64,000 nucleotides of DNA, taken from Cupriavidus neocaledonicus. GTDB taxonomy: Bacteria; Pseudomonadota; Gammaproteobacteria; Burkholderiales; Burkholderiaceae. A program made the position numbers and the translations under genes. Location: positions 434,001 through 498,000 of the forward strand of contig NZ_AQUR01000106.1 of assembly GCF_000372525.1 (NCBI RefSeq), written 5' to 3'. Under the pieces are notes generated by a model. That model was given only the letters and a program-made list of their open reading frames with translations. It had not been told where the DNA came from and searched no databases. This document shows positions 1 to 64,000 of the stretch, piece after piece. How positions within the stretch are numbered: position 1 is the first letter of the stretch; every line of letters begins with the position of its first letter.

Positions 1-96
1 CGGGGGATGCCCTGCGGGTGGGGCGTCCCCAAGGCGCGAGCCGGGCATGCGACGTGACGCCGGCCCGGCTCGCGAAACGGGAAGGCAGGGCGATTG

Positions 97-113
97 TGAT
101 ATACCATATACGA
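97..113 (+). promoter_or_regulatory. Operator-like site upstream of the GntR gene
   Basis: TGATATACCATATACGA lies about 37 bases before the likely -35 box of the GntR-family gene. It resembles the left half of the stronger sites at 1235-1261 and 8368-8394 (TGATATATCA plus CATACC). Autoregulation by the adjacent GntR protein is inferred from this similarity; the match is degenerate. Confidence 0.45.
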
Positions 114-149
114 CAGGCCGCGCACCGCTTTTGTGCCGATGCATGTGGA

Positions 150-178
150 TTGCGCATCGTTTGATGCGTTTTCATAAT
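150..178 (+). promoter_or_regulatory. Sigma-70-like promoter of the GntR gene
   Basis: TTGCGC (150-155), a 17-base spacer and CATAAT (173-178) form a plausible sigma-70 promoter. Transcription would begin near 185. That excludes the upstream in-frame ATG at 177 as the translation start and supports the ATG at 264. Confidence 0.5.
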
Positions 179-263
179 GGGTCAGGCGTTTTTGCTAAGC
201 TGTGCAGCAATGCGGCGGGCGCCATTCCGGCGCCCCGGCCGCCGGTCTCACACGAGCACATCC

Positions 264-983
264 ATGTCTGCGCAAAGCCAATCCATCGTCCAGCCCAACG
301 GGCTGTCCCTGTCGGTACAACCGATCAACGCCGGCGCCAGCCTGCGCGACCAGGCTTACGCCATGCTGCGGCAGGCCATCGCCGACGCCGACATCTACCA
401 GTCGCGTGACGAGATCCGGCTGGACGAGCGCGTGCTGAGCGAGGCCATGGGCGTCAGCCGCACGCCGATCCGCGAGGCCATGACGCTGCTGGAGCAGGAA
501 GGCTTCCTGCGCACCGTGCCGCGGCGCGGCATCTACATCATGCGCAAGACCAAGCGCGAGATCGTCGAGATGATCCAGATGTGGGCCGCGCTCGAAAGCA
601 TGGCGGCCAGGCTGGCCACCGAGAACGCCACCGACGCCGAGATCGCACAGCTGCGCCGCATGTTCGACAGCTTCCGAGACTCGACCCCGGCCGAGCACAT
701 CGAAGAGTATTCGGACGCCAATATCGCGTTCCACCAGGCGATCGTGCAGCTGTCCAAGTCGCAGATCATCATGGACACGATCCGCAACATATTTATCCAC
801 GTGCGCGCGATCCGGAAGATGACGATCTCGCAGAGCGACCGCGCGGCGCGCTCCATCGTCGACCACCTGCGCATCATCGAGGCGCTGGAGAGGCGGGACA
901 CCGAACTGGCAGAGCGGCTGGTGCGGCAGCATTCCCTGGACCTCGCCGACTACGTCGAGAAACACTGCGATTTCCTGGACTGA
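264..983 (+). CDS. GntR-family transcriptional regulator, FadR/FCD type
   Basis: A 239-aa DNA-binding regulator, probably of the oxalate/formate genes that follow. Residues ~20-90 form the winged helix (SLRDQAYAMLRQAI, then VSRTPIREAMTLLEQEGFL with the recognition helix and RRGIYI wing). Residues ~100-235 are the all-helical FCD ligand-binding domain, with FHQAI and a late RQHSLD histidine typical of its metal/carboxylate site. The start at 264 is chosen because the longer ATG at 177 overlaps the -10 box; the ribosome binding site is weak. It stands alone, closed by a strong terminator at 1006. Operator-like sites occur on both sides of it and before other oxalate genes, so it is the natural candidate for their ligand-responsive regulator; that link is inference. 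Confidence 0.85.
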   Translation: MSAQSQSIVQPNGLSLSVQPINAGASLRDQAYAMLRQAIADADIYQSRDEIRLDERVLSEAMGVSRTPIREAMTLLEQEGFLRTVPRRGIYIMRKTKREIVEMIQMWAALESMAARLATENATDAEIAQLRRMFDSFRDSTPAEHIEEYSDANIAFHQAIVQLSKSQIIMDTIRNIFIHVRAIRKMTISQSDRAARSIVDHLRIIEALERRDTELAERLVRQHSLDLADYVEKHCDFLD

Positions 984-1005
984 CACGGGCACCAGCCGGA
1001 CGGAT

Positions 1006-1040
1006 AAAGCGGCGGACTCAGGTCCGCCGCTTTGCTTTTT
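1006..1040 (+). terminator. Intrinsic terminator after the GntR gene
   Basis: A perfect 12-bp stem (AAAGCGGCGGAC / GTCCGCCGCTTT) with a 4-base loop is followed by GCTTTTT, 23 bases after the GntR stop codon. Confidence 0.9.
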
Positions 1041-1083
1041 GGGGCCGTGAATGCATACGAAGGCCATTTCGCTAAATGGTGTG

Positions 1084-1093
1084 TGATATATCA
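1084..1093. promoter_or_regulatory. Palindromic half-operator TGATATATCA
   Basis: A perfect 10-bp palindrome identical to the left half of the 27-bp sites at 1235 and 8368. It sits between the GntR gene and the CoA-transferase gene, 142 bases upstream of the next copy, a spacing that would allow looping. The CATACCGTATG half is absent here. Confidence 0.45.
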
Positions 1094-1234
1094 ATGTGAA
1101 AAGCGCCTGCGTCTTTATGCCGGTCCAGCAATGAAACCGTCCGCTTTTATACCCGCCGTAACTGATAGCGCCGGTGTGCTGCGTCGCATCGTCGATATTT
1201 GCGTCGGAAGCGCCAAACTCCTCTTGCTCTCTTC

Positions 1235-1261
1235 TGATATATCACATACCGTATGTCATCA
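1235..1261 (+). promoter_or_regulatory. Composite operator/promoter before the first CoA-transferase gene
   Basis: Two adjoining palindromes: TGATATATCA (1235-1244) and ACATAC-C-GTATGT (1244-1256), followed by CATCA. The 27-base block is identical to the one at 8368-8394 before oxc and largely shared with 18506 before the second transporter. A TTG triplet starts 11 bases upstream here (1224) and at 8357, consistent with a -35 box, so the block probably overlaps the promoter core. Confidence 0.7.
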
Positions 1262-1296
1262 GAGACTACTAATAGCGGAAGAGGAGACCCTTCGCA

Positions 1297-2529
1297 ATGG
1301 AAACCAAAGCCCTGCAAGGTGTGCGCATCCTGGACATGACCCACGTCCAGGCAGGCCCGTCGGCGACGCAGTTGATGGCGTGGCTGGGCGCGGACGTGAT
1401 CAAGGTGGAAATGCCGGGACGCGGCGACATCACGCGCAGCCAGCTGCGCGACGTGCCCAACGCCGACAGCCTGTACTTCACCATGCTCAACTCGAACAAG
1501 CGCAGCCTGACGCTGAACATGAAGACGCCCGAAGGCAAGGCGCTGCTCGAGGACCTGATCCAGCGCAGCGACGTGCTGATCGAGAACTTCGGCCCCGGCG
1601 TGCTGGCGCGCGCGGGCTTCGACTGGGACCACATGCAGGACCTGAACCCGCGCCTGGTCTACGCCTCGATCAAGGGCTTCGGCCCGGGCCCGTACGCCGA
1701 CTGCAAGGCCTACGAGAACGTGGCGCAGTGCATGGGCGGCTCGGCTTCGACCACCGGCGAGGCCGACGGCGTGCCCACCGTGACCGGCGCGCAGATCGGC
1801 GACTCCGGCACCGGCGTGCATGCCGTGGTCGGCATCCTGGCCGCGCTGCTGCAGCGCGAGCACACCGGCCGCGGCCAGCGCGTGGAAGTGGCGATGCAGG
1901 ACGCGGTGCTGAACCTGTGCCGGGTCAAGCTGCGCGACCAGCAGCGCCTGGCAAACGGACCGCTGCGTGAGTATCCCAACGAGGACTTCGGCGACCACGT
2001 GCCGCGCGCGGGCAATGCCTCGGGCGGCGGGCAGCCGGGCGCGGCGCTGCGGTGCGCGCCGGGCGGCCCCAACGACTACGTCTACGTCATCATCCAGCCG
2101 CAGGGCTGGGAGCCGCTGATGCGCCTGTGCGGGCGCGAGGACCTGATCACCAACCCGGACTACGCGACGCCCGAAGCGCGCCTCAAGCACCTGACCGACT
2201 GCTTCGCCGTGATCGAGAAATGGACGCGCGGCATCAGCAAGTTCGAGGTGATGGCGGCGCTGAACGAGGTCGATGTGCCGTGCGGTCCGATCCTGTCGAT
2301 GAAGGACCTGATCGAGGACGAGTCGCTGTACCAGCGCGGCTACCTGGTCGAGCTCGAGCATCCGCAGCGCGGCAACTACGTGCAGCTGGGCTGCCCGATC
2401 ACGCTGTCGGCCTCGCCGGTGCAGGTGGAACGCTCGCCGCTGCTGGGCGAGCACACCGAGGAGATCCTCGAGTGGCTGGGCCGCACCCCCGCGCAGATCG
2501 CCGCGATGAAGCTGGCCGGCGCGGTATGA
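1297..2529 (+). CDS. CoA-transferase family III, formyl-CoA transferase paralog
   Basis: A 410-aa class III CoA-transferase, which moves CoA between carboxylic acids through an aspartyl-CoA anhydride intermediate. It aligns by eye with formyl-CoA:oxalate CoA-transferase along its whole length: HVQAGPS near residue 16, [11 protein letters not shown] near 60, catalytic Asp169 in IGDSGTG. It differs from the true Frc at 10357 in the pocket: TGEADGVP replaces TGFWDGPP, and the glycine loop reads ASGGGQ rather than AGGGGQ. The acid acceptor may therefore not be oxalate; acetyl-CoA:oxalate transferase or another dicarboxylate is possible. RBS AGAGGAGA precedes the ATG. It heads an apparent unit with the FAH-fold gene and pntAB and lies behind the composite operator at 1235. 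Confidence 0.8.
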
Positions 2530-2552
2530 GGCCGGCCTGACGCGATCGCCGC

Positions 2553-2580
2553 CGTCATTCCCGCCCGCGCGGGAACGACG
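2553..2580. repeat. Dispersed-type palindrome between the CoA-transferase and FAH genes
   Basis: CGTCATTCCCGC and CGCGGGAACGACG form an inverted repeat with one mismatch around a 3-base centre. It has the look of the CGTCATTCCCGC palindromes scattered between genes in many proteobacteria. It lacks a T-run, so it is not an obvious terminator. Confidence 0.45.
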
Positions 2581-2675
2581 GGCGCGGCGCCGTCCTGCTT
2601 TTCCTCCCTTTTCGAGATCCCTGCAACCGACATCGGCGCAGGCGGGCCTTCCTTTGCCTGCGCAAGGAGCATGCT

Positions 2676-3458
2676 GTGCAAACCTGGATTCGTTTTCGCC
2701 GCGCCGACGGCAGCGTCGGCCATGGCCGCATCGATGAGGCCGACCGCAACCGCGTGGTCGAATATGACCGCGACGGCTTCGACAATCCCAGCCCCACCGG
2801 CGCCGTGCATGACCGCGCCGCGCTGACCGTGGTCGCGCCGTGCGCGCCGGGCAAGGTGGTGGCGCTGTGGAACAACTTCCACGCGCTCGCGCGCAAACTG
2901 GAAAAACCGGTGCCGACGCACCCGCTGTTCCTGATCAAGCCGGCCTCGTCGCTGGCCGGTCCCAACGACGCCGTGCAGCGTCCCAGGAGCTACGACGGCA
3001 AGATCGTCTACGAGGGCGAGCTCGGCATCGTCATCGGCAAGAAGGCGCGCAACGTGACGGTGGCAGAGGCCGGCGCCCATATCTTCGGCTACACCATCGT
3101 CAACGACGTGACCGCGGCCGAGCTGATCACCGCCGATCCGAATTTCCCGCAATGGACCCGCGCCAAGGGCTTCGACACCTTCGGCTGCATCGGCCCGGCC
3201 ATCGTCACCGGCTTCCCCTGGAAAACCGCCAGCGTGGTCACGCGGCTGGACGGGGTGGAGCGGCAGAACTACCCGCTGTCGGACATGATCTTCTCGCCCG
3301 AGGAGCAGGTCAGCCGGATCTCGCAGGACCTGACGCTGATGCCGGGCGACGTGATTGCCGTGGGCACCTCGCTGGGCGTGGGTTCGATGAAGGACGGCGC
3401 CGTGGTCGAGGTGTCGATCGCCGGCATCGGTTCGCTGGTCAACCACGTGCGCGGCTGA
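2676..3458 (+). CDS. Fumarylacetoacetate hydrolase-family protein
   Basis: A 260-aa enzyme of the FAH superfamily, metal-dependent enzymes that hydrolyse, hydrate or decarboxylate 2-oxo-acid type substrates. The catalytic core spans about residues 70-255. Visible hallmarks are FLIKPASSL, the acidic metal site [10 protein letters not shown] plus [19 protein letters not shown], and the terminal [15 protein letters not shown] segment. Start is GTG at 2676 with AAGGAG seven bases upstream. The length matches bacterial isomerase/hydratase-type members rather than true fumarylacetoacetase (compare fahA at 38988). It lies between the CoA-transferase paralog and pntAB; its substrate cannot be named from sequence. 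Confidence 0.8.
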
Positions 3459-3486
3459 GCCGGCGCCAGATCCCTTTCCTGAAACG

Positions 3487-5055
3487 GTGAATGCCATGCC
3501 AATGACGATCGGTGTGCCGCGCGAGGTCCACCCGGGCGAGCGGCGCGTTGCCGCGACCCCGGACTCGGTCAAGGAACTGCTCAAGCTCGGCTATCAGGTG
3601 GTGGTGGAGACCGGTGCCGGCCTCGAGGCGTCGTTCTCGGACGACGACTACCGCGCCGCCGGCGCGGCCATTGTCGATGCGGCCAGCCTGTGGGCCTCGG
3701 TCGACGTGGTGGTCAAGGTGCGCCCGCCGCAGGTCCATCCCGGCCTGGGGGTGGAAGAGGCGGCGCTGCTGAAGAAGCATGCCACGCTGATCGGCTTTGT
3801 CTGGCCGGCGCAGCAGATGCCGATGCTCGAGCGCCTGGCGCAGCGCGGCGCCACGGTGCTGGCGATGGACTGCGTGCCGCGCATCTCGCGCGCGCAGAAG
3901 CTGGATGCGCTCAGCTCGATGGCCAACATGGCCGGCTACCGCGCGGTGATCGAAGCCGCGCACGCCTTCGGCAGGCCCTTCGCCGGGCAGATCACCGCCG
4001 CGGGCAAGATCCCGCCGGCGCGCGTGCTGGTGATCGGCGCCGGCGTGGCGGGGCTGGCGGCGATCGGCGCGGCGCGCAGCCTGGGCGCGGTGGTGCGCGC
4101 CTTCGATACGCGGCCGGTGGTGCGCCAGCAGATCGAGAGCCTGGGCGCGGAATTCCTCACCGTCGAGATCGAAGAGGACGGCAGCGGCAGCGGCGGCTAC
4201 GCCAGGGAAATGAGCCCGGCCTTTATCGAAGCGGAGATGCGGCTCTTTGCCGAGCAGGCGCGCGAGGTCGACATCATCATCACCACCGCGCTGATCCCCG
4301 GCAAGCCCGCGCCCAGGCTGCTGGAGGCCGGCACCATCGGGCTGATGCGCGCCGGCAGCGTGGTGGTCGACCTGGCCGCGGAGCAGGGCGGCAACTGTGT
4401 GCTGACCGTGCCGGGCGAAAGCGTGCGCCGCGACGGCGTCACCATCATCGGCTACACCGACCTGCCCAGCCGCATGGCGGCGCAGGCGAGCCAGCTCTAT
4501 GCCACCAATATCCGCCACCTGCTGAGCGAGCTGACGCCGGGCAAGGACGGCCAGCTGGTGGTGAACATGGACGACGAAATGATCCGCGGCGCGACCGTGC
4601 TGCACCAGGGCGCGGTGACCTGGCCCCCACCGCCGCTGACGGTGGCGGTGCCGCAGCAGCAGGCGCCGGCGGAGGTCCCGGCGCCGGCCGAAGCCGCGCC
4701 GGCGCGCCGCCGCACCGGCACGACGCTGATGGCACTGGTCCTGGCGGCCGCTGCGCTGCTGGGACTGGGCGCGGTCGCGCCACCGGCCTTCATGGCGCAT
4801 TTCACGGTGTTCGTGCTGGCGATCTTCGTCGGCTACCAGGTGGTGTGGAACGTCACGGCGGCGCTGCACACGCCGCTGATGAGCGTGACCAATGCCATCA
4901 GCGGGATCATCGTGGTGGGGGCGCTGGTGCAGCTGGGCAAGCCCTCGCTGCTGACGGCGGTGATCGCGGGCTGCGCGGTGCTGGTGGCCACCATCAATAT
5001 CGCCGGGGGCTTCCTGGTGACGCAGCGCATGCTGAAGATGTTCCAGCGCGACTAA
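3487..5055 (+). CDS. pntA: NAD(P) transhydrogenase subunit alpha
   Basis: The 522-aa alpha subunit of the proton-translocating transhydrogenase in the inner membrane, which with PntB drives NADH + NADP+ to NAD+ + NADPH using the proton gradient. Residues ~1-390 are the NAD(H)-binding domain I ([16 protein letters not shown] at the start, [15 protein letters not shown] near 180, RAFDTRP). A Pro/Ala-rich linker follows, then four predicted membrane helices from ~410 to 515. Length matches one-piece E. coli PntA. The start is ambiguous: GTG 3487, ATG 3496 or ATG 3502, none with a strong RBS. pntB follows after 16 bases. Placement in an oxalate locus suggests NADPH supply from formate-derived NADH (inference). 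Confidence 0.95.
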
Positions 5056-5071
5056 GGCCAGGGAGAGAACC

Positions 5072-6469
5072 ATGCCATCCGGAATCAGCAATATCGCTTA
5101 CCTCGCCGCCAGCGCGCTGTTCATCCTCAGCCTGAGCGGACTGAGCCATCCCGCCACCGCACGGCGCGGCAACATGCTTGGCATCGCCGGCATGGTGATC
5201 GCGGTCATGACCACGGTGCTGGCCGGCAGTGCCGACGGCATTGCCATCATCATCGTGGCGATGGTGGTGGGGGGCATGGCCGGCGCCATGCTGGCCAAAC
5301 GCGTCGAGATGACGCAGATGCCGCAACTGGTGGCGGTGCTGCACAGCTTCGTCGGCCTGGCCGCGGTGCTGGTCGGCTACGCCAGCTACCTGGAGCCGAG
5401 CACGCTCAGCGGCGCCGAGAAGGCGATCCATGAGGTCGAGACCTACCTCGGCATCCTGATCGGCGCGGTCACCTTCACCGGGTCGATCATCGCCTTCCTC
5501 AAGCTGCAGGGCACCATGGGCGGCAAGCCGCTGCTGCTGCCGGGGCGCCACGTGCTCAACGCCGGCGCGCTGATGGTGTGCGTGTGGCTGGGCTATGCCT
5601 TCCTGGCGGCGCCGGATCCGCAGCAGGGGCTGGTGCCGCTGGCGGCGATGACGGTGATCGCGCTGCTGGTCGGCGCGCACCTGGTGCTGGCCATCGGCGG
5701 CGCCGACATGCCGGTGGTGGTGTCGATGCTCAACAGTTACTCCGGCTGGGCGGCGGCGGCGACCGGCTTCATGCTGGGCAACGACCTGCTGATCATTACC
5801 GGCGCGCTGGTGGGGTCGAGCGGCGCCATCCTCAGCTACATCATGTGCAAGGCGATGAACCGCAAGTTCCTGGCGGTGATCCTGGGCGGCTTCGGCGCGG
5901 TGCAGGCGCAGGGCGCGGCGACCGAGCAGGGCGAGGTGTTGCCGGTGTCGAGCGAGGAGGTCAGCAGCCTGCTCAAGGACGCCAACGAGGTCATCATCGT
6001 GCCGGGCTACGGCATGGCGGTGGCGCAGGCGCAGGGCACCATCAGCGAAATTGCGCGGCGCTTGCGTGCGCAGGGCGTCAACGTGCGCTTCGGCATCCAT
6101 CCGGTGGCCGGTCGCCTGCCGGGGCACATGAACGTGCTGCTGGCCGAGGCGCGCGTGCCCTACGACATCGTGCTGGAAATGGAAGAGATCAACGACGACT
6201 TCGACAAGGCCGACGTGGTGCTGGTGGTCGGCGCCAACGACATCGTCAACCCGGGCGCGCTGGAAGACCCCGCCAGCCCGATTGCGGGCATGCCGGTGCT
6301 GGAGGTGTGGAAGGCCAAGACCGTGGTGGTGTCCAAGCGCAGCATGGCCGCGGGTTACGCAGGGGTCGACAACCCGCTGTTCTACAAGGACAACACCCGC
6401 ATGTGGTTCGGCGACGCCAAGGGCAGCGTCGATGCGCTGCTGCGGCAGCTGGAGGAAGCGCCTGCCTGA
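5072..6469 (+). CDS. pntB: NAD(P) transhydrogenase subunit beta
   Basis: The 465-aa beta subunit. The first ~265 residues are a chain of hydrophobic helices (domain II membrane part), and residues ~290-465 form the NADP(H)-binding domain III, marked by [15 protein letters not shown], the Rossmann-type turn, and [13 protein letters not shown] near 390. Length equals the usual ~460 aa. RBS GGGAGAG precedes the ATG. Together with PntA it completes the transhydrogenase; a strong terminator at 6501 ends the unit. Confidence 0.96.
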
Positions 6470-6500
6470 CCGCCGGTCGCGGCGCGGTATCGATGGATGC

Positions 6501-6543
6501 AAGCCACCGCGGCCCGCTTCCCGGCGGGCCCCGGTGGCTTTTG
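6501..6543 (+). terminator. Intrinsic terminator after pntB
   Basis: A GC-rich hairpin (AAGCCACCGCGGCCCGC pairing imperfectly with GCGGGCCCCGGTGGCTT) is followed by a short T-run, 31 bases after pntB. Confidence 0.8.
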
Positions 6544-6620
6544 CATTGGCAAACCGCAGCCATGCCCGGCGGAGGCGGCGATTCATGCCAGTTCCGCTTT
6601 ATATAAAGGGTCGTGAATAG

Positions 6621-6673
6621 AAACGATAAAAAACTTTAAGACTTGTCAAATTAAGCTTCAGGTAGCATCAATC
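6621..6673 (+). promoter_or_regulatory. 53-bp repeated control element, copy 1
   Basis: Begins AAACGATAAAAAACTTTA and ends TAGCATCAATC. An equal-length copy lies at 16419-16471 in front of the LysR pair; 41 of 53 bases agree by hand count, with both ends identical. It is AT-rich in a GC-rich region and lies 115 bases before the MFS start. The LysR at 15445-16386 is the most likely binder because the other copy sits in its own upstream region. Confidence 0.6.
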
Positions 6674-6787
6674 CACGACTTCACGTGCCGCAATGCCAGG
6701 CGCCGGTCCAACTGCGAGAAGGGCAATCCACAAAGCCCTGATGCGCCCGCCAGGGCGCAAACAAGAACGTACCAGGAGACAAGACAG

Positions 6788-8119
6788 ATGGCGCAATGGG
6801 AAGCATCGGCCCCCGCCGGTCGCGATGACGTGAACGGGCGCGGGTTGCAGAACCGCTGGATCCAGCTGGCAATCGGCGTGGTGTGCATGGGTCTGGTGGC
6901 GAATTTGCAGTACGGCTGGACGCTGTTCGTGTCACCGATGGACGCCAGGCATCACTGGGGCGCATCGGCGATCCAGGTGGCATTTTCGATCTTCATTGTC
7001 ACCGAGACCTGGCTGGTGCCGCTGGAAGGCTGGCTGGTCGACAAGTTCGGCCCGCGCCCGGTGGTGGCCGGCGGGGCGATCTGCGCGGGGCTGGCATGGG
7101 TGATGAATGCGTATGCGACCACGCTGCCGGAGTTGTATGTGGCCGCGGTGATCGCAGGCATCGGCGCCGGCGGCGTCTACGGAACCTGCGTCGGCAACGC
7201 GCTGAAGTGGTTTCCGGACAAGCGCGGCCTGGCTGCCGGCCTGACCGCGGCGGGCTTCGGTGCGGGCGCGGCCATCACCGTGATTCCGATCGCCAGCATG
7301 ATCCAGAGCGCGGGCTATGAGAAGGCCTTCCTGTTCTTCGGCATCCTGCAGGGGGTAAGCATCTTTGTGCTGGCGCTGCTGCTGGTGAAGCCCACGCCGC
7401 CCAAGGGCGCCGTGGCGGCGAAGGCGGTACTGACCAATCCGGTCGAGTACACGCCGGCGCAGATGGTGAAGACGCCGGTGTTCTGGCTGATCTATGCCAG
7501 CTTTGTCGCGGTGGCGGCGGGCGGCATCATGGCGACCGCGCAACTGGGGCCGATCGCCAAGGACTACGGCTTTGCGTCGATGCCGGTGACGCTGCTGGGG
7601 CTGACCTTGCCGCTGCTGACGATGACGCTGTCGATAGACAACCTGTGCAATGGCTTCACGCGCCCGCTGTGCGGCTTCCTGTCGGACCGGTTCGGCCGCG
7701 AGAACACGATGTTCGTGATCTTCATCGGCGAAGGGCTGGCGCTGCTGGGCCTGATGCAGCTGGGGCACAACCCGTACTGGTTCATGTTCTTCGCGGCGCT
7801 GACCTTCCTGTTCTGGGGCGAGATCTTCTCGATCTTCCCGGCGTTGTGCGCGGACACCTTCGGCAGCAAGTTCGCGGCGGCCAACGCGGGCACGCTGTAC
7901 ACCGCCAAGGGGACCGCGGCGATGCTGGTGCCGCTGGCCTCGGTCCTGTCCGCGCGCGGGGGCTGGGAAGCGGTATTCACCGTGGCAGCGGTCGTGACGA
8001 TCGCGGCGGGCCTGTCGGCGAAACTGGTGCTGGCGCCGATGCGCAAGCGGTTCATTACTGGCCATTCGGCGTCGGCGCTGCCAGTGGCCGAGGGAGGCCT
8101 GGCGAGCCGCAGTGAATAG
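6788..8119 (+). CDS. MFS transporter, oxalate/formate antiporter family
   Basis: A 443-aa inner-membrane carrier with twelve predicted helices. It resembles the oxalate:formate antiporter OxlT group: NRWIQLAIGVVCMGL in helix 1, LQYGWTLFVSPM, the MFS loop motif VDKFGPRPVV, and a lysine within YTAKGTAAMLVPL in a late helix, where OxlT needs a lysine for the oxalate dianion. Length is slightly above OxlT because of a ~20-residue polar N terminus. RBS CAGGAGAC precedes the ATG. The gene is monocistronic and lies behind the 53-bp element, not the GntR-type operator, so it appears differently controlled from its paralog at 18627. Substrate assignment is by family and context. Confidence 0.8.
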   Translation: MAQWEASAPAGRDDVNGRGLQNRWIQLAIGVVCMGLVANLQYGWTLFVSPMDARHHWGASAIQVAFSIFIVTETWLVPLEGWLVDKFGPRPVVAGGAICAGLAWVMNAYATTLPELYVAAVIAGIGAGGVYGTCVGNALKWFPDKRGLAAGLTAAGFGAGAAITVIPIASMIQSAGYEKAFLFFGILQGVSIFVLALLLVKPTPPKGAVAAKAVLTNPVEYTPAQMVKTPVFWLIYASFVAVAAGGIMATAQLGPIAKDYGFASMPVTLLGLTLPLLTMTLSIDNLCNGFTRPLCGFLSDRFGRENTMFVIFIGEGLALLGLMQLGHNPYWFMFFAALTFLFWGEIFSIFPALCADTFGSKFAAANAGTLYTAKGTAAMLVPLASVLSARGGWEAVFTVAAVVTIAAGLSAKLVLAPMRKRFITGHSASALPVAEGGLASRSE

Positions 8120-8180
8120 GCCGCGCGCCGCCTGACGCTTTGGCAGGGCGTCACCACCCTCATACGCCGGTGAAACGTTG

Positions 8181-8193
8181 TATGTAATATATC
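8181..8193 (-). promoter_or_regulatory. Reverse-oriented operator-like half site
   Basis: On the minus strand this reads GATATATTACATA, the same as the site at 17668 before the 72-aa peptide gene. It lies between the transporter and oxc, 187 bases before the full operator at 8368, again suggesting paired sites. Confidence 0.4.
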
Positions 8194-8367
8194 TTCGAGT
8201 TGGCCTCTCTCCCGTGCGACTGGCGGGGGAGAGACGTATCTGTGTGGAATGCGAATAAATGGCCATGGATCGAGGCGTTGGGCTGATTGGCGAGTAGATC
8301 CAGGCAGCTTTGCTGCAGTGCACTGACGAAAGTTGGTCGCAGAGATGGAAAAGAGCTTGCCGTTCTC

Positions 8368-8394
8368 TGATATATCACATACCGTATGTCATCA
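8368..8394 (+). promoter_or_regulatory. Composite operator/promoter before oxc-frc
   Basis: The 27-base block is identical to 1235-1261: TGATATATCA joined to ACATACCGTATGT and ending CATCA. A TTGCCG starts 11 bases upstream. The oxc start is 183 bases downstream, leaving a long leader that contains a small ORF. Confidence 0.7.
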
Positions 8395-8478
8395 AGACCG
8401 GTCGAACGGAACCGGCACCGGCCGCAGCAGGGCACAGCCCCCGCGCACCACGAACACAAGTCCAAAAGGAGACCAAGC

Positions 8479-8529
8479 ATGTCGGAAGTCGTAGCGAAGC
8501 GGGCCCCAGTCATTCCCGCGGCAGCCTGA
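8479..8529 (+). CDS. Possible 16-codon leader peptide upstream of oxc
   Basis: ATG 8479 to TGA 8529 encodes MSEVVAKRAPVIPAAA. It has the strongest ribosome binding site of the leader (AAAAGGAGACC, about 8 bases before the ATG) and ends 47 bases before the oxc start. No run of a regulatory amino acid is visible, so classical attenuation is not suggested. It may couple translation, or be a remnant: part of it (GTCATTCCCGCG) resembles the palindrome at 2553. Confidence 0.35.
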   Translation: MSEVVAKRAPVIPAAA

Positions 8530-8576
8530 GTCACAAAAATTCCCACCCCAGTCAATTTGCATAGAAGGAAGCAACC

Positions 8577-10316
8577 ATGGCAGAAGTCGGAAACGAGCTG
8601 CAGCGTCACGCCGCGGAAGAACATCAGGCACAAACCGATGGTTTTCATCTGGTCATCGACGCGCTGAAGCTGAACGGCATCGAAAACATCTACGGCCTGC
8701 CCGGCATTCCGGTCACCGATCTGGCCCGTCTGGCGCAGGCCAACGGCATGCGCGTCATCAGCTTCCGCCACGAGCAGAACGCCGGCAACGCCGCGGCGAT
8801 TGCGGGCTTCCTGACGCAGAAGCCGGGCGTCTGCCTGACCGTCTCCGCGCCGGGGTTCCTGAACGGGCTGACGGCGCTGGCGCATGCCACCACCAACTGC
8901 TTCCCGATGATCCTGATCAGCGGCTCGAGCGAGCGCGAGATCGTCGACCTGCAGCAGGGTGACTACGAAGAGATGGACCAGCTGGCGATCGCCCGTCCGC
9001 ACGCCAAGGCGGCGTTCCGCGTGCTGCACGCCGAAGACATCGGCGTCGGCGTCGCGCGTGCTATCCGCGCCGCCGTGTCGGGCCGCCCCGGCGGCGTGTA
9101 CCTGGACCTGCCGGCCAAGCTGCTGGGCCAGTCGCTGGAAGCCGAAAAGGGCAAGCAGTCGCTGATCAAGGTGGTGGACCCGGCGCCGCGTCAGCTGCCC
9201 GCACCGGACTCGGTCGAGCGCGCGGTCGCGCTGCTGAAGACCGCCAGGCGGCCGCTGATCCTGATCGGCAAGGGTGCCGCCTACGCACGCGCCGAGGCGG
9301 ACCTGCGCAAGCTGGTCGAGAAGACCGGCATCCCGTACCTGCCGATGTCGATGGCCAAGGGCCTGCTGCCCGATACGCATCCGCAGTCGGCTTCGGCGGC
9401 GCGCTCCTATGTGCTGGCCGAAGCCGACGTGGTGCTGCTGGTCGGCGCCCGCCTGAACTGGCTGCTCTCGCACGGCAAGGGCAAGACCTGGGGCAAGCCC
9501 AAGCAGTTCATCCAGATCGACATCGCACCGACCGAGATGGACAGCAACGTCGCCATCGCCGCGCCGGTAGTCGGTGACATCGGCTCGTGCGTCACGGCGC
9601 TGCTCGACAAGATCGGCAATGACTTCGCCAAGCCGGGCGCCGACTGGCTCAACGCGGTGACGGACCGCCGCGACACCAACCTGGCGAAGATGGCCGAGAC
9701 CCTGGCCAAGGCCAAGGATGCCGCTCCGATGAACTTCCACGGCGCGCTGGGCGTGCTCAAGGACGTGGTCAAGGCCAACCCGGGCATCTCGTTCGTCAAC
9801 GAAGGCGCGAACACGCTGGACTACGCCCGCGCCGTGATCGACATGTACGAGCCGCGCAAGCGCCTGGACGTGGGCACCTGGGGCGTGATGGGCGTGGGCA
9901 TGGGCTACGCGGTGGCTGCGGCGGTCGAGACCGGCAAGCCGGTGCTGGCGCTGTGCGGCGACAGCGCCTTCGGTTTCTCGGGCATGGAAGTCGAGACCAT
10001 CTGCCGCTACAACCTGCCGGTCTGCATCGTCATCTTCAACAACAACGGCGTCTACAAGGGCATCGACAAGAACCCCACCGGCGGCACCGACCCGGCGGTC
10101 ACCACCTTCGTCCCGGGTGCGCGCTACGACAAGATGATGGAAGCGTTCGGAGGCGTCGGCGCCAACGTCACCACGCCGGCGGAGCTCGAGGCCGCGGTGA
10201 ACGAAGCGCTGCGCTCGGGCAGGCCGACGCTGGTCAACGCCGTCATCGACCCCGCAGCCGGCACCGAAAGCGGCCGCCTGACCAACCTCAATCCGCAAAG
10301 CTCGGCCAAGAAGTAA
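8577..10316 (+). CDS. oxc: Oxalyl-CoA decarboxylase
   Basis: A 579-aa thiamine-diphosphate enzyme that converts oxalyl-CoA to formyl-CoA and CO2 in the cytoplasm. Visible features: the cofactor-activating glutamate in [12 protein letters not shown] (Glu66), the Oxc-type active-site pair in GDYEEMDQ (Tyr130-Glu131, equivalent to Tyr120/Glu121 of Oxalobacter Oxc), and the ThDP/Mg motif beginning at Asp462 in [13 protein letters not shown] and ending NNNG at 488-491. The C-terminal [10 protein letters not shown] is the lid segment of the family. RBS AGAAGGAAG precedes the ATG. frc follows after 40 bases, forming the classical oxc-frc pair; the composite operator at 8368 controls both if the model is right. 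Confidence 0.96.
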
Positions 10317-10356
10317 TCCAACCGAATTTCACCCCCTCATCCAATAGGAGACGAAC

Positions 10357-11607
10357 GTGAACCTCCCACTCAACGGCATCAAGATCATCGACTTCACGCA
10401 CGTCCAGGCGGGGCCGGCCTGCACCCAGTTGCTGGCATGGTTCGGCGCCGACGTGATCAAGGTCGAGCGCCCGGGTTCCGGCGACGTGACGCGCACCCAG
10501 CTGCGCGACATCCCGGATGTCGACGCGCTGTACTTCACCATGCTCAACAGCAACAAGCGTTCGCTCACGCTGGACACGAAGAAGCCGGAAGGCAAGAAGA
10601 TCCTGGAGCAGCTGATCCGCGAGTCGGACGTGCTGGTCGAGAACTTCGGCCCGGGCGCGCTGGACCGCATGGGCTTTTCGTGGGAGCGTATCAACGAGCT
10701 GAACCCGAAGATGATCGTGGCTTCGGTCAAGGGCTTCAGCGACGGCCATCACTATGAAGACCTGAAGGTCTACGAGAACGTGGCGCAATGCGCCGGCGGC
10801 GCGGCCTCGACCACCGGCTTCTGGGACGGCCCGCCCACGGTGTCCGCGGCGGCGCTGGGCGATTCCAACACTGGCATGCACCTGGCGATCGGCATCCTGA
10901 CCGCGCTGATCGGCCGCGACAAGACCGGCAAGGGCCAGAAGGTCGCGGTGTCGATGCAGGATGCGGTGCTGAACCTGTGCCGGGTCAAGCTGCGCGACCA
11001 GCAGCGCCTGGACCGCCTGGGCTACCTGGAAGAGTACCCGCAGTATCCGCATGGCACCTTCAGCGACGTGGTGCCGCGCGGCGGCAACGCGGGCGGCGGC
11101 GGCCAGCCGGGCTGGGTGCTGAAGTGCAAGGGCTGGGAGACCGACCCCAACGCCTATATCTACTTCACCATCCAGGGCCATGCCTGGGAGCCGATCTGCA
11201 AGGCGCTGGGCAAGCCGGAATGGATCGACGATCCCAACTACGCCACTGCCAAGGCGCGCCAGCCGCATATCTTCGATATCTTCAACACCATCGAGCAATG
11301 GCTGGCCGACAAGACCAAGTACGAGGCGGTCGACATCCTGCGCAAGTTCGACATCCCGTGCGCGCCGGTGCTGTCGATGAAGGAGATTGCCGCCGATCCG
11401 TCGCTGCGTGCCAGCGGCAGCATCACCGAGGTGCCGCACAAGGAGCGCGGCAGCTACCTGACGGTGGGCAGCCCGATCAAGTTCTCCGACCTGAAGCCGG
11501 AGATTACCGGGTCGCCGCTGCTGGGCGAGCATAGCGAAGAGGTGCTGGCCGGCCTGGGCTACGGTGCGGAAGACATCAAGCGCCTGCGCGAGGCCCAGGT
11601 GATCTGA
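10357..11607 (+). CDS. frc: Formyl-CoA:oxalate CoA-transferase
   Basis: A 416-aa class III CoA-transferase that charges oxalate with CoA from formyl-CoA, feeding Oxc and releasing formate. By eye it follows Oxalobacter Frc almost residue for residue: [34 protein letters not shown], catalytic Asp169 in [10 protein letters not shown], and the [11 protein letters not shown] loop that shields the anhydride. Residue 48 is Gln where Oxalobacter Frc has Trp. The 40-base gap from oxc carries a clear AATAGGAGACG ribosome site. A terminator at 11638 ends the operon. Confidence 0.95.
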
Positions 11608-11637
11608 CGCCGACCGCCGGCACCCGTGCCGGCGCCG

Positions 11638-11676
11638 ACGCCGGGGCCGCGCGTAAAGCGGGCTCCGGCGTTTTTG
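11638..11676 (+). terminator. Intrinsic terminator after frc
   Basis: ACGCCGGGGCC pairs with GGCTCCGGCG and is followed by TTTTT. It separates oxc-frc from the PAS gene. Confidence 0.8.
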
Positions 11677-11763
11677 CTTGTGGCGCCGCGATGTGGCACG
11701 CTACCTTGATGGCACCGGCGCGCCCCGGCCGCTGCCGTTTGCAGATGACGAGAGGGAATCCCC

Positions 11764-12201
11764 ATGACAGAACAGATCGACTACGCGCAACTGGTGTCCG
11801 CCATCGGCGACGCCATCATCATCTCCGACGCCAAGGGCGCCATCACCCTGTGGAATCCCGCGGCCGAGCGCATGTTCGGCTTCACCCAGGCCGAGGTCAT
11901 GGGCCAGTCGCTGGACCTGATCATCCCCGAGCGGCTGCGCGGGCGGCACTGGGAGGGCTACGACAAGACCATGGCGACCGGCATCACGCGCTACGGCCAT
12001 GACCTGCTCAAGGTGCCGGCGGTCGGCAAGGACGGCAAGGCGTTGTCGATTGCCTTCACCGTGGCGCTGCTCAAGGACGACGCCGGCGCCGTCACCGGCA
12101 TCGTCGCGGTGATCCGCGACGAGACCGCGCGCTTCCAGGAGGAGCGGGCGCTGAAGAAGCGGCTGGTGGAGCTGGAAAGCCAGGTCAAGGAACAGGCCTG
12201 A
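11764..12201 (+). CDS. Single-domain PAS protein
   Basis: A 145-aa protein consisting of one PAS domain (residues ~5-120: LVSAIGDAIIISDAKG, LWNPAAERMFGFTQAEV, then the GKDGKALSIAFTV strand) and a short charged helix (FQEERALKKRLVELESQV) that could form a coiled coil. There is no kinase, GGDEF or DNA-binding output. It may sense a ligand or redox state and act on a partner, or carry a small molecule. RBS GAGGGAAT precedes the ATG. It lies beyond the frc terminator, so it probably has its own promoter; its link to oxalate use rests on position only. Confidence 0.8.
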   Translation: MTEQIDYAQLVSAIGDAIIISDAKGAITLWNPAAERMFGFTQAEVMGQSLDLIIPERLRGRHWEGYDKTMATGITRYGHDLLKVPAVGKDGKALSIAFTVALLKDDAGAVTGIVAVIRDETARFQEERALKKRLVELESQVKEQA

Positions 12202-12692
12202 GGCGCCTGCTGCGATTGCGACGGCCTGGACACGGCCGGCCGGTCCAGCCTGGACTGGTGCCGTACGGCGCGGCGCCGGTCGCGCCGGTGCGTCTGGCCG
12301 GCGCCGGGGGTAAGTCACGCCTCGGGCAGGCTTTCCAGCCCGCGCACGCGCGCTGGCTGGTACGCGTCGGACACGGCCCGGCCGCTGTCGATGCATCGAG
12401 GTCGGCCAGCGCCGCCTGGCTCAGTCCCGACGTAGTCCGCGCGGCGTGCAGTCAGGCCGACACGGCGCGCGCCGCCGGTTACGGCGATTTCCCGCACGCG
12501 CTGCTGTCCGGCGCCGGGCGCACGGTGGCGTGGAGCTTGCACGGCTGGTGCAGCGCGTTGCCGGGCGCAACACCAGGGCCCGCCCGGGCGCCGCGGCAAC
12601 GGTAAAACCGGGAGAGCCGTGTGAAAATTACTGGCGCTGCGTGCAGCGGGACGTGCAGAAGGACGGACAAGGACCCCGAACCGGGCCCGGAC
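12202..12692. other. 491-base stretch with no supported gene
   Basis: Open frames exist on both strands, but none has a recognisable domain or a good ribosome site. GC content and frame-wise composition look like random GC-rich sequence. No tRNA, clear promoter or repeat was seen. Confidence 0.5.
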
Positions 12693-13235
12693 TCAAGCGC
12701 GTTTTCCGGCGTGCCGCAGCAGCATCTCGCCCAGCGGCAGCGCCAGCCCGAAGGCAACGTAGACCAGCGCCAGCATGGCGGGCGAGAGCCGGCGCTCGAA
12801 ACCGGGAGTAAGCCGCCGGGGCGTGCACTTCAGGTCGACGAAACATGCAATGCCGGCAATCGCGAGGCCGCCTATCACGCGCGCAGGCGCGGTGGGGCCG
12901 GCGCTGGGGCGGGCATCACGATCGGCACCGCCGACGGCCAGCGCGCCTTCGTAGAACGCCGCCCAGAACACCGACATCGCATGGTGGATGACATAGCCCA
13001 GCACGGTGTGCCGCACCGACGGCCGGTCGACGTGCATGGCGCGCTCCCCCCAGATCCAGTGGCTGACGGCATTGACGGGCGCGAACGCGCTGCCGCAGTC
13101 GACGCTGCCGCCGCAGGCGAGCATGCCGGTGGACAACAGGCTGGCGCAAGTGCCCGAGACCGCGGCCCGGCGCAGCACCGTGGCCGCATCCGCCGCGTGC
13201 TCGTGCTCGGTGCCAGCGGCTTTATCGGCCGGCAT
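12693..13235 (-). CDS. Hypothetical membrane protein
   Basis: About 180 aa from an ATG at 13235 (alternatives: ATG 13268 and GTG 13178). The conserved-looking core SAFAPVNAVSHWIWGERA, VRHTVLGYVIHHAMSVFWAAFYEG and two or three later hydrophobic helices (PARVIGGLAIAGIACFVD, LALVYVAFGLALPLG) show an inner-membrane protein with histidines in or near the membrane. I recognise it only as a conserved hypothetical type, with no known activity. Its 5' end faces, and probably overlaps, the start of the SDR gene on the other strand. It lies inside a much longer minus-strand open frame, most of which is antisense to the SDR gene and not real. Confidence 0.55.
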   Translation of the reverse strand: MPADKAAGTEHEHAADAATVLRRAAVSGTCASLLSTGMLACGGSVDCGSAFAPVNAVSHWIWGERAMHVDRPSVRHTVLGYVIHHAMSVFWAAFYEGALAVGGADRDARPSAGPTAPARVIGGLAIAGIACFVDLKCTPRRLTPGFERRLSPAMLALVYVAFGLALPLGEMLLRHAGKRA

Positions 13236-14528
13236 GCCTGCGCGGCAATGCTGGCTGGAGGATTCCATGTGATAGCGGGGGTGCGGCACGTGCCTGCGCA
13301 CGATGCAGCCGAAGCGCCGCATGGCGGCCATGCCTGCACGGCAAGCGAATTTCGTGCCGTCGATTTTGCGCGGATGACGGCGGCGGCGGACTGGGCACCG
13401 TTGCTGGCAGACGTCGATGCCGTCGTCAATCTGGTCGGCATCTTCCGCGAGAGCGCTACCCAGCGTTTCGACGTGCTGCACCGCGCCGCGCCACAGGCGC
13501 TGTTCGATGCCTGCGTGCGGCAGCGGGTGCGGCTGGTGGTGCAGATGTCGGCGCTGGGTGCCGACGAGCACGCGCTGACCGCGTTCCATCGCAGCAAGCG
13601 CGCGGCCGACCAGCACCTGCTCGGCCTCGGCATCGACGCCGTGGTGCTGCAGCCGTCGCTGGTTTTCGGTGCCGACGGCACCAGTGCGCAGCTGTTCTGC
13701 GCGCTGGCGACGCTGCCCTGCCTGGCGCTGCCCGGCGGCGGCGGGCAGCCGGTGCAGCCGGTCCATGTCGACGACGTGGCGCAGGCCATCGTGGCATTGC
13801 TGAGCGAGTGGGGCGGCGCTGCGCCCTGGCGCTCCGGCCGGTTGGCGCTGGTGGGCCCGGCGCCGATGCCGCTGGCCAGCTACCTGCAGGCGTTGCGCCA
13901 TGGCCTGGGTTTGCGCGGCAAGGCCTGGCTGTTGCCGCTGCCGCGCGCACTGGCCCGCGCGGTGATGCCGCTGGCCGAACGCGTCAGCGGCGGCGTGCTC
14001 GGGCGCGATGCGCTGACCATGCTGGACCAGGGCAACGTGGCGGATCCTTCCGGGCTTGCGCGCGTACTCGGGCGCCCGCCGCGGGCGGTGGCTGCATTCA
14101 TCCCGCCGGGACTGCGCGGCGCGTTGCGCGCGCAGGCGCTGCAGCGCTGGATCCATCCGCTGTTGCGCTGGAGCCTGGCCTTTGTGTGGATCGTCACCGC
14201 GGCGGTTTCGCTGGGGCTGTACCCGGTGGCCGACAGCTACGCGCTGCTGGCGCGCGCGGGCGTGCCGCCGGCGCTGCAGCCGCCGGCGCTGTATGGGGCC
14301 GCGCTGCTCGACCTGGCCTTCGGCGTGCTGTGCGTGCTGCCGCGACGCCCGCGCTGGCTCTGGCTCGCGCAGATCGCGCTGATCCTGGGCTACACCGCCA
14401 TCATCAGCGTGCGCCTGCCGGAATACTGGCTGCATCCGTATGGCCCGCTCAGCAAGAACGTGCCGATGCTGGCCGCGCTGTGGTGGCTGCACCTGACCGA
14501 GGAGCGGGCATGGACTACGTCACGCTGA
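13197..14528 (+). CDS. NAD(P)-binding SDR/epimerase fused to a DoxX-like membrane domain
   Basis: About 443 aa if it starts at GTG 13197, just before the Rossmann motif VLVLGASGFIGRHACA; another GTG is at 13203. Residues ~1-285 form an atypical short-chain dehydrogenase domain of the complex I NDUFA9/YwnB-like kind (VNLVGIFRES, LVVQMSALGAD, HRSKRAADQHLL, QPSLVFGADG). From ~320 to 440 there are four predicted membrane helices of DoxX-like type (HPLLRWSLAFVWIVTAA, LWLAQIALILGYTAII). The fusion implies a membrane-anchored nucleotide-binding protein. Its stop overlaps the next gene by 19 bases, so the two are co-translated. The start is uncertain: no ribosome site is clear and the opposite-strand gene overlaps here. 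Confidence 0.7.
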   Translation: MLVLGASGFIGRHACAAMLAGGFHVIAGVRHVPAHDAAEAPHGGHACTASEFRAVDFARMTAAADWAPLLADVDAVVNLVGIFRESATQRFDVLHRAAPQALFDACVRQRVRLVVQMSALGADEHALTAFHRSKRAADQHLLGLGIDAVVLQPSLVFGADGTSAQLFCALATLPCLALPGGGGQPVQPVHVDDVAQAIVALLSEWGGAAPWRSGRLALVGPAPMPLASYLQALRHGLGLRGKAWLLPLPRALARAVMPLAERVSGGVLGRDALTMLDQGNVADPSGLARVLGRPPRAVAAFIPPGLRGALRAQALQRWIHPLLRWSLAFVWIVTAAVSLGLYPVADSYALLARAGVPPALQPPALYGAALLDLAFGVLCVLPRRPRWLWLAQIALILGYTAIISVRLPEYWLHPYGPLSKNVPMLAALWWLHLTEERAWTTSR

Positions 14529-14968
14529 AATGGCTGCATATCCTGTCGGCCACCTTCCTGTTCGGCACCGGCGTGGGCAGCGCCTTCTACCTGGTCGGCG
14601 CGACCCTGACGCGCAACGTCCGCACCGTCGCCGCGACCGCGCGCATGGTCGTGATCGCCGACTGGATCTTCACCGCTTCCACCGCGATCCTGCAGCCGCT
14701 GACCGGCTATGCGCTGGTGAAGATGGCCGGTTTCTCGTGGTCGGTGCCGTGGCTGAAGTGGTCGGTGGTGCTTTACGCGGTAGCCATTGCCTGCTGGCTG
14801 CCGGTGGTCTGGCTGCAGAAGCGCATGCGCGACGTGGCGCTGGACTGTACCGGGCCGCAGCTGCCGCGCGCCTACTGGCGCCTGTTCTGGTGGTGGTTCG
14901 GGCTGGGCTTTCCGGCGCTGTTCTCGTTCCTGGCCATCTTCTACCTGATGGTGGCCAAGGTCAGTTGA
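14510..14968 (+). CDS. DUF2269-type integral membrane protein
   Basis: 152 aa with four predicted membrane helices (KWLHILSATFLFGTGVG, RMVVIADWIFTASTAIL, KWSVVLYAVAIACWLPVV, FPALFSFLAIFYLMV). The opening DYVTLKWLHILSATFLFG is characteristic of DUF2269 proteins. It starts inside the SDR-DoxX gene, which makes a functional pairing likely. RBS GAGGAGCGGGC precedes the ATG. Role unknown. Confidence 0.8.
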   Translation: MDYVTLKWLHILSATFLFGTGVGSAFYLVGATLTRNVRTVAATARMVVIADWIFTASTAILQPLTGYALVKMAGFSWSVPWLKWSVVLYAVAIACWLPVVWLQKRMRDVALDCTGPQLPRAYWRLFWWWFGLGFPALFSFLAIFYLMVAKVS

Positions 14969-14969
14969 A

Positions 14970-15006
14970 CAAAAAACGGCGAGGCCGCTGTCGCGCGCCT
15001 CGCCGT
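14970..15006 (-). terminator. Terminator for the gene at 15023
   Basis: Reading the minus strand, ACGGCGAGGC and GCCTCGCCGT form a 10-bp stem followed by TTTTTG. It lies just after the 15023-15328 gene and directly behind the DUF2269 stop on the other strand. Confidence 0.75.
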
Positions 15007-15022
15007 AAACCGATCGGGCCGC

Positions 15023-15328
15023 TCAGTTGAGGTGGCCGACCGCGCGCAGGTACTCGTTCTTTTTCTCGAAGATCAGCCCGCTCAGGAACGCGGCGTCGTA
15101 GGCGGCCAGCAGGTGGGGGTGGTGGTCCTCGATATAGCGGGCCACGCGACCCTTTTCGCATTCGATGCCGCACAGCCATTCGTACATGGCGGCGTCCCAG
15201 CGAAAGCGCAGCCCGAGTTCGATGAAGGCCGCGTTATACGCCGCGAGCTGGGTCTCGCGCGGGATCGGCTGGTTGTCGGCGCCGACCGTGACGGCGGCGT
15301 GGCGGCTTTCCTGTTGGGCTGTGTTCAT
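15023..15328 (-). CDS. Conserved hypothetical small protein
   Basis: 101 aa from ATG 15328, chosen over the longer frame because GGAGACC lies directly upstream. It is soluble, aromatic and His/Tyr-rich, without signal peptide or membrane segment (LGLRFRWDAAMYEWLCGIE, YIEDHHPHLLAAYDAAFLSGL). I do not recognise the family. It lies downstream of and on the same strand as the LysR gene at 15445, with a 116-base gap. Confidence 0.65.
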   Translation of the reverse strand: MNTAQQESRHAAVTVGADNQPIPRETQLAAYNAAFIELGLRFRWDAAMYEWLCGIECEKGRVARYIEDHHPHLLAAYDAAFLSGLIFEKKNEYLRAVGHLN

Positions 15329-15444
15329 GCTGGTCTCCTCGGATGCACGCTGGCAGTTGGATTGAGACAAGCATAGGAATGGCAATCGATTTATGATAAT
15401 TAAAGTTTCATAGCAAAACCATAAACTATCATTTATGGATTCGT

Positions 15445-16386
15445 TCAGGCATCCTGGCGGATCAGGCCTGCCACGCCCGTGATGCTCTGGATCAGGTCGG
15501 CGCCTTCCTCCATCAGGAACTGCTTGAACGCCAGCGCCACCGGCGGCAGCCGCTTGTTCTTGCGGTGCACCACGTACCAGTTGAGCATCACCGGAAAGCC
15601 TTCGATATCGAGCACCGCCAGCTTGCCGGCCTGCAGTTCCAGGCCAACCGTATGGGCCGACAGGAAGGCAATGCCCATATTGGCGATCACAGCCTGCTTG
15701 ATGGTTTCGGTACTCTTGATCTCCATGGCGATGCGCAGGTTCGACAGCCGGCCGGCAAAGCCTTCCTGCATCGAGTTCCAGGTATCCGAGCCTTTCTCGC
15801 GCGAGACAAAGGCCTCGTCGGCCAGTTCGGCCAGCGGGATATTGCGCGCGCCCACCAGCGGATGGCTGGGCGCGGCCACGATCACATAAGGGTGGGGGGC
15901 AAAGGCCTCGTTGATGGTGTCCATGCCCTCGGGCGGGCGCACCATCACGGCGAGGTCGGTCAGGTTGCCGGCGAGCTGGTGCAGCAGTTCCTCGCGGTTA
16001 TGCACGGCGAGGTTCAGCGTCACGCCCTCGTGGCGGTCCATGAACTCGGCCAGCAGCCGCGGAAAGAAGTAGTCGCCGGCGCTGATCACCGCGACGTTGA
16101 GGCGGCCGCCGGAGATGCCCTTGAGCTGCGACATCGCGTCTTCGGCCTCGCGGAACTGCTGGATGATGCTGCGGCTGTAATGCAGCATTTCGTGGCCCGC
16201 CGGGGTCAGGTAGATCTTCTTGCCAAGCTGCTCGAACAGCGGCAGCCCCACGTGGTGCTCCAGTTGCCGCACCTGGGTCGACACCGCGGGCTGGGTCAGA
16301 TGCAGTTCCTCGGCGGCGCGGGAAAAGCTCAGATGGCGGGCAACGGTTTCGAAGACCTTCAGTTGCCGCAGCGTGGCGTTCTTCAT
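15445..16386 (-). CDS. LysR-family regulator, CbbR-like
   Basis: 313 aa. The N-terminal winged helix (LRQLKVFETVARHLSFSRAA, HLTQPAVSTQVRQLEHHVG) is followed by a periplasmic-binding-fold effector domain (~90-295; RPPEGMDTINEAFAPHPYV). The overall pattern, including the GISGGRLNVAVISAGDYFFP hinge, is that of the CbbR/CysB branch seen near carbon-assimilation genes. The upstream region contains one copy of the 53-bp element, the other copy of which precedes the transporter at 6788, so this protein plausibly controls both. CbbR proteins sense central metabolites such as phosphoenolpyruvate; the effector here is unknown. Confidence 0.85.
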   Translation of the reverse strand: MKNATLRQLKVFETVARHLSFSRAAEELHLTQPAVSTQVRQLEHHVGLPLFEQLGKKIYLTPAGHEMLHYSRSIIQQFREAEDAMSQLKGISGGRLNVAVISAGDYFFPRLLAEFMDRHEGVTLNLAVHNREELLHQLAGNLTDLAVMVRPPEGMDTINEAFAPHPYVIVAAPSHPLVGARNIPLAELADEAFVSREKGSDTWNSMQEGFAGRLSNLRIAMEIKSTETIKQAVIANMGIAFLSAHTVGLELQAGKLAVLDIEGFPVMLNWYVVHRKNKRLPPVALAFKQFLMEEGADLIQSITGVAGLIRQDA

Positions 16387-16418
16387 CCTGCTTCCGTCCT
16401 ATAAACGATCCGCTATAT

Positions 16419-16471
16419 AAACGATAAAAAACTTTATGCAGTGCTGATCTTAGATTCAAGTAGCATCAATC
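16419..16471 (+). promoter_or_regulatory. 53-bp repeated control element, copy 2
   Basis: Same ends as 6621-6673 (AAACGATAAAAAACTTTA ... TAGCATCAATC). It lies in the divergent region between the LysR gene ending at 15445 and the plus-strand leader ORF and LysR gene. A second AAACGAT at 16403-16409 makes a direct repeat just upstream. Confidence 0.6.
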
Positions 16472-16595
16472 GCCAGAACGGCATAGCTCGCCCGCATCCG
16501 GCACGCCGGCAGTGCAGGAGCCCGCCGCCGGCCACCAGCATGGCCGATAACAACGATGGCTGCCGACAGCCACGACCAACACCAAGGAGACTACC

Positions 16596-16700
16596 GTGAC
16601 CGGACCGAACGCAGCCGTGCGCCCCCCGCGGCGCCGTGCCATGCCCGAAGGCAGGCTTCGCCTCAGCCACACCGGAGCGGGGCAGGGGGGCAGGCCATGA
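16596..16700 (+). CDS. Possible 34-aa leader ORF overlapping the second LysR gene
   Basis: GTG 16596 to TGA 16700, preceded by AAGGAGAC at good spacing. Its stop overlaps the LysR start as ATGA, the usual sign of translational coupling. The peptide is Arg/Pro/Gly-rich with no known motif. It may regulate LysR translation or be what is left of a deleted gene that once stood behind the 53-bp element, as the transporter does at 6788. Confidence 0.4.
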   Translation: MTGPNAAVRPPRRRAMPEGRLRLSHTGAGQGGRP

Positions 16701-17620
16701 ATATCTCGCTCCCGCAACTGAAGGCCTTTGCCGCCGTGGCGCGGCACAAGAGCTTTACCCGCGCCGCGGTCGAACTGGGCCTGACGCAATCCGCGGTCAG
16801 CCGCAGCGTGCGCGAGCTGGAAGAAGAAATCGACCAGCGGCTGTTCGACCGCACCACGCGCCAGGTGGAACTGACCGACGCCGGCCAGCACTTGTCCCAG
16901 CGCATCTGCCACCTGGTCGAAGAGGTGGAGCAGACGCTGCGCGACAGCCAGAGCGCCAGCCGGCCATGCCAGGGCCTGGTGCAGATTGCCTCGGACCCGG
17001 TGCTGAGTTCGATGTCGCTGCCGGCCTGGCTGGCCGGGTGCCGGCAGGCGTGGCCGGCGATCGCCATCCACCTGAAAGACCGTTCGCAGGAATCGGTGCT
17101 GCAGAGTGTGCGCAGCGGCGAGGTCGATTTCGGCATCGCCACCGATCCGCGCGCGGGCGACGACCTGTATTGCGAACCGTTGTGCGTCGACGCCTATCAC
17201 GCCGTGCTGCCCGCCAAGCACCCGCTGGCCCAGCGCGACACCGTAGGATGGGGCGACCTGTGCGACGCCAGCGTGCTGACGCTGGACCAGCAGTGCGGGG
17301 TGCAGCCCGCGGTGGAAAAGGCGCTCAGCAGCTATCACGTGCGCGCGGGCTCGCTGCAACTGCTGGGTCATTTCGCGGCGGTGTTTGGCATGGTGGCGCT
17401 GGGCCTGGGTATCGGCGTGCTGCCGTCGCGGGCGCAGGCCGGCGGCATGCATCCGGCCGCCGTGATGCGGCCGCTGCGGCCGCAGGTGACATCGACGGTG
17501 ATGCTGGTGCGGCGCAAAAGCCGCTCGCTGAAGCCCAACGCCGCCGCGATCTGGGACGCCTTGCGCGGCCAGGAGTATCAGGAACCGCCCACGCGCGGAC
17601 GCGAAGCCACAACAGTGTGA
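16697..17620 (+). CDS. LysR-family transcriptional regulator
   Basis: 307 aa from ATG 16697. The winged helix is clear (LPQLKAFAAVARHKSFTRAA, GLTQSAVSRSVRELEEEI, RTTRQVELTDAG), followed by an effector domain (~90-290). The upstream start at 16556 is rejected because it precedes the ribosome site and the leader ORF. It does not share close features with the LysR at 15445 beyond the family fold. The nearest likely target is the 72-aa membrane peptide gene 133 bases downstream, or a gene elsewhere. Confidence 0.85.
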   Translation: MNISLPQLKAFAAVARHKSFTRAAVELGLTQSAVSRSVRELEEEIDQRLFDRTTRQVELTDAGQHLSQRICHLVEEVEQTLRDSQSASRPCQGLVQIASDPVLSSMSLPAWLAGCRQAWPAIAIHLKDRSQESVLQSVRSGEVDFGIATDPRAGDDLYCEPLCVDAYHAVLPAKHPLAQRDTVGWGDLCDASVLTLDQQCGVQPAVEKALSSYHVRAGSLQLLGHFAAVFGMVALGLGIGVLPSRAQAGGMHPAAVMRPLRPQVTSTVMLVRRKSRSLKPNAAAIWDALRGQEYQEPPTRGREATTV

Positions 17621-17667
17621 TCAGGAGGCCGGACAGGAGGCGTGTTGGATTAGTGCAAAACCTCTAC

Positions 17668-17690
17668 TGATATATTACATACAGGATATT
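17668..17690 (+). promoter_or_regulatory. Operator-like site before the 72-aa peptide gene
   Basis: TGATATATTACATACAGG resembles the oxalate-locus operator (TGATATATCACATACC). It abuts the -35 box of a near-consensus promoter, so a bound regulator could either block or recruit polymerase. Confidence 0.5.
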
Positions 17691-17717
17691 TACACATAGT
17701 GCGGCGCAGCATATAAT
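17689..17717 (+). promoter_or_regulatory. Near-consensus sigma-70 promoter
   Basis: TTTACA (17689-17694), a 17-base spacer and a perfect TATAAT (17712-17717). Immediately after it, GAAAACTCC (17718-17726) and GGAGTTTTC (17743-17751) form an inverted repeat whose right arm is the ribosome site of the next gene. Transcription would start inside the left arm, so the repeat may act as DNA rather than as a full RNA hairpin. Confidence 0.75.
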
Positions 17718-17753
17718 GAAAACTCCTGATCACAACGCTACTGGAGTTTTCAA

Positions 17754-17972
17754 ATGGAAGTCGCTCTTCTCGTCGCCCTCGGCCTGGCCCTGATTGCTGT
17801 CGGTGTGGGCGTGACCACGCTGCTGGCCACGCGCCTGCCCATGGATGTGCTGGTCACCGCCCAGGATCATGGCCGCTTTGCCGGCCTGGGCTCGAACAAG
17901 CACGGCGACGGCGTGGGCCGCGCCAGCGCGTCGCGCATCGTGCCCGCCGCGGGTGAGCTCGCCTATGCCTGA
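17754..17972 (+). CDS. 72-aa small membrane protein
   Basis: Starts at ATG 17754 with GGAG eight bases upstream. Residues ~2-27 are one hydrophobic helix (VALLVALGLALIAVGVGVTT), followed by a polar tail with DHGRFAGLGSNKHGDGVGRA. I do not recognise a family. The excellent promoter and an oxalate-type operator support it being expressed with the oxalate/formate genes. It could be a transporter accessory subunit, since a major facilitator gene follows 655 bases on, but that is speculation. Confidence 0.55.
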   Translation: MEVALLVALGLALIAVGVGVTTLLATRLPMDVLVTAQDHGRFAGLGSNKHGDGVGRASASRIVPAAGELAYA

Positions 17973-18505
17973 AGCTGGCAGGCGCACGGCGCTTTCGCGC
18001 TGAAGCGCTGCAGGCAAGGGCTGTAGCGGCCGGCATCCCTTGCGACCCTCACGGCGAGCACGGCCGCCATTCTCGTTTCTCCCTCCTTAGCTTCTCCTCT
18101 TTTTCCCCTCTTTTTCGCCTCGGTTCGCGCTGGCCAACGGCTGGCCACGCCTTGCGCGCTTCTTGTCCGCGAACTGGCCCTGCCTGCGCCGGCCGGGGTG
18201 GAGGCCCCGACATTCCATATCGATACGGACACGGCCAGACATCCATGTCTGCATCTAGGGACTTTCCCGAACCGATCGTTTTCCCGGTTTTTCGATGGCG
18301 CGATCCCCGGCATCCTTGCGGTTGCCGTGCGCTGGCCGATTCATGACCCATCGCAAGGCAACTGCTTGATTTCCAAGGACTCTTGATGCTGCCGGAACCC
18401 CCATTGATGCAGCTTGCGCACCAGTCGCCGGCGCCCCGTGGCGGCTACGGCACCAGGTAACGCGGCGGCATGCTGCACAGCCGCGACGAATACGCTTGAC
18501 TTACC
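17973..18505. other. 533-base stretch without a supported gene
   Basis: No convincing coding frame. It contains a long pyrimidine-rich tract (18070-18120) and a short inverted repeat CAGACAT-CC-ATGTCTG at 18236-18251. The right end leads into the operator at 18506. A small RNA cannot be excluded from sequence alone. Confidence 0.5.
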
Positions 18506-18532
18506 TGATATATCACATACCGTATAGCACTA
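18506..18532 (+). promoter_or_regulatory. Operator/promoter before the second transporter and formate dehydrogenase
   Basis: TGATATATCACATACCGTAT matches the first 20 bases of the blocks at 1235 and 8368; the right arm then diverges (AGCAC instead of GTCATC). TTGACT lies ten bases upstream (18496) as a good -35 candidate. Confidence 0.65.
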
Positions 18533-18626
18533 GAACGGCTAAGCTGTTCTTCGACCGAGAGTCACGCAGAGGCGTCTGAAGGCGCCCATCTTCCACCTTG
18601 GCGGTTCGCCGCTATAAGGAGACATC

Positions 18627-19946
18627 ATGGAATTGCAGCAGAGGGAGTCCACGTCGCGCTTTGCGTCGCCGTGGGTGCAACTGGTATTCGGCGTGATCTG
18701 CATGGCGATGATCGCCAACATGCAATACGGCTGGACCCTGTTCGTCAACCCGATCGACGACAAATACGGCTGGGGCCGTACCGCGATCCAGGTCGCATTC
18801 ACCATCTTCGTTGTGACCGAAACCTGGCTGGTGCCGATCGAGGGCTACCTGGTCGACAAGTACGGCCCGCGCCCGGTGGTGGTGGGCGGCGGCCTGCTGT
18901 GCGCGGTGGCCTGGGCGCTGAACTCGGTGGCATCCTCGCTGCCCATGCTCTACGTCGCGGCCGCCATCGGCGGCCTGGGCGCGGGCGCGGTGTATGGCAC
19001 CTGCGTGGGCAATGCGCTGAAGTGGTTCCCGAATCGCCGCGGCCTGGCGGCGGGGATCACCGCGGCGGGCTTCGGCGCCGGCTCGGCGCTGACCGTGGTG
19101 CCGATCGCCAACATGATCAAGACCTCGGGCTATGAAGCGGCATTCCTGTGGTTCGGCCTCGGCCAGGGGCTGGTGGTGTTCATCCTGGGCATGGCCCTGT
19201 TCCCGCCGTCGGCCAAGATCCTGAACGAGGTCAAGACCACGCTGAAGGCAGCCGCCACCTACAACGCGTCGCCGCGCGAGGTGCTGAAGTCGCCGATCTT
19301 CTGGGTCATGTACGCGATGTTCGTGATGATGGCCGCCGGCGGCCTGATGGCCACCGCGCAGCTGGGCCCGATCGCCAAGGACTTCGGCCTGCACGAAGCG
19401 CCCATCTCGATCCTCGGCCTCACCCTGCCGGCGCTGACCTTCGCACTGACCATCGACCGCGTGCTCAATGGCCTGACGCGTCCGTTTTTCGGCTGGATCT
19501 CCGATCATATCGGCCGTGAACGCACCATGTTCTTCGCCTTCGCGGTCGAGGCCGTCGGCATCCTGCTGCTGTCGAAGTACGGCCACCATCCGGTTGCCTT
19601 CGTGATCCTGACGGGCGTGGTGTTCTTCGCCTGGGGCGAGATCTACAGCCTGTTCCCGGCCACCTGCGGCGACACCTTCGGGCCCAAGTTTGCCGCCACC
19701 AACGCCGGCCTGCTGTACACCGCCAAGGGCACGGCCGCGTTGCTGGTGCCGTTCTCCAGCGTGATCACCACCGCCACCGGCAGCTGGCACGCGGTGTTCA
19801 TGGTGGCCTCTGGCATGGCGGCACTGACCGCGGTGATGGCGCTGTTCGTGCTCAAGCCGATGCGCGAGGCCCATGCCCGCAAGTACGTGCATGCCAACAC
19901 CGCCGCGCCGATGGGCTACCGCACGGTCCATGAAGACCTGACCTGA
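18627..19946 (+). CDS. MFS transporter, oxalate/formate antiporter family
   Basis: 439 aa with twelve predicted helices, clearly paralogous to the protein at 6788 (shared NMQYGWTLFVNPIDD, FTIFVVTETWLVPIEGYLVDKYGPRPVVV, GTCVGNALKWFPNRRGLAAG, TAKGTAALLVPFSSV). The likely role is oxalate uptake in exchange for formate across the inner membrane, with the late-helix lysine as the anion partner. RBS ATAAGGAGAC is strong. Unlike its paralog it lies behind the GntR-type operator. The formate dehydrogenase genes follow on the same strand after 183 bases, so uptake and formate oxidation may be co-expressed. Confidence 0.82.
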   Translation: MELQQRESTSRFASPWVQLVFGVICMAMIANMQYGWTLFVNPIDDKYGWGRTAIQVAFTIFVVTETWLVPIEGYLVDKYGPRPVVVGGGLLCAVAWALNSVASSLPMLYVAAAIGGLGAGAVYGTCVGNALKWFPNRRGLAAGITAAGFGAGSALTVVPIANMIKTSGYEAAFLWFGLGQGLVVFILGMALFPPSAKILNEVKTTLKAAATYNASPREVLKSPIFWVMYAMFVMMAAGGLMATAQLGPIAKDFGLHEAPISILGLTLPALTFALTIDRVLNGLTRPFFGWISDHIGRERTMFFAFAVEAVGILLLSKYGHHPVAFVILTGVVFFAWGEIYSLFPATCGDTFGPKFAATNAGLLYTAKGTAALLVPFSSVITTATGSWHAVFMVASGMAALTAVMALFVLKPMREAHARKYVHANTAAPMGYRTVHEDLT

Positions 19947-20129
19947 TGAAGAAAGCAGTACGGCGCCGGCCGGCGCCGGCAGTACCCGGACGCGTGCGGC
20001 TGCGATGCCTGCACAGCCGCCGCGCCCGGTAGCACAATACGACAATAACGAAGCGCGACAGGAGGGCGGCCCCGCCGGGCGCCTTCCCGAGCGCGCACCG
20101 CATTCCCACAAACAACATCCAGGCACGCC

Positions 20130-21839
20130 ATGAACCAGGTTGTCATTCCCCTCGAGGCGACGGGCCTCAGCCGGCAGCGCAAGCGCCGCCAGCCCAAGGG
20201 CCGGCAGGTCGACGCGGCCGCGCTGGCCGAAGTGCGCGTGGCGCTGGGCGACATGCCCCGCCGGCGCGACCTGCTGATCGAGCACCTGCACTGCATCAAC
20301 GACCGCTATGGCCAGCTGGCCATGCCGCACCTGGTGGCGCTGGCGAGCGAGCTGCGCCTGTCGATGACCGAGGTCTACGAGGTCGCCACCTTCTACCACC
20401 ACTTTGACGTGGTGCGCGAGGACGCCGACGGCCAGATCGCGCCCCCGCCCGCGCTGACCGTGCGCGTATGCGAAGGCATTGCCTGCGAGCTGGCCGGTGC
20501 GCAGGCGCTGATCGACAAGCTGCCGGCGCTGCTCGGCACCGAGGTGCGCGTGATCGCCGCGCCCTGCATCGGCCGCTGCGAGAAGGCGCCGGCCGCGCTG
20601 GTCGGGCAGAACCCGGTCGACCAGGCAACCGCCGAGGCAATCGGCACCGCCGTGCGGGCCAGGGCGGTGCGCCATGCGCCCGAGCCCCATATCGACTACG
20701 ACGCTTACCGGCGCGACGGCGGCTATGCCCTGCTGAAGGGCCTGGCCGGCGGCGGCGTCGACCCGGCCGCGGTGCTGGCCACGATGGAGGATTCCGGCCT
20801 GCGCGGCCTGGGCGGCGCGGGCTTCCCGACCGGGCGCAAATGGCGCATCGTGCGCGGCGAAGCCGCGCCGCGGCTGATGGCGGTCAATATCGACGAGGGC
20901 GAGCCCGGCACCTTCAAGGACCGCGTCTACCTGGAACGCGATCCGCACCGCTTCCTCGAGGGCATGCTGATCGCGGCGCACGTGGTCGACGTGGCGGCCA
21001 TCTACATCTATTTGCGCGACGAGTATGCCGGCTGCCGCGCGCTGCTGGCCGAAGCGTTGCAGCAGCTGCAGCAGGACCCGCCGGTCGCCGGCCTGCCGCG
21101 CATCGAGCTGCGCCGCGGCGCCGGCGCGTATATCTGCGGCGAAGAATCGGCGATGATCGAATCGATCGAAGGCAAGCGCGGCATGCCGCGGCTGCGCCCG
21201 CCCTATGTGGCGCAGGTGGGCCTGTTCGGCCGGCCCACCCTGGAGCACAACTTCGAAACCCTGTACTGGGTGCGCGACATCGTCGAGAAGGGCGCCGAGT
21301 GGTTTGCCTCGCAAGGCCGCAACGGGCGCAAGGGCCTGCGTTCGTTCTCGGTCTCGGGCCGGGTCAAACGGCCAGGCGTGCATCTGGCGCCGGCCGGGAT
21401 CACGGTGCGCGAGCTGATCGACGAATACTGCGGCGGCATGCTCGACGGCCATGCGTTCTACGGCTACCTGCCGGGCGGCGCGTCGGGCGGCATCCTGCCG
21501 GCGGCGTTGGGCAATATCCCGCTCGACTTCGACACGCTGCAGCCCTACGGCTGCTTTATCGGCTCGGCCGCGATCGTGATCCTGTCCGACCACGACAGCG
21601 CCACGCAGGCGGCGCGCAACCTGATGCACTTCTTCAAGTACGAATCGTGCGGACAATGCACGCCGTGCCGCACCGGCACGGCCAAGACGCTGGACCTGAT
21701 CCGCCAGCCGAAGTGGGACCTGGCGGCGCTGGATGACCTGTCCGCGGTGATGCGCGATGCCTCGATCTGCGGCCTGGGACAGGCCGCGCCGAACCCCGTC
21801 GACTGCGTGATCAAGTATTTCCCGCACGAACTGGCCTGA
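20130..21839 (+). CDS. fdwB: NAD-dependent formate dehydrogenase beta subunit (NuoE-NuoF fusion)
   Basis: 569 aa. Residues ~25-180 are a NuoE-like thioredoxin-fold domain with the [2Fe-2S] cysteines CEGIAC and CIGRC. Residues ~185-565 are NuoF-like: the FMN site GLRGLGGAGFPTGRKW, NADH-site VNIDEGEPGTFKDR, and a [4Fe-4S] site ESCGQCTPCRTGT plus a later cysteine in SICGLG. The fused arrangement and length match the ~570-aa beta subunit of Methylobacterium Fdh1, a tungsten enzyme, and the fdw genes of Cupriavidus. It passes electrons from the alpha subunit to NAD+ in the cytoplasm. The catalytic gene follows 26 bases downstream. Confidence 0.88.
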   Translation: MNQVVIPLEATGLSRQRKRRQPKGRQVDAAALAEVRVALGDMPRRRDLLIEHLHCINDRYGQLAMPHLVALASELRLSMTEVYEVATFYHHFDVVREDADGQIAPPPALTVRVCEGIACELAGAQALIDKLPALLGTEVRVIAAPCIGRCEKAPAALVGQNPVDQATAEAIGTAVRARAVRHAPEPHIDYDAYRRDGGYALLKGLAGGGVDPAAVLATMEDSGLRGLGGAGFPTGRKWRIVRGEAAPRLMAVNIDEGEPGTFKDRVYLERDPHRFLEGMLIAAHVVDVAAIYIYLRDEYAGCRALLAEALQQLQQDPPVAGLPRIELRRGAGAYICGEESAMIESIEGKRGMPRLRPPYVAQVGLFGRPTLEHNFETLYWVRDIVEKGAEWFASQGRNGRKGLRSFSVSGRVKRPGVHLAPAGITVRELIDEYCGGMLDGHAFYGYLPGGASGGILPAALGNIPLDFDTLQPYGCFIGSAAIVILSDHDSATQAARNLMHFFKYESCGQCTPCRTGTAKTLDLIRQPKWDLAALDDLSAVMRDASICGLGQAAPNPVDCVIKYFPHELA

Positions 21840-21865
21840 TGCCGGCCCGAGCCTGAGAGACAGAC

Positions 21866-24688
21866 ATGAATGCACTGACCCGCGCCGAACGCGCGCTAGT
21901 CGAATCCGCCGAGCCAGCCGTTACCTTTACCCTCAACGGCCGCGAGGTAAGCGCCCAGCCCGGCGAAAGCCTGCTGAAGGTGGCGCAGCGCGAAGGCTTC
22001 GACGTACCGCACCTGTGCTACAAGGACGGCCTCGAGCCCGCCGGCAACTGCCGCGCCTGCATGGTCGAGATCCAGGGCGAGCGCGTGCTGGCGCCGTCCT
22101 GCTGCCGCTATCCCACCGCAGGCATGCAGGTGCAGACCGAATCCGAGCGCGCCCGCCGCGCCCAGCGCACCGTGCTGGAGCTGCTGCAGTCGGACATGCC
22201 GGAAGCGGAATACACGCGCCACAACGAGCTCGACCAATGGGCCGCCCGGCTGGAAGTCGGCAAGCCGCGCTTCGCGCCGCGCGCGCGCGTGACGGCGGAC
22301 CTGTCGCATCCGGCCATCGCGGTCAACCTGGATGCCTGCATCCAGTGCACCCGCTGCCTGCGCGCCTGCCGCGACGAGCAGGTCAACGACGTGATCGGGC
22401 TGGCCCTGCGCGGTGACGACGCCCGCATCGTGTTCGACATGGACGACCCGATGGGTGCCTCCACCTGCGTCGCCTGCGGCGAATGCGTGCAGGCCTGCCC
22501 GACCGGCGCGCTGATGCCCGCGCGCGATGCCGCGCTGGCGGTGCCCGACAAGCAGGTGGAATCGGTGTGCCCGTACTGCGGCGTCGGTTGCCAGCTGACC
22601 TACAACGTCAAGGACAACCGCATCCTGTTCGTGGAAGGGCGCGATGGCCCGGCCAACCACCAGCGACTGTGCGTGAAGGGCCGCTACGGCTTCGACTACG
22701 TCCAGCACCCGCAGCGGCTGACGGTGCCGCTGGTGCGCCGCGACGGCGTGCCGAAGCAGGGCGATTTCGTCATGGACCCGGACCACGTGATGGACGTGTT
22801 CCGCGAAGCCAGCTGGGAAGAGGCGCTGGCGCTGGCCGGCGGCAGGCTCGCGCAGATCCGCGACACCCATGGCAAGCGCGCGCTGGCCGGGTTTGGCTCG
22901 GCCAAGGGCAGCAATGAAGAGGCCTACCTGTTCCAGAAGCTGGTGCGCACCGGCTTCGGCAGCAACAACGTCGACCACTGCACGCGGCTGTGCCACGCCT
23001 CGTCGGTGGCGGCGCTGCTGGAAGGGATCGGCTCGGGCGCGGTGTCGAACCCGGTGATGGACGTCGACAAGGCCGAGGTGGTGATCGTGATCGGCGCCAA
23101 CCCGAGCGTGAACCACCCGGTCGCGGCCAGCTGGATCAAGAACGCCGTGAAGAACGGCACCAAACTGATCGTGGCCGATCCGCGCCGCTCGGACCTGGCG
23201 CGCTTCGCCTGGCGCTTCCTGCAGTTCAAGCCCGATGCCGACGTCGCGCTGCTCAACGCGATGATGCACGTGATCGTCAACGAGGGCCTGGTCGACCAGG
23301 ATTTCATCGACAGCCGCACCATCGGCTTCGACGAACTGCAGCGCAACGTGGCCGCGTACAGCCCCGAGCTGATGGCGCCGATCTGCGGCATCGACGCCGA
23401 AACCATCCGCGAAGTCGCGCGCGTCTATGCCACCGCGAAGAGCTCGATGATCCTGTGGGGCATGGGCGTGTCGCAGCATGTGCACGGCACCGACAACGCG
23501 CGCTGCCTGATCGCGCTGGCGCTGATGACCGGCCAGATCGGCCGGCCCGGCACCGGCCTGCATCCGCTGCGCGGGCAGAACAACGTGCAGGGCGCTTCCG
23601 ACGCGGGGCTGATCCCGATGATGTATCCGGACTACCGGCGCGTCGACGACCCGCTGGCGATCGCCAGCTTCGAGGCGCTGTGGGGCATGCCGCTGGACCG
23701 CCAGCCCGGCCTGACCGTGGTCGAGGTAATGCAGGCCATCGAGCGCGGCGAAGTGCGCGGCATGTACATCATGGGCGAGAACCCGGCGATGTCCGATCCC
23801 GACGCCGAGCATGCGCGCGAGGCGCTGGCATCGCTCGACCACCTGGTGGTGCAGGACATCTTCCTGACCGAGACCGCGTACCTGGCCGACGTGGTGCTGC
23901 CGGCCTCGGCCTTCCCCGAGAAGACCGGCACCTTCACCAACACCGACCGCACCGTGCAGCTGGGCCGGCAGGCGCTGGATCCGCCGGGGCAGGCGCGCCA
24001 GGACCTGTGGATCATCCAGCAGATGGCGGCGCAGCTGGGGCTGGACTGGCGCTACGACAGCGTCGAGGACGTGTTCAACGAGATGCGGCGGGCGATGCCG
24101 AGCATCGGTGGCGTGACCTGGGAGCGGCTGGAACGCGAACACGCGGTGACGTATCCGTGCAAGGAAGAGGGCGATCCGGGCGAGCCGGTGATCTTCACCG
24201 ACAGCTTCCCGACCGCCAGCGGCCGCGGCCGCTTCGTGCCGGCGGACATCATTCCGGCGGCGGAGCGCCCCGACGCGGACTACCCGATGGTGCTGATCAC
24301 CGGGCGCCAGCTCGAGCACTGGCATACCGGCAGCATGACGCGGCGCGCCGGCGTGCTGGACGCGCTCGAGCCCGATCCGGTGGCGCTGGTGCACCCGCTG
24401 GACCTCGATGCGCTCGGCGGCACGCCGGGCGGCGTGGTGACGCTGTCGTCGCGGCGCGGCGAGGTCACGCTCTACGCGCGCGCCGACGCCGGCACGCCGC
24501 GCGGCGCCGTGTTCGTGCCGTTCTGCTACTACGAGGCGGCGATCAACAAGCTGACCAACGCGGCGCTGGACCCGTTCGGCAAGATTCCCGAGTTCAAGTA
24601 TTGCGCGATCAGGATGACGGCGGGCGGCGCGGTGCCGGTGCAGTCCAGCTATGGCGGCGGGCAGATCCTGGCGCCCGCTTCGGCCTAG
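21866..24688 (+). CDS. fdwA: NAD-dependent formate dehydrogenase alpha (catalytic) subunit
   Basis: 940 aa, oxidising formate to CO2 at a bis-pterin W or Mo centre. N-terminal NuoG-like [2Fe-2S] domain (~20-100: PHLCYKDGLEPAGNCRACMV), then iron-sulfur motifs CIQCTRCLRAC and CVACGECVQACP, then the molybdopterin oxidoreductase domain starting with VCPYCGVGCQLTYNV. The catalytic ligand is Cys376, followed by His377, in CTRLCHASSV, so the enzyme does not need selenocysteine. The C-terminal ~120 residues are the pterin-binding barrel (LITGRQLEHWHTGSMTRR). Domain order and length match Fdh1A/FdwA. Whether W or Mo is used cannot be read from sequence. No fdhD or other maturation gene is adjacent. 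Confidence 0.92.
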   Translation: MNALTRAERALVESAEPAVTFTLNGREVSAQPGESLLKVAQREGFDVPHLCYKDGLEPAGNCRACMVEIQGERVLAPSCCRYPTAGMQVQTESERARRAQRTVLELLQSDMPEAEYTRHNELDQWAARLEVGKPRFAPRARVTADLSHPAIAVNLDACIQCTRCLRACRDEQVNDVIGLALRGDDARIVFDMDDPMGASTCVACGECVQACPTGALMPARDAALAVPDKQVESVCPYCGVGCQLTYNVKDNRILFVEGRDGPANHQRLCVKGRYGFDYVQHPQRLTVPLVRRDGVPKQGDFVMDPDHVMDVFREASWEEALALAGGRLAQIRDTHGKRALAGFGSAKGSNEEAYLFQKLVRTGFGSNNVDHCTRLCHASSVAALLEGIGSGAVSNPVMDVDKAEVVIVIGANPSVNHPVAASWIKNAVKNGTKLIVADPRRSDLARFAWRFLQFKPDADVALLNAMMHVIVNEGLVDQDFIDSRTIGFDELQRNVAAYSPELMAPICGIDAETIREVARVYATAKSSMILWGMGVSQHVHGTDNARCLIALALMTGQIGRPGTGLHPLRGQNNVQGASDAGLIPMMYPDYRRVDDPLAIASFEALWGMPLDRQPGLTVVEVMQAIERGEVRGMYIMGENPAMSDPDAEHAREALASLDHLVVQDIFLTETAYLADVVLPASAFPEKTGTFTNTDRTVQLGRQALDPPGQARQDLWIIQQMAAQLGLDWRYDSVEDVFNEMRRAMPSIGGVTWERLEREHAVTYPCKEEGDPGEPVIFTDSFPTASGRGRFVPADIIPAAERPDADYPMVLITGRQLEHWHTGSMTRRAGVLDALEPDPVALVHPLDLDALGGTPGGVVTLSSRRGEVTLYARADAGTPRGAVFVPFCYYEAAINKLTNAALDPFGKIPEFKYCAIRMTAGGAVPVQSSYGGGQILAPASA

Positions 24689-24738
24689 CCGCGAGGCGCG
24701 GGGGTGTCTCGCATCGCAGGCGGGACACCACCTCGGCC

Positions 24739-26838
24739 TCAATAGTTCATCGTCACGTTGAGCATGGCTACGCGCGGATTGCCCACCGGCAGCACGTTGT
24801 TGTTCAGGCCGCCCGCGTAGTACATCTTGTCGAACACGTTCTTGACGTTGAATGCCGCGCGCCAGTGCGAGGCCACGTAGCCGACGGCAAGATCGGCGAC
24901 GGCATAGCCGGGCACGGTGTAGTTGAAGCTGTAGCCGCGCTTGGCGCTCTCGCCCCGCACGCCGGCACCGACATACCAGCCGGCCAGCGCGCCGCGCAGG
25001 CGATACTGGCTCCAGACCGAGAAGCTGTGCCGCGGCACGCTGTTCAGCGGCTTGCCGACGTTGGCGGCGGTGGTGTCCTCGGTGACTTCGCTGGCGATAT
25101 AGGCATAGGCCGCCGACACGCTGAGGCCATTGCCGAGATCCTGCGTCAGCTCCAGTTCCAGCCCGCGCGAGCGCTGTTCGCCGACGGCCATGCTGAAGCC
25201 CGTATTGACCGGATCGCTGCCGAGCACATTGGTGCGCGTCAGGTCGAACGCGGCCAGCGTCAGCAGGCCGGTCTTGCCCGGCATGTCGAACTTGACGCCC
25301 ACCTCGTACTGACGGCCCTTCTCGGGCTTGAAGGTGGCGCCGCTGGCATCGGTGCCGGCGTTGGGCAGGAACGACGTGGCGAAGCTCGCGTACGGCCGCG
25401 CCCAGTGGGTCAGGTCGTACATCACGCCCGCGCTGCCGGTGACGGCGTTGCTGTCGTTGGTGAGGCGCGACGCCGCCAGCCGGTCCGTCGTGCCGGTCCG
25501 CGCCGATTCGTAGCGCACGCCGCCGGTCAGGGTCCAGCGCTCGGCCACGCGCACCTGGTCGCGCAGGTAGAGGCCGAGCGCATCCAGCGTATCGGTCGCA
25601 TCCAGGCTATAGGCGGACGGGCAGTTGATGCTGGCGCCGTAGGCCGGGTTGTAGACGTTCAGCGCGGCGACGCGGCAGGTCTTCTGCAGGCGGTCTTCCT
25701 TGGTATGCCGGTAGTCGATGCCGAAGGTCACGCTGTGGGCGTGCCCCGTGAACGCGAAGGTCCGCTGCACGTTGGTGTCGACCCCGAACGAATTGCCGGA
25801 AAAGCTCTGCTGCGTGCCGCTGCGGTTCATCGACTGGCTGTTGACCGCCATCGTGCCGGCCGATACCAGCGTGCCGCTCAGCGACGATGCCTGGTAGCGC
25901 AGGTTCTGGTTCAGGGTCCAGCCGGAGTCGAAGCGGTGCGTCAGCGCGTAGCCGATGCGGTTCTGCTCGCCGTCATAGGACGGCGCATTCGGTTCGCCGA
26001 TGAAGCGGTTGGCCGGCACCACGCCATTGCGGTTCGGCACCAGCGTGCCATTCACGGGCACGCCCTGCTGGCGCACGTAGTTGCGCTGGTTGTGGCTGGC
26101 CAGGATGGTGAAATCGGTGCGTGCGCCAAGGTCCAGCGTCAGCGACGGCGCGATCCAGCGGTTGCGATACCAGACAAAGTCGGTCGGATCGTCGCTGTTC
26201 ATCATCAGCGCGTTGAGGCGGAACGCGGCCTTGCTGTCCTTGGCCAGCGGCGTGCCCGCGTCGACCGTCATCTGCCGGAAGCCGTAGTTGCCCACGGTCA
26301 GGCCCAGTTCGCCAAAGAGTTCCGCGCGCGGGCGCTTGCTGACCATGTTGACCAGGCCGCCGGGCTGCACCGCGCCGAACAGTATCGAGGCCGGCCCCTT
26401 GAGCACTTCCACGCGCTCCACGCCGAACAGCTCCTGCGCCACGCGGTTGTTGGTGTCGACCAGCAGTCCGTCGGCAAAGACCGATTCCGAGGCACGCTGG
26501 CCGCGGATGATGAAGTCGTCCCAGCCGCGCCGGCCATAGGTGTTGGTGACCACGCCGGCCGAGTTCTGCAGCGCGTCGCTGAGGTTCTGCGCCTGCTGGC
26601 TGTCGAGCAGGTCGCGCGTGATCACGGTGATCGATTGCGCGGCGTCGGCCGCCGCTTCGCCCGACTTGGTCACGCCGGCCGCCCGGCGCGTGGCGAAACC
26701 GATGTCGGTTTGCCCGTCACCGGCGGCGCTGACCGTCACGGATGGCAGTGTGGCAAATTCTTCGGCGGCGTGGGAGACAACGGCAGGCAGCAGCAGGGAA
26801 CTGGCAGCGGCGGGTATGGCAAGACGACGGAAAAGCAT
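24739..26838 (-). CDS. TonB-dependent siderophore receptor
   Basis: 699-aa outer-membrane receptor from ATG 26838, preferred over the longer frame because it opens with a signal peptide (MLFRRLAIPAAASSLLLP ... VVSHA). A plug domain follows (~60-190: TRDLLDSQQAQNLSDALQNSAGVV, GPASILFGAVQPGGLVNMVSKRP), then the 22-strand barrel ending in MLNVTMNY with a C-terminal aromatic. It imports a ferric siderophore, with energy from TonB-ExbBD encoded elsewhere. The FhuA/FpvA-like lineage is suggested by the plug sequence; the ligand is unknown. A Fur-like box lies just upstream. It is convergent with fdwA. Confidence 0.9.
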   Translation of the reverse strand: MLFRRLAIPAAASSLLLPAVVSHAAEEFATLPSVTVSAAGDGQTDIGFATRRAAGVTKSGEAAADAAQSITVITRDLLDSQQAQNLSDALQNSAGVVTNTYGRRGWDDFIIRGQRASESVFADGLLVDTNNRVAQELFGVERVEVLKGPASILFGAVQPGGLVNMVSKRPRAELFGELGLTVGNYGFRQMTVDAGTPLAKDSKAAFRLNALMMNSDDPTDFVWYRNRWIAPSLTLDLGARTDFTILASHNQRNYVRQQGVPVNGTLVPNRNGVVPANRFIGEPNAPSYDGEQNRIGYALTHRFDSGWTLNQNLRYQASSLSGTLVSAGTMAVNSQSMNRSGTQQSFSGNSFGVDTNVQRTFAFTGHAHSVTFGIDYRHTKEDRLQKTCRVAALNVYNPAYGASINCPSAYSLDATDTLDALGLYLRDQVRVAERWTLTGGVRYESARTGTTDRLAASRLTNDSNAVTGSAGVMYDLTHWARPYASFATSFLPNAGTDASGATFKPEKGRQYEVGVKFDMPGKTGLLTLAAFDLTRTNVLGSDPVNTGFSMAVGEQRSRGLELELTQDLGNGLSVSAAYAYIASEVTEDTTAANVGKPLNSVPRHSFSVWSQYRLRGALAGWYVGAGVRGESAKRGYSFNYTVPGYAVADLAVGYVASHWRAAFNVKNVFDKMYYAGGLNNNVLPVGNPRVAMLNVTMNY

Positions 26839-26864
26839 GACGGCCCGGGGCGAAGGAAAGGCCG

Positions 26865-26890
26865 AATGATAAATGAGAACAATTCTTGTT
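26865..26890 (-). promoter_or_regulatory. Fur-box-like site before the receptor gene
   Basis: The AT-rich palindromic stretch contains AATGATAAATGAGAAC and AATTCTTGTT, close to the GATAATGAT-type hexamer array bound by Fur. It lies 27 bases upstream of the receptor start, where iron repression is expected. Confidence 0.6.
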
Positions 26891-26962
26891 CCTAGGAATT
26901 TTATCGATGCATGGCTGGTTGCGTGGTCAACAGGTGGGAAACCGGCGAAATACCGAGCCCGG

Positions 26963-28009
26963 TCACATGGTGTCGTCGCGATCCTCGAGCACCGAAATAT
27001 CCCAGCACGACATAAACAGCGCGGCAATCAGCGGACCGATCACAAAGCCGTTGATGCCAAACACGGACATGCCGCCCAGGGTCGAGACCAGCACGACCCA
27101 GTCCGGCAACTTGGTGTCCTTGCCGACCAGGACCGGGCGCAGCAGGTTATCCACCGCGCCGATCACCAGGGTACCGATGGCGATGAGCGCGACCCCCTTC
27201 CAGACCGGGCCGGCCAGCAAGAAGTAGATCGCCGCGGGGCCCCAGACCAGCGCAGCGCCAACCGCCGGCAGCAGGGACAGGAACGCCATCAGCGTGCCCC
27301 ACAGCAATGCCCCGTTGATGCCCAGCAGCAGGAAAGCCAGGCCACCCAGTATTCCCTGGACCACCGCCACCACCACGTTGCCCTTGACCGTGGCGCGGAC
27401 CACGGTGGTGAACCGGCCGACCAGCCGGCGGGTGTGCGCGTCGCTCAGCGGCATCGCCTCGCGCAAGCGATGGGAAATCACCGCACCGTCACGCAGCAGG
27501 AAAAACACGAGGTACAGCATGACGCCGAGGCCGACGGCGAACTGCAGCGTGTTCTGGCCGATGGCGACAGCCTGGGCCGCCATGAACTGGCTGATGCGGG
27601 CGGCACCTTCGGTCAGCTTTGCCTGCAACCCCGCTACGTCGGCCAGTCCGATTTCATTCAGCCAGGCCTCGACGGAAGCCGGCAGGGCCTGCACGGCGGT
27701 CTGGAAGTATTGCCCGAAGTCCCACTTGCCGGTCCGGATCTGCTGGTAGGCAAAAGCCGCTTCCTGCGCGAGCGTGGCAATCATCAGGAACACCGGGACA
27801 ATGGCCATCAGCACGCAGACCAGCAGCGTGGTCAGCGCAGCAAGGTTTTCCCGGTTGCCGAATCGCACCGTCAGCTTGCGTTGCATGGGATGAAACAGGA
27901 TGGCCAGTATGGTGCCCCACAGGATCGCGCTGTAGAAGGGCAGCAGTATCCAGATGAACGCAATGGTGACGGCGACCAGAAGGATGTAAAAACCTTTCAA
28001 ATTGCGCAT
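26963..28009 (-). CDS. AI-2E family transporter (PerM/TqsA-like permease)
   Basis: 348 aa with about eight predicted membrane helices. The N-terminal pair (LKGFYILLVAVTIAFIWILL, FYSAILWGTILAILFHPM) and the long central soluble stretch (~85-150) are typical of the AI-2E exporter superfamily. Members export autoinducer-2, act as Na+/H+ antiporters or have no assigned role, so substrate is not claimed. It starts 124 bases upstream of the receptor 5' region on the same strand. The second gene upstream on this strand is a DUF2188 protein. Confidence 0.8.
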   Translation of the reverse strand: MRNLKGFYILLVAVTIAFIWILLPFYSAILWGTILAILFHPMQRKLTVRFGNRENLAALTTLLVCVLMAIVPVFLMIATLAQEAAFAYQQIRTGKWDFGQYFQTAVQALPASVEAWLNEIGLADVAGLQAKLTEGAARISQFMAAQAVAIGQNTLQFAVGLGVMLYLVFFLLRDGAVISHRLREAMPLSDAHTRRLVGRFTTVVRATVKGNVVVAVVQGILGGLAFLLLGINGALLWGTLMAFLSLLPAVGAALVWGPAAIYFLLAGPVWKGVALIAIGTLVIGAVDNLLRPVLVGKDTKLPDWVVLVSTLGGMSVFGINGFVIGPLIAALFMSCWDISVLEDRDDTM

Positions 28010-28059
28010 CGGGATGTCGCGAAGATTCGCTCGGGAACGGTGCCGATGGTGCCATGCAA

Positions 28060-28284
28060 TTACCCGTCGGCGTCACCGGCAGCGTTGCCGAATGAATTGC
28101 GCTCCATGATCTGGTGGTCCCTGCCATGGATCAGCAGCTCGACCTTGGCACGCCGGGCCTTCTCCGTGCCGGTAGCAATCGCATGCGCCATCGAGGTGAA
28201 TCGCTGCTGGTTGCCGGAGCGTCCTTCCGCTTCGACGGCCCAGCCGTTATGGGTCGGCACGACATGGATATTCTTGCCTGGCAT
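28060..28284 (-). CDS. DUF2188 family small protein
   Basis: 74 aa. The pattern KNIHVVPTHNGWAVEAEG, then RFTSMAHAIATGTEKARRAKVELLIHGRDHQI is the DUF2188 signature (a beta-hairpin, helix and strand ending in the HGRDG-like motif). The last residue of that motif is replaced by His here. Function unknown; members are often linked to stress responses. RBS GGAGAGCG precedes the ATG. Confidence 0.75.
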   Translation of the reverse strand: MPGKNIHVVPTHNGWAVEAEGRSGNQQRFTSMAHAIATGTEKARRAKVELLIHGRDHQIMERNSFGNAAGDADG

Positions 28285-28396
28285 GGCGCTCTCCGGAAGT
28301 TGGCAGTATGAGTGTCAGCGCTGTGCCCCGGGCCCAGGTATCGGGCGCCGTCTGACAAGGCCGTCGGAAATCCGGAAAAAGAGCACCCGCCAGCAG

Positions 28397-28430
28397 CGAC
28401 AACGCCCGCCAGGCGCCATGGCGGGCGTCG
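28397..28430 (-). terminator. Possible terminator after the GYD gene
   Basis: Minus-strand hairpin with arms CGACGCCCGCC and GGCGGGCGTTGTCG around a 9-base loop, 28 bases past the GYD stop. A T-run occurs only about 15 bases later, so efficiency is uncertain. Confidence 0.4.
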
Positions 28431-28458
28431 TTCATGACAGGGACAGCGCCGGGGTGGC

Positions 28459-28752
28459 TCAGCTCATCTTGTCGATGATCCCCTGCATCTCGTCGATGTC
28501 GAAGGCTCGCAGCGTTTGCGTGCGCACGTTGCCCAGCGCGCCGACCGCCATGCCGAACGCGGTCATGCTGGCGTCATCCTGGGCCTCGACGGTCAGCACG
28601 ATGTCGTATTTGCCCAGGGTCCAGTAGATGTCCTTCATCTGCACCCCGAAGCGCGCGCCCATCTCGCGCACCGCGGCGGCGCGCTTGGTGGTGTCCTTGA
28701 CGGCGCGGATGCCCTGGTCGGTGAAGCTGGCTAGCACGATATAGCGGGTCAT
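28459..28752 (-). CDS. GYD domain protein
   Basis: 97 aa covering the whole GYD domain: YIVLASFTDQGIRAVKDT at the start, the name-giving motif as LGKYDIVLTVEA (Gly-Lys-Tyr-Asp in place of Gly-x-Tyr-Asp), and an LRAFDIDEM end. These are small ferredoxin-like-fold proteins, probably oligomeric, of unknown function. RBS CGGAGATC precedes the ATG. It is followed by MarR on the same strand upstream, but 213 bases away. Confidence 0.8.
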   Translation of the reverse strand: MTRYIVLASFTDQGIRAVKDTTKRAAAVREMGARFGVQMKDIYWTLGKYDIVLTVEAQDDASMTAFGMAVGALGNVRTQTLRAFDIDEMQGIIDKMS

Positions 28753-28965
28753 GGCGGGATCTCCGGTAACGATCGATCGAGCGCCGTCCCGGCTGCGCGC
28801 ACGCGACCGATCGCAGCAAGCCGGGGCAGTGGTTCAGGGTGTCCCGGCGCAGCGCCAGGGGCCTGAGCAACCCCACACCGACGCATATCGCGCGCCAGCC
28901 GGCGTGGCGCGCCGCGCAGCGGCAGATGCCGCGATGCACGCCATCGCGGCGCGGCCCGTTTTGTA

Positions 28966-29511
28966 TCAATCCTGATACAGCGGCCCGCCTTGTGCCTTTG
29001 CCGGCCCGTCGTCACCGCCCTCCGGCGTATCCAGCGCGCGCATGTTGTCGAGCAGCTTCAGCAGGTAATGCAGCGTGTGGGTCAGGTCGTTGGTGGAGAA
29101 GCCGTCCAGCGCCTGCTCGTAGTACTGCCGGATCTTGGGCTGCGCCTGGTGCAGCCACACCTCGCGGCCGGGCGCGCTCATCCGCACCAGCCGGGAGCGG
29201 CGGTCGCGCCCGTCCGGCGCCAGCGTGACGTGGCCGTCCCGTTCCATCCGGCTCACCAGCCCGGACAGGTTCTGGCGGCTCACCATCAGGTAGCGCGCCA
29301 GGTCGCCGACGCTCATGCCATCGGCGGCTTCGGGGCGCGACAGTGCGCCCAGCACGGCCCACTGCTGTGTCGTCAATCCTTCCGCTTCCACGGCGCGTGA
29401 GCCGGTTTTATGCAACATGTTTGCGCATTGGTAGAGACGGAAGAACAGCCGGTTGGCCAGCTCCATGCGCGCGGTAGTCGGGAGTTCGCCGCTCAGATCG
29501 GGGTTAACCAT
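28966..29511 (-). CDS. badR: MarR-family repressor of the cyclohexanecarboxylate operon
   Basis: 181 aa from ATG 29511. A winged helix sits at ~55-125 (LTTQQWAVLGALSRPEA, MSVGDLARYLMVSRQNLSGLVSRMERDGHV, DGRDRRSRLVRM), flanked by dimerisation helices. It is divergent from badH-badI-aliB-aliA, the arrangement of BadR, a MarR protein that releases DNA on binding 2-ketocyclohexane-1-carboxyl-CoA in Rhodopseudomonas. The perfect palindrome at 29567 lies in the shared 138-base control region. The specific inducer is inferred from the operon. Confidence 0.8.
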   Translation of the reverse strand: MVNPDLSGELPTTARMELANRLFFRLYQCANMLHKTGSRAVEAEGLTTQQWAVLGALSRPEAADGMSVGDLARYLMVSRQNLSGLVSRMERDGHVTLAPDGRDRRSRLVRMSAPGREVWLHQAQPKIRQYYEQALDGFSTNDLTHTLHYLLKLLDNMRALDTPEGGDDGPAKAQGGPLYQD

Positions 29512-29566
29512 AGTGATTTCCAAAGGATTGCTGCCTTGCACGCAGCGCCGGTCGCACCTAGTATAC

Positions 29567-29580
29567 GTCAATATATTGAC
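29567..29580. promoter_or_regulatory. MarR operator candidate
   Basis: GTCAATATATTGAC is a perfect 14-bp palindrome between the divergent marR and SDR genes, flanked by AT-rich sequence that could hold both promoters. The size and symmetry suit a MarR dimer. Confidence 0.7.
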
Positions 29581-29649
29581 TTAATTAACGGGCGAGTGGC
29601 GGCGATACCGCCGGCACGATAGCACCGGAACCGTGAAAGGAGAACGGCT

Positions 29650-30417
29650 GTGCAAGGACTCGAAGGCAAGACGGTCATCGTGACCGGCGGCGGTGGTGGT
29701 ATCGGCGGCGCAACCTGTTTGCGCTTTGCCAGGGCGGGGGCGGCAGTGGGCGTGCTCGACCTGAACCCGGAAACCGGCGAACGCGTGGCGGCGCAGATCC
29801 GCGATGCCGGTGGTCGCGCGCGGGCGGTTCGCTGCGACATTACCGATCGCGCCAGCGTCGATGCGGCGGTGACGGCGGTGGAGCGGGAGCTGGGTCCTGT
29901 CGACGTGCTGGTCAACAACGCCGGCTGGGATGTGTTCCGGCCGTTCCTCAAGACCGAGCCGGCGCAATGGGAGCGGCTGATCGCCATCAACCTGACCGGC
30001 GCGCTGCACCTGCACCACGCGGTGCTGCCCGGCATGGTGGCGCGCCAGCGCGGGCGCATCGTCAATATCGCCTCCGATGCCGCGCGCGTGGGCTCGTCCG
30101 GCGAGGCCGTGTATGCCGCGTGCAAGGGCGGGCTGGTGTCGTTCTCCAAGACCATCGCGCGCGAGCACGCGCGCCACGGCATCACCGTCAACGTGGTGTG
30201 CCCCGGGCCGACCGAGACCGCGCTGTTCGAAGACTACAAGCAGGGCGCGGGCAACCCCGACAAGCTGGTCGAAGCCTTTACCCGCTCGATCCCGCTGGGC
30301 CGCATCGGCCAGCCCGACGACCTGCCCGGCGCGGTGCTGTTCTTTGCCGGCGACGATGCGGCCTTCATCACCGGCCAGGTGCTGAGCGTGTCGGGCGGCC
30401 TGACCATGAACGGCTGA
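29650..30417 (+). CDS. badH: 2-hydroxycyclohexanecarboxyl-CoA dehydrogenase
   Basis: 255-aa classical short-chain dehydrogenase, expected to oxidise 2-hydroxycyclohexane-1-carboxyl-CoA with NAD+. Cofactor motif TGGGGGIGGATC at ~11-22, Asp of LDLNPE for NAD preference, NNAGW, catalytic Ser in SSGEAVY, and Tyr-Lys in VYAACKGGL. The ending FITGQVLSVSGGLTMNG is typical. Start is GTG 29650 with AAAGGAGAA upstream. Assignment over other SDRs rests on the directly following badI, ali-type dehydrogenase and ligase genes. Confidence 0.85.
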   Translation: MQGLEGKTVIVTGGGGGIGGATCLRFARAGAAVGVLDLNPETGERVAAQIRDAGGRARAVRCDITDRASVDAAVTAVERELGPVDVLVNNAGWDVFRPFLKTEPAQWERLIAINLTGALHLHHAVLPGMVARQRGRIVNIASDAARVGSSGEAVYAACKGGLVSFSKTIAREHARHGITVNVVCPGPTETALFEDYKQGAGNPDKLVEAFTRSIPLGRIGQPDDLPGAVLFFAGDDAAFITGQVLSVSGGLTMNG

Positions 30418-30452
30418 GCGCCGGCCGTCACCCCTACATCAAGGAGACCACC

Positions 30453-31235
30453 ATGCAATATGAAGACATCCGCTATGAAGTGCGCAATGGCGCGGCCTGG
30501 ATCCTCATCGACCGCCCGGAAAAGATGAATGCCTTCCGTGGCCGCACCTGCGACGAGCTGATCCACGCCATCAACCGCGCCGGCTATGACCGCGAGATCG
30601 GCGCCATCGTGCTGGCCGGTGCCGGCGACAAGGCCTTCTGCACCGGCGGCGACCAGTCCGCGCACGAAGGCCAGTACGATGGCCGCGGCACCATCGGCCT
30701 GCCGATGGAAGAGCTGCACAACGCCATTCGCGACGTGCCCAAGCCGGTGATCGCGCGCGTGCAGGGCTATGCCATCGGCGGCGGCAACGTGCTGTGCACG
30801 ATCTGCGATTTCACCATCGCCTCGGACCAGGCCGTGTTCGGGCAGGTCGGGCCCAGGGTCGGCTCGGTCGATCCCGGCTATGGCACCGCCTTCCTCGCGC
30901 GCGTGGTCGGCGAAAAAAAGGCGCGCGAGATCTGGTACCTGTGCCGCCGCTACTCCGCCGCCGAGGCGCTGGCGATGGGGCTGGTCAACGCCGTGGTGCC
31001 GCACGCGCAGCTCGACGCCGAAGTGCAGAAGTGGTGCGACGAGATCCTGGAAAAGAGCCCCACCGCGCTCGCCATCGCCAAGCGCTCTTTCAACATGGAC
31101 ACCGCGCACCAGGGCGGCATCGCCGGCATGGGCATGTACGCGCTCAAGCTCTATTACGACACCGAGGAATCGCGCGAGGGCGTGCGCGCGTTCCAGGAGA
31201 AGCGCAAGCCGGACTTCCGCAAGTACGCGAAGTAA
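30453..31235 (+). CDS. badI: 2-ketocyclohexanecarboxyl-CoA hydrolase
   Basis: 260-aa crotonase-fold enzyme that hydrolytically opens the ring of 2-ketocyclohexanecarboxyl-CoA to pimeloyl-CoA. The crotonase core is visible (WILIDRPEKMNAFRGRT, VLAGAGDKAFCTGGDQSAHEGQYD, AIGGGNVLCTICDFTIAS), with FGQVGPRVGSVDPGYGTAFLAR and the C-terminal FQEKRKPDFRKY shared with MenB/BadI-type enzymes that act on beta-keto acyl-CoA. RBS AAGGAGACC; 35 bases after badH. Confidence 0.9.
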   Translation: MQYEDIRYEVRNGAAWILIDRPEKMNAFRGRTCDELIHAINRAGYDREIGAIVLAGAGDKAFCTGGDQSAHEGQYDGRGTIGLPMEELHNAIRDVPKPVIARVQGYAIGGGNVLCTICDFTIASDQAVFGQVGPRVGSVDPGYGTAFLARVVGEKKAREIWYLCRRYSAAEALAMGLVNAVVPHAQLDAEVQKWCDEILEKSPTALAIAKRSFNMDTAHQGGIAGMGMYALKLYYDTEESREGVRAFQEKRKPDFRKYAK

Positions 31236-31261
31236 ACCGACCGGACCGCGCGGAGACGACC

Positions 31262-32413
31262 ATGAATCCCTACCTTGACGAAGACCTGGTGGCGCTGGCG
31301 GAACACGCGCGCCGCTTTGCCGACGCGCGCGTCGCGCCCGGCTGCCTGGAGCGCGACCGGACCCGCGTGCTCGACCGCGCGCTGATGCGCGAGATGGGCG
31401 AGATGGGCTTTATCGCGCCCGAGTTGCCGGAGCCGTATGGCGGGCAGGGCATGGGCTCGCTGGCGGCGGGCGTGATCCACGAAGCGGTGGCGCGCGCCGA
31501 CCTGAGCCTGTCGTATATCAACCTGCTGGCTTCGCTGAACGGGCAGATCCTGGCGCACCACGCCCGGCCGGAGATTGCCGGCCCGTGGCTGCAGCGCCTG
31601 ACGCGCGGCGAGGCGCTGCTGGCGATCGCGCTGACCGAGCCGCGCGGCGGCTCCGACGCCGCCAATCTGCGCCTGCGCATGGAGCGCGACGGCGACGCTT
31701 ACGTGCTCAACGGCGAGAAGACCTCGATCTCCGCCGCCGACCAGGCCGATGCCGCGGTGGTGTTTGCGCGCAGCGGCCCGGTCGAGGCCGGTGCGCGCGG
31801 CGTGTCGGCGCTGCTGGTGCCGATGGACCTGCCGGGCATCACCCGCAACCGCTTCGACTGCCACGGCCAGCGCGCCATCGGACGCGGCTCGATCTTCTTC
31901 GAGAACGTGCGCGTGCCGGCCAGCCACCTGCTGGGCCGGGAAGGCGAGGGCTTCGTGCAGGTGATGCAGGGCTTCGATTTCTCGCGCGCGCTGATCGGGC
32001 TGCAGGTGCTGGCAGTGGCCCAGGCCGCGCTGGACGAGACCTGGAACTATGTGGCGGAACGCCAGGCCTTCGGCAGGCCGCTTGCGGCATTCCAGGGCGT
32101 GTCGCACCCTCTGGCCGACTTCGAGACCCAGGTGCAAGGCGCGCGGCTGCTGTGCCTGCAGACGCTGTGGCTGAAGGACCGCGGCCTTGCGCATACCGCC
32201 GAAGCCGCGATGTGCAAGTGGTGGGCGCCCAGGCTGGCATACGACTCGGTGCACCAGTGCCTGCTGTCGTTCGGGCACGGCGGCTACGACCGCGGCGTGA
32301 TGGAGCAGCGCCTGCGCGACGTGCTCGGCTTCCAGATCGGCGACGGCACCGCGCAGATCATGAAGACCATCATCGCGCGCACCCGCGCCGGGCGCGACGC
32401 GGTGCCGGCCTGA
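31262..32413 (+). CDS. aliB: Acyl-CoA dehydrogenase, probably cyclohexanecarboxyl-CoA dehydrogenase
   Basis: 383-aa FAD enzyme of the acyl-CoA dehydrogenase family, expected to introduce the 1,2 double bond in cyclohexanecarboxyl-CoA. Three-domain layout: helical N terminus (1-120), beta middle (ALTEPRGGSDAANLRLRMERDGDAY at ~121-145), C-terminal helices (RQAFGRPLAAFQGVSHPLADF at ~268; LSFGHGGYDRG near 340). The final part DGTAQIMKTIIARTRAG is the FAD-contacting tail. Length is usual. 26 bases after badI, RBS GCGGAGACG. The substrate is inferred from the operon. Confidence 0.82.
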   Translation: MNPYLDEDLVALAEHARRFADARVAPGCLERDRTRVLDRALMREMGEMGFIAPELPEPYGGQGMGSLAAGVIHEAVARADLSLSYINLLASLNGQILAHHARPEIAGPWLQRLTRGEALLAIALTEPRGGSDAANLRLRMERDGDAYVLNGEKTSISAADQADAAVVFARSGPVEAGARGVSALLVPMDLPGITRNRFDCHGQRAIGRGSIFFENVRVPASHLLGREGEGFVQVMQGFDFSRALIGLQVLAVAQAALDETWNYVAERQAFGRPLAAFQGVSHPLADFETQVQGARLLCLQTLWLKDRGLAHTAEAAMCKWWAPRLAYDSVHQCLLSFGHGGYDRGVMEQRLRDVLGFQIGDGTAQIMKTIIARTRAGRDAVPA

Positions 32414-32464
32414 CGCGCGCGCCTGACGCAGCGACTGGCAGCACACAACAACGAGGAGACCGCC

Positions 32465-34108
<1,644 letters not shown>

Positions 34109-34266
34109 CGCTGCGTCGGCGCGCCATGCCGGCGCGCGGCGGGGTCGAGGACGATTGCAAACGGCAATTGCGCAATTAACCGCCATGACCCACACCCCGC
34201 CGCCAACGCGCGGGCGCGGCAAGCCGGCAGGGGTTGCCGGCGCATGGCAGAGGGTAGCGGCTCGCG

Positions 34267-34599
34267 TCAGCGGCCCGCGCCGGTATAGCCGTGGCTGCGC
34301 GGGCCCAGCCAGCGCCACAGCCGCTGCCGCCAGGCGTCGCGGACCGGGCTCGGCGCGGCCTTGCAGCGGGTGACATGCAGGGAGGCGGCGGTGATCGCAT
34401 ACAGCTCGACATGGCCGGCGTCCGCGAGCGTAAAGCACTCGCTCGCGGTCAGCGCCGTGTCCTTCGGATCGCCATCGCGGATCAGCCACAGCTCGCCCGC
34501 TGTGCAGCGCACCGCCACCCGCTCGCCTGCCCCGGCGACCAGCCGCAGCGAGCTGCGGGCGGGCAGGGTGGCGGTCATGTCGTTGCTTACCAGGTACAT
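34267..34599 (-). CDS. DUF2917 domain protein
   Basis: 110 aa with a predicted small beta-barrel (RLVAGAGERVAVRCTAGELWLIRDGDPKDTALTASECFTL), matching the DUF2917 pattern. A basic C-terminal tail follows (RDAWRQRLWRWLG). No enzymatic motif; function unknown. RBS AGGAGACC precedes the ATG at 34599. It lies 14 bases after the alpha/beta hydrolase gene on the same strand and is probably co-transcribed with it. Confidence 0.7.
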   Translation of the reverse strand: MYLVSNDMTATLPARSSLRLVAGAGERVAVRCTAGELWLIRDGDPKDTALTASECFTLADAGHVELYAITAASLHVTRCKAAPSPVRDAWRQRLWRWLGPRSHGYTGAGR

Positions 34600-34613
34600 G
34601 ATGGTCTCCTGGC

Positions 34614-35645
34614 TCAGGCCACTGCCAGGCCGGCGGATACCGGCACGTGGTGCGGCGCGGATGGCGGCCGGATGAACCCAGCGATGCGCTGGATCACCGC
34701 GGGATCGCGCAGGATGCGGCGATGGCCGAGGCCCGTGGTGGTCTCCAGCCGCGCCCCCGGCCAGGCGCCGGCAATGGCCGCGCCGTCTTCCCAGAGCACC
34801 TCCTTGTCGTCGCGGTCATGGATCACCAGCGTCGGCGGCACGGCACGCGCGCGGCCCAGGTCCGGCACGTTGAAGGCCGACCATGGCATGCCCAGCCAGC
34901 GTTCGCTGTGGCGTTGCATGCGGGCCAGCACGGCCGGCGCCACGCCGAGCTGCCACGCCAGCGCGGCACAGGCCGCGCGCATGTCGGCGGGCGCGCCTAG
35001 CAGCACCGCGGCGCGTGCCGGCAGGCCTTCGCGCAGCGCCAGCGCCGCCGCCGCGCCGCCGAGCGAATGCGCCACCACGGCATGGACCGGGCCCGCATGC
35101 CACGCCGCCGCCAGCAGCGAGCGCGACATCTCCAGCACCGAAGTCTGCGCGGCGCCGCGTGCGCCGGCATCGGAGGCGCCGTGCGACAGCGCATCGAAGG
35201 CGACGACCCGCATGCCCGCCGCCAGCAGGCCGTCGATCACCGCATGCCACTGGCCCGCATGGCCGCCCCAGCCATGGGCGAGCAGCACCACCGGCCCGGC
35301 GCTGCCCCAGCGGTAGACGCGCACCCGCCGGCTGGGTCCATGGCCGGTCACCAGGGCCCAGTCGGCGCGCGCGCCGTCCAGCGCGTGCCGGGCGGCGGAC
35401 GTTGCGGCGGCCCGCGGCGGGCAGAACCAGATGCGCTCGAGCCGGCGTGCGGTCGCCGACGGCATCAGCGCGCTGCCGGCTTGCCAGCGCAAGCGCTGCA
35501 GGCCCGTCAGGACACGCTGCCAGGTGCCGTCGCGGCCGGATAAAGGCAACGCATCGGGCGTGCGCACTGCCGCCGCGGCAACGGCGGAAGAAGGGGAAAC
35601 CGGGGAAGGAGAAGAGACTGCTTGCGTCACGACCTGCACCTCCAA
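34614..35645 (-). CDS. Alpha/beta hydrolase
   Basis: 343 aa. After a ~45-residue low-complexity N terminus, a standard alpha/beta hydrolase fold: oxyanion HGWGGHAGQW (~130), nucleophile Ser in VAHSLGGA (~190), acid in VIHDRDDKEV and catalytic His in GLGHRRIL near 320. It could be an esterase or lipase-like enzyme for small lipophilic esters; substrate not predictable. An operator matching that of the upstream tetR gene lies 66-81 bases before the start, so TetR control is likely. RBS GGAGGTGCAG, directly before the ATG region, is good. Confidence 0.82.
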   Translation of the reverse strand: MEVQVVTQAVSSPSPVSPSSAVAAAAVRTPDALPLSGRDGTWQRVLTGLQRLRWQAGSALMPSATARRLERIWFCPPRAAATSAARHALDGARADWALVTGHGPSRRVRVYRWGSAGPVVLLAHGWGGHAGQWHAVIDGLLAAGMRVVAFDALSHGASDAGARGAAQTSVLEMSRSLLAAAWHAGPVHAVVAHSLGGAAAALALREGLPARAAVLLGAPADMRAACAALAWQLGVAPAVLARMQRHSERWLGMPWSAFNVPDLGRARAVPPTLVIHDRDDKEVLWEDGAAIAGAWPGARLETTTGLGHRRILRDPAVIQRIAGFIRPPSAPHHVPVSAGLAVA

Positions 35646-35710
35646 TGGATTCTGGATTGCGCGGCGTCATCGGAACCGGTCGGGCCGGAGGCGTCTCGCG
35701 CTTCTTAAAG

Positions 35711-35726
35711 ACCGACCAGTCGTGCT
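35711..35726 (-). promoter_or_regulatory. TetR operator candidate, hydrolase copy
   Basis: ACCGACCAGTCGTGCT on the plus strand. It matches the reverse complement of 36423-36438 in 15 of 16 positions and contains the GACCGACCRGTC-type palindrome common to TetR operators. Confidence 0.65.
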
Positions 35727-35737
35727 TTTTTCAGTAC

Positions 35738-35777
35738 AAAAAAAGCCCGCCGGAGCGGTTTGCTGCCCGCCGGCGGG
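35738..35777 (-). terminator. Intrinsic terminator after tetR
   Basis: Minus strand: CCCGCCGG stem, 18-base loop, CCGGCGGG, then a run of seven T. It lies 18 bases past the TetR stop and upstream of the hydrolase promoter region. Confidence 0.85.
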
Positions 35778-35795
35778 ATAGCGCCGGCGCCGATG

Positions 35796-36410
35796 TCATG
35801 TCCCCGCGGGATGCGGCGCGCCTGCCGCGGCGCGCGCGACCAGCGCCGCAAAGGCGTGCCGCGCCATCGCTTCGGCATCCTGCCGCCCCAGCAGCTTGAA
35901 CGACTGCTGAAACGCCATGCCGATGCCGGACAGCTCGAAGGCGAACTGGCGCGGCTCGACGTGCGGGCCGAACTGGCCTTCGTCGATGGCATCCCCTACC
36001 ACCCGCGCGACGGTGCTGTGCCAGTCCTTCAGCGACTGCACCACCAGGTCGCGGATCGAACCGGGACGGTCGCGATACTCCTGCCCCAGCGCCGTAAACA
36101 GGCACCGCCCCTGCGTCACCGTGCCGCCCAGCCATTCCAGGTAGCCTTCGAACAGCGCCTGCAGCCGCGGCATGCCGCGCGGCTGGCGCATCGCCGGCCG
36201 GATCACGATTTCGCCGAAACGCTCCACCGCCAGGTCCAGCACCGCCTGCTGCAGCATCTCCTTGGACTTGAAGTGCGCATACAGGCCGCTCTTGGACATA
36301 TTGGTGTCCGCCGCCAGCGTGGCCAGCGACAACTGCTCGAAGCCGACCTTGGCCGCGGCGTCCAGCGCCTGCTCGATGATGGCTTTGCGGGTGAGGTGTC
36401 CTTTCTGCAT
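35796..36410 (-). CDS. TetR-family transcriptional regulator
   Basis: 204 aa from ATG 36410; the longer frame upstream crosses the operator and is rejected. The helix-turn-helix occupies ~6-52 (TRKAIIEQALDAAAKVGFEQLSLATLAADTNMSKSGLYAHFKSKEML). The C-terminal ligand domain includes YLEWLGGTVTQGRCLFTALGQEYRDRPG, typical of the TetR_C_6-like group. Two matching operator sites, one before itself and one before the hydrolase, indicate autoregulation and control of the hydrolase/DUF2917 pair. The ligand is unknown, likely a lipophilic compound. Confidence 0.88.
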   Translation of the reverse strand: MQKGHLTRKAIIEQALDAAAKVGFEQLSLATLAADTNMSKSGLYAHFKSKEMLQQAVLDLAVERFGEIVIRPAMRQPRGMPRLQALFEGYLEWLGGTVTQGRCLFTALGQEYRDRPGSIRDLVVQSLKDWHSTVARVVGDAIDEGQFGPHVEPRQFAFELSGIGMAFQQSFKLLGRQDAEAMARHAFAALVARAAAGAPHPAGT

Positions 36411-36422
36411 GCAGCGAAGAAT

Positions 36423-36438
36423 AGCACGACCGGTCGGT
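36423..36438 (-). promoter_or_regulatory. TetR operator candidate, autoregulatory copy
   Basis: AGCACGACCGGTCGGT contains the perfect palindrome ACCGGT within GACCGGTC and mirrors the site at 35711. It lies 13 bases upstream of the tetR start, overlapping the expected promoter. Confidence 0.65.
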
Positions 36439-36748
36439 TTGTCAACGAAACCGGATGCATGGTAGTTGCCCCGACTTGCCTTGTTGTGCTGGGGAGGCCA
36501 TAACGTCATACAGCTATGCATGTGACGTCAACGCAAATTCCGAGGGCCCGTTACTGTCTAGGCGGCGCGAAGGCGTTGTGCTCTGTCCGGCGCTTGGAGG
36601 GACGCCTTCCGGTAGATGCCGGCGCAAGATGACGGGCCAGCAAGAAATCTGCACAAAGTGTTTCGGCGGTTACATACGGAACGCTTTGCGTGCTCTATAC
36701 TCGAATGCACGTCCGCGCACTTTTTTTCACTGGTGACTGGAGACCGAC

Positions 36749-37132
36749 ATGAACAGTACAGCCGTGCCGAGAGGCGCTAGCGAACCGTTCCGGCAACTGC
36801 GGGCGCTGCGCCGCGCGCGCAAGCTCAAGCAGGAGGACGTCGCCCGCAAGGCGGGCATTTCCCGGGAGGCTTACCTCCGGGCAGAATCAGGCCAGGCCGA
36901 CCCCCGCATGTCGACCTTCCTGGCGGCCTGCGAGGCGCTGGGCTTGGAAGTGGTGCTGGCGCCGCAGCATCTTGCCGCCGACGTCAACGCTTTCATTGCC
37001 AGCCGCAACGGCGGCGTGACCGCTGCCTCGATGGCCGGCCAGCCCGCCGGCAGCGCGCCGGCACCGGCCGCGACACCGGCCTCCGGCGGCGGTTTCGGCC
37101 CCGGCACCGGCGAGGGCCACAAACCGGTCTGA
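36749..37132 (+). CDS. XRE-family helix-turn-helix regulator
   Basis: 127 aa. HTH at ~14-70 (FRQLRALRRARKLKQEDVARKAGISREAYLRAESGQADPRMSTFLAACEALGLEV), the Cro/CI fold. The C-terminal 45 residues are low-complexity Ala/Pro/Gly (QPAGSAPAPAATPASGGG) with no fold. RBS CTGGAGACC. It stands alone, with no toxin partner next to it. Confidence 0.82.
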   Translation: MNSTAVPRGASEPFRQLRALRRARKLKQEDVARKAGISREAYLRAESGQADPRMSTFLAACEALGLEVVLAPQHLAADVNAFIASRNGGVTAASMAGQPAGSAPAPAATPASGGGFGPGTGEGHKPV

Positions 37133-37538
37133 TCCGCCTTCTGCCTGGCCGGTCGCATGCTTGTGCGAGCCGGTCCGGCGGCGGGCCTCCAGGCCACCCT
37201 CCGCAAGCGGCGCGTGCCTTCCGGCGCGCGCCGAGCCGCTTTTGTCCCGAGAGCCGTTTCTGGCACCGGACAGCCATGACGCCGCAGGCCCGACTGCCTG
37301 AGCCGGCGCTTTCAAGCCTTCCTGTTTTACTTCCGCCCTGGCGCCTGCCAGCGGCACTCTTCCTCCCGGTTCGCCACCTACAACTGCAAGAGCGCCGCGT
37401 GCTGCACGCGCGCATCCGCGGTTTGACACGTCCGGTTCCGATGATTACGATATGGTAAATTCATTCCACAATACGTAATTCAAGCGCCGTGCGGCCAGCG
37501 CTGCGCTGATGGACCCACCCGGAGACGCAAACAACACC
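37133..37538. other. 406-base intergenic region before hmgA
   Basis: No supported gene. The right end should contain the hmgA promoter: an AT-rich island at 37438-37482 carries ATTACG (37444) and CGTAAT (37474), an imperfect inverted repeat that could be a regulator site. The rest is GC-rich filler. Confidence 0.45.
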
Positions 37539-38858
37539 ATGGACCTCACGCATACCCAGCTTGCCGAGCGCGGCTATATGTCGGGCTTCGCCAACGAATT
37601 CGCCACCGAGGCCCTGCCGGGTGCGCTGCCGGTGGGCCAGAACTCGCCTCAGCGCGCACCCTATGGCCTGTATGCCGAGCAGTTGTCGGGCACGGCGTTC
37701 ACGGCGCCGCGCGCGCACAACCGCCGCTCGTGGCTGTACCGCATCCGCCCGGCGGCAATGCACAAGCCGTTCACGCTGATCGAACAGTCGCGTTTCCTGA
37801 GCCGCTTCGACCAGGTGCCGCCGTCGCCGAACCAGATGCGCTGGAGCCCGCCGGCGATGCCGTCGGTACCGACCGACTTTGTCGACGGCATCGTCACCAT
37901 GGCCGGCAATGGCGGCCCGGAAGCGATGACCGGCTGCGGCATCCACCTGTACCTGGCCAACCGCTCGATGCAGGACCGCTTCTTCTACAACGCCGACGGC
38001 GAGATGCTGATCGTGCCGCAGCAGGGCAGGCTGATGATGGTGACCGAGCTCGGCCGCCTGGCAGTCGAGCCGCACGAGATCGTGGTGATCCCGCGCGGCG
38101 TGCGCTTCCGCGTGGAGCTGCCCGACGGCGAGGCCCGCGGCTATATCTGCGAGAACTACGGCGCGCTGTTCAGGCTGCCCGACCTGGGCGTGATTGGCTC
38201 GAACGGGCTGGCCAACCCGCGTGACTTCCTCTCGCCGGTGGCCAGCTACGAAGACCGCGAGGGCAGCTTCGAGCTGGTGGCCAAGTTCCAGGGCAACCTG
38301 TGGCGCGCCGACATCGGCCACTCGCCGCTCGACGTGGTCGCCTGGCACGGCAACTACGCGCCGTACAAGTATGACCTGCGCCGCTTCAACACCATCGGCT
38401 CGATCAGCTACGACCATCCGGATCCGTCGATCTTCCTGGTGCTGCAGTCGCCGTCGGACACGCCGGGCGTCGACACCATCGACTTCGTCATCTTCGGCCC
38501 GCGCTGGCTGGCCATGCAGGACTCGTTCCGCCCGCCCTGGTTCCACCGCAATATCGCCAGCGAGTTCATGGGCCTGATCTCGGGCGTCTATGACGCCAAG
38601 GCCGAAGGCTTCGCACCCGGCGGTGCCAGCCTGCACAACTGCATGAGCGGCCACGGCCCGGATGCGGAGACCTTCGAGAAGGCCAGCGCTGCCGACACCT
38701 CGACGCCGCACCACATCGAAAACACCATGGCGTTCATGTTCGAAACGCCGGGCGTGATCCGGCCCACGCCGTATGCCGCGCAGTCGGCGTCGCTGCAGCA
38801 GGAGTACTACACCTGCTGGCAGGGGCTGAAGAAGCATTTCGACCCGAACACCCGCTAA
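37539..38858 (+). CDS. hmgA: Homogentisate 1,2-dioxygenase
   Basis: 439 aa from ATG 37539 (GGAG upstream; an in-frame ATG at 37509 adds ten residues without an RBS). Fe(II) enzyme opening the homogentisate ring to maleylacetoacetate. The iron ligands are readable by comparison with the human enzyme: His in WFHRN, Glu in SEFMGL and His in [10 protein letters not shown]. Also characteristic are [19 protein letters not shown] at the start and [13 protein letters not shown]. Length is the family norm. fahA follows 129 bases downstream; maleylacetoacetate isomerase is not in the window. Confidence 0.97.
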
Positions 38859-38987
38859 TCCCGGGCGCCTGGCCCGCCGGTCTTCTATCCTTTGCCGCTT
38901 GCGGGAGAGGGATGAGAGGGCAGGCGCTCGCCAGGCGTGACGCGTCACCGCATGTGACAAGTGCCACCAAAATTTCCGGAGTATCCG

Positions 38988-40250
38988 ATGACCGCCCCCC
39001 AAACCAGCTGGATCGACAGCGCCAACGACGGCAACACCCATTTTTCGCTGCAAAACCTGCCCTACGGCGTGTTCTCCACCCAAGGCCAGGCGCCCCGTGT
39101 CGGCGTCGCCATCGGCGACCAGGTGCTGGACCTCGCCGCGCTGGACCAGGCGGGCCTGCTGCCTGAAGCGGCCCGGGGCACCTTTGCCGCGGCCAGCCTG
39201 AACCGCTTCATCGCGCTGGGCCAGCCGGTCTGGAGCGAAACACGCCGGCGCCTGACGGCACTGCTGTCCGGTGCGGACGCCGCCCTGCGCGACAACGCCG
39301 CCTTGCGCGACCGGGCGCTGGTGCCGATGTCGGCGGCGACGCTGCACCTGCCGGTCGAGATCCCGGGCTACACCGACTTCTATTCGTCGAAGGAGCACGC
39401 CACCAACGTCGGCCGCATGTTCCGCGATCCGGACAATGCGCTGCTGCCGAACTGGCTGGAAATCCCCATCGGCTACAACGGCCGCGCCAGCTCGGTGGTG
39501 GTGAGCGGCACGCCGCTGCATCGCCCCAACGGCCAGATCAAGCTGCCGAACGAGGCGCGCCCGGTCTTCAGCGCCTGCCGCAAGCTGGATTTCGAGCTGG
39601 AGATGGGCTTTATCGTCGGCAAGCCCTCCGCCCTGGGCGAGCCGGTCAGCACCGCCGATGCGCCGGCGCATATGTTCGGCATGGTGCTGCTCAACGACTG
39701 GAGCGCGCGCGATATCCAGCAATGGGAATACGTGCCGCTGGGGCCGTTCAACAGCAAGGGCTTCGGTACCTCGATCTCGCCGTGGGTGGTCACCATGGAA
39801 GCGCTCGAGCCGTTCCGCCGCGACAATCCCGCGCAATCGCCCGAGCCGCTGCCCTACCTGCAGCAGCAGGGCAAGAACGCCTACGACATCGCGCTGGAAG
39901 TCGCGCTGCAGCCCGCCGGCGCAGCGGCGCCCAGCACCATCTGCCGCACCAACTTCAAGGCGATGTACTGGACCATGGCGCAGCAGCTGGCGCACCACAC
40001 GGTGTCGGGCTGCAACGTGCGCGTGGGCGACCTGATGGGTTCGGGCACGATCAGCGGCACCACGCCGGACTCTTACGGCAGCCTGCTCGAACTGACCCGC
40101 AACGGCGCCGAGCCGCTGACGCTGGCCGATGGCAGCCAGCGCAGCTTCCTGCAGGACGGCGACGACGTGATCATGACCGGCTACTGCCAGGGCGACGGCT
40201 ATCGCGTCGGCTTCGGTACGGTGTCGGGCAAGATCCTGCCGGCGCGCTGA
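38988..40250 (+). CDS. fahA: Fumarylacetoacetase
   Basis: 420-aa last enzyme of tyrosine degradation, splitting fumarylacetoacetate into fumarate and acetoacetate. N-terminal SH3-like domain (~1-115), then the catalytic domain: YTDFYSSKEHATNVG with the metal Asp and catalytic His, RPVFSACRKLDFELEMGF with the two Glu ligands, and LLNDWSARDIQQWEYVPLGPF with the second Asp. Full length for a two-domain FAH. The ATG at 38988 is chosen over 38961 because CCGGAGTATCCG lies in front. Confidence 0.97.
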   Translation: MTAPQTSWIDSANDGNTHFSLQNLPYGVFSTQGQAPRVGVAIGDQVLDLAALDQAGLLPEAARGTFAAASLNRFIALGQPVWSETRRRLTALLSGADAALRDNAALRDRALVPMSAATLHLPVEIPGYTDFYSSKEHATNVGRMFRDPDNALLPNWLEIPIGYNGRASSVVVSGTPLHRPNGQIKLPNEARPVFSACRKLDFELEMGFIVGKPSALGEPVSTADAPAHMFGMVLLNDWSARDIQQWEYVPLGPFNSKGFGTSISPWVVTMEALEPFRRDNPAQSPEPLPYLQQQGKNAYDIALEVALQPAGAAAPSTICRTNFKAMYWTMAQQLAHHTVSGCNVRVGDLMGSGTISGTTPDSYGSLLELTRNGAEPLTLADGSQRSFLQDGDDVIMTGYCQGDGYRVGFGTVSGKILPAR

Positions 40251-40273
40251 GCCCAGGGTGCTGGCCGCGCGCT

Positions 40274-40753
40274 TCAGCCGGCGTTATCGCCCAGCGCGGC
40301 GGCATCGAGGATGACCGCCGCGCGGCCCGACAGCAGCGTGCGCCCCGCGGCGCTGACGACAAAGGCGTAGAGCACGGTGGCGCCTTCGCCGCTGATGCGC
40401 TCCGCCGTGACCTCCAGCGGCGCCGGGATGTCGTCGAGCCGCTCCACCTGCAGCACCAGCTTGCGCACGCTGGCAAGATAGCCCGTGCGCGGGCGCCGCG
40501 GCGCGCCGCCGTCTTGTTCGGCCTCGGCCAGCAGGGCGCCATGCACGGCCATGGCCTGCGCGGCATATTCGATCCCGCATACCGCTGCCAGCCGGTTCCG
40601 CGCACGCAGCGGATTCTCCGCATGCGTGTGGCTGGTTGCCGTGCAGCGGATCGCTGCCCCGTCCCATGCCACCACGCCGTCGAGCAGGCACATGCTGCCC
40701 TGGTGCGGAATGCGCGCCGCGATCCATGCGCGGTCCCTGATCGCTTCAGGCAT
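40274..40753 (-). CDS. Hotdog-fold 3-hydroxyacyl-ACP dehydratase-like protein
   Basis: 159 aa with a single hotdog fold. The start IPHQGSMCLLDGVVAWDGAAIRC corresponds to the FabA/FabZ-like ApeP group, where a His sits in the HxGxM loop. Expected role: dehydration of 3-hydroxyacyl-ACP during polyene chain building. It ends the cluster and overlaps the chain-length-factor gene by 8 bases, with convergent fahA next door. Confidence 0.75.
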   Translation of the reverse strand: MPEAIRDRAWIAARIPHQGSMCLLDGVVAWDGAAIRCTATSHTHAENPLRARNRLAAVCGIEYAAQAMAVHGALLAEAEQDGGAPRRPRTGYLASVRKLVLQVERLDDIPAPLEVTAERISGEGATVLYAFVVSAAGRTLLSGRAAVILDAAALGDNAG

Positions 40754-41558
40754 GGGCCTGGCTGCCGAGGCTGGTGACTTCGGCTTCGATCCGCAGCGTA
40801 TCCAGATAATCCAGTACTACCGTGCCGGTCTCGCCGCGGGCGATGGCGGCCAGCAGCGGCAGCACGCGCGCGGCCGGTGCCGAGTTGCGCAGCGCTTCCA
40901 GTGCGGCGTCCGGCATCGCGGTGGCCGGCGCCTGTGTCAGTGCCACCTCGATGCGTGCCAGCGAGCGCGCGCCCGGTTGCGGCGTAAGCAACAGGGCCAC
41001 GCCGAACGGGTCGGGAATCGGCCGGCAGCTGTGCAGCGGCTCCGGGTAGCCGGTGTCATAGGCAATCAGCAGGCAGGGCTCGGCATCGGCGCTGGCCTGC
41101 AGCGCGCCTTCCAGCAGGCCAGCGCCAAAGCTGCCGTCCATCGCGCACAGCACGTTGGAGGCGCGCATCGCGCCGGCGGCGATCGACCAGTAGCCGGCGG
41201 TCGCGTTATGCACCGAGTTGTGGAAGCGCGTGGGCGACATCAGCGGCTCGGGCTGCGCCAGTGCTTCGCAGATGGCATGGAAGTTATGGCCATCGCTGCT
41301 GGACGAGGTAAAGACCGTCGGCAGTTGCGCGGCATCGCGGCCGCTGGCCGCCACCGCCTGCTGGCCGACGCCCAGCGCGAGACGGACGGTGGCTCCGGTG
41401 CGGCGGCGCTCGGCCGGCGGCAGGCCGGCGGGCAGCGGCAGCTCGGTGGCCGCGTGCGCGTATGGCGCGCGCCCGGCGAGCACGGCACTGGCCTGCGGCC
41501 AGCCGCTCAGGCCGGGGCCGAGCAGGCCGATGCTTTCGATATAGACAGGCTGCGGCAT
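40746..41558 (-). CDS. Beta-ketoacyl synthase chain-length-factor-like protein
   Basis: 270 aa, thiolase fold but shorter than a KS. The position normally held by the active Cys reads AMDGSFGAGL, with no cysteine, so it is likely a non-condensing partner that limits chain length for the KS at 41568. Other recognisable parts: TSSSSDGHNFHAICEAL, HNSVHNATAGYWSIAAG. Such KS/CLF pairs occur in aryl polyene and related clusters. Starts 9 bases after the KS stop. Confidence 0.75.
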   Translation of the reverse strand: MPQPVYIESIGLLGPGLSGWPQASAVLAGRAPYAHAATELPLPAGLPPAERRRTGATVRLALGVGQQAVAASGRDAAQLPTVFTSSSSDGHNFHAICEALAQPEPLMSPTRFHNSVHNATAGYWSIAAGAMRASNVLCAMDGSFGAGLLEGALQASADAEPCLLIAYDTGYPEPLHSCRPIPDPFGVALLLTPQPGARSLARIEVALTQAPATAMPDAALEALRNSAPAARVLPLLAAIARGETGTVVLDYLDTLRIEAEVTSLGSQAHA

Positions 41559-41567
41559 GGCGCTGGC

Positions 41568-42770
41568 TCAGTGGGAAACCGCGTCCGCGCGCGCGAACAG
41601 CAGGCTGCAGTTGGACCCGCCGAAACCGAATGCATTGCTCATCGCGTAGCGCAAATCGGCGTCCTGGTTGGCGAGCTGGTAGTTCACGTCGAGCGAAGGG
41701 TCTGGCTGCGTGGTGTTGATGCCGGCCGGCACCAGGCCGTGGCGCAGCGCCAGCGCGCAGATCACCGCCTCGAGCGCGCCGGCCGCGCCCAGCGCATGGC
41801 CGGTGGCGCCCTTGGTCGAGCTGCACGGCGTGCCGGGCAGCACCGCGGCCATGGCCAGCGCTTCGGCGGCGTCGTTGCTGCGCGTGGCGGTGCCGTGCAG
41901 GTTGACGTAGCCGACCTGCGCCGGCGCGATGCCGGCGCCGGCCAGCGCCTGCGCCATCGCCATGCGCGCGCCCAGTCCCTGCGGGTGTGGCGTCGACATA
42001 TGGTGGGCGTCGCTCGATTCGCCGATGCCTGCCAGCAGGATGGCATCGTCCGCCACCGGGCCGGTCACGCGTTCGAGCAGGCCGAACACCGCGCCTTCGC
42101 CGATCGAGATGCCGTTGCGCGCTACGTCGTAGGGCCGGCACGGCTGGCGCGACAGCAACTCCAGCGCATTGAAGCCGTACAGCGTGGTGTGGCACAGCGA
42201 GTCGACGCCGCCCACCACCGCCGCGTCGATCAGCCCGGCCTCCAGCATGCGCCGTGCCGAGCTGAACACCTTGGCCCCGGACGAGCACGCCGACGACACC
42301 GCCGCCGCCGGCCCGGTCAGGCCCAGCTGCCGGCGCAGGAACGCGGGCAGCGAGTAAGGATTGTGGGTGCCGCCGTAGTGGAAGTCCGGCGGCAGCGCGC
42401 CGCTGGCGGGATCGCGCTGACGGTAACCCAGCTCGGTCTGCAGCACACCCGCGGTGCTGGTGCCGAGAAAGACACCGATGCGGTGGGCGCCGTAGCGCGC
42501 CGCCGCCTCGCGCACGCGTGCGGCAAAGTCGTCCTGCGCCAGGGCCAGCTGCGCCAGCCGGTTGTTGCGGCAGTCAAACTCGGCCAGCGCGGCGGGCAGC
42601 GCGACGGCGTCGACGCCCGCGACTTCGCCGACGTAGGTATCGAGGGCGACGTCGCCGAAGCGGCACGGCGCCAGGCCGCCGCGCTGCGCGCGCAGCGCCG
42701 CCAGCGTGGCGTCGAGGCCGGTGCCGAGGCAGCTGGTGGCCGTGAAATGCGAGAACAGGAGCGGGGACAC
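41568..42770 (-). CDS. Beta-ketoacyl-ACP synthase (KS)
   Basis: About 400 aa if it starts at GTG 42770; a TTG further up cannot be excluded, as no clear RBS is present. All three active-site residues are visible: Cys in SSACSSGAKVF, His in NLHGTATRSNDAAE and His in KGATGHALGAAGALEA. The N terminus LLFSHFTATSCLGTGLDATLAAL is typical of KS enzymes in aryl polyene loci. It condenses malonyl-ACP with the growing chain, presumably with the CLF-like neighbour. A much longer minus-strand frame through the upstream deacetylase is not real. Confidence 0.85.
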   Translation of the reverse strand: MSPLLFSHFTATSCLGTGLDATLAALRAQRGGLAPCRFGDVALDTYVGEVAGVDAVALPAALAEFDCRNNRLAQLALAQDDFAARVREAAARYGAHRIGVFLGTSTAGVLQTELGYRQRDPASGALPPDFHYGGTHNPYSLPAFLRRQLGLTGPAAAVSSACSSGAKVFSSARRMLEAGLIDAAVVGGVDSLCHTTLYGFNALELLSRQPCRPYDVARNGISIGEGAVFGLLERVTGPVADDAILLAGIGESSDAHHMSTPHPQGLGARMAMAQALAGAGIAPAQVGYVNLHGTATRSNDAAEALAMAAVLPGTPCSSTKGATGHALGAAGALEAVICALALRHGLVPAGINTTQPDPSLDVNYQLANQDADLRYAMSNAFGFGGSNCSLLFARADAVSH

Positions 42771-42835
42771 AGCTTCGGTGAGGCGAATGGAAGGAATCTC
42801 TGAAGGCAGCGCCAATTGTAACAAGCCCCGGCGGC

Positions 42836-43684
42836 TCAGCCCGGCGGCACCGCGGCGCGCAGCGTCACGCAGCGCAGTCCGGCGCGCTCGATCGCGCCCA
42901 GCAGGTCCGGCAGCACGGTGGTGCAGTGGGGCCGGCCGGCAGGGTCCAGGCCGGGGTTGCCGTCGTGCAGCAGCAGGATGTCTCGTGCCGCCAGCCGGCC
43001 GGCCAGGCGCCGCGCCACGCGCGCGGCGTTGTTGCCGCTGCGGGTATCGAAGCCGCGCCGGGTCCAGGCAGCCAGCTGGAGCCCCAGCCGGCACAGCACC
43101 GGTTCCAGGAAGGGATTGCGCAGCCCCGCCGGGGCGCGGAAAAAGCGTGGTGCCTGGCCGGTGATCTCGGTCAGCACCTGCTGCGCGGCGGCGATGTCGC
43201 GCTGGATGCGCGCGGGTCCGAACAGCGAGAAGTACAGCCGGTGGTACATGCTGTGGTTCTCCACGGCATGGCCGCGGCGCACGATCTCGCGCACCAGTTC
43301 GGGATGCGCCGCGGCGCGCTCGCCGATGCAGAAAAACGTCGCGCTGGCGCCGTGCTGGTCGAGCAGGTCGAGGACGCGCGGCGTCAGGTCCGGATTGGGG
43401 CCATCGTCGAAGGTCAGCGCCACGCAGCCCTCGGCCGATGGCGGCAGGCGCAGCAGGTTGGGGCCGAGCCAGGTGCTGCGCGGCCACAAGCCGGCCGCGC
43501 ACATCGCCGCATGGCTCGCGCCGATGCCGGCCACGGCCCAGCCCACGCCCTGCGGGTAAGCGAGCAGGGCGCCGACGGCACCCACATGCACCGCGGCGGC
43601 GCCATAGAGCAGCGGGGTGGGCCGCCAGGGGCGGCTGGGAGGACCCTCGGGCAGGGCGACGCCCGGTGCGGATAGTGGCTTCAT
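42836..43684 (-). CDS. Polysaccharide deacetylase (NodB-type)
   Basis: 282 aa from ATG 43684, which overlaps the MMPL stop as ATGA. Two N-terminal membrane helices (LLYGAAAVHVGAVGALLAYP, GVGWAVAGIGASHAAMC) anchor a NodB domain (~75-275). Catalytic motifs: LTFDDGPNPDLT (Asp pair), HAVENHSMYH (metal His residues), FFRAPAGLRNP and the motif DILLLHDGN. The enzyme probably removes N- or O-acetyl groups from a sugar on the outer side of the inner membrane. Its presence inside the lipid cluster suggests that the product carries an acetylated sugar, consistent with the GT2 gene at 50800. Confidence 0.85.
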   Translation of the reverse strand: MKPLSAPGVALPEGPPSRPWRPTPLLYGAAAVHVGAVGALLAYPQGVGWAVAGIGASHAAMCAAGLWPRSTWLGPNLLRLPPSAEGCVALTFDDGPNPDLTPRVLDLLDQHGASATFFCIGERAAAHPELVREIVRRGHAVENHSMYHRLYFSLFGPARIQRDIAAAQQVLTEITGQAPRFFRAPAGLRNPFLEPVLCRLGLQLAAWTRRGFDTRSGNNAARVARRLAGRLAARDILLLHDGNPGLDPAGRPHCTTVLPDLLGAIERAGLRCVTLRAAVPPG

Positions 43685-46095
43685 GTTGCACTCCCGGCCT
43701 TCCCGGCTGCCGCCCACGACGGCGCGGGCGCGAGGATGGCCGAAAACCACAGCGCCAGCACGGCGCCGGGGCCGACCGTCAGGCCGAAGGCCTGCAGCAG
43801 CGGCAGGCTCGACAGCGACAGCAGCCCGAATGCGGCGACCGTGGTCAGGTTGGCCAGCAGCAGCGACACCAGCGTGTGCGGCGAAGCGCCGGCCGCCTGG
43901 CCGTCTGCCGCCGGGCCATTAAAGAATAGCGCGTAGTTGGACCCGACCGCGGCCAGCAGCAGCAGGCCCACCAGGTGCAGCAGAGTCAGCGGCTGGCCCA
44001 GCGCCGCCAGCCCGCCCAGCACCACTACCGCGGCGGCGGCCAGCGGCAGTACCGTCGCCAGCACCCGCCGCGGCGAGCGCAGCGCCAGCGCCAGCAGGGC
44101 GATGATCGCCAGCAGTCCGGCCAGCGACAGCAGCAGGGCTTCGCGCAGGTAGCCGGCATAGAGCCGGTCCGATTCGCCCTTCAGGTCGACGAACAGGGTC
44201 TCGGGTACGCCGGCGCGCTGGATCGCGGCACGCACCGCGGCGCTGTCGACGCCGTCGGCCGCGCTGGCATGGTCCGGGGCATGCACCGGCGCGCGCAGCG
44301 GCAGCGTGGCGCTCCAGCGGCCGTTGCGTTGCACCAGCAACGCGTCGAGCGCCAGTGCCATCGAGGTGCCGCGCAGGCTCTCGCGTTGCAGCAGGGGGCC
44401 GGTGCGCGCCGCTTCGGCCTGCGCCAGGAACGGCGCGAACACCGATGCGCGCACCGGCTGGCCGGCGATGGCGGCATGCAGCCGCTGTGCCAGCACATCG
44501 GGGGGCGGCAGGCTGGCCTGGCGCTCGCGCTGGGTCGCCGCGCTGGGCAGGTAGCGTGCCGGGCTCTCGTAGCCGCCGATGAAGTTCTGCGCCACCAGCG
44601 GTTCCAGCTCATGCGCGACGCGCTCAGCGCCCTGCAGCACGGACTCCTGGTCCGGCCCCGACACCACCACCAGGTAGCGCACATCCGGTGCGCCCAGGTT
44701 TTCGCGCAGCGAGGTGTCGAGTGCCTGGTCGCTGGCCGAAACCGGGCTCAGCGCCTGCAGTTCCCGGCCCCACAGCGTGCCGCGATGCTGGAGCAGCACC
44801 ACGCAGGCGCCCACGACCAGCAGCAGCACCAGCCAGCGCAGCCGCGGCGCGCGCTCCGCCAGCCATTGCAGCCTGCGGCCGAGCGGGGCGACGTCGCGCA
44901 GCTGCAGCGTGGCAGGCACCAGCTGCGGCAGCACGAAGCGCGTGACCAGCGCGGCGGTGGCGAGTCCCGCGATCGAATACAGGCCCAGCTGCGCCAGCCC
45001 CGGGAAGCCGGACAGCAGCAGCGACGCAAAGCCGCACACCGAAGTCAGCACCCCCAGGCGCACCGTCGGCCAGAAGCCGCCCAGCCAGGCGCGCTCGTCG
45101 CGCCGGCCATTGCGCGTGTACTGCGCGGACTGCACGAACAGGTAGATGGAATAGTCGACCGCCTCGCCGATCAGCGTGGTGCCGAAGCCCAGCGTCAACC
45201 CATGCACGGCGCCGCCGAAACCCAGGCTGACCGCGGCGATGCCCGCCAGCGCGCCGCTGAGCACCGGCACCAGCCCAAGCACCAGCAGCGGCACCGAGCG
45301 GTACACCGCCAGCAGCAGCGTGACGATGATGGCCAGGCCGATGGTCGAGAGCCGCTCGACATCGTGCCGGATGGTGTCGCGCGCCTTGACCGAGAACACG
45401 CCCGGGCCCGTCATCACCAGCTGGTAGGGGCCGGACCCGGCGGCGCTGGCAAAGGCTTGCTGCACGGCCGCCATCGCCTCAGCCTGCGCATCGGTATCCG
45501 AGCCCGCGCTGGCGGTCTGCGCCAGCAGCAGCGCGCGCTTGCCGTCGCGCGAGGCCCATGCGCCCGCATGGACCGGCACGCGCTGGCCGGCGTCGAGCTG
45601 CGCCAGCATCGCCGCAACCTCGCCGGTGGGATCGCGCGGCAGCAAGGACTTGGTGAAGAGCCCGGCGGAAGAGGCCAGCAGCGCGAACGAATCATTCACC
45701 GCCCGGGCCAGCCCTTGTTCGCTGAAACGCTCCGGCGTGACCTCGGGGCTGAGCAGGTAACGGTGCGCGAACACGTATTCGCGGTCCGCCGCCTGGTTGA
45801 CCGGCTCGCCGTTCTGCACCGAGGCGAAGCGCCGGTCGCCACGCAGTTGCGCCGCCATCGCGCGCGAGACCCGCGCGCGGCCATCGGCATCGCCGCCCTC
45901 GATGCCGACCAGGATCAGGCGCGATACCAGCCCGTCGCGCAGCTGGTTCACCAGCAACTGCTGCTCGGCGCTGGGCAGGCGCGGCAGGAAGGCGGACAGG
46001 TCGGCGGTGAAGCTGGTGCGGCTGACGACCGCGGCGCAGGCCAGCAGTGCCAGCACCCACAGCGCCAGCGCCAGGCGGCGCGGTGCCGCGCTCAT
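43681..46095 (-). CDS. MMPL/RND-family exporter
   Basis: 804 aa, inner membrane, about 12 helices arranged as two repeats each with a large periplasmic loop (~45-230 and ~420-590). Helix blocks include STIGLAIIVTLLLAVYRSVPLLVL, VRLGVLTSVCGFASLLLSGF and LLSLAGLLAIIALLALAL. In aryl polyene-type clusters such a protein moves the finished lipid across the inner membrane. It overlaps the LolA-like gene upstream by 4 bases and the deacetylase downstream by 4 bases, so the three are translationally coupled. Confidence 0.88.
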   Translation of the reverse strand: MSAAPRRLALALWVLALLACAAVVSRTSFTADLSAFLPRLPSAEQQLLVNQLRDGLVSRLILVGIEGGDADGRARVSRAMAAQLRGDRRFASVQNGEPVNQAADREYVFAHRYLLSPEVTPERFSEQGLARAVNDSFALLASSAGLFTKSLLPRDPTGEVAAMLAQLDAGQRVPVHAGAWASRDGKRALLLAQTASAGSDTDAQAEAMAAVQQAFASAAGSGPYQLVMTGPGVFSVKARDTIRHDVERLSTIGLAIIVTLLLAVYRSVPLLVLGLVPVLSGALAGIAAVSLGFGGAVHGLTLGFGTTLIGEAVDYSIYLFVQSAQYTRNGRRDERAWLGGFWPTVRLGVLTSVCGFASLLLSGFPGLAQLGLYSIAGLATAALVTRFVLPQLVPATLQLRDVAPLGRRLQWLAERAPRLRWLVLLLVVGACVVLLQHRGTLWGRELQALSPVSASDQALDTSLRENLGAPDVRYLVVVSGPDQESVLQGAERVAHELEPLVAQNFIGGYESPARYLPSAATQRERQASLPPPDVLAQRLHAAIAGQPVRASVFAPFLAQAEAARTGPLLQRESLRGTSMALALDALLVQRNGRWSATLPLRAPVHAPDHASAADGVDSAAVRAAIQRAGVPETLFVDLKGESDRLYAGYLREALLLSLAGLLAIIALLALALRSPRRVLATVLPLAAAAVVVLGGLAALGQPLTLLHLVGLLLLAAVGSNYALFFNGPAADGQAAGASPHTLVSLLLANLTTVAAFGLLSLSSLPLLQAFGLTVGPGAVLALWFSAILAPAPSWAAAGKAGSAT

Positions 46096-46727
46096 CGGCC
46101 CGCGGCCGGCCGGATCTTCATCACCGAGCGGTCACCGTCGGCCTGCCGGATCTCGACCTGGTCCAGCACATCCTGCCTGCCGTCGATGCGCACCTGGCTG
46201 ACGGCCGCGGCCATGCGCGAGTCCGCCGGCGTCAGCGTCAATGTCCAGCGGCCGGCACGGCCCTCGACGCCGAGCTTGTAGTAGCGCTCCAGCGCATCGC
46301 GGTTGCCCGCCAGCGTGGCGCGGATGCTCTCGATAAAGGCCGCGATCTCGGGGTAGTTCTGCAGCGGCATGGTGTAGCGCTTGCCGTCGCGCTCGACCGT
46401 CAGCATGTCGCCGTCCAGCACCAGGTTTTCCGCCTTGGGCGAATGCGTGCGCTTTTCCAAGTGGTCGGGCGCGGTGAAGCGCAGTTCGCCCGACGACTGC
46501 ACCGGCTTGTCGAGCAGCGCCAGGTACTTGGTCTCGGTAAACAGCACGCGCCCGGACTTGCGCTGCGCCAGGGTGGACATCAGCTGGTCGACGCCGAAGG
46601 CGGCGGTGGCGGCCGGCACGGCGGATGAGGCGGGTGCCGCCGTGGCCGCCAGCGGTGCCAGCGCGAGCAGGGCGCCTGCCAGCAGGGCCGGCAATGGAGA
46701 GCGGAAAGGGCGCGCGGAGAAGAGCAT
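46092..46727 (-). CDS. LolA-like outer-membrane lipoprotein carrier
   Basis: 211 aa with a signal peptide (FRSPLPALLAGALLALAPLAATAA, cleavage near residue 35) and a LolA-type fold: QLMSTLAQRKSGRVLFTETKYLALLDKPVQSSGEL, later TLTPADSRMAAAVSQVRIDG. Clusters of this kind encode such a carrier to take the lipid from the MMPL protein across the periplasm. Stop overlaps the MMPL start; 17 bases after the acyltransferase. Confidence 0.8.
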   Translation of the reverse strand: MLFSARPFRSPLPALLAGALLALAPLAATAAPASSAVPAATAAFGVDQLMSTLAQRKSGRVLFTETKYLALLDKPVQSSGELRFTAPDHLEKRTHSPKAENLVLDGDMLTVERDGKRYTMPLQNYPEIAAFIESIRATLAGNRDALERYYKLGVEGRAGRWTLTLTPADSRMAAAVSQVRIDGRQDVLDQVEIRQADGDRSVMKIRPAAGR

Positions 46728-46744
46728 CAGTGGCGGCTCACGGG

Positions 46745-47719
46745 TTAGGGTTCGTTGCCCGGCGGCGGCTGCTCGGACAGGGGCGGGCCGGCGTGCCAGA
46801 AGTCATAGAAGTTGAACCAGTTGTACGGGGCACTGCGGCAGAACCGCTCCAGCAGCCGCACATAGTCAGCCAGCGCCGCCTGCACCGCGGTTTCGCGCTG
46901 GCCGCGCGCGGTTTCGGTGAAGTCCGCCAGCGGCACGAAATGGACGTCGTAGCGGTTGCCGCCGCGGTACAGGCCGGTGATGAAGAACACCGGCCGGCGC
47001 AGCATCGCCGCCATGCGCAGCGGACCGGTGGGGAAACCGGTCGGCGCGCCGAGGAACCCGCATTGCTGCACCGGGTCGGTGGCGCGTTGCGACAGCGTGC
47101 GGTCGGCGAGCATGCCGATCATATAGCCGCGGTCGAGGTAGTCGCGCACGCGCAGCATGGTGTCGAAGCGGCCCAGCGCGATCACGTCCTGGCGCATCGC
47201 CGGGTTGATCGACTGCAGCACGTCGTTGAGCTTGTGCGCGTTCTCTTCGTACATGGTGATCGCGACCTCCATGTCCGGATGGCGCCGGCCCAGCGCGCGC
47301 ACCACCTCGAAGCTGCCCAGGTGCGCGCCCAGCAGGATGGCGCCGCGGCCGCGCGCCATCGCGGCTTCGAGCAGCTGCTCGCCATGCAGGCGGATGTCGA
47401 ACAGGTCGAAGCGGCCGTTGAGCAGGTAGATGCGGTCGTGGATGGTCGAGGCGAACGTGAACACATGGCGGTAGCCGTCGCTCCAGCTGGCCTGGCGGCC
47501 GAGCACGCGGTCCAGGTACGCGCGCGAGGCATGGCGCGCCGCCGGCGCGAACAGCATGAAGTAGGCGGCAATGGCGCGCAGCACCACGCGCCCGGCAGGC
47601 CGGCCCAGCGCCAGCGAGATCCACGTCATGACGCGCAGCAGCGTGATGCTGCCGCGCTCTTCGCGGCTGGACCATTCCGTATCCAGCGGCGCCTGGCGCC
47701 GCCACAGCCAGCTCAGCAT
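46745..47719 (-). CDS. Acyltransferase, LpxL/HtrB-like
   Basis: 324 aa. The HX4E acyltransferase motif is in LLGAHLGSFEVVRALG (~140-155), followed by MYEENAHKLNDVLQSINPAM and YMIGMLADRTLSQRATDPVQQCGFLGAPTGFPTGPLRMAAM, typical of late lipid A acyltransferases. In a polyene-type cluster it would esterify the acyl chain onto a carrier or glycerol-type acceptor. N-terminal hydrophobic segment (VMTWISLALGRPAGRVVL) for membrane association. Overlaps the ligase gene by 7 bases. Confidence 0.85.
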   Translation of the reverse strand: MLSWLWRRQAPLDTEWSSREERGSITLLRVMTWISLALGRPAGRVVLRAIAAYFMLFAPAARHASRAYLDRVLGRQASWSDGYRHVFTFASTIHDRIYLLNGRFDLFDIRLHGEQLLEAAMARGRGAILLGAHLGSFEVVRALGRRHPDMEVAITMYEENAHKLNDVLQSINPAMRQDVIALGRFDTMLRVRDYLDRGYMIGMLADRTLSQRATDPVQQCGFLGAPTGFPTGPLRMAAMLRRPVFFITGLYRGGNRYDVHFVPLADFTETARGQRETAVQAALADYVRLLERFCRSAPYNWFNFYDFWHAGPPLSEQPPPGNEP

Positions 47720-49452
47720 GGCAGTGCCTCCGCTTGCGCCGCGCCGCCGCGTAGCTGCAGCGTGCCGCTGGCGACCTCGCGCCCGGCGCTGCGCAGCGTG
47801 AAGCGGATGGTCTCGGCGCCACCGGTTGCCGCCTCGGCCTGGTGCAGCACCTCCACGCGCTCGCCCGGGCGCACCGGGCTCAGGAACTTGAGCATGCTGG
47901 CCTGCGCAATGGCAAGCGGGCGCCCCAGCGCGGTCCCGAGCGCCAGCACGGCATGATCCAGCAGCACCACGCCCGGCACGATCGGGTGGCCGGGGAAATG
48001 GCCGGCCATGGCAGGGTGGCCGGCGTCGATGACAAAGCCTGGCGGCGGCGCGGCAGGGCGGTCCTGCGTGCCGGACAGGGTTGCCACCAGCGCGGCCAGC
48101 GCCTCGCGCGGCAGCTTGCCCGCGGCATTGCGCGGCAGGCGCTCGGCAAAGTACAGCGGGCGCGGCATGAAGGCCGGGTCGATCCGTTCGCGCAGCGCCT
48201 GCTGCAAGCGGGCCGGCGCCACGCCAGGTGCCACCACCACGGCCACCAGCCGCACCACGTGCCCGTGGGGGTCGCCTTCATGCGCGTCGCCCGGCATGAA
48301 GAACGCGCCGTCGCGCACGCCGTCAATCGCGGTGAGCTGGTGATTCAGGTAACCCAGCGAAGTCCGCTTGCCGGCGATGTTGAGCAGGTCGGCCTTGCGC
48401 CCATGGAGCAAAAAGCGCTGCGCGTCGAGCGGGACGATGGCGTCGCCCAGCGGCACCGGTTGCTCGATATGGCCGCCCTCGGCCCAGGTCTCGGTATCGT
48501 CGCCGGCGGCGTTGGCGCGGGCCTGCAGCCGCACCCCGGGCACCAGCGTCCACGTGTCTTCCTGTGCGGTGCGGCGCGTGGCCAGTTGTCCGGTCTCCGT
48601 GCTGCCGTAGATTTCGCGCAGCGGCGCGGCGAACAGCGCCTCGGTCGCGGCGGCCAGCTGGCGGCCAAGCGGTGCGGTGGCGCACAGCACCAGGTCGGCC
48701 GCGGGCATGGCCAGCCCCGATTGCACCAGCGTGCGCAGGTGCACCGGCGAGCTGACCAGCGCGCGCGGTGCCGGCACCGCGGCCAGTGCCGCGCTGACGT
48801 CGGCCGGATAGAACGCCGGCGCGGCCACCAGCGCCGCGCGGCCCTGCAGCGCCAGCATCACGGTGGCTTCAAGGCCGAACATATGCTGCGGTGGCACCGT
48901 GCCGGCCAGCGTCCAGGCGCGCCCGTCGAGCAGGCCGAGCCGTTGCGCCGCGGCGCGCGCGCTGGCGGCCATGGCGCCCCAGGTCTTGCGGTGCGGCACC
49001 GGCGTGCCGGTCGAGCCGGACGTGAACACGTAGGCCATCACCTGCGCCGCCGGAACCTGCGGGATCTCGACCGGGCCGTCAGTGGCGGTGTTGGCGGTGC
49101 GGGCGGTGGCGGCCAGGCCATCGTGGTAGTACAGCGCCGGCATGTCGAAGGCCGCGTCGGGCTGGTCATGCAGGCAGAAGGTGTCGGGCGCGAAGGCCAG
49201 CAACTGGCGCACCGTCCCGGGCGTGTGCGAGGGCGGCAGCAGCGTCGGCTTGCCTGCCAGCAGCGCCGCGCACAGGCCGACGGTAAAGCGGTAGCGGTCG
49301 GTGCAGGCGTTGAAGACGTGGCCGCCGGCGGGCAAGGCCGCTGCCAGGCGGGCCACATCGGCGAGGAACTGCCGCACGGTGACGGGGCGCCCGTGCGCCC
49401 AGGCGATGATGTCGTCGGGCGTCGCGTGGGCAACGATGGGGAGCGTGGTCAT
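47713..49452 (-). CDS. AMP-ligase fused to an ApeI-like hotdog dehydratase
   Basis: 579 aa from ATG 49452. Residues ~1-440 form an adenylate-forming ligase: YVFTSGSTGTPVPHRKTWG (P-loop; Pro replaces the usual Lys after GTP), EIYGSTETGQLA, DAQRFLLHGRKADLLNIAGKR and the LPRNAAGKLPREAL lysine. Residues ~470-575 are a hotdog domain with AGHFPGHPIVPGVVLLDHAV, the ApeI-type 3-hydroxyacyl dehydratase motif. Two enzymes that are separate in standard aryl polyene loci are joined here. Expected job: loading the aryl or acyl starter onto ACP and dehydrating intermediates. Confidence 0.85.
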   Translation of the reverse strand: MTTLPIVAHATPDDIIAWAHGRPVTVRQFLADVARLAAALPAGGHVFNACTDRYRFTVGLCAALLAGKPTLLPPSHTPGTVRQLLAFAPDTFCLHDQPDAAFDMPALYYHDGLAATARTANTATDGPVEIPQVPAAQVMAYVFTSGSTGTPVPHRKTWGAMAASARAAAQRLGLLDGRAWTLAGTVPPQHMFGLEATVMLALQGRAALVAAPAFYPADVSAALAAVPAPRALVSSPVHLRTLVQSGLAMPAADLVLCATAPLGRQLAAATEALFAAPLREIYGSTETGQLATRRTAQEDTWTLVPGVRLQARANAAGDDTETWAEGGHIEQPVPLGDAIVPLDAQRFLLHGRKADLLNIAGKRTSLGYLNHQLTAIDGVRDGAFFMPGDAHEGDPHGHVVRLVAVVVAPGVAPARLQQALRERIDPAFMPRPLYFAERLPRNAAGKLPREALAALVATLSGTQDRPAAPPPGFVIDAGHPAMAGHFPGHPIVPGVVLLDHAVLALGTALGRPLAIAQASMLKFLSPVRPGERVEVLHQAEAATGGAETIRFTLRSAGREVASGTLQLRGGAAQAEALPC

Positions 49453-49501
49453 GGACGGAGCCTGTGCCTGTTGCGCGGGGCCGGGGCCGGGGGGCGGCGC
49501 G

Positions 49502-50233
49502 TCAGCGCGGCAAGCCGGGCCGGGCCGCACGGGCCGTCATCAGCGCGCGGTAGCCGTGCACCGCGTCGAGCAGCCCGCGGTGGCGCATGCCCGGAAAGAC
49601 GATGCGGCGGTACACGGCCTCGGCCGCGAACATCAGGCCGATCAGCAGCGGCGTGGCCAGGTTGGCGAAACTGGACCAGGCCGCCACCGGGGCAAGCACG
49701 AACAGCAGCGTCGACACCCCCACCATCGCCGCGAAGAACAGCGTCCAGGCCTGGGTGACGCGCACGGTATAGCGCGCATGCGCGGCGGACAGCGTGCCGT
49801 GGATGGCGGTGGCGATCTGGGTGCACAGCGGGGTGCGGCCGCGGCGCAGGCTGAGCGCGAACATCGCGCCCAGCGCGGCATTGGCGCCCGCATGCTGCAG
49901 GTAGTAGGTCCAGCCGAAATGACCGGACAGCGGGGCGCGCCACAGCCACAGCGCCGCGCAGGCGGCGAGCAGCGCCAGCAGGGCGGGCACGCCCCCGGCC
50001 AGCCGGCGGCAGGCCACGAAGCCGATCAGCAGGAACGGCGCCGCGCCGAGCCACAGCGCGGCCACCTCGGCGCCGGGCTGGTGCGCCGCGCGATGCAGGG
50101 CCGATTCGTAGACCACGAAGGCTGCCACCGCGCCGATCCAGGCATGGCGCCGCCACCACGGGGCGGCGGCGTCCGCCGCGGGCACGGCGGCGGCGGGCGG
50201 GGGAAGGCGGTCGACGGGCTGGCTCGAAGGCAT
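49502..50233 (-). CDS. COG4648-type integral membrane protein
   Basis: 243 aa from ATG 50233; an upstream TTG at 50326 with GGAGGG just before it is an alternative that adds a non-conserved-looking stretch. Seven or so predicted membrane helices (AWIGAVAAFVVYESALH, FLLIGFVACRRLAGGVPALLALLAACAALW, WTLFFAAMVGVSTLLFVLAPVA). The pattern HARYTVRVTQAWTLFF and YRRIVFPGMRH matches the membrane protein next to the ligase in aryl polyene loci (ApeG-like). Function unknown. It is the first gene of the minus-strand operon. Confidence 0.7.
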   Translation of the reverse strand: MPSSQPVDRLPPPAAAVPAADAAAPWWRRHAWIGAVAAFVVYESALHRAAHQPGAEVAALWLGAAPFLLIGFVACRRLAGGVPALLALLAACAALWLWRAPLSGHFGWTYYLQHAGANAALGAMFALSLRRGRTPLCTQIATAIHGTLSAAHARYTVRVTQAWTLFFAAMVGVSTLLFVLAPVAAWSSFANLATPLLIGLMFAAEAVYRRIVFPGMRHRGLLDAVHGYRALMTARAARPGLPR

Positions 50234-50499
50234 CTGTATGAGCTTGGTGTGTTGCGTAAGGCGCTTGGCGTGCGACGCGCCGGAAAGGCAGCGAGCGGCA
50301 TGCGGAGCGAACGCTTTATACCCCAAAAGACCCTCCGGACGCGATCATGATTCCCCAATAGGTCGTTGATGTTGTTACTAAACTTCTCTCGACTGGCCCG
50401 GGAATGCCCCGTTTGATAGCATTCGGGTGCCCGACACCCGCAGCGGGATCCTTGTGCCCGGCACGAGGCGGCGCAGCGGCGTTCCAGCCATCTAGCAAC

Positions 50500-50760
50500 A
50501 TGACCGAACTCGAAACCGAACTTGCCCGCCTGATCCTCGACGAACTCGACATCGCCGAACTGCGGCTGGAGGACATCACCGCCGCGACCCCGCTCTATGG
50601 AGAAGGCTTCGGGCTGGATTCGATCGATATTCTCGAGATCGCCCTGCTGGTATCGCGCAAGTACGGCGTCGAGCTGCGCTCGGACAATCCCGACAACAAG
50701 ACCATCTTCACCTCGCTGGGCAGCCTGGCCGCCTATCTGGCGGAACACCGCACGCGCTAG
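50500..50760 (+). CDS. Acyl carrier protein
   Basis: 86 aa. The phosphopantetheine site is Ser in GLDSIDILEIALLVSRKYG (serine near residue 40), inside a four-helix ACP. It is highly acidic (ELETELARLILDELDIAELRLEDI). Divergent from the minus-strand operon and 39 bases before the glycosyltransferase. It would carry the growing chain for the KS/CLF and dehydratases. Aryl polyene loci usually have two ACPs; only one is present here. Confidence 0.9.
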   Translation: MTELETELARLILDELDIAELRLEDITAATPLYGEGFGLDSIDILEIALLVSRKYGVELRSDNPDNKTIFTSLGSLAAYLAEHRTR

Positions 50761-50799
50761 CCCGCCACCGCTTCCTTCAAGAACGGACAGGACCACGAT

Positions 50800-51615
50800 A
50801 TGCCGCAGCAAGCCACGCCCGCGCCGGCGCTGGTGGAAGGCGGCGCCGAGCCTTCGGCGACCCACCTGGTGCTGATCCCCAGCTATAACCCCGGCGTGCG
50901 CCTGCAGGAGGTGCTGCGCGGCGCGCGCGCGGCGTGGACCCCGGTGTGGGTGGTGGTCGACGGCAGCACCGACGGCAGCACGCAGTGGCTGCAGGCGCAG
51001 GCCGCCGCCGATCCCGGACTGCAGGTGCTGGTGCTGCCGAGCAACCAGGGCAAGGGCGCCGCGGTGCTGCACGGCATCGACCGGGCCGCGGCTGCCGGCT
51101 ACACGCATGTGCTGGTGATGGATTCCGACGGCCAGCATCCGGCCCACCTGATCCCCGCGTTCATGGCGGCGTCGCAGCGCAACCCCGGCGCGATGGTGCT
51201 GGGCCGCCCGCGCTTCGACGCGAGCGCGCCGCGCGAGCGGGTCTACTGGCGGCGCATGTCGAATTTCTGGGTCGACGTGGAGACGCTGTGGGCCGGCATC
51301 GGCGATTCGCTGTTCGGCTTTCGCGTCTACCCGATCGCGCCACTGCGTGCGGTGATGCAATCCAGCCGCTGGATGCGGCGTTTCGATTTCGATCCCGAAG
51401 TGGCCGTGCGGCTGTGCTGGCGCGGCGTGCGCCCGCTCAACCTCGACGCGCCGGTGCGCTACTTCGACCGGCGCGAAGGCGGCGTCTCGCACTTCCGCTA
51501 TCTGCGCGACAACCTGCTGCTGACAGGCATGCACCTGCGGCTGCTGGCCGGATTCGTGGTGCGGCTGCCCCTGCTGCTGTGGCGGCGCCTGCAGCGGCCA
51601 TCAAGCCACCGCTAG
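50800..51615 (+). CDS. Family 2 glycosyltransferase
   Basis: 271-aa GT-A enzyme: HLVLIPSYNPGVRLQEVL at ~27, VVDGSTDGSTQWLQ, and the metal-binding VMDSDGQHPAHL (DXD type). The C-terminal VSHFRYLRDNLLLTGMHLRLLAGF includes a membrane-associated helix. It has no multi-helix processive segment. In this setting it may add a sugar to the lipid product. 39 bases after the ACP gene, so they form a small operon. Confidence 0.85.
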   Translation: MPQQATPAPALVEGGAEPSATHLVLIPSYNPGVRLQEVLRGARAAWTPVWVVVDGSTDGSTQWLQAQAAADPGLQVLVLPSNQGKGAAVLHGIDRAAAAGYTHVLVMDSDGQHPAHLIPAFMAASQRNPGAMVLGRPRFDASAPRERVYWRRMSNFWVDVETLWAGIGDSLFGFRVYPIAPLRAVMQSSRWMRRFDFDPEVAVRLCWRGVRPLNLDAPVRYFDRREGGVSHFRYLRDNLLLTGMHLRLLAGFVVRLPLLLWRRLQRPSSHR

Positions 51616-51618
51616 CGC

Positions 51619-51647
51619 AAACAAAACAGGCCGCACGCGGCGGCCTG
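51619..51647 (-). terminator. Terminator between the GT2 and lipoprotein genes
   Basis: Arms CAGGCCGC and GCGGCCTG around a short loop; on the minus strand TTTTGTTT follows, serving the lipoprotein gene at 51673. Confidence 0.7.
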
Positions 51648-51672
51648 GATACGATGACGCTGTAGCGGCGCT

Positions 51673-51849
51673 TCACTTGCCCAGTTCGTGGCCGATCACG
51701 CCACCCACCACGGCGCCGCCGACGGTGCCGGCGGTGCTGCCGTCGGTCAGTTCATGCCCGGCGACACCGCCGGCGACCGCGCCCGCCGCCGTACAGCCGG
51801 CCAGTGCCATGCTTGCGCCTACCAGAAGCGCGCCTGCGAGTTTCCACAT
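51673..51849 (-). CDS. Small glycine-zipper lipoprotein
   Basis: 58 aa. Signal sequence with lipobox LAGC (cleavage before Cys18), followed by glycine-zipper repeats GAVAGGVAGHELTDGSTAGTVGGAVVGGVIGHELGK. The small Gly/Ala helices with GxxxG spacing suggest outer-membrane association like OsmB/Pcp-type lipoproteins. RBS AGGAGACC lies directly before the ATG at 51849. Confidence 0.8.
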   Translation of the reverse strand: MWKLAGALLVGASMALAGCTAAGAVAGGVAGHELTDGSTAGTVGGAVVGGVIGHELGK

Positions 51850-52019
51850 GATGGTCTCCTGCCTCGTTGCCGGGCCCGCCGCACAGGTCTCGGGATGACA
51901 TCGAAGCGGCCAGGCCCTCATGCGTCCACTTTAGGCGTGTGACGCGGCGCGGCCCTTCCGTGAGGCGCCGATTGCCCTGTAGGAATCGGACGACGGCAGG
52001 GGTGGCGCGTACGAGGCCC

Positions 52020-52898
52020 TCAGGCCTTGCCGCTGTGCTGGCGCAGCCGCTTGATCAGCGATGAGGTGTCGGCGCGGCCACAGCCCATCTGCTGCAGGTC
52101 GGCGTAGAACTGGTCCACCAGTGCCGTGACCGGCAGGGCCGCGCCGTTGCGGCGGGCTTCGTCCAGGCACAGGCCCAGGTCCTTGCGCATCCAGTCCACC
52201 GCGAAGCCGAAGTCGAACTGGTTGTCGATCATGGTGGGGCCGCGGTTCTCCAGCTGCCACGAACCGGCCGCGCCCTTGCTGATGACATCCAGCACCAGGC
52301 GCATGTCCAGGCCCGCGCGCTCGCCGAAGGCGATGGCCTCGGACAGGCCCTGGATCAGGCCGGCGATGCTGATCTGGTTGACCATCTTGGCCAGCTGGCC
52401 GGCGCCGGATTCGCCGATGCGGGTGACGGCGCGCGCGTAGGCGGCGATCACCGGCTCGGCGTGCGCGAAGGCATCGGCGTCGCCGCCGCACATGATGGTC
52501 AGGATGCCTTTTTCCGCGCCGACTTCGCCGCCGGAGACCGGCCCATCGACAAAGTGCAGCCCGCGCTCGCCGGCCGCCGCGTACAGCTCGCGCGCGACGT
52601 TGGCGCTGGCGGTGGTGTGGTCGACAAAGATGCAACCGCTGGGGGCGCCGAAGAAGGCGCCGTCGCGCCCGGTCAGCACTGCGCGCAGGTCGTCGTCGTT
52701 GCCGACGCAGGAGCAGACCACCTGCGCATCGCGCACCGCCTGCGCGGGCGTGGCGGCGGATTTGCCGCCGAAGCGCCCGACCCAGGCCTGCGCCCTGGCG
52801 GCGGTGCGGTTATAGACGGTGACCTCGTGGCCTTTGGCGGCCAGGTGGCCGGCCATATGGAAACCCATGACGCCCAGTCCGAGGAATGCGACACGCAT
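52020..52898 (-). CDS. 3-hydroxyisobutyrate dehydrogenase-type oxidoreductase
   Basis: 292-aa beta-hydroxyacid dehydrogenase. Rossmann motif VAFLGLGVMGFHMAGHLA (~3-20), substrate-site DGPVSGGEVGAEKGILTIMCGG (~118), catalytic lysine in GAGQLAKMVNQISIAGLI (~172), and DFGFAVDWMRKDL. Relatives reduce tartronate semialdehyde or oxidise 3-hydroxyisobutyrate. A role in glyoxylate/tartronate metabolism would fit the oxalate theme but the gene is 28 kb away and alone, so the substrate is open. An RBS GGAG-type sequence precedes the ATG at 52898. Confidence 0.85.
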   Translation of the reverse strand: MRVAFLGLGVMGFHMAGHLAAKGHEVTVYNRTAARAQAWVGRFGGKSAATPAQAVRDAQVVCSCVGNDDDLRAVLTGRDGAFFGAPSGCIFVDHTTASANVARELYAAAGERGLHFVDGPVSGGEVGAEKGILTIMCGGDADAFAHAEPVIAAYARAVTRIGESGAGQLAKMVNQISIAGLIQGLSEAIAFGERAGLDMRLVLDVISKGAAGSWQLENRGPTMIDNQFDFGFAVDWMRKDLGLCLDEARRNGAALPVTALVDQFYADLQQMGCGRADTSSLIKRLRQHSGKA

Positions 52899-53159
52899 GC
52901 TGCTGCTCCGTTGCTTGTTTGATGTTCGGGATCGGTGCGGCGCGGGGGCGCCGGTCCCCGAGTATACGGGCCGGGTGGCGCCCCGGACAGATACAGAACT
53001 GCCGGCACCGGGGCATGACAGCCCGTGGGGCGGTCAGGACCCTGACGCGTCACAAGCGGGTCAGAACCCGCCTACGCCAGCATCCGTCCTTGTCCTATCC
53101 CTGGCGCCGCGCACGCTGCCTACATTGAACACAGGTTGCACCCCCGAAGGAGCCGACTC

Positions 53160-53330
53160 ATGTCATTCGCGCTATATATCATCGGCCTGCTGGTCCTGGT
53201 GGGCGGCATTGCCTGGGGACTGTCGACGGCCGGGCTGGCGCCGGTCTATATCGGCATTGCCTGCCTGATCGTGCTCGGCATCGGCATCATGGCGGCCGTC
53301 TCGCGTACCCGCACCAAAGACCCTTCCTGA
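53160..53330 (+). CDS. Small two-helix membrane protein
   Basis: 56 aa from ATG 53160 with AAGGAGCCG upstream. Two predicted membrane helices (FALYIIGLLVLVGGIAWGL, VYIGIACLIVLGIGIMAA) and a short basic tail. No known family assigned. It is antisense to the last ~160 bases of the antiporter frame. Confidence 0.65.
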   Translation: MSFALYIIGLLVLVGGIAWGLSTAGLAPVYIGIACLIVLGIGIMAAVSRTRTKDPS

Positions 53331-55484
53331 CACCCCTGCCGTTACCCCGCCTTGCGGCTGCGGACCCGGCGCCATGCCGGGTCCGCCCGCGGGCTCCGTC
53401 ACGCCGCGCAGCGGCGGGCGCACCAGGCTGGCGTGCCACGCCTGCTGGATCACCCGGGCAATCTGGTTGAACGCTTCCTTGGAAATCACCGCTTCCTCGC
53501 GCATCGCTTCCAGCGACAGCCGGCCCTTGCGCAACGCAAACAGCATCAGCAGGCGCCGCTCCAGCGCCACGGTATAGGCACCGAACTTGGCGCGCATGTC
53601 CGCCAGGCCCTCGGCGGCCGCGCGCGAGCGGTCTTCCAGCACGCCGTCGAGCACGGTCGCCATGCGCGCGCCGAACACCGGGGTCAGCATCGAGCGGTTG
53701 TAGCGGCGCAGCCGGTCCAGCACGGTCTGGCGGCAGATCAGCAGTTCGAAGCGGTCGGCCAGCGCGCGCGCCAGCGGGCGGTCGATGCCCAGCCGGCGAT
53801 GCAGCAACAGCGCCACCTTGAAGCCCAGGTGATAGTCCAGGATATGCCGCGCGGCGCGGTTGTAGCCGATGCGGCCCTGTTCGCGCGCCGCGTCGATCAT
53901 CTGCGCGGTGTTGCGCATCATCGCGTCGAGGTTGGCCACCGAGATCACGCCGTCGCCGTATTCCGGAATCAGCTCGCGCTCGCGCGTGGCCAGCGTAACC
54001 AGGCCGATGCTGAGGCGGTCGCGCTCGGACAGGGCGGTGTCGAAGTCGAATTCCGCCGAGCCCAGCTCGATGCCGTGCCGGTACTTCTGCGCCGCCTCGC
54101 GCGCGATTGACGGAGGCAGGTCGAACGAATCGGCCACGCGCGCCATCATTGCCTCGACTTCCTCGGTGGAGAGGCGGATCGCCTGCAACTGCAGCGCGCG
54201 CTCCTGCGGCGAAAGCTGGTCCAGGCCGAGCCGGTGGATCAGCGCGCGCAGCGTGGTGCCGTTGAGCAGCAGGCTGACCAGCACGAAGCCGGTCGCGAGG
54301 ATGGCGACAAAATGCCGCGTTTCATAGGGCAGGTTGCTGTTCTCGGCGATACCCAGCGCCAGCACCAGGGTCACCGCGCCGCGCAGCCCGCCCCAGGCGA
54401 TGGCGAGCTTGAAGGCACCGTCGATCGGCGAGCTCAGCCGCAGCCACGACAGCAGCGGCAGCAGCCCGAACAGCGTCACCAGGCGCGCCGCCAGCGCCGC
54501 GAGCACCAGCGCCAGCAGCAGCCAGCCATGATGCCCGGTCACGCCCGCCAGCATCGACGGCACGCGCACCGCGGCGAGCAGGAACACCACCGCGCCGGCA
54601 ATCCCGGCGAACTGCTCCCACATCATGCGCAGGTGGCGCCAGTTGGGCGGCGCCAGCCGCGTGGGGCCCAGCGCGCTGACCATCAGGCCGGCGCACACCA
54701 CCGCGACCACGCCCGACACGCCCAGCAGTTGCTCGGCCAGCAGGTAGAGCGGGTAGGGCAGCGCCAGGGTCAGCGCGCTTTCCGCCATGGCCAGGCCGGC
54801 CAGCCGCGGCAGCAGGTCGGACACCAGCCGCCCGGCCAGCGCGCCGCACAGCACCCCGCCGACAAAGGCCCAGGCCAGCTCGCGCAGGCCCGCCGCCAGC
54901 GTCGCCTGCGCGCCGTGCCCGGTCAGCATCGCCACCAGCACGCCGACGATGGCGATGGCGGCGGCATCGTTGAGCAGGCTTTCGCCTTCCACCAGCCGGA
55001 TCAGCCGCGCCGGCGCGCCCACGTCGCGGAAGATCGCGATCACCGCGGCCGGGTCGGTGGTGGCCACCACCGCGCCCAGCAGCAGGCACACCGCCAGCGG
55101 CATGCCGCTGGCCGCCGCGGTGGCCACGCCGATGACACCGGTGGCCACCACCACGGCGACGACGGCCAGCAGCAGGACCGGCGCCGCGTCCGGCAGCATG
55201 CCGCGCACGTCGGCGGTCAGCGCGGCGTGGAACAGCAGCGGCGGCAGGAAGATCCACAGGTAGGCCTCGGGCGGCAAGGCCGGGTCGATCAGCGGATGCA
55301 GGAAGTGCCGGGCAAAGTCGGGGTGGGCGGCGTCGATCGCCACATAGCCCGCGCCGATGGCAATGCCGATGGCCGACAGCAGCGTCGATTCCGGCAGCAC
55401 CAGCCGTGCCGCGGCCACCTGCACCACGGCGACGATGGCCAGCAGCGCGCCGGCCAGGATCAGGATATCGACGATGATGCTCAT
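53172..55484 (-). CDS. Na+/H+ antiporter, CPA1 family
   Basis: 770-aa frame from ATG 55484. Residues ~1-410 hold about 12 membrane helices of the CPA1 fold with the ion-site signature VVATTDPAAVIAIFRDVG and EGESLLNDAAAIA. A long cytoplasmic helical region follows (~430-700). The last ~60 residues (GGPGMAPGPQPQGG and a charged Asp/Arg/Gln tail) look non-native and run antisense through the 53160 gene and a hairpin at 53360-53386, so the true stop may have been lost. Starts as ATGA overlap with the LysR gene upstream. Likely exports Na+ in exchange for protons. Confidence 0.82.
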   Translation of the reverse strand: MSIIVDILILAGALLAIVAVVQVAAARLVLPESTLLSAIGIAIGAGYVAIDAAHPDFARHFLHPLIDPALPPEAYLWIFLPPLLFHAALTADVRGMLPDAAPVLLLAVVAVVVATGVIGVATAAASGMPLAVCLLLGAVVATTDPAAVIAIFRDVGAPARLIRLVEGESLLNDAAAIAIVGVLVAMLTGHGAQATLAAGLRELAWAFVGGVLCGALAGRLVSDLLPRLAGLAMAESALTLALPYPLYLLAEQLLGVSGVVAVVCAGLMVSALGPTRLAPPNWRHLRMMWEQFAGIAGAVVFLLAAVRVPSMLAGVTGHHGWLLLALVLAALAARLVTLFGLLPLLSWLRLSSPIDGAFKLAIAWGGLRGAVTLVLALGIAENSNLPYETRHFVAILATGFVLVSLLLNGTTLRALIHRLGLDQLSPQERALQLQAIRLSTEEVEAMMARVADSFDLPPSIAREAAQKYRHGIELGSAEFDFDTALSERDRLSIGLVTLATRERELIPEYGDGVISVANLDAMMRNTAQMIDAAREQGRIGYNRAARHILDYHLGFKVALLLHRRLGIDRPLARALADRFELLICRQTVLDRLRRYNRSMLTPVFGARMATVLDGVLEDRSRAAAEGLADMRAKFGAYTVALERRLLMLFALRKGRLSLEAMREEAVISKEAFNQIARVIQQAWHASLVRPPLRGVTEPAGGPGMAPGPQPQGGVTAGVSGRVFGAGTRDGRHDADAEHDQAGNADIDRRQPGRRQSPGNAAHQDQQADDI

Positions 55485-56455
55485 GCGCCGGCCTCCGGGG
55501 CCTCCGGGGCCTCCGGGGCCTCCGGGGCCGCTGCGGGCACCGCAGCCGGCAGCGGCGGGCTGGCCAGCCGCGCGCGCACGGCCGCCGCCAGTTCGGCCGC
55601 CGCCGGCGACAGGCTGCGGTTGCGCGCGGTGACCAGCCCGATCGAGCGCTCGGTTACCGGCGCGGTCAGCAGCCGCTCGACAATGCCGGGCTGGCGCACC
55701 GTGCCGGCGGCGATCTCGGGCAGCGCGGCGACGCCGAAGCCGCATTCGACCATGGCCGCGATGGTGGCCAGGCGTTCGGCCTCGAACACCGGCTGGAAGC
55801 GGATGCGGTTCTGCAGGAAGGCCCATTCCGCGTACTGGCGCACGCTGCTGGGATGGGTCATCGACACATGCGGCGCGGCGGCGGTGTCGGCCCAGCGCAG
55901 CGGTCCGGGGCTGCGCGCCAGCGCATGCGCAGACGGGATCAGCAGCACGAAGCGGTCCGACAGCAGCGGCTCGTACTGCAGGTCGGCCTGTTGCGGGTTG
56001 GCGGCGGTCAGCGCGAAATCCACCTCGCCGGCGCGGACCAGGTCGAAAGCCGGCCCGGACAGGGTGTCGAACACCTTCAGCGCCACTTCCGGGCGGGCCT
56101 GGTGGTAGGCCATCAGCACCCGCGGCAGCACCCGCGCCGCCAGGGAGGGCAGCGCGGCCACCGCGACCTGGCCGCGCTCGGCGCTGGCGATGCCGGTCAC
56201 GGCGTCGATGGCGCCGCGGAACGCCGCCTGCAGCAGCGCGGCCTGCTGCATGAAGACCTGGCCCGCCGCGGTCAGGCGCACGGTGCGGGTGGTGCGGTCG
56301 AACAGGCGCACGCCCAGCGCTTCCTCGATGCGCAGGATCTGGGTGGACAGGGCGGATTGCGACAGGTGCAGCTGGCTGGCGGCCTGGCGGAAGTTCAGCG
56401 TGCGGCCCAGCACCAGCGTGGTTTCGATGTCGCGCATCGACAGGTTGATGTTCAT
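55481..56455 (-). CDS. LysR-family transcriptional regulator
   Basis: 324 aa. Winged helix at ~8-65 (DIETTLVLGRTLNFRQAASQLHLSQSALSTQILRIEEALG), effector domain ~95-295 (VALKVFDTLSGPAFDLVRAGEVDFALTA). The C terminus ends in an Ala-Pro-Glu repeat. It is divergent from the hydroxyacyl-CoA dehydrogenase/BKACE operon with 135 bases between, the classic LysR layout, so that operon is the likely target. It is also coupled by an ATGA overlap to the antiporter gene on its own strand. Confidence 0.85.
   Translation of the reverse strand: MNINLSMRDIETTLVLGRTLNFRQAASQLHLSQSALSTQILRIEEALGVRLFDRTTRTVRLTAAGQVFMQQAALLQAAFRGAIDAVTGIASAERGQVAVAALPSLAARVLPRVLMAYHQARPEVALKVFDTLSGPAFDLVRAGEVDFALTAANPQQADLQYEPLLSDRFVLLIPSAHALARSPGPLRWADTAAAPHVSMTHPSSVRQYAEWAFLQNRIRFQPVFEAERLATIAAMVECGFGVAALPEIAAGTVRQPGIVERLLTAPVTERSIGLVTARNRSLSPAAAELAAAVRARLASPPLPAAVPAAAPEAPEAPEAPEAGA
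55490..55529 (-). repeat. 9-base tandem repeat at the end of the LysR gene
   Basis: About 4.4 copies of GGCCTCCGG, encoding repeated Ala-Pro-Glu near the C terminus of the LysR protein. Being a multiple of three, copy-number change would not alter the frame. Confidence 0.85.
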
Positions 56456-56590
56456 GGAAGTGGCGCTTCGGCGGCGTCCGTGGCCGGGACCGTCAAGGCG
56501 ATTGATCTGATTTGGTGATCATTTTATCCAGAGAATCGACTTCTTCAATCAAAGCGGGTTCTCTACACTGGCGGGATGCCAGGAGAAACC

Positions 56591-57568
56591 ATGTCCAACG
56601 CCACCCCCGCGCCATCGCCATCCATCCTGAGCCGGCCGGGTGCCGTCCACGCCGTGGTGGTGGGCGGCGGCACCATGGGCGCCGATGTCGCCGTGGTGCT
56701 GGCCCGCGCGCTGTGCCGCACCACCGTCGTCGAACCCGATGCCGGGCGTGCCGGCGCGCTGCCCGGCCGCGTGCGCGCCAACCTCGCGGCGATCGGCCGC
56801 GAAGCGGGCGCGGAACGCCTCGCGGTGGCGGCGACGCTCGACGCCGTGGACTGGTCCTCGGTCGGCCTGGTGATCGAGTGCATTCCCGAGGAGCTGGCGC
56901 TGAAGCAGGCGCTCTTCGCGGAACTGGTGGCGCGGGCGCGCCCGCATGCGCTGCTGGCCAGCAACAGCTCCAGCTTCCCGATCAGCGCGATCGGCGCCGG
57001 CCTGGACACGCGTGAACGCATGCTGGGCCTGCACTTCTTCATGCCGGCGCACCTGGTGCCGCTGGTCGAGGTGGTGCTGGGAAAGGCCAGCGACGAGCGC
57101 CATGCCGACGCGCTGGCCGCGTTCATGCGCCGCTGCGGCATGGTGCCGGTGAAGGTGCGCAAGGACCTGCCCGGCTTCCTCGCCAACCGGCTGCAGCATG
57201 CGCTGTCGCGCGAGGCCTTCAGCCTGATCGACCGTGGCATTGCCTCGCCCGAGGACGTCGATGCGGCGGTGCGCTTCGGTTTCGGCTTCCGTTTCCTGGC
57301 GGCCGGGCCGGTGCTGCAGCGCGACCATGCCGGCATCGACGTGCATGCGGCGGCCGGCGCCACCATGTACCCGACCTTCTGCAACGACGACCATCCCGCG
57401 CGCTGCCTGTCCGAGCGCGCCGCCGACGGCCGCCACGGCATGAAGCGCGGCGAAGGCTTCTACGCATGGACGCCCGAAACCATCGCCGCCGAGCGCGCGC
57501 GCTACGACCAACTGCTGCGCGCCGGCCTGGCGCTGATCGCGCCCGAACTGCCCGAGATCCAGCCATGA
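56591..57568 (+). CDS. 3-hydroxyacyl-CoA dehydrogenase-family enzyme
   Basis: 325-aa NAD-binding HAD-type enzyme from ATG 56591 (CCAGGAGAAACC upstream). Rossmann motif VVVGGGTMGADVAVVLA, catalytic region LASNSSSFPISAIG, HFFMPAHLVPLVEVV (catalytic His), then the C-terminal helical domain (RFGFGFRFLAAGPVLQRDHAGIDVHAA). Single-domain 3-HAD proteins of this size act on CoA-free hydroxy acids too, for example L-carnitine or L-gulonate. Its stop overlaps the BKACE start as ATGA, so it likely produces the beta-keto acid that BKACE cleaves. Confidence 0.85.
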   Translation: MSNATPAPSPSILSRPGAVHAVVVGGGTMGADVAVVLARALCRTTVVEPDAGRAGALPGRVRANLAAIGREAGAERLAVAATLDAVDWSSVGLVIECIPEELALKQALFAELVARARPHALLASNSSSFPISAIGAGLDTRERMLGLHFFMPAHLVPLVEVVLGKASDERHADALAAFMRRCGMVPVKVRKDLPGFLANRLQHALSREAFSLIDRGIASPEDVDAAVRFGFGFRFLAAGPVLQRDHAGIDVHAAAGATMYPTFCNDDHPARCLSERAADGRHGMKRGEGFYAWTPETIAAERARYDQLLRAGLALIAPELPEIQP

Positions 57569-58452
57569 CCGACACCCCAGTCCAGGCCGCCACCCAGCCT
57601 GTCCCGCAGCGTGCGGCGCTGGCCGAATCGCCACTGATCGTCACCGTGGCGCCCAACGGCGCCTACAAGCGCGCCAGCGACCATCCCGCGGTGCCGCTGA
57701 CCGCGGCGGCGCTGGCGGCGGAAGCGCGCGCCTGCCTCGACGCCGGCGCCGCCATGATGCATATGCACGTGCGCGATGCCCAGGGCCGCCATTCGCTCGA
57801 TGTGCAGACCTACCGCGACGCGCTGGCCGCGGTCAGGGGGGCGGTCGGTGACGCGCTGCTGGTGCAGGTGACCAGCGAGGCCGCCGGCGTGTACCAGGCT
57901 GCCGAGCAGATGGCGATGGTGCGCGCGCTGCGCCCCGAAGCGGTCTCGGTGGGCCTGCGCGAGGTCGCGGTGCCGCAGCTCGCGGACAGCGAGCTGGCGG
58001 CGTTCTTCAACTGGCTGGCGCGCGAACGGGTGATGACGCAGGTGATCCTGTATGACGCGGCCGACGTGCGACGCTGGCAGCAAATGCGCGCGCGCGGCAT
58101 GGTGCCGCCGGGCGCGTGGTCGGTGCTGTATGTGCTGGGACGCTACGCGGCGGGACAGGTGTCGTCGCCGCACGACCTGCTGCCGTTCCTGCAGGCCGCC
58201 GCCGAGGGTGGCGAGGCACTGCCGTGGGCCATCTGCGCGTTCGGGCGCGAGGAGAATGCCTGCGTCACCGCGGCCGCCGCGTTTGGCGGCCATGTGCGGG
58301 TGGGCTTCGAGAACAACCTGCTGTTGCGCGACGGCAGCCTTGCGCCCGGCAACCATGCGCTGGTGGCGCAGGCGGTGCAGGGCGGGCTGACGCTGGGCCG
58401 GCCGAGCGCCGATGCGGCCGATGCCCGCCGCATCTACGGCGAGGTGCGCTGA
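57565..58452 (+). CDS. Beta-keto acid cleavage enzyme (BKACE, DUF849)
   Basis: 295-aa TIM-barrel Zn enzyme that condenses a beta-keto acid with acetyl-CoA and releases acetoacetate plus a new acyl-CoA. Metal motif HMHVRDAQGRHSLD near 72, late EN-type motif GHVRVGFENNLLLRDGSLAPGN. The N-terminal 25 residues are low complexity. Paired with the dehydrogenase and a divergent LysR, as in carnitine and 3,5-diketo-acid pathways of Pseudomonas; the precise substrate is not deducible. Confidence 0.88.
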   Translation: MTDTPVQAATQPVPQRAALAESPLIVTVAPNGAYKRASDHPAVPLTAAALAAEARACLDAGAAMMHMHVRDAQGRHSLDVQTYRDALAAVRGAVGDALLVQVTSEAAGVYQAAEQMAMVRALRPEAVSVGLREVAVPQLADSELAAFFNWLARERVMTQVILYDAADVRRWQQMRARGMVPPGAWSVLYVLGRYAAGQVSSPHDLLPFLQAAAEGGEALPWAICAFGREENACVTAAAAFGGHVRVGFENNLLLRDGSLAPGNHALVAQAVQGGLTLGRPSADAADARRIYGEVR

Positions 58453-58504
58453 ACAGGGCGCGCCGCGCGGCGCTTCAATGAGCCGTCAGGGTCGTCTGCG
58501 GCCG

Positions 58505-58780
58505 TCAGGCGCCGTCGCTGAAGCTGTCGCGCGGGCTGTTGGGGTTGTGGGCACCGTCGCCGAACGGATTGCGCGCGCCGGTCGCGGTGTGCTCGCCGTC
58601 GGTAAAGCTGCTGCGGGTGCCGGTGGCGGCGTTGGCACCGTCGGTGAACGGGCTGCGCGTGCTGGTCACGCTGCGCGCGCCATCGCTGAACGGATCGACG
58701 CTGCGTGGCGCGGCTTGGGCGGCGCCGGCAACGCCGGCAATAAGAGCGGTGGCGACAAAGACTTGCCTGAGTGCATGCAT
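58505..58780 (-). CDS. Small secreted protein with 14-residue repeats
   Basis: 91 aa from ATG 58780. A signal peptide (HALRQVFVATALIAGVAGAA, cut after AQA at residue 23) is followed, from residue 29, by four full 14-residue units and one partial: DPFSDGARSVTSTR, SPFTDGANAATGTR, SSFTDGEHTATGAR, NPFGDGAHNPNSPR and DSFSDGA. The invariant core is [P/S]F[S/T/G]DG. Such Asp-Gly turns could bind divalent metal or form an extended repeat. I know no named family with this unit. Confidence 0.75.
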   Translation of the reverse strand: MHALRQVFVATALIAGVAGAAQAAPRSVDPFSDGARSVTSTRSPFTDGANAATGTRSSFTDGEHTATGARNPFGDGAHNPNSPRDSFSDGA

Positions 58781-59031
58781 GGATCGCTTCTCCGTGAGGT
58801 TGCCGGTCCGGAATGGGCGGCGATGTGGCAAGTCTAGGTGTCGGCCCCCCACACGAGCATGACCGCCACATGACATTGCCGTCATCCGGCGGGCATTAGT
58901 CGGCACCGCCGGCACGCCGCAGAAGCTGCCGCCGGTCAAAGGCTGTAGAATCATGGCTGTCCGACCGGCCTGTGGTTCCATCGCCGGTTTTTCATTGCCC
59001 GCGGAAATGCAGCGGGCCTCTCACAAGAGTC

Positions 59032-59337
59032 ATGTCCGAGTCTGATTCAGCCAAACTCGCTGCGGTGGCGTGGATCCGCGAGCAAATGGACCGTCATGCC
59101 CTGAGCCTCGACGACCTGGTCGAGGCCGGGTGCTTCGACAAGGTTGCGGCGGCACCGGCGGGCGCCGGCGAACCTGCGCCGTCGGCGGCCACCGCCACCG
59201 CGCCGAAGCCCGCGGGCGCGCGCCCGCTGTACCGCAATGCCCTGGGCCAGAGCTGGGACGGGCAGGGCGAGTATCCTGACTGGCTGCAGCGCGCGGTCAA
59301 CGCCGGGCAGTCGATCGACTTCTTCCGCGTCGATTAA
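59032..59337 (+). CDS. H-NS-like nucleoid protein
   Basis: 101 aa from ATG 59032. The N-terminal part (LAAVAWIREQMDRHALSLDDLVEAGCF) could be the oligomerising/helical region; a Pro/Ala-rich linker follows (APSAATATAPKPAGARP); the C-terminal 35 residues LYRNALGQSWDGQGEYPDWLQRAVNAG match the H-NS DNA-binding motif (W-x-G-x-G-x-x-P-x-W). The GR core of H-NS appears as GQGEYP, which is less basic than usual, so DNA affinity may be lower. It lacks the long coiled coil of full-size H-NS proteins. Confidence 0.75.
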   Translation: MSESDSAKLAAVAWIREQMDRHALSLDDLVEAGCFDKVAAAPAGAGEPAPSAATATAPKPAGARPLYRNALGQSWDGQGEYPDWLQRAVNAGQSIDFFRVD

Positions 59338-59402
59338 GTCGCTGCCAGGCCCCGCCAAATCCCGTGGATCCCTGCCGGGCGCGGCGCTGCCGGGCGCGGC
59401 GC

Positions 59403-59846
59403 TCAGCAGTGCGGGGGCAGCAGCCGTAGCACCGGCAGCATCGGCAGGATGCCGGTGAATGCCGCCGGCGTGGCCATGGGCGCCACATGCGCGCGGTGCA
59501 CGAACACCTCGGCAGGCAGTTCGCGCAGCACGTTGGCAGCCGCGGCAGGCTGCGGGGCGGTGCCGGCGGCAGTGTCGCGCGGGGCATCCGGCTCGCCCAG
59601 CTGCAACGGCTCGCCGTCGCCGGCGGGCTCGGCCATCACGCGCACCGCGCTGGCGCCGCAATCCAGGCCGGCGGCGCCGTCCAGCGACGCTTCCGCTGCC
59701 AGCTTGACCGCGACATGGCGGTCCGGCAGCGACAGGCCAGCCGCATGCACCGCGCCGCCCATCCGGTTGTCCGCCGCCGCGCTGCCCGCAGCGGACAGCG
59801 CAAGCAGGGCAAGAGACAGCAACCAGGAGCTAGGCAGGCGTTTCAT
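59403..59846 (-). CDS. Secreted hypothetical protein
   Basis: 147 aa from ATG 59846. Signal peptide MKRLPSSWLLSLALLALSAA (cleavage after about residue 25). The mature part is Ala-rich with scattered His, Met and Cys (MGGAVHAAGLSLPDRHVAVK, FVHRAHVAPMATPAAF) and ends LPPHC. No known family. It is divergent from the metal-type two-component system with 209 bases between, so metal-dependent expression is possible but unproven. Confidence 0.6.
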   Translation of the reverse strand: MKRLPSSWLLSLALLALSAAGSAAADNRMGGAVHAAGLSLPDRHVAVKLAAEASLDGAAGLDCGASAVRVMAEPAGDGEPLQLGEPDAPRDTAAGTAPQPAAAANVLRELPAEVFVHRAHVAPMATPAAFTGILPMLPVLRLLPPHC

Positions 59847-60055
59847 CGCAGGGAAAGCGGCAGAATGGGGGACGATGCGCGCGGGCAAGCCGCGCGCGAT
59901 GGCGGTGAGCGCGCATTCTACCGGTGTTTTGCGCGGCCATGCCGTGGCAATGCGTGGGCATGGCGATGACATTTCTGCAATCTTTACCCATTTGCCGCCA
60001 TCCTCGGCTAGCGTTACGCCATGGCGGCACTGGGCCGCCCGAAAGTGACTGAATC

Positions 60056-60745
60056 ATGCGTATCCTGATTGTCGAGGACGAACCCAAGGCAGGCGACTAC
60101 CTGCACAAGGGGCTGACCGAATCCGGCTTCGTGGTGGACCTGGCGCGCGACGGCGCGGACGGCCTGGCCCACGCGCGCGAGCATCCTTATGACCTGATCG
60201 TGCTGGACGTGATGCTGCCCGGCCTGGACGGGTGGGAGGTACTGCGCGAACTGCGCCGCGAGCGCGACACGCCGGTGCTGTTCCTGACCGCGCGCGACGA
60301 GTTGTCGGACCGCCTCAAGGGCCTGGAGCTGGGCGCCGACGACTACATGGTCAAGCCCTTTGCCTTTGCCGAGCTGGTGCTGCGCATCCGCACCATCCTG
60401 CGCCGCGGTCCGCTGCGCGAGAGCGAGTTCATCGAAGTGGCCGACCTGCAGATCGACGCCATCCGCCGCCGCGTGGTGCGCGCCGGCCAGAAGATCGACC
60501 TGACCTCGAAGGAGTTCGCGCTCTTGTACCTGCTGGCGCGCCGGCGCGGCGAGGTGCTGTCGCGCTCGCTGATCGCCTCGCAGGTGTGGGATGTCAATTT
60601 CGACAGCAACACCAATGTAGTCGACGTGTCGATCCGGCGCCTGCGCGCCAAGGTCGACGACCCGTTCCCGCGCAAGCTGATCCATACGCGCCGCGGCATG
60701 GGCTACGTGCTGGACGATGGCGATGAGCGGGTGCAAGACGCATGA
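60056..60745 (+). CDS. Heavy-metal response regulator, CzcR/CopR-like
   Basis: 229-aa OmpR-type regulator. Receiver domain 1-118 with phosphorylation site Asp51 ([15 protein letters not shown]), Thr in FLTARDE and Lys in YMVKPFAF. Winged-helix output domain ~130-225 ([59 protein letters not shown]). It overlaps the kinase gene as ATGA. Proteins of this branch control cation efflux genes. Confidence 0.9.
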
Positions 60746-62199
60746 TGCGGCTGCCGTCTTCGCTTACCACGCGGCTGGCGCTGGCCTACGGGCTCGCCAC
60801 CGCGGCGATCCTGGCCAGCGTGGCGGCGTACCTGTCGAGCGCGCTGTCGGCCCAGCTCGAAGGGCGCGATGAAAGCGAGCTGGTGGGCGAGGTGCTGCTG
60901 GTGCGGCACCTGCTGCGCGAAGTACGCAGCGAGGCCGAGATCCGTGCCGATACCCACCGCTTTGCCGATATCGCGATGGGCCACGAGGGCCTGATCCTGG
61001 TGGTGCGCACGCGCCAGGGCGAGCCGCTGGTGACGCTGAACCCGCGCAACGAGACCGTGCCGCCGCTGCGCGTGCTGCCGGCCACCACGCAGCCCGAGAA
61101 AAGCATGCTGCAGACCTGGCGGCCCAAGAACGGCGTGCCCTCGCGCGGCATTGCCGCGCTCGGCCAGCTGGGCGACTCGGACAAGGCCGTGGAGATCGTG
61201 GTGCTGCGCGATGCCGGCTATCGCGTGGCGCTGATCCGCGAATATCGCCACCAGCTGCTGTGGGCCACGCTGTGCGGCGCCGCGGTGGCGGCCGGACTGG
61301 GCTTTGCGCTGGCGCGGCGCGCGCTGCGGCCGCTGCGGCGCATGGCCGCCGATGCCGCCGCGGTGACCACCAGCCGCCTGGCCACGCGCCTGGACGTGGG
61401 CAGCGCGCCGGCGGAGCTGCGCGAGCTGGCGGCCGCGCTCAACGACATGCTGGCGCGGCTGCAGGACAGCTTCTCGCGGCTGTCCGAGTTTTCCGCCGAC
61501 CTGGCTCATGATTTCCGCACGCCGATCAGCAACCTGATCGGCCAGACCCAGGTCACGCTGGCGCAGAGCCGCACGACCGCCGAGTATGAGGCGCTGCTCG
61601 AGTCCAACCTGGAGGAGTACGAGCGCCTGGCGCGCATGATCGAGAACATGCTGTTCCTGGCGCGCGCCGACCATGCGCAGGTGGCGCTGGACGTGCGTAC
61701 GCTGGACGCGCGCGAAGAACTCGACAAGATGGCCGAGTACTTCGAAGCCGTGGCGGCGGACCGCGAGGTCATGCTGACGGTTTCCGGCTCGGCCCCGGTT
61801 GAGGCCGACCAGACGCTGCTGCGGCGCGCGGTGACCAACCTGCTCGACAACGCGCTGCGCCATGCGCCGGCGGGCAGCACGGTGCGGGTCGACGTTGCGC
61901 GCGCCCCGACCGCCACGGGCAGCGGCACGGGCACCAGCATCCGCGTCAGCAACCCGGGGCCGGCGATCCCGCCGGAGACGCTGCCGCATATCTTCGGCCG
62001 CTTCTACCGCGCCGATCCGTCGCGGCGCAACTCGGCGGCATCGACCGGGCTGGGCCTGGCCATCGTCGACACCATCATGCGGCTGCACGGCGGCAGCGTG
62101 ACGGTGCGCAGCGTCGACGGCCTGACCGTGTTCACGCTACAGTTCCCGGCCGAGCCGGTGCCGCTGCCGTTGCCTTCCGCACCCGCCGCCGTATCCTGA
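60742..62199 (+). CDS. Heavy-metal sensor histidine kinase, CzcS/CusS-like
   Basis: 485 aa. Helix 1 ([22 protein letters not shown]), a ~140-residue periplasmic sensor, helix 2 ([20 protein letters not shown]), HAMP domain, then the dimerisation box [15 protein letters not shown] with phospho-accepting His256, N box [11 protein letters not shown] and G boxes ([25 protein letters not shown]). Layout is that of the CzcS/CopS family. The sensed metal is likely Cu, Zn, Cd or similar; the periplasmic domain has few His residues. Confidence 0.9.
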
Positions 62200-62315
62200 G
62201 GCCGCCCTTGCACTCGCCCCGCGCGCGCGGATAATGGCGCGCGTGCCGGCCGCCGCCGCTGCGGAGCGTCCGGCAGCCCATGTCATGCAACCCGATGGAC
62301 AACCAGGAGAGCAAC

Positions 62316-62726
62316 ATGCAGGTGCAACCCTATCTGGATTTCGGCGGCCGCTTCGACGAGGCGGTGGCCTTTTACGGCAAGGTGCTGGGTGCGCAGGTCA
62401 CGTTCGCGATGCGCTATAGAGAAGCGCCGCAGGACCAGGGCATGGCGGTGCCCGACGACTGGAAAGACAAGGTGATGCACGCCAATCTGCAGATCGGCGA
62501 GAACCAGGTGATGGCCTCCGACGGCCGTCCCGGCGAGCGCCCGGCGTTCAGCGGCTTCAGCCTGTCGGTGGGCGGGGTCGGCCGCGACGAAGGCCGGCGC
62601 ATCTTCGAGGGCCTGAGCGAAGGCGGCCAGGTGGTGGTGCCGTACCAGAAGACTTTCTGGGCCGAAGGCTTCGGCATGCTGGTGGACCGCTTCGGCATGT
62701 CGTGGATGGTCAACTGCGAGCACTAG
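62316..62726 (+). CDS. VOC/glyoxalase-fold protein, PhnB-like
   Basis: 136 aa from ATG 62316 (CAGGAGAGCAAC upstream; in-frame ATGs at 62280 and 62295 lack an RBS). Whole protein is a PhnB/YjdN-type VOC domain: QPYLDFGGRFDEAVAFYGKVLGAQVTF, HANLQIGENQVMASDGRPGER, and FWAEGFGMLVDRFGMSWMVNCE. No clear metal-ligand triad. Function unknown; such proteins are sometimes resistance or stress factors. Confidence 0.82.
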   Translation: MQVQPYLDFGGRFDEAVAFYGKVLGAQVTFAMRYREAPQDQGMAVPDDWKDKVMHANLQIGENQVMASDGRPGERPAFSGFSLSVGGVGRDEGRRIFEGLSEGGQVVVPYQKTFWAEGFGMLVDRFGMSWMVNCEH

Positions 62727-62767
62727 CAGCCCGTGCGGCATGGCCGGCATCACGAACGCCATGCCGC

Positions 62768-62798
62768 TTGACTCTGTAGCCACTACAGGGTCTTCAAT
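62768..62798 (+). promoter_or_regulatory. MerR-family metal-responsive promoter
   Basis: TTGACT (62768-62773) and TTCAAT (62793-62798) are separated by 19 bases, longer than the normal 17 and diagnostic of MerR-type control. Between and around them lies the near-palindrome ACTCTGTAG-CCA-CTACAGGGT, very like the PbrR/CadR operator. The ATPase starts 34 bases downstream. The regulator gene is not in the window. Confidence 0.85.
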
Positions 62799-62831
62799 GT
62801 CATCAGGTCAAACCAGCGCGAACAACAAGAC

Positions 62832-64000
62832 ATGGCTCGCACGTCACCTGAAGACGCCCTTCCGCACGATCACGCCGTCCAGCACGATGGGGCGCATGGC
62901 GCCTGCCATGCGCATGATCACGATCACCACGGCCACGCTCACGACCACGACCACGCTCACGACCATACACCGGCGCCGGCCGCGTGTTGCGGCGGCGGGT
63001 GCGCGTCGACCGTCGCGCTGATGCCGCCGGCACCGGTCGCGGTACCGGCCGGCGCCCGCACCGCTACCTGGCGCATCGACGCCATGGATTGCCCGACCGA
63101 GGAAACGCTGATCCGCAACAAGCTGGGCGGCATGGCCGGCATCGCCGCGCTCGAATTCAACCTGATCCAGCGGGTGCTGACGGTGCACCACACGCTGCCG
63201 TCGGCGGAGCCGGTGGCCCGCGCCATCGAAAGCCTGGGCATGCGGCCGGTGCCGCTCAGCGCCGCGGCCGCGCAGCAAGTGCTGCCCGAAACCGCAGCGC
63301 GCAAGCCGTGGTGGCCACTGGCGCTGGCCGGTGTCGCCGCGCTGGGGGCCGAGGCCACGGAGTGGCTGGGCCTGGGTCTGCCGTGGCTGCCGGCGGTGCT
63401 GGCAGTCGCCGCGGTCGCGCTGGGCGGGCTTACTACCTACCGCAAGGGCTGGATCGCGCTGCGCAACGGCAACCTGAACATCAACGCGCTGATGAGCATC
63501 GCCGTGACTGGCGCGCTGTTGCTGCGCCAGTGGCCGGAAGCGGCGATGGTCATGGTGCTGTTCGCGCTGGCCGAGCGCATCGAGGCGGCGTCGCTGGACC
63601 GCGCCCGCCATGCCATCCGCGGCCTGATGGCGATGGCGCCGGAGCTTGCCACGGTGCGCCGCGCCGATGGCAGCTGGGACACCGTGCCGGCCGCCGGCGT
63701 GGCCGTCGGCACGCTGGTGCGGCTGCGCCCGGGCGAGCGCGTGGCGCTCGACGGCAAGGTCGTGCGCGGGCAGTCGGCGCTGGACCAGGCGCCCATCACC
63801 GGCGAAAGCGTGCCGGTCGACAAGGCCGAAGGCGATGCCCTCTACGCCGGCTCGATCAACCAGTCCGGCGAACTCGAATACACCGTGACCGCGCCCGCCA
63901 GCGACTCGACGCTGGCGCGCATCATCCACGCGGTGGAGGCCGCGCAGGGCAGCCGCGCACCCACGCAGCGCTTTGTCGACCAGTTCGCGCGCATCTACAC
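62832..64000 (+). CDS. cadA: Zn/Cd/Pb-translocating P-type ATPase (partial)
   Basis: First 389 residues of a P1B-type metal ATPase; the gene runs off the right end before the phosphorylation site. The start is ATG 62832, whose His-rich leader is in frame: about 15 His between residues 12 and 45, then the cysteine cluster AACCGGGCAS. Next comes an HMA domain with the Zn/Cd-type site RIDAMDCPTEE in place of the copper CxxC motif. Membrane helices start near 155, and the actuator domain has DQAPITGESVPVDKAEGD. Expected to export Zn, Cd or Pb from the cytoplasm. The MerR-type promoter directly upstream fits induction by these metals. Confidence 0.9.
   Translation, partial: MARTSPEDALPHDHAVQHDGAHGACHAHDHDHHGHAHDHDHAHDHTPAPAACCGGGCASTVALMPPAPVAVPAGARTATWRIDAMDCPTEETLIRNKLGGMAGIAALEFNLIQRVLTVHHTLPSAEPVARAIESLGMRPVPLSAAAAQQVLPETAARKPWWPLALAGVAALGAEATEWLGLGLPWLPAVLAVAAVALGGLTTYRKGWIALRNGNLNINALMSIAVTGALLLRQWPEAAMVMVLFALAERIEAASLDRARHAIRGLMAMAPELATVRRADGSWDTVPAAGVAVGTLVRLRPGERVALDGKVVRGQSALDQAPITGESVPVDKAEGDALYAGSINQSGELEYTVTAPASDSTLARIIHAVEAAQGSRAPTQRFVDQFARIY

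Follow-up and report, generated by a model that had tools for sequence, protein, structure and literature searches.

A CopQ-like protein with five regular F-x-D-G motifs in a czcL-czcRS locus of Cupriavidus neocaledonicus, and its possible role in docking

The CopQ-like proteins were described in 2010 as a family found only in Cupriavidus and Ralstonia, whose members carry a signal peptide and a repeated RDXXTDG motif and are metal-induced (PMC2864759; this and the other papers are cited for those portions of their text that were available). The motif is repeated 3 to 4 times in CzcJ, MmrQ and CopQ, whereas the products of mmmQ, mmtQ and mmsQ are described as similar in domains and spacers, with highly metal-induced genes; the inducers given for family members are Cd, Cu, Ni, Zn, Pb or Hg, and mmtQ and mmsQ are unlinked to the metal-resistance loci of C. 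metallidurans CH34 (PMC2864759). That strain has 21 copQ homologues, and the family has been called poorly characterised (PMC7563307). The mmmQ gene lies on the CH34 chromid in the order zntA czcICBA ubiG czcSRL / hns mmmQ (PMC2864759). Cluster C of C. neocaledonicus STM 6070 reads czcJ2-hns-czcLRS-ubiGI-zntA, and MmmQ is called a small stress-responsive protein in the same paper (PMC7060636). In C. metallidurans NA4, AgrR binds prsQ2, czcL-czcR2 and copA2-copR2, and CzcR2 is a close homologue of AgrR (PMC7380067). In the silver-resistant NA4S, prsQ2 is upregulated 507-fold, and AgrR, PrsQ1 and PrsQ2 deletion derivatives lose silver resistance (a 2019 study as reported in PMC7380067). The available portions of PMC6266692, PMC8963506, PMC6357080, PMC7912956 and PMC13192273 hold nothing on the CopQ-like family itself.

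We analysed a stretch of 64,000 nucleotides from C. neocaledonicus (the window), in which a sequence-only reading had drawn attention to a small exported repeat protein. The features of its locus are as follows.

58505..58780, minus strand: CopQ-like protein of 91 aa, assigned as the mmmQ/czcJ2 orthologue (translation; full-length orthologues 75-95% identical; CH34 mmmQ synteny)
58709..58780, minus strand: predicted signal peptide spanning roughly residues 1-24 (assigned by eye from the sequence; sole helix of the AlphaFold2 model)
58508..58690, minus strand: repeat region with five F-x-D-G motifs, residues 31-91, period 14
58870..58885, no strand assigned: AgrR-type operator ATGACATTGCCGTCAT, which differs from ATKACANNNNTGTMAT by one mismatch and lies 105 to 90 bp ahead of the start codon
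59032..59337, plus strand: H-NS-like protein, hns of the published cluster (Pfam PF00816, E 1e-6, 28.8 bits against a cut-off of 25.6; synteny)
59403..59846, minus strand: CzcL-like hypothetical protein (position; 31-38% identity to the same-place gene in CH34 and four other distant loci)
59966..59981, no strand assigned: second AgrR-type operator, between czcL and czcR, one mismatch
60056..60745, plus strand: heavy-metal response regulator, CzcR2-like (TIGR01387, 342.7 bits, cut-off 279.2)
60742..62199, plus strand: heavy-metal sensor kinase, CzcS2-like (TIGR01386, 489.6 bits, cut-off 292.55)
62280..62726, plus strand: gene in the ubiG place of the published cluster, 148 aa (position)
62832..64000, plus strand: zntA-like gene for a P-type ATPase whose N-terminus is His-rich; the window ends within the gene, and the contig version has 790 aa (named after cluster C of PMC7060636)

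The minus-strand ORF 58505-58780 translates into 91 residues, MHALRQVFVATALIAGVAGAAQAAPRSVDPFSDGA...PRDSFSDGA, with F.DG at residues 31, 45, 59, 73 and 87, that is, at four spacings of exactly 14. Four full 14-residue steps are followed by an incomplete final copy running up to the stop; the motif Phe is preceded by P or S and followed by S, T or G. The coordinates, the export and the unit count given by the sequence-only reading are thus borne out by the translation. A chance repeat was ruled out, as 200,000 shuffles of residues 25-91 never yielded five F.DG copies (maximum 3). Tandem Repeats Finder picks up part of the region (58570-58685, period 42, 2.8 copies, score 113). The mature chain has 67 residues, a pI of 5.4 and a net charge of about -1.9; it contains 7 Asp and 2 His, and Cys, Met, Trp, Tyr and Lys are all absent.

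That reading knew of no family built from such a unit. Scanned against Pfam and NCBIfam, the protein indeed gave no match up to E 1, and a literature text search for the peptide DPFTDGA returned no paper, since the motif is written RDXXTDG in print. The 58505-58780 protein is nevertheless a member of the CopQ-like family already described (CopQ, CzcJ, MmrQ, MmmQ, MmtQ, MmsQ; PMC2864759), and both family and locus have been published; what is added here is a selection pattern, a conserved operator, the loss of units among orthologues and a sharper functional hypothesis. The literal RDXXTDG occurs in no exact copy in the protein, whose motifs take the form R[DSN]xF[TSG]DG four times and VDPFSDG once. 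However, just 2 exact copies are found in MmmQ of CH34, itself a published member. The family is thus not bounded by the literal motif, and we filed the protein by the wider definition of similar domains and spacers published for MmmQ, MmtQ and MmsQ. BLASTP gave E 7e-16 against CH34 MmmQ and 4e-16 against CopQ, and after removal of the signal peptides neither alignment score was reached in 2000 shuffles; these mature-region alignments show the similar domains and spacers. The N-terminal signal sequence typical of the family is recognisable by eye and as a predicted helix at residues 2-21.

With MmmQ (Rmet_4461, C. metallidurans CH34) the protein shares the signal peptide, 51% identity over 61 residues, an AgrR-type operator upstream and the locus order with hns, czcL and czcRS. 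In contrast, MmmQ has irregular repeat spacing where the window protein has five regular 14-residue units, and in the CH34 locus extra sequence is inserted between hns and czcL and zntA belongs to another cluster. CopQ (Rmet_6121, pMOL30) likewise has a signal peptide, four RD[PT][FY][TS]DG repeats and an FSDGA end, but it lies in a copper cluster beside copH and copE, its repeats are 13 residues apart with HSM/HSI in the spacers, and it lacks an AgrR-type operator (3 mismatches at best). The pMOL30 match RMET_RS30565, which adjoins a CzcE-family gene and copE, was identified as copQ by position, from the published order ...copFOLQHE... (PMC2864759).

The gene order in the window is mmmQ(-), hns(+), czcL(-), czcR(+), czcS(+), the ubiG-position gene(+) and the zntA-like gene(+). 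The CzcL-like protein matched nothing in Pfam or NCBIfam, the response regulator and the kinase are 92% and 77% identical to the same-place genes of CH34, and the product of 62280..62726 resembles a VOC/PhnB-type protein. In a search with the window proteins, hns, czcL, czcR and czcS stood beside the mmmQ-like gene in 13 of 16 other loci; four of these 13 (CH34, L074, L076 and L077) have extra DNA between hns and czcL. Among the stretches compared, a set of 13 had been hand-chosen from the loci of the family search, and the identities for one query, BKACE, were left aside. The exceptions were L071, L075 and L032, the last being the paralogue CopQ. In L071 (G020) and L075 (G003) the mmmQ-like gene lies beside the same 3-hydroxyacyl-dehydrogenase-like gene, and the hns-czcL-czcRS block is absent within 16-17 kb.

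From the shared hns-czcL-czcR-czcS neighbourhood, the window gene is by position and sequence the orthologue of mmmQ in CH34 and czcJ2 in STM 6070; for CzcJ2 the comparison rests on the published cluster order (PMC7060636). It is also very probably the orthologue of prsQ2, as judged from locus-tag order, since prsQ2 of NA4 (v1_pm0620) is two locus tags from czcL (v1_pm0618; PMC7380067). As described there, PrsQ2 is CopQ-like, is encoded near czcL and is an AgrR target.

We then examined the operator. The window gene carries upstream, with one mismatch, the published AgrR consensus operator ATKACANNNNTGTMAT, and the site at 59966-59981 corresponds to the czcL-czcR2 region bound by AgrR in NA4 (PMC7380067). 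A third match, with two mismatches, lies at 10862 in the window. Shuffled windows had a mean of 1.28 matches at two mismatches or fewer, with at least three matches in 10 of 100: the operator count in the window is in itself unremarkable, and it is the placement and conservation of the sites that are remarkable. An operator with at most one mismatch lay within 260 bp upstream at 30 of 30 loci (our own and 29 others, all fetched with the window protein and mostly close orthologues, hence not independent) against 7 of 6000 simulated upstream regions, and an exact one at 8 of the 30 against 0 of 6000; it is exact upstream of CH34 mmmQ. Since only 2 of the 9 CopQ-like proteins of the same genome have an operator within one mismatch and CH34 CopQ has none, AgrR-type regulation is not family-wide. 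Genome-wide, 17 operator sites were found against 1 for the reversed pattern. One lies before czcR and another separates a gene that looks copA-like by eye from the sole further response regulator that exceeds the TIGR01387 cut-off; several are beside genes that, by eye, have no evident metal link. Given the close homology of CzcR2 with AgrR, either regulator may use the operator.

The family proved widespread in the genus. Each of the 60 genomes searched in the window's genus yielded a protein match with an E-value of 0.001 or lower. In the genome of the window itself (6.77 Mb, 107 contigs), the DNA pattern for DP[FY][ST]DGA had 26 exact matches against 0 for its reverse, and around them 9 distinct CopQ-like repeat proteins were located. 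A sample of the bacterial family contained the pattern in 80 of 398 genomes, repeatedly in all 59 genomes of the window's genus and all 16 of a second genus (g24), probably Ralstonia; five genomes of 4 further genera had one hit each, which does not exceed the 9 single-hit genomes of the reversed control. An order-level sample of 250 genomes contained 4 with a match: two belong to the window's genus, and the other two have a single hit each. Outside the family 2 of 242 genomes had one hit, against 5 for the control. In a plasmid collection, all records matching three family queries (15/15, 22/22 and 14/14) were Cupriavidus, and none of these matches was named Ralstonia; a contig scan gave at least 4 loci, all Cupriavidus among the matches listed. 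Five longer paralogues of the own genome (L002, L005, L014, L022 and L024) have a recurring AG[LM]DR[STG]GVS[AS]xPA module, and L005, L014, L022 and L024 also have a YGY stretch such as GDKYGYSYR; the CopQ-like literature, in its available portions, mentions neither. The gene table of the CH34 chromid record NC_007974.2 consists of a single feature, so a gene missing there says nothing on annotation.

The orthologues showed which residues of the protein are kept. In 19 full-length orthologues, the signal peptide had a pN/pS of 0.33, the motif Phe, Asp and Gly had 0, and the remainder of residues 30-91 had 0.46; at the 15 motif positions pN was 0 and pS 0.435, meaning that Phe, Asp and Gly are invariant despite silent changes. 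The ORF behaves as a real gene under purifying selection. Identity reaches 95% in L078 and 91% in L079, both from Cupriavidus. Whole 14-residue units are missing from two further orthologues, one unit in the first and two in the second, as is expected for repeated equivalent motifs; in one of this pair, L054, which has four units, Ile replaces Phe in one motif. An AlphaFold2 run on a shallow three-sequence alignment gave a mean pLDDT of 51.6 and a pTM of 0.20, with no secondary structure after the signal helix; the mature chain is, from this model, probably mostly disordered. A rod or folded solenoid was discarded for want of any predicted structure, and the surface-exposed rod suggested from the sequence finds no support in the model. 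A PDB sequence search with the protein gave no match up to E 10.

These data lead us to propose, with somewhat less than even confidence, that the gene encodes a metal-stress-induced, disordered periplasmic CopQ-like protein whose repeats dock on an envelope partner and thereby raise metal tolerance. Metal stress would act in C. neocaledonicus through a heavy-metal response regulator of the OmpR type, either AgrR or the CzcR2 encoded alongside, that would switch on the gene from the upstream operator. The product, exported and probably periplasmic, could then present its five F-x-D-G motifs as equivalent, multivalent docking sites for a folded envelope partner, candidates for which are an efflux component, the periplasmic domain of a sensor kinase or the cell wall; docking would in turn raise metal tolerance. 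Selection as strict on Phe and Gly as on Asp, a chain with no predicted structure and the whole-unit loss favour docking over a metal site, and the mature chain without Cys or Met and with 2 His, together with an Asp two residues before Phe in only 2 of the 5 units, favours it over chelation. Phe is not a metal ligand. Counting against the proposal, CzcJ and CopQ are listed as not found in the CH34 proteome even under metal challenge, in the portion of PMC11647595 available. Also against it are the Ile in place of a motif Phe in L054, the operator being found at just 2 of the 9 CopQ-like proteins located in the genome, and the genome-wide sites that lie by genes without an obvious tie to metals. 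A wider version, to which we attach less confidence still, is that CopQ-like proteins in general are disordered multivalent adaptors and not chelators, F-x-D-G docking on one conserved envelope protein and the paralogues being metal-specific versions. The family, matched in 60 of 60 genomes searched of the genus and tied in print to several metals (PMC2864759 and PMC7380067, as cited above), matches nothing in Pfam or NCBIfam, and the selection pattern gives this small metal-induced protein a testable role: its motif probably serves for docking rather than for binding metal.

The main rival to docking is a possible weak binding of divalent metals by carboxylates. The protein would then be a periplasmic metal sponge in which the repeated Asp, and occasionally His, weakly bind and buffer excess cations, with more repeats giving more capacity. 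Its place in a metal-resistance locus behind the operator, the induction of the family by Cd, Cu, Ni, Zn, Pb or Hg (PMC2864759) and an Asp content of 14% in the repeat regions would all fit; this last figure comes from a 29-region set that favours loci retrieved with the window protein and in which the unit search required [FY]...G, so that those positions are fixed by construction. An EF-hand-like calcium loop reads DxDxDG, with Asp/Asn-type ligands at positions 1, 3 and 5. Two of the five units recall its D-x-x-x-D-G spacing (as D-x-F-x-D-G), but Phe occupies position 3 throughout and only those two have Asp at position 1, so the units do not fit a metal-binding loop of the EF-hand type. The composition noted above (no Cys or Met, 2 His, about -1.9 net charge) and the single invariant Asp per motif, beside an equally invariant Phe and Gly, speak against a sponge, which we consider rather doubtful. 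The earlier suggestion that the protein may bind metal stands as far as metal stress is concerned, a link made strong by locus, operator and published induction, and is weakened for direct binding by the same composition.

Another reading is a regulatory protein, which would contact CzcS2 or AgrS at the periplasmic sensor domain and so tune signalling, a role claimed for the periplasmic CzcE towards CzcS. This would suit a gene adjoining the czcR-czcS pair in 13 of 16 loci, and both cross-talk among CzcRS, CzcR2S2 and AgrRS and a CzcE-CzcS interaction have been reported (PMC10127602, PMC9045368). It appears unlikely: the other 8 CopQ-like proteins of the genome are on 7 contigs, none of which has a response regulator over the heavy-metal family cut-off, mmtQ and mmsQ of CH34 are unlinked to metal-resistance loci (PMC2864759), and L071 and L075 keep the mmmQ-like gene when the czcR-czcS pair is absent within the stretch examined. 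That the ORF is non-functional or spurious, its repeat due to chance, is hardly credible. The missing CzcJ and CopQ in the CH34 proteome (PMC11647595) would agree with it, as would the 7 of 15 plasmid-collection matches without a listed gene, though weakly in view of the single-feature CH34 chromid record; against it stand purifying selection, the conserved operator, synteny and the deletion phenotype reported for prsQ1 and prsQ2 (PMC7380067).

Two further short repeats were seen in the window. An 18-base repeat at 62926-62965 (2.2 copies, 95% match) lies inside the His/Asp-rich N-terminus of the zntA-like ATPase. A nine-base repeat at 55490-55529, in 4.4 perfect copies, is at the 3' end of a gene that by eye encodes a LysR-like regulator (55481-56455, minus strand), where it encodes a PEAPEAPEAPEA tail whose length may vary among strains.
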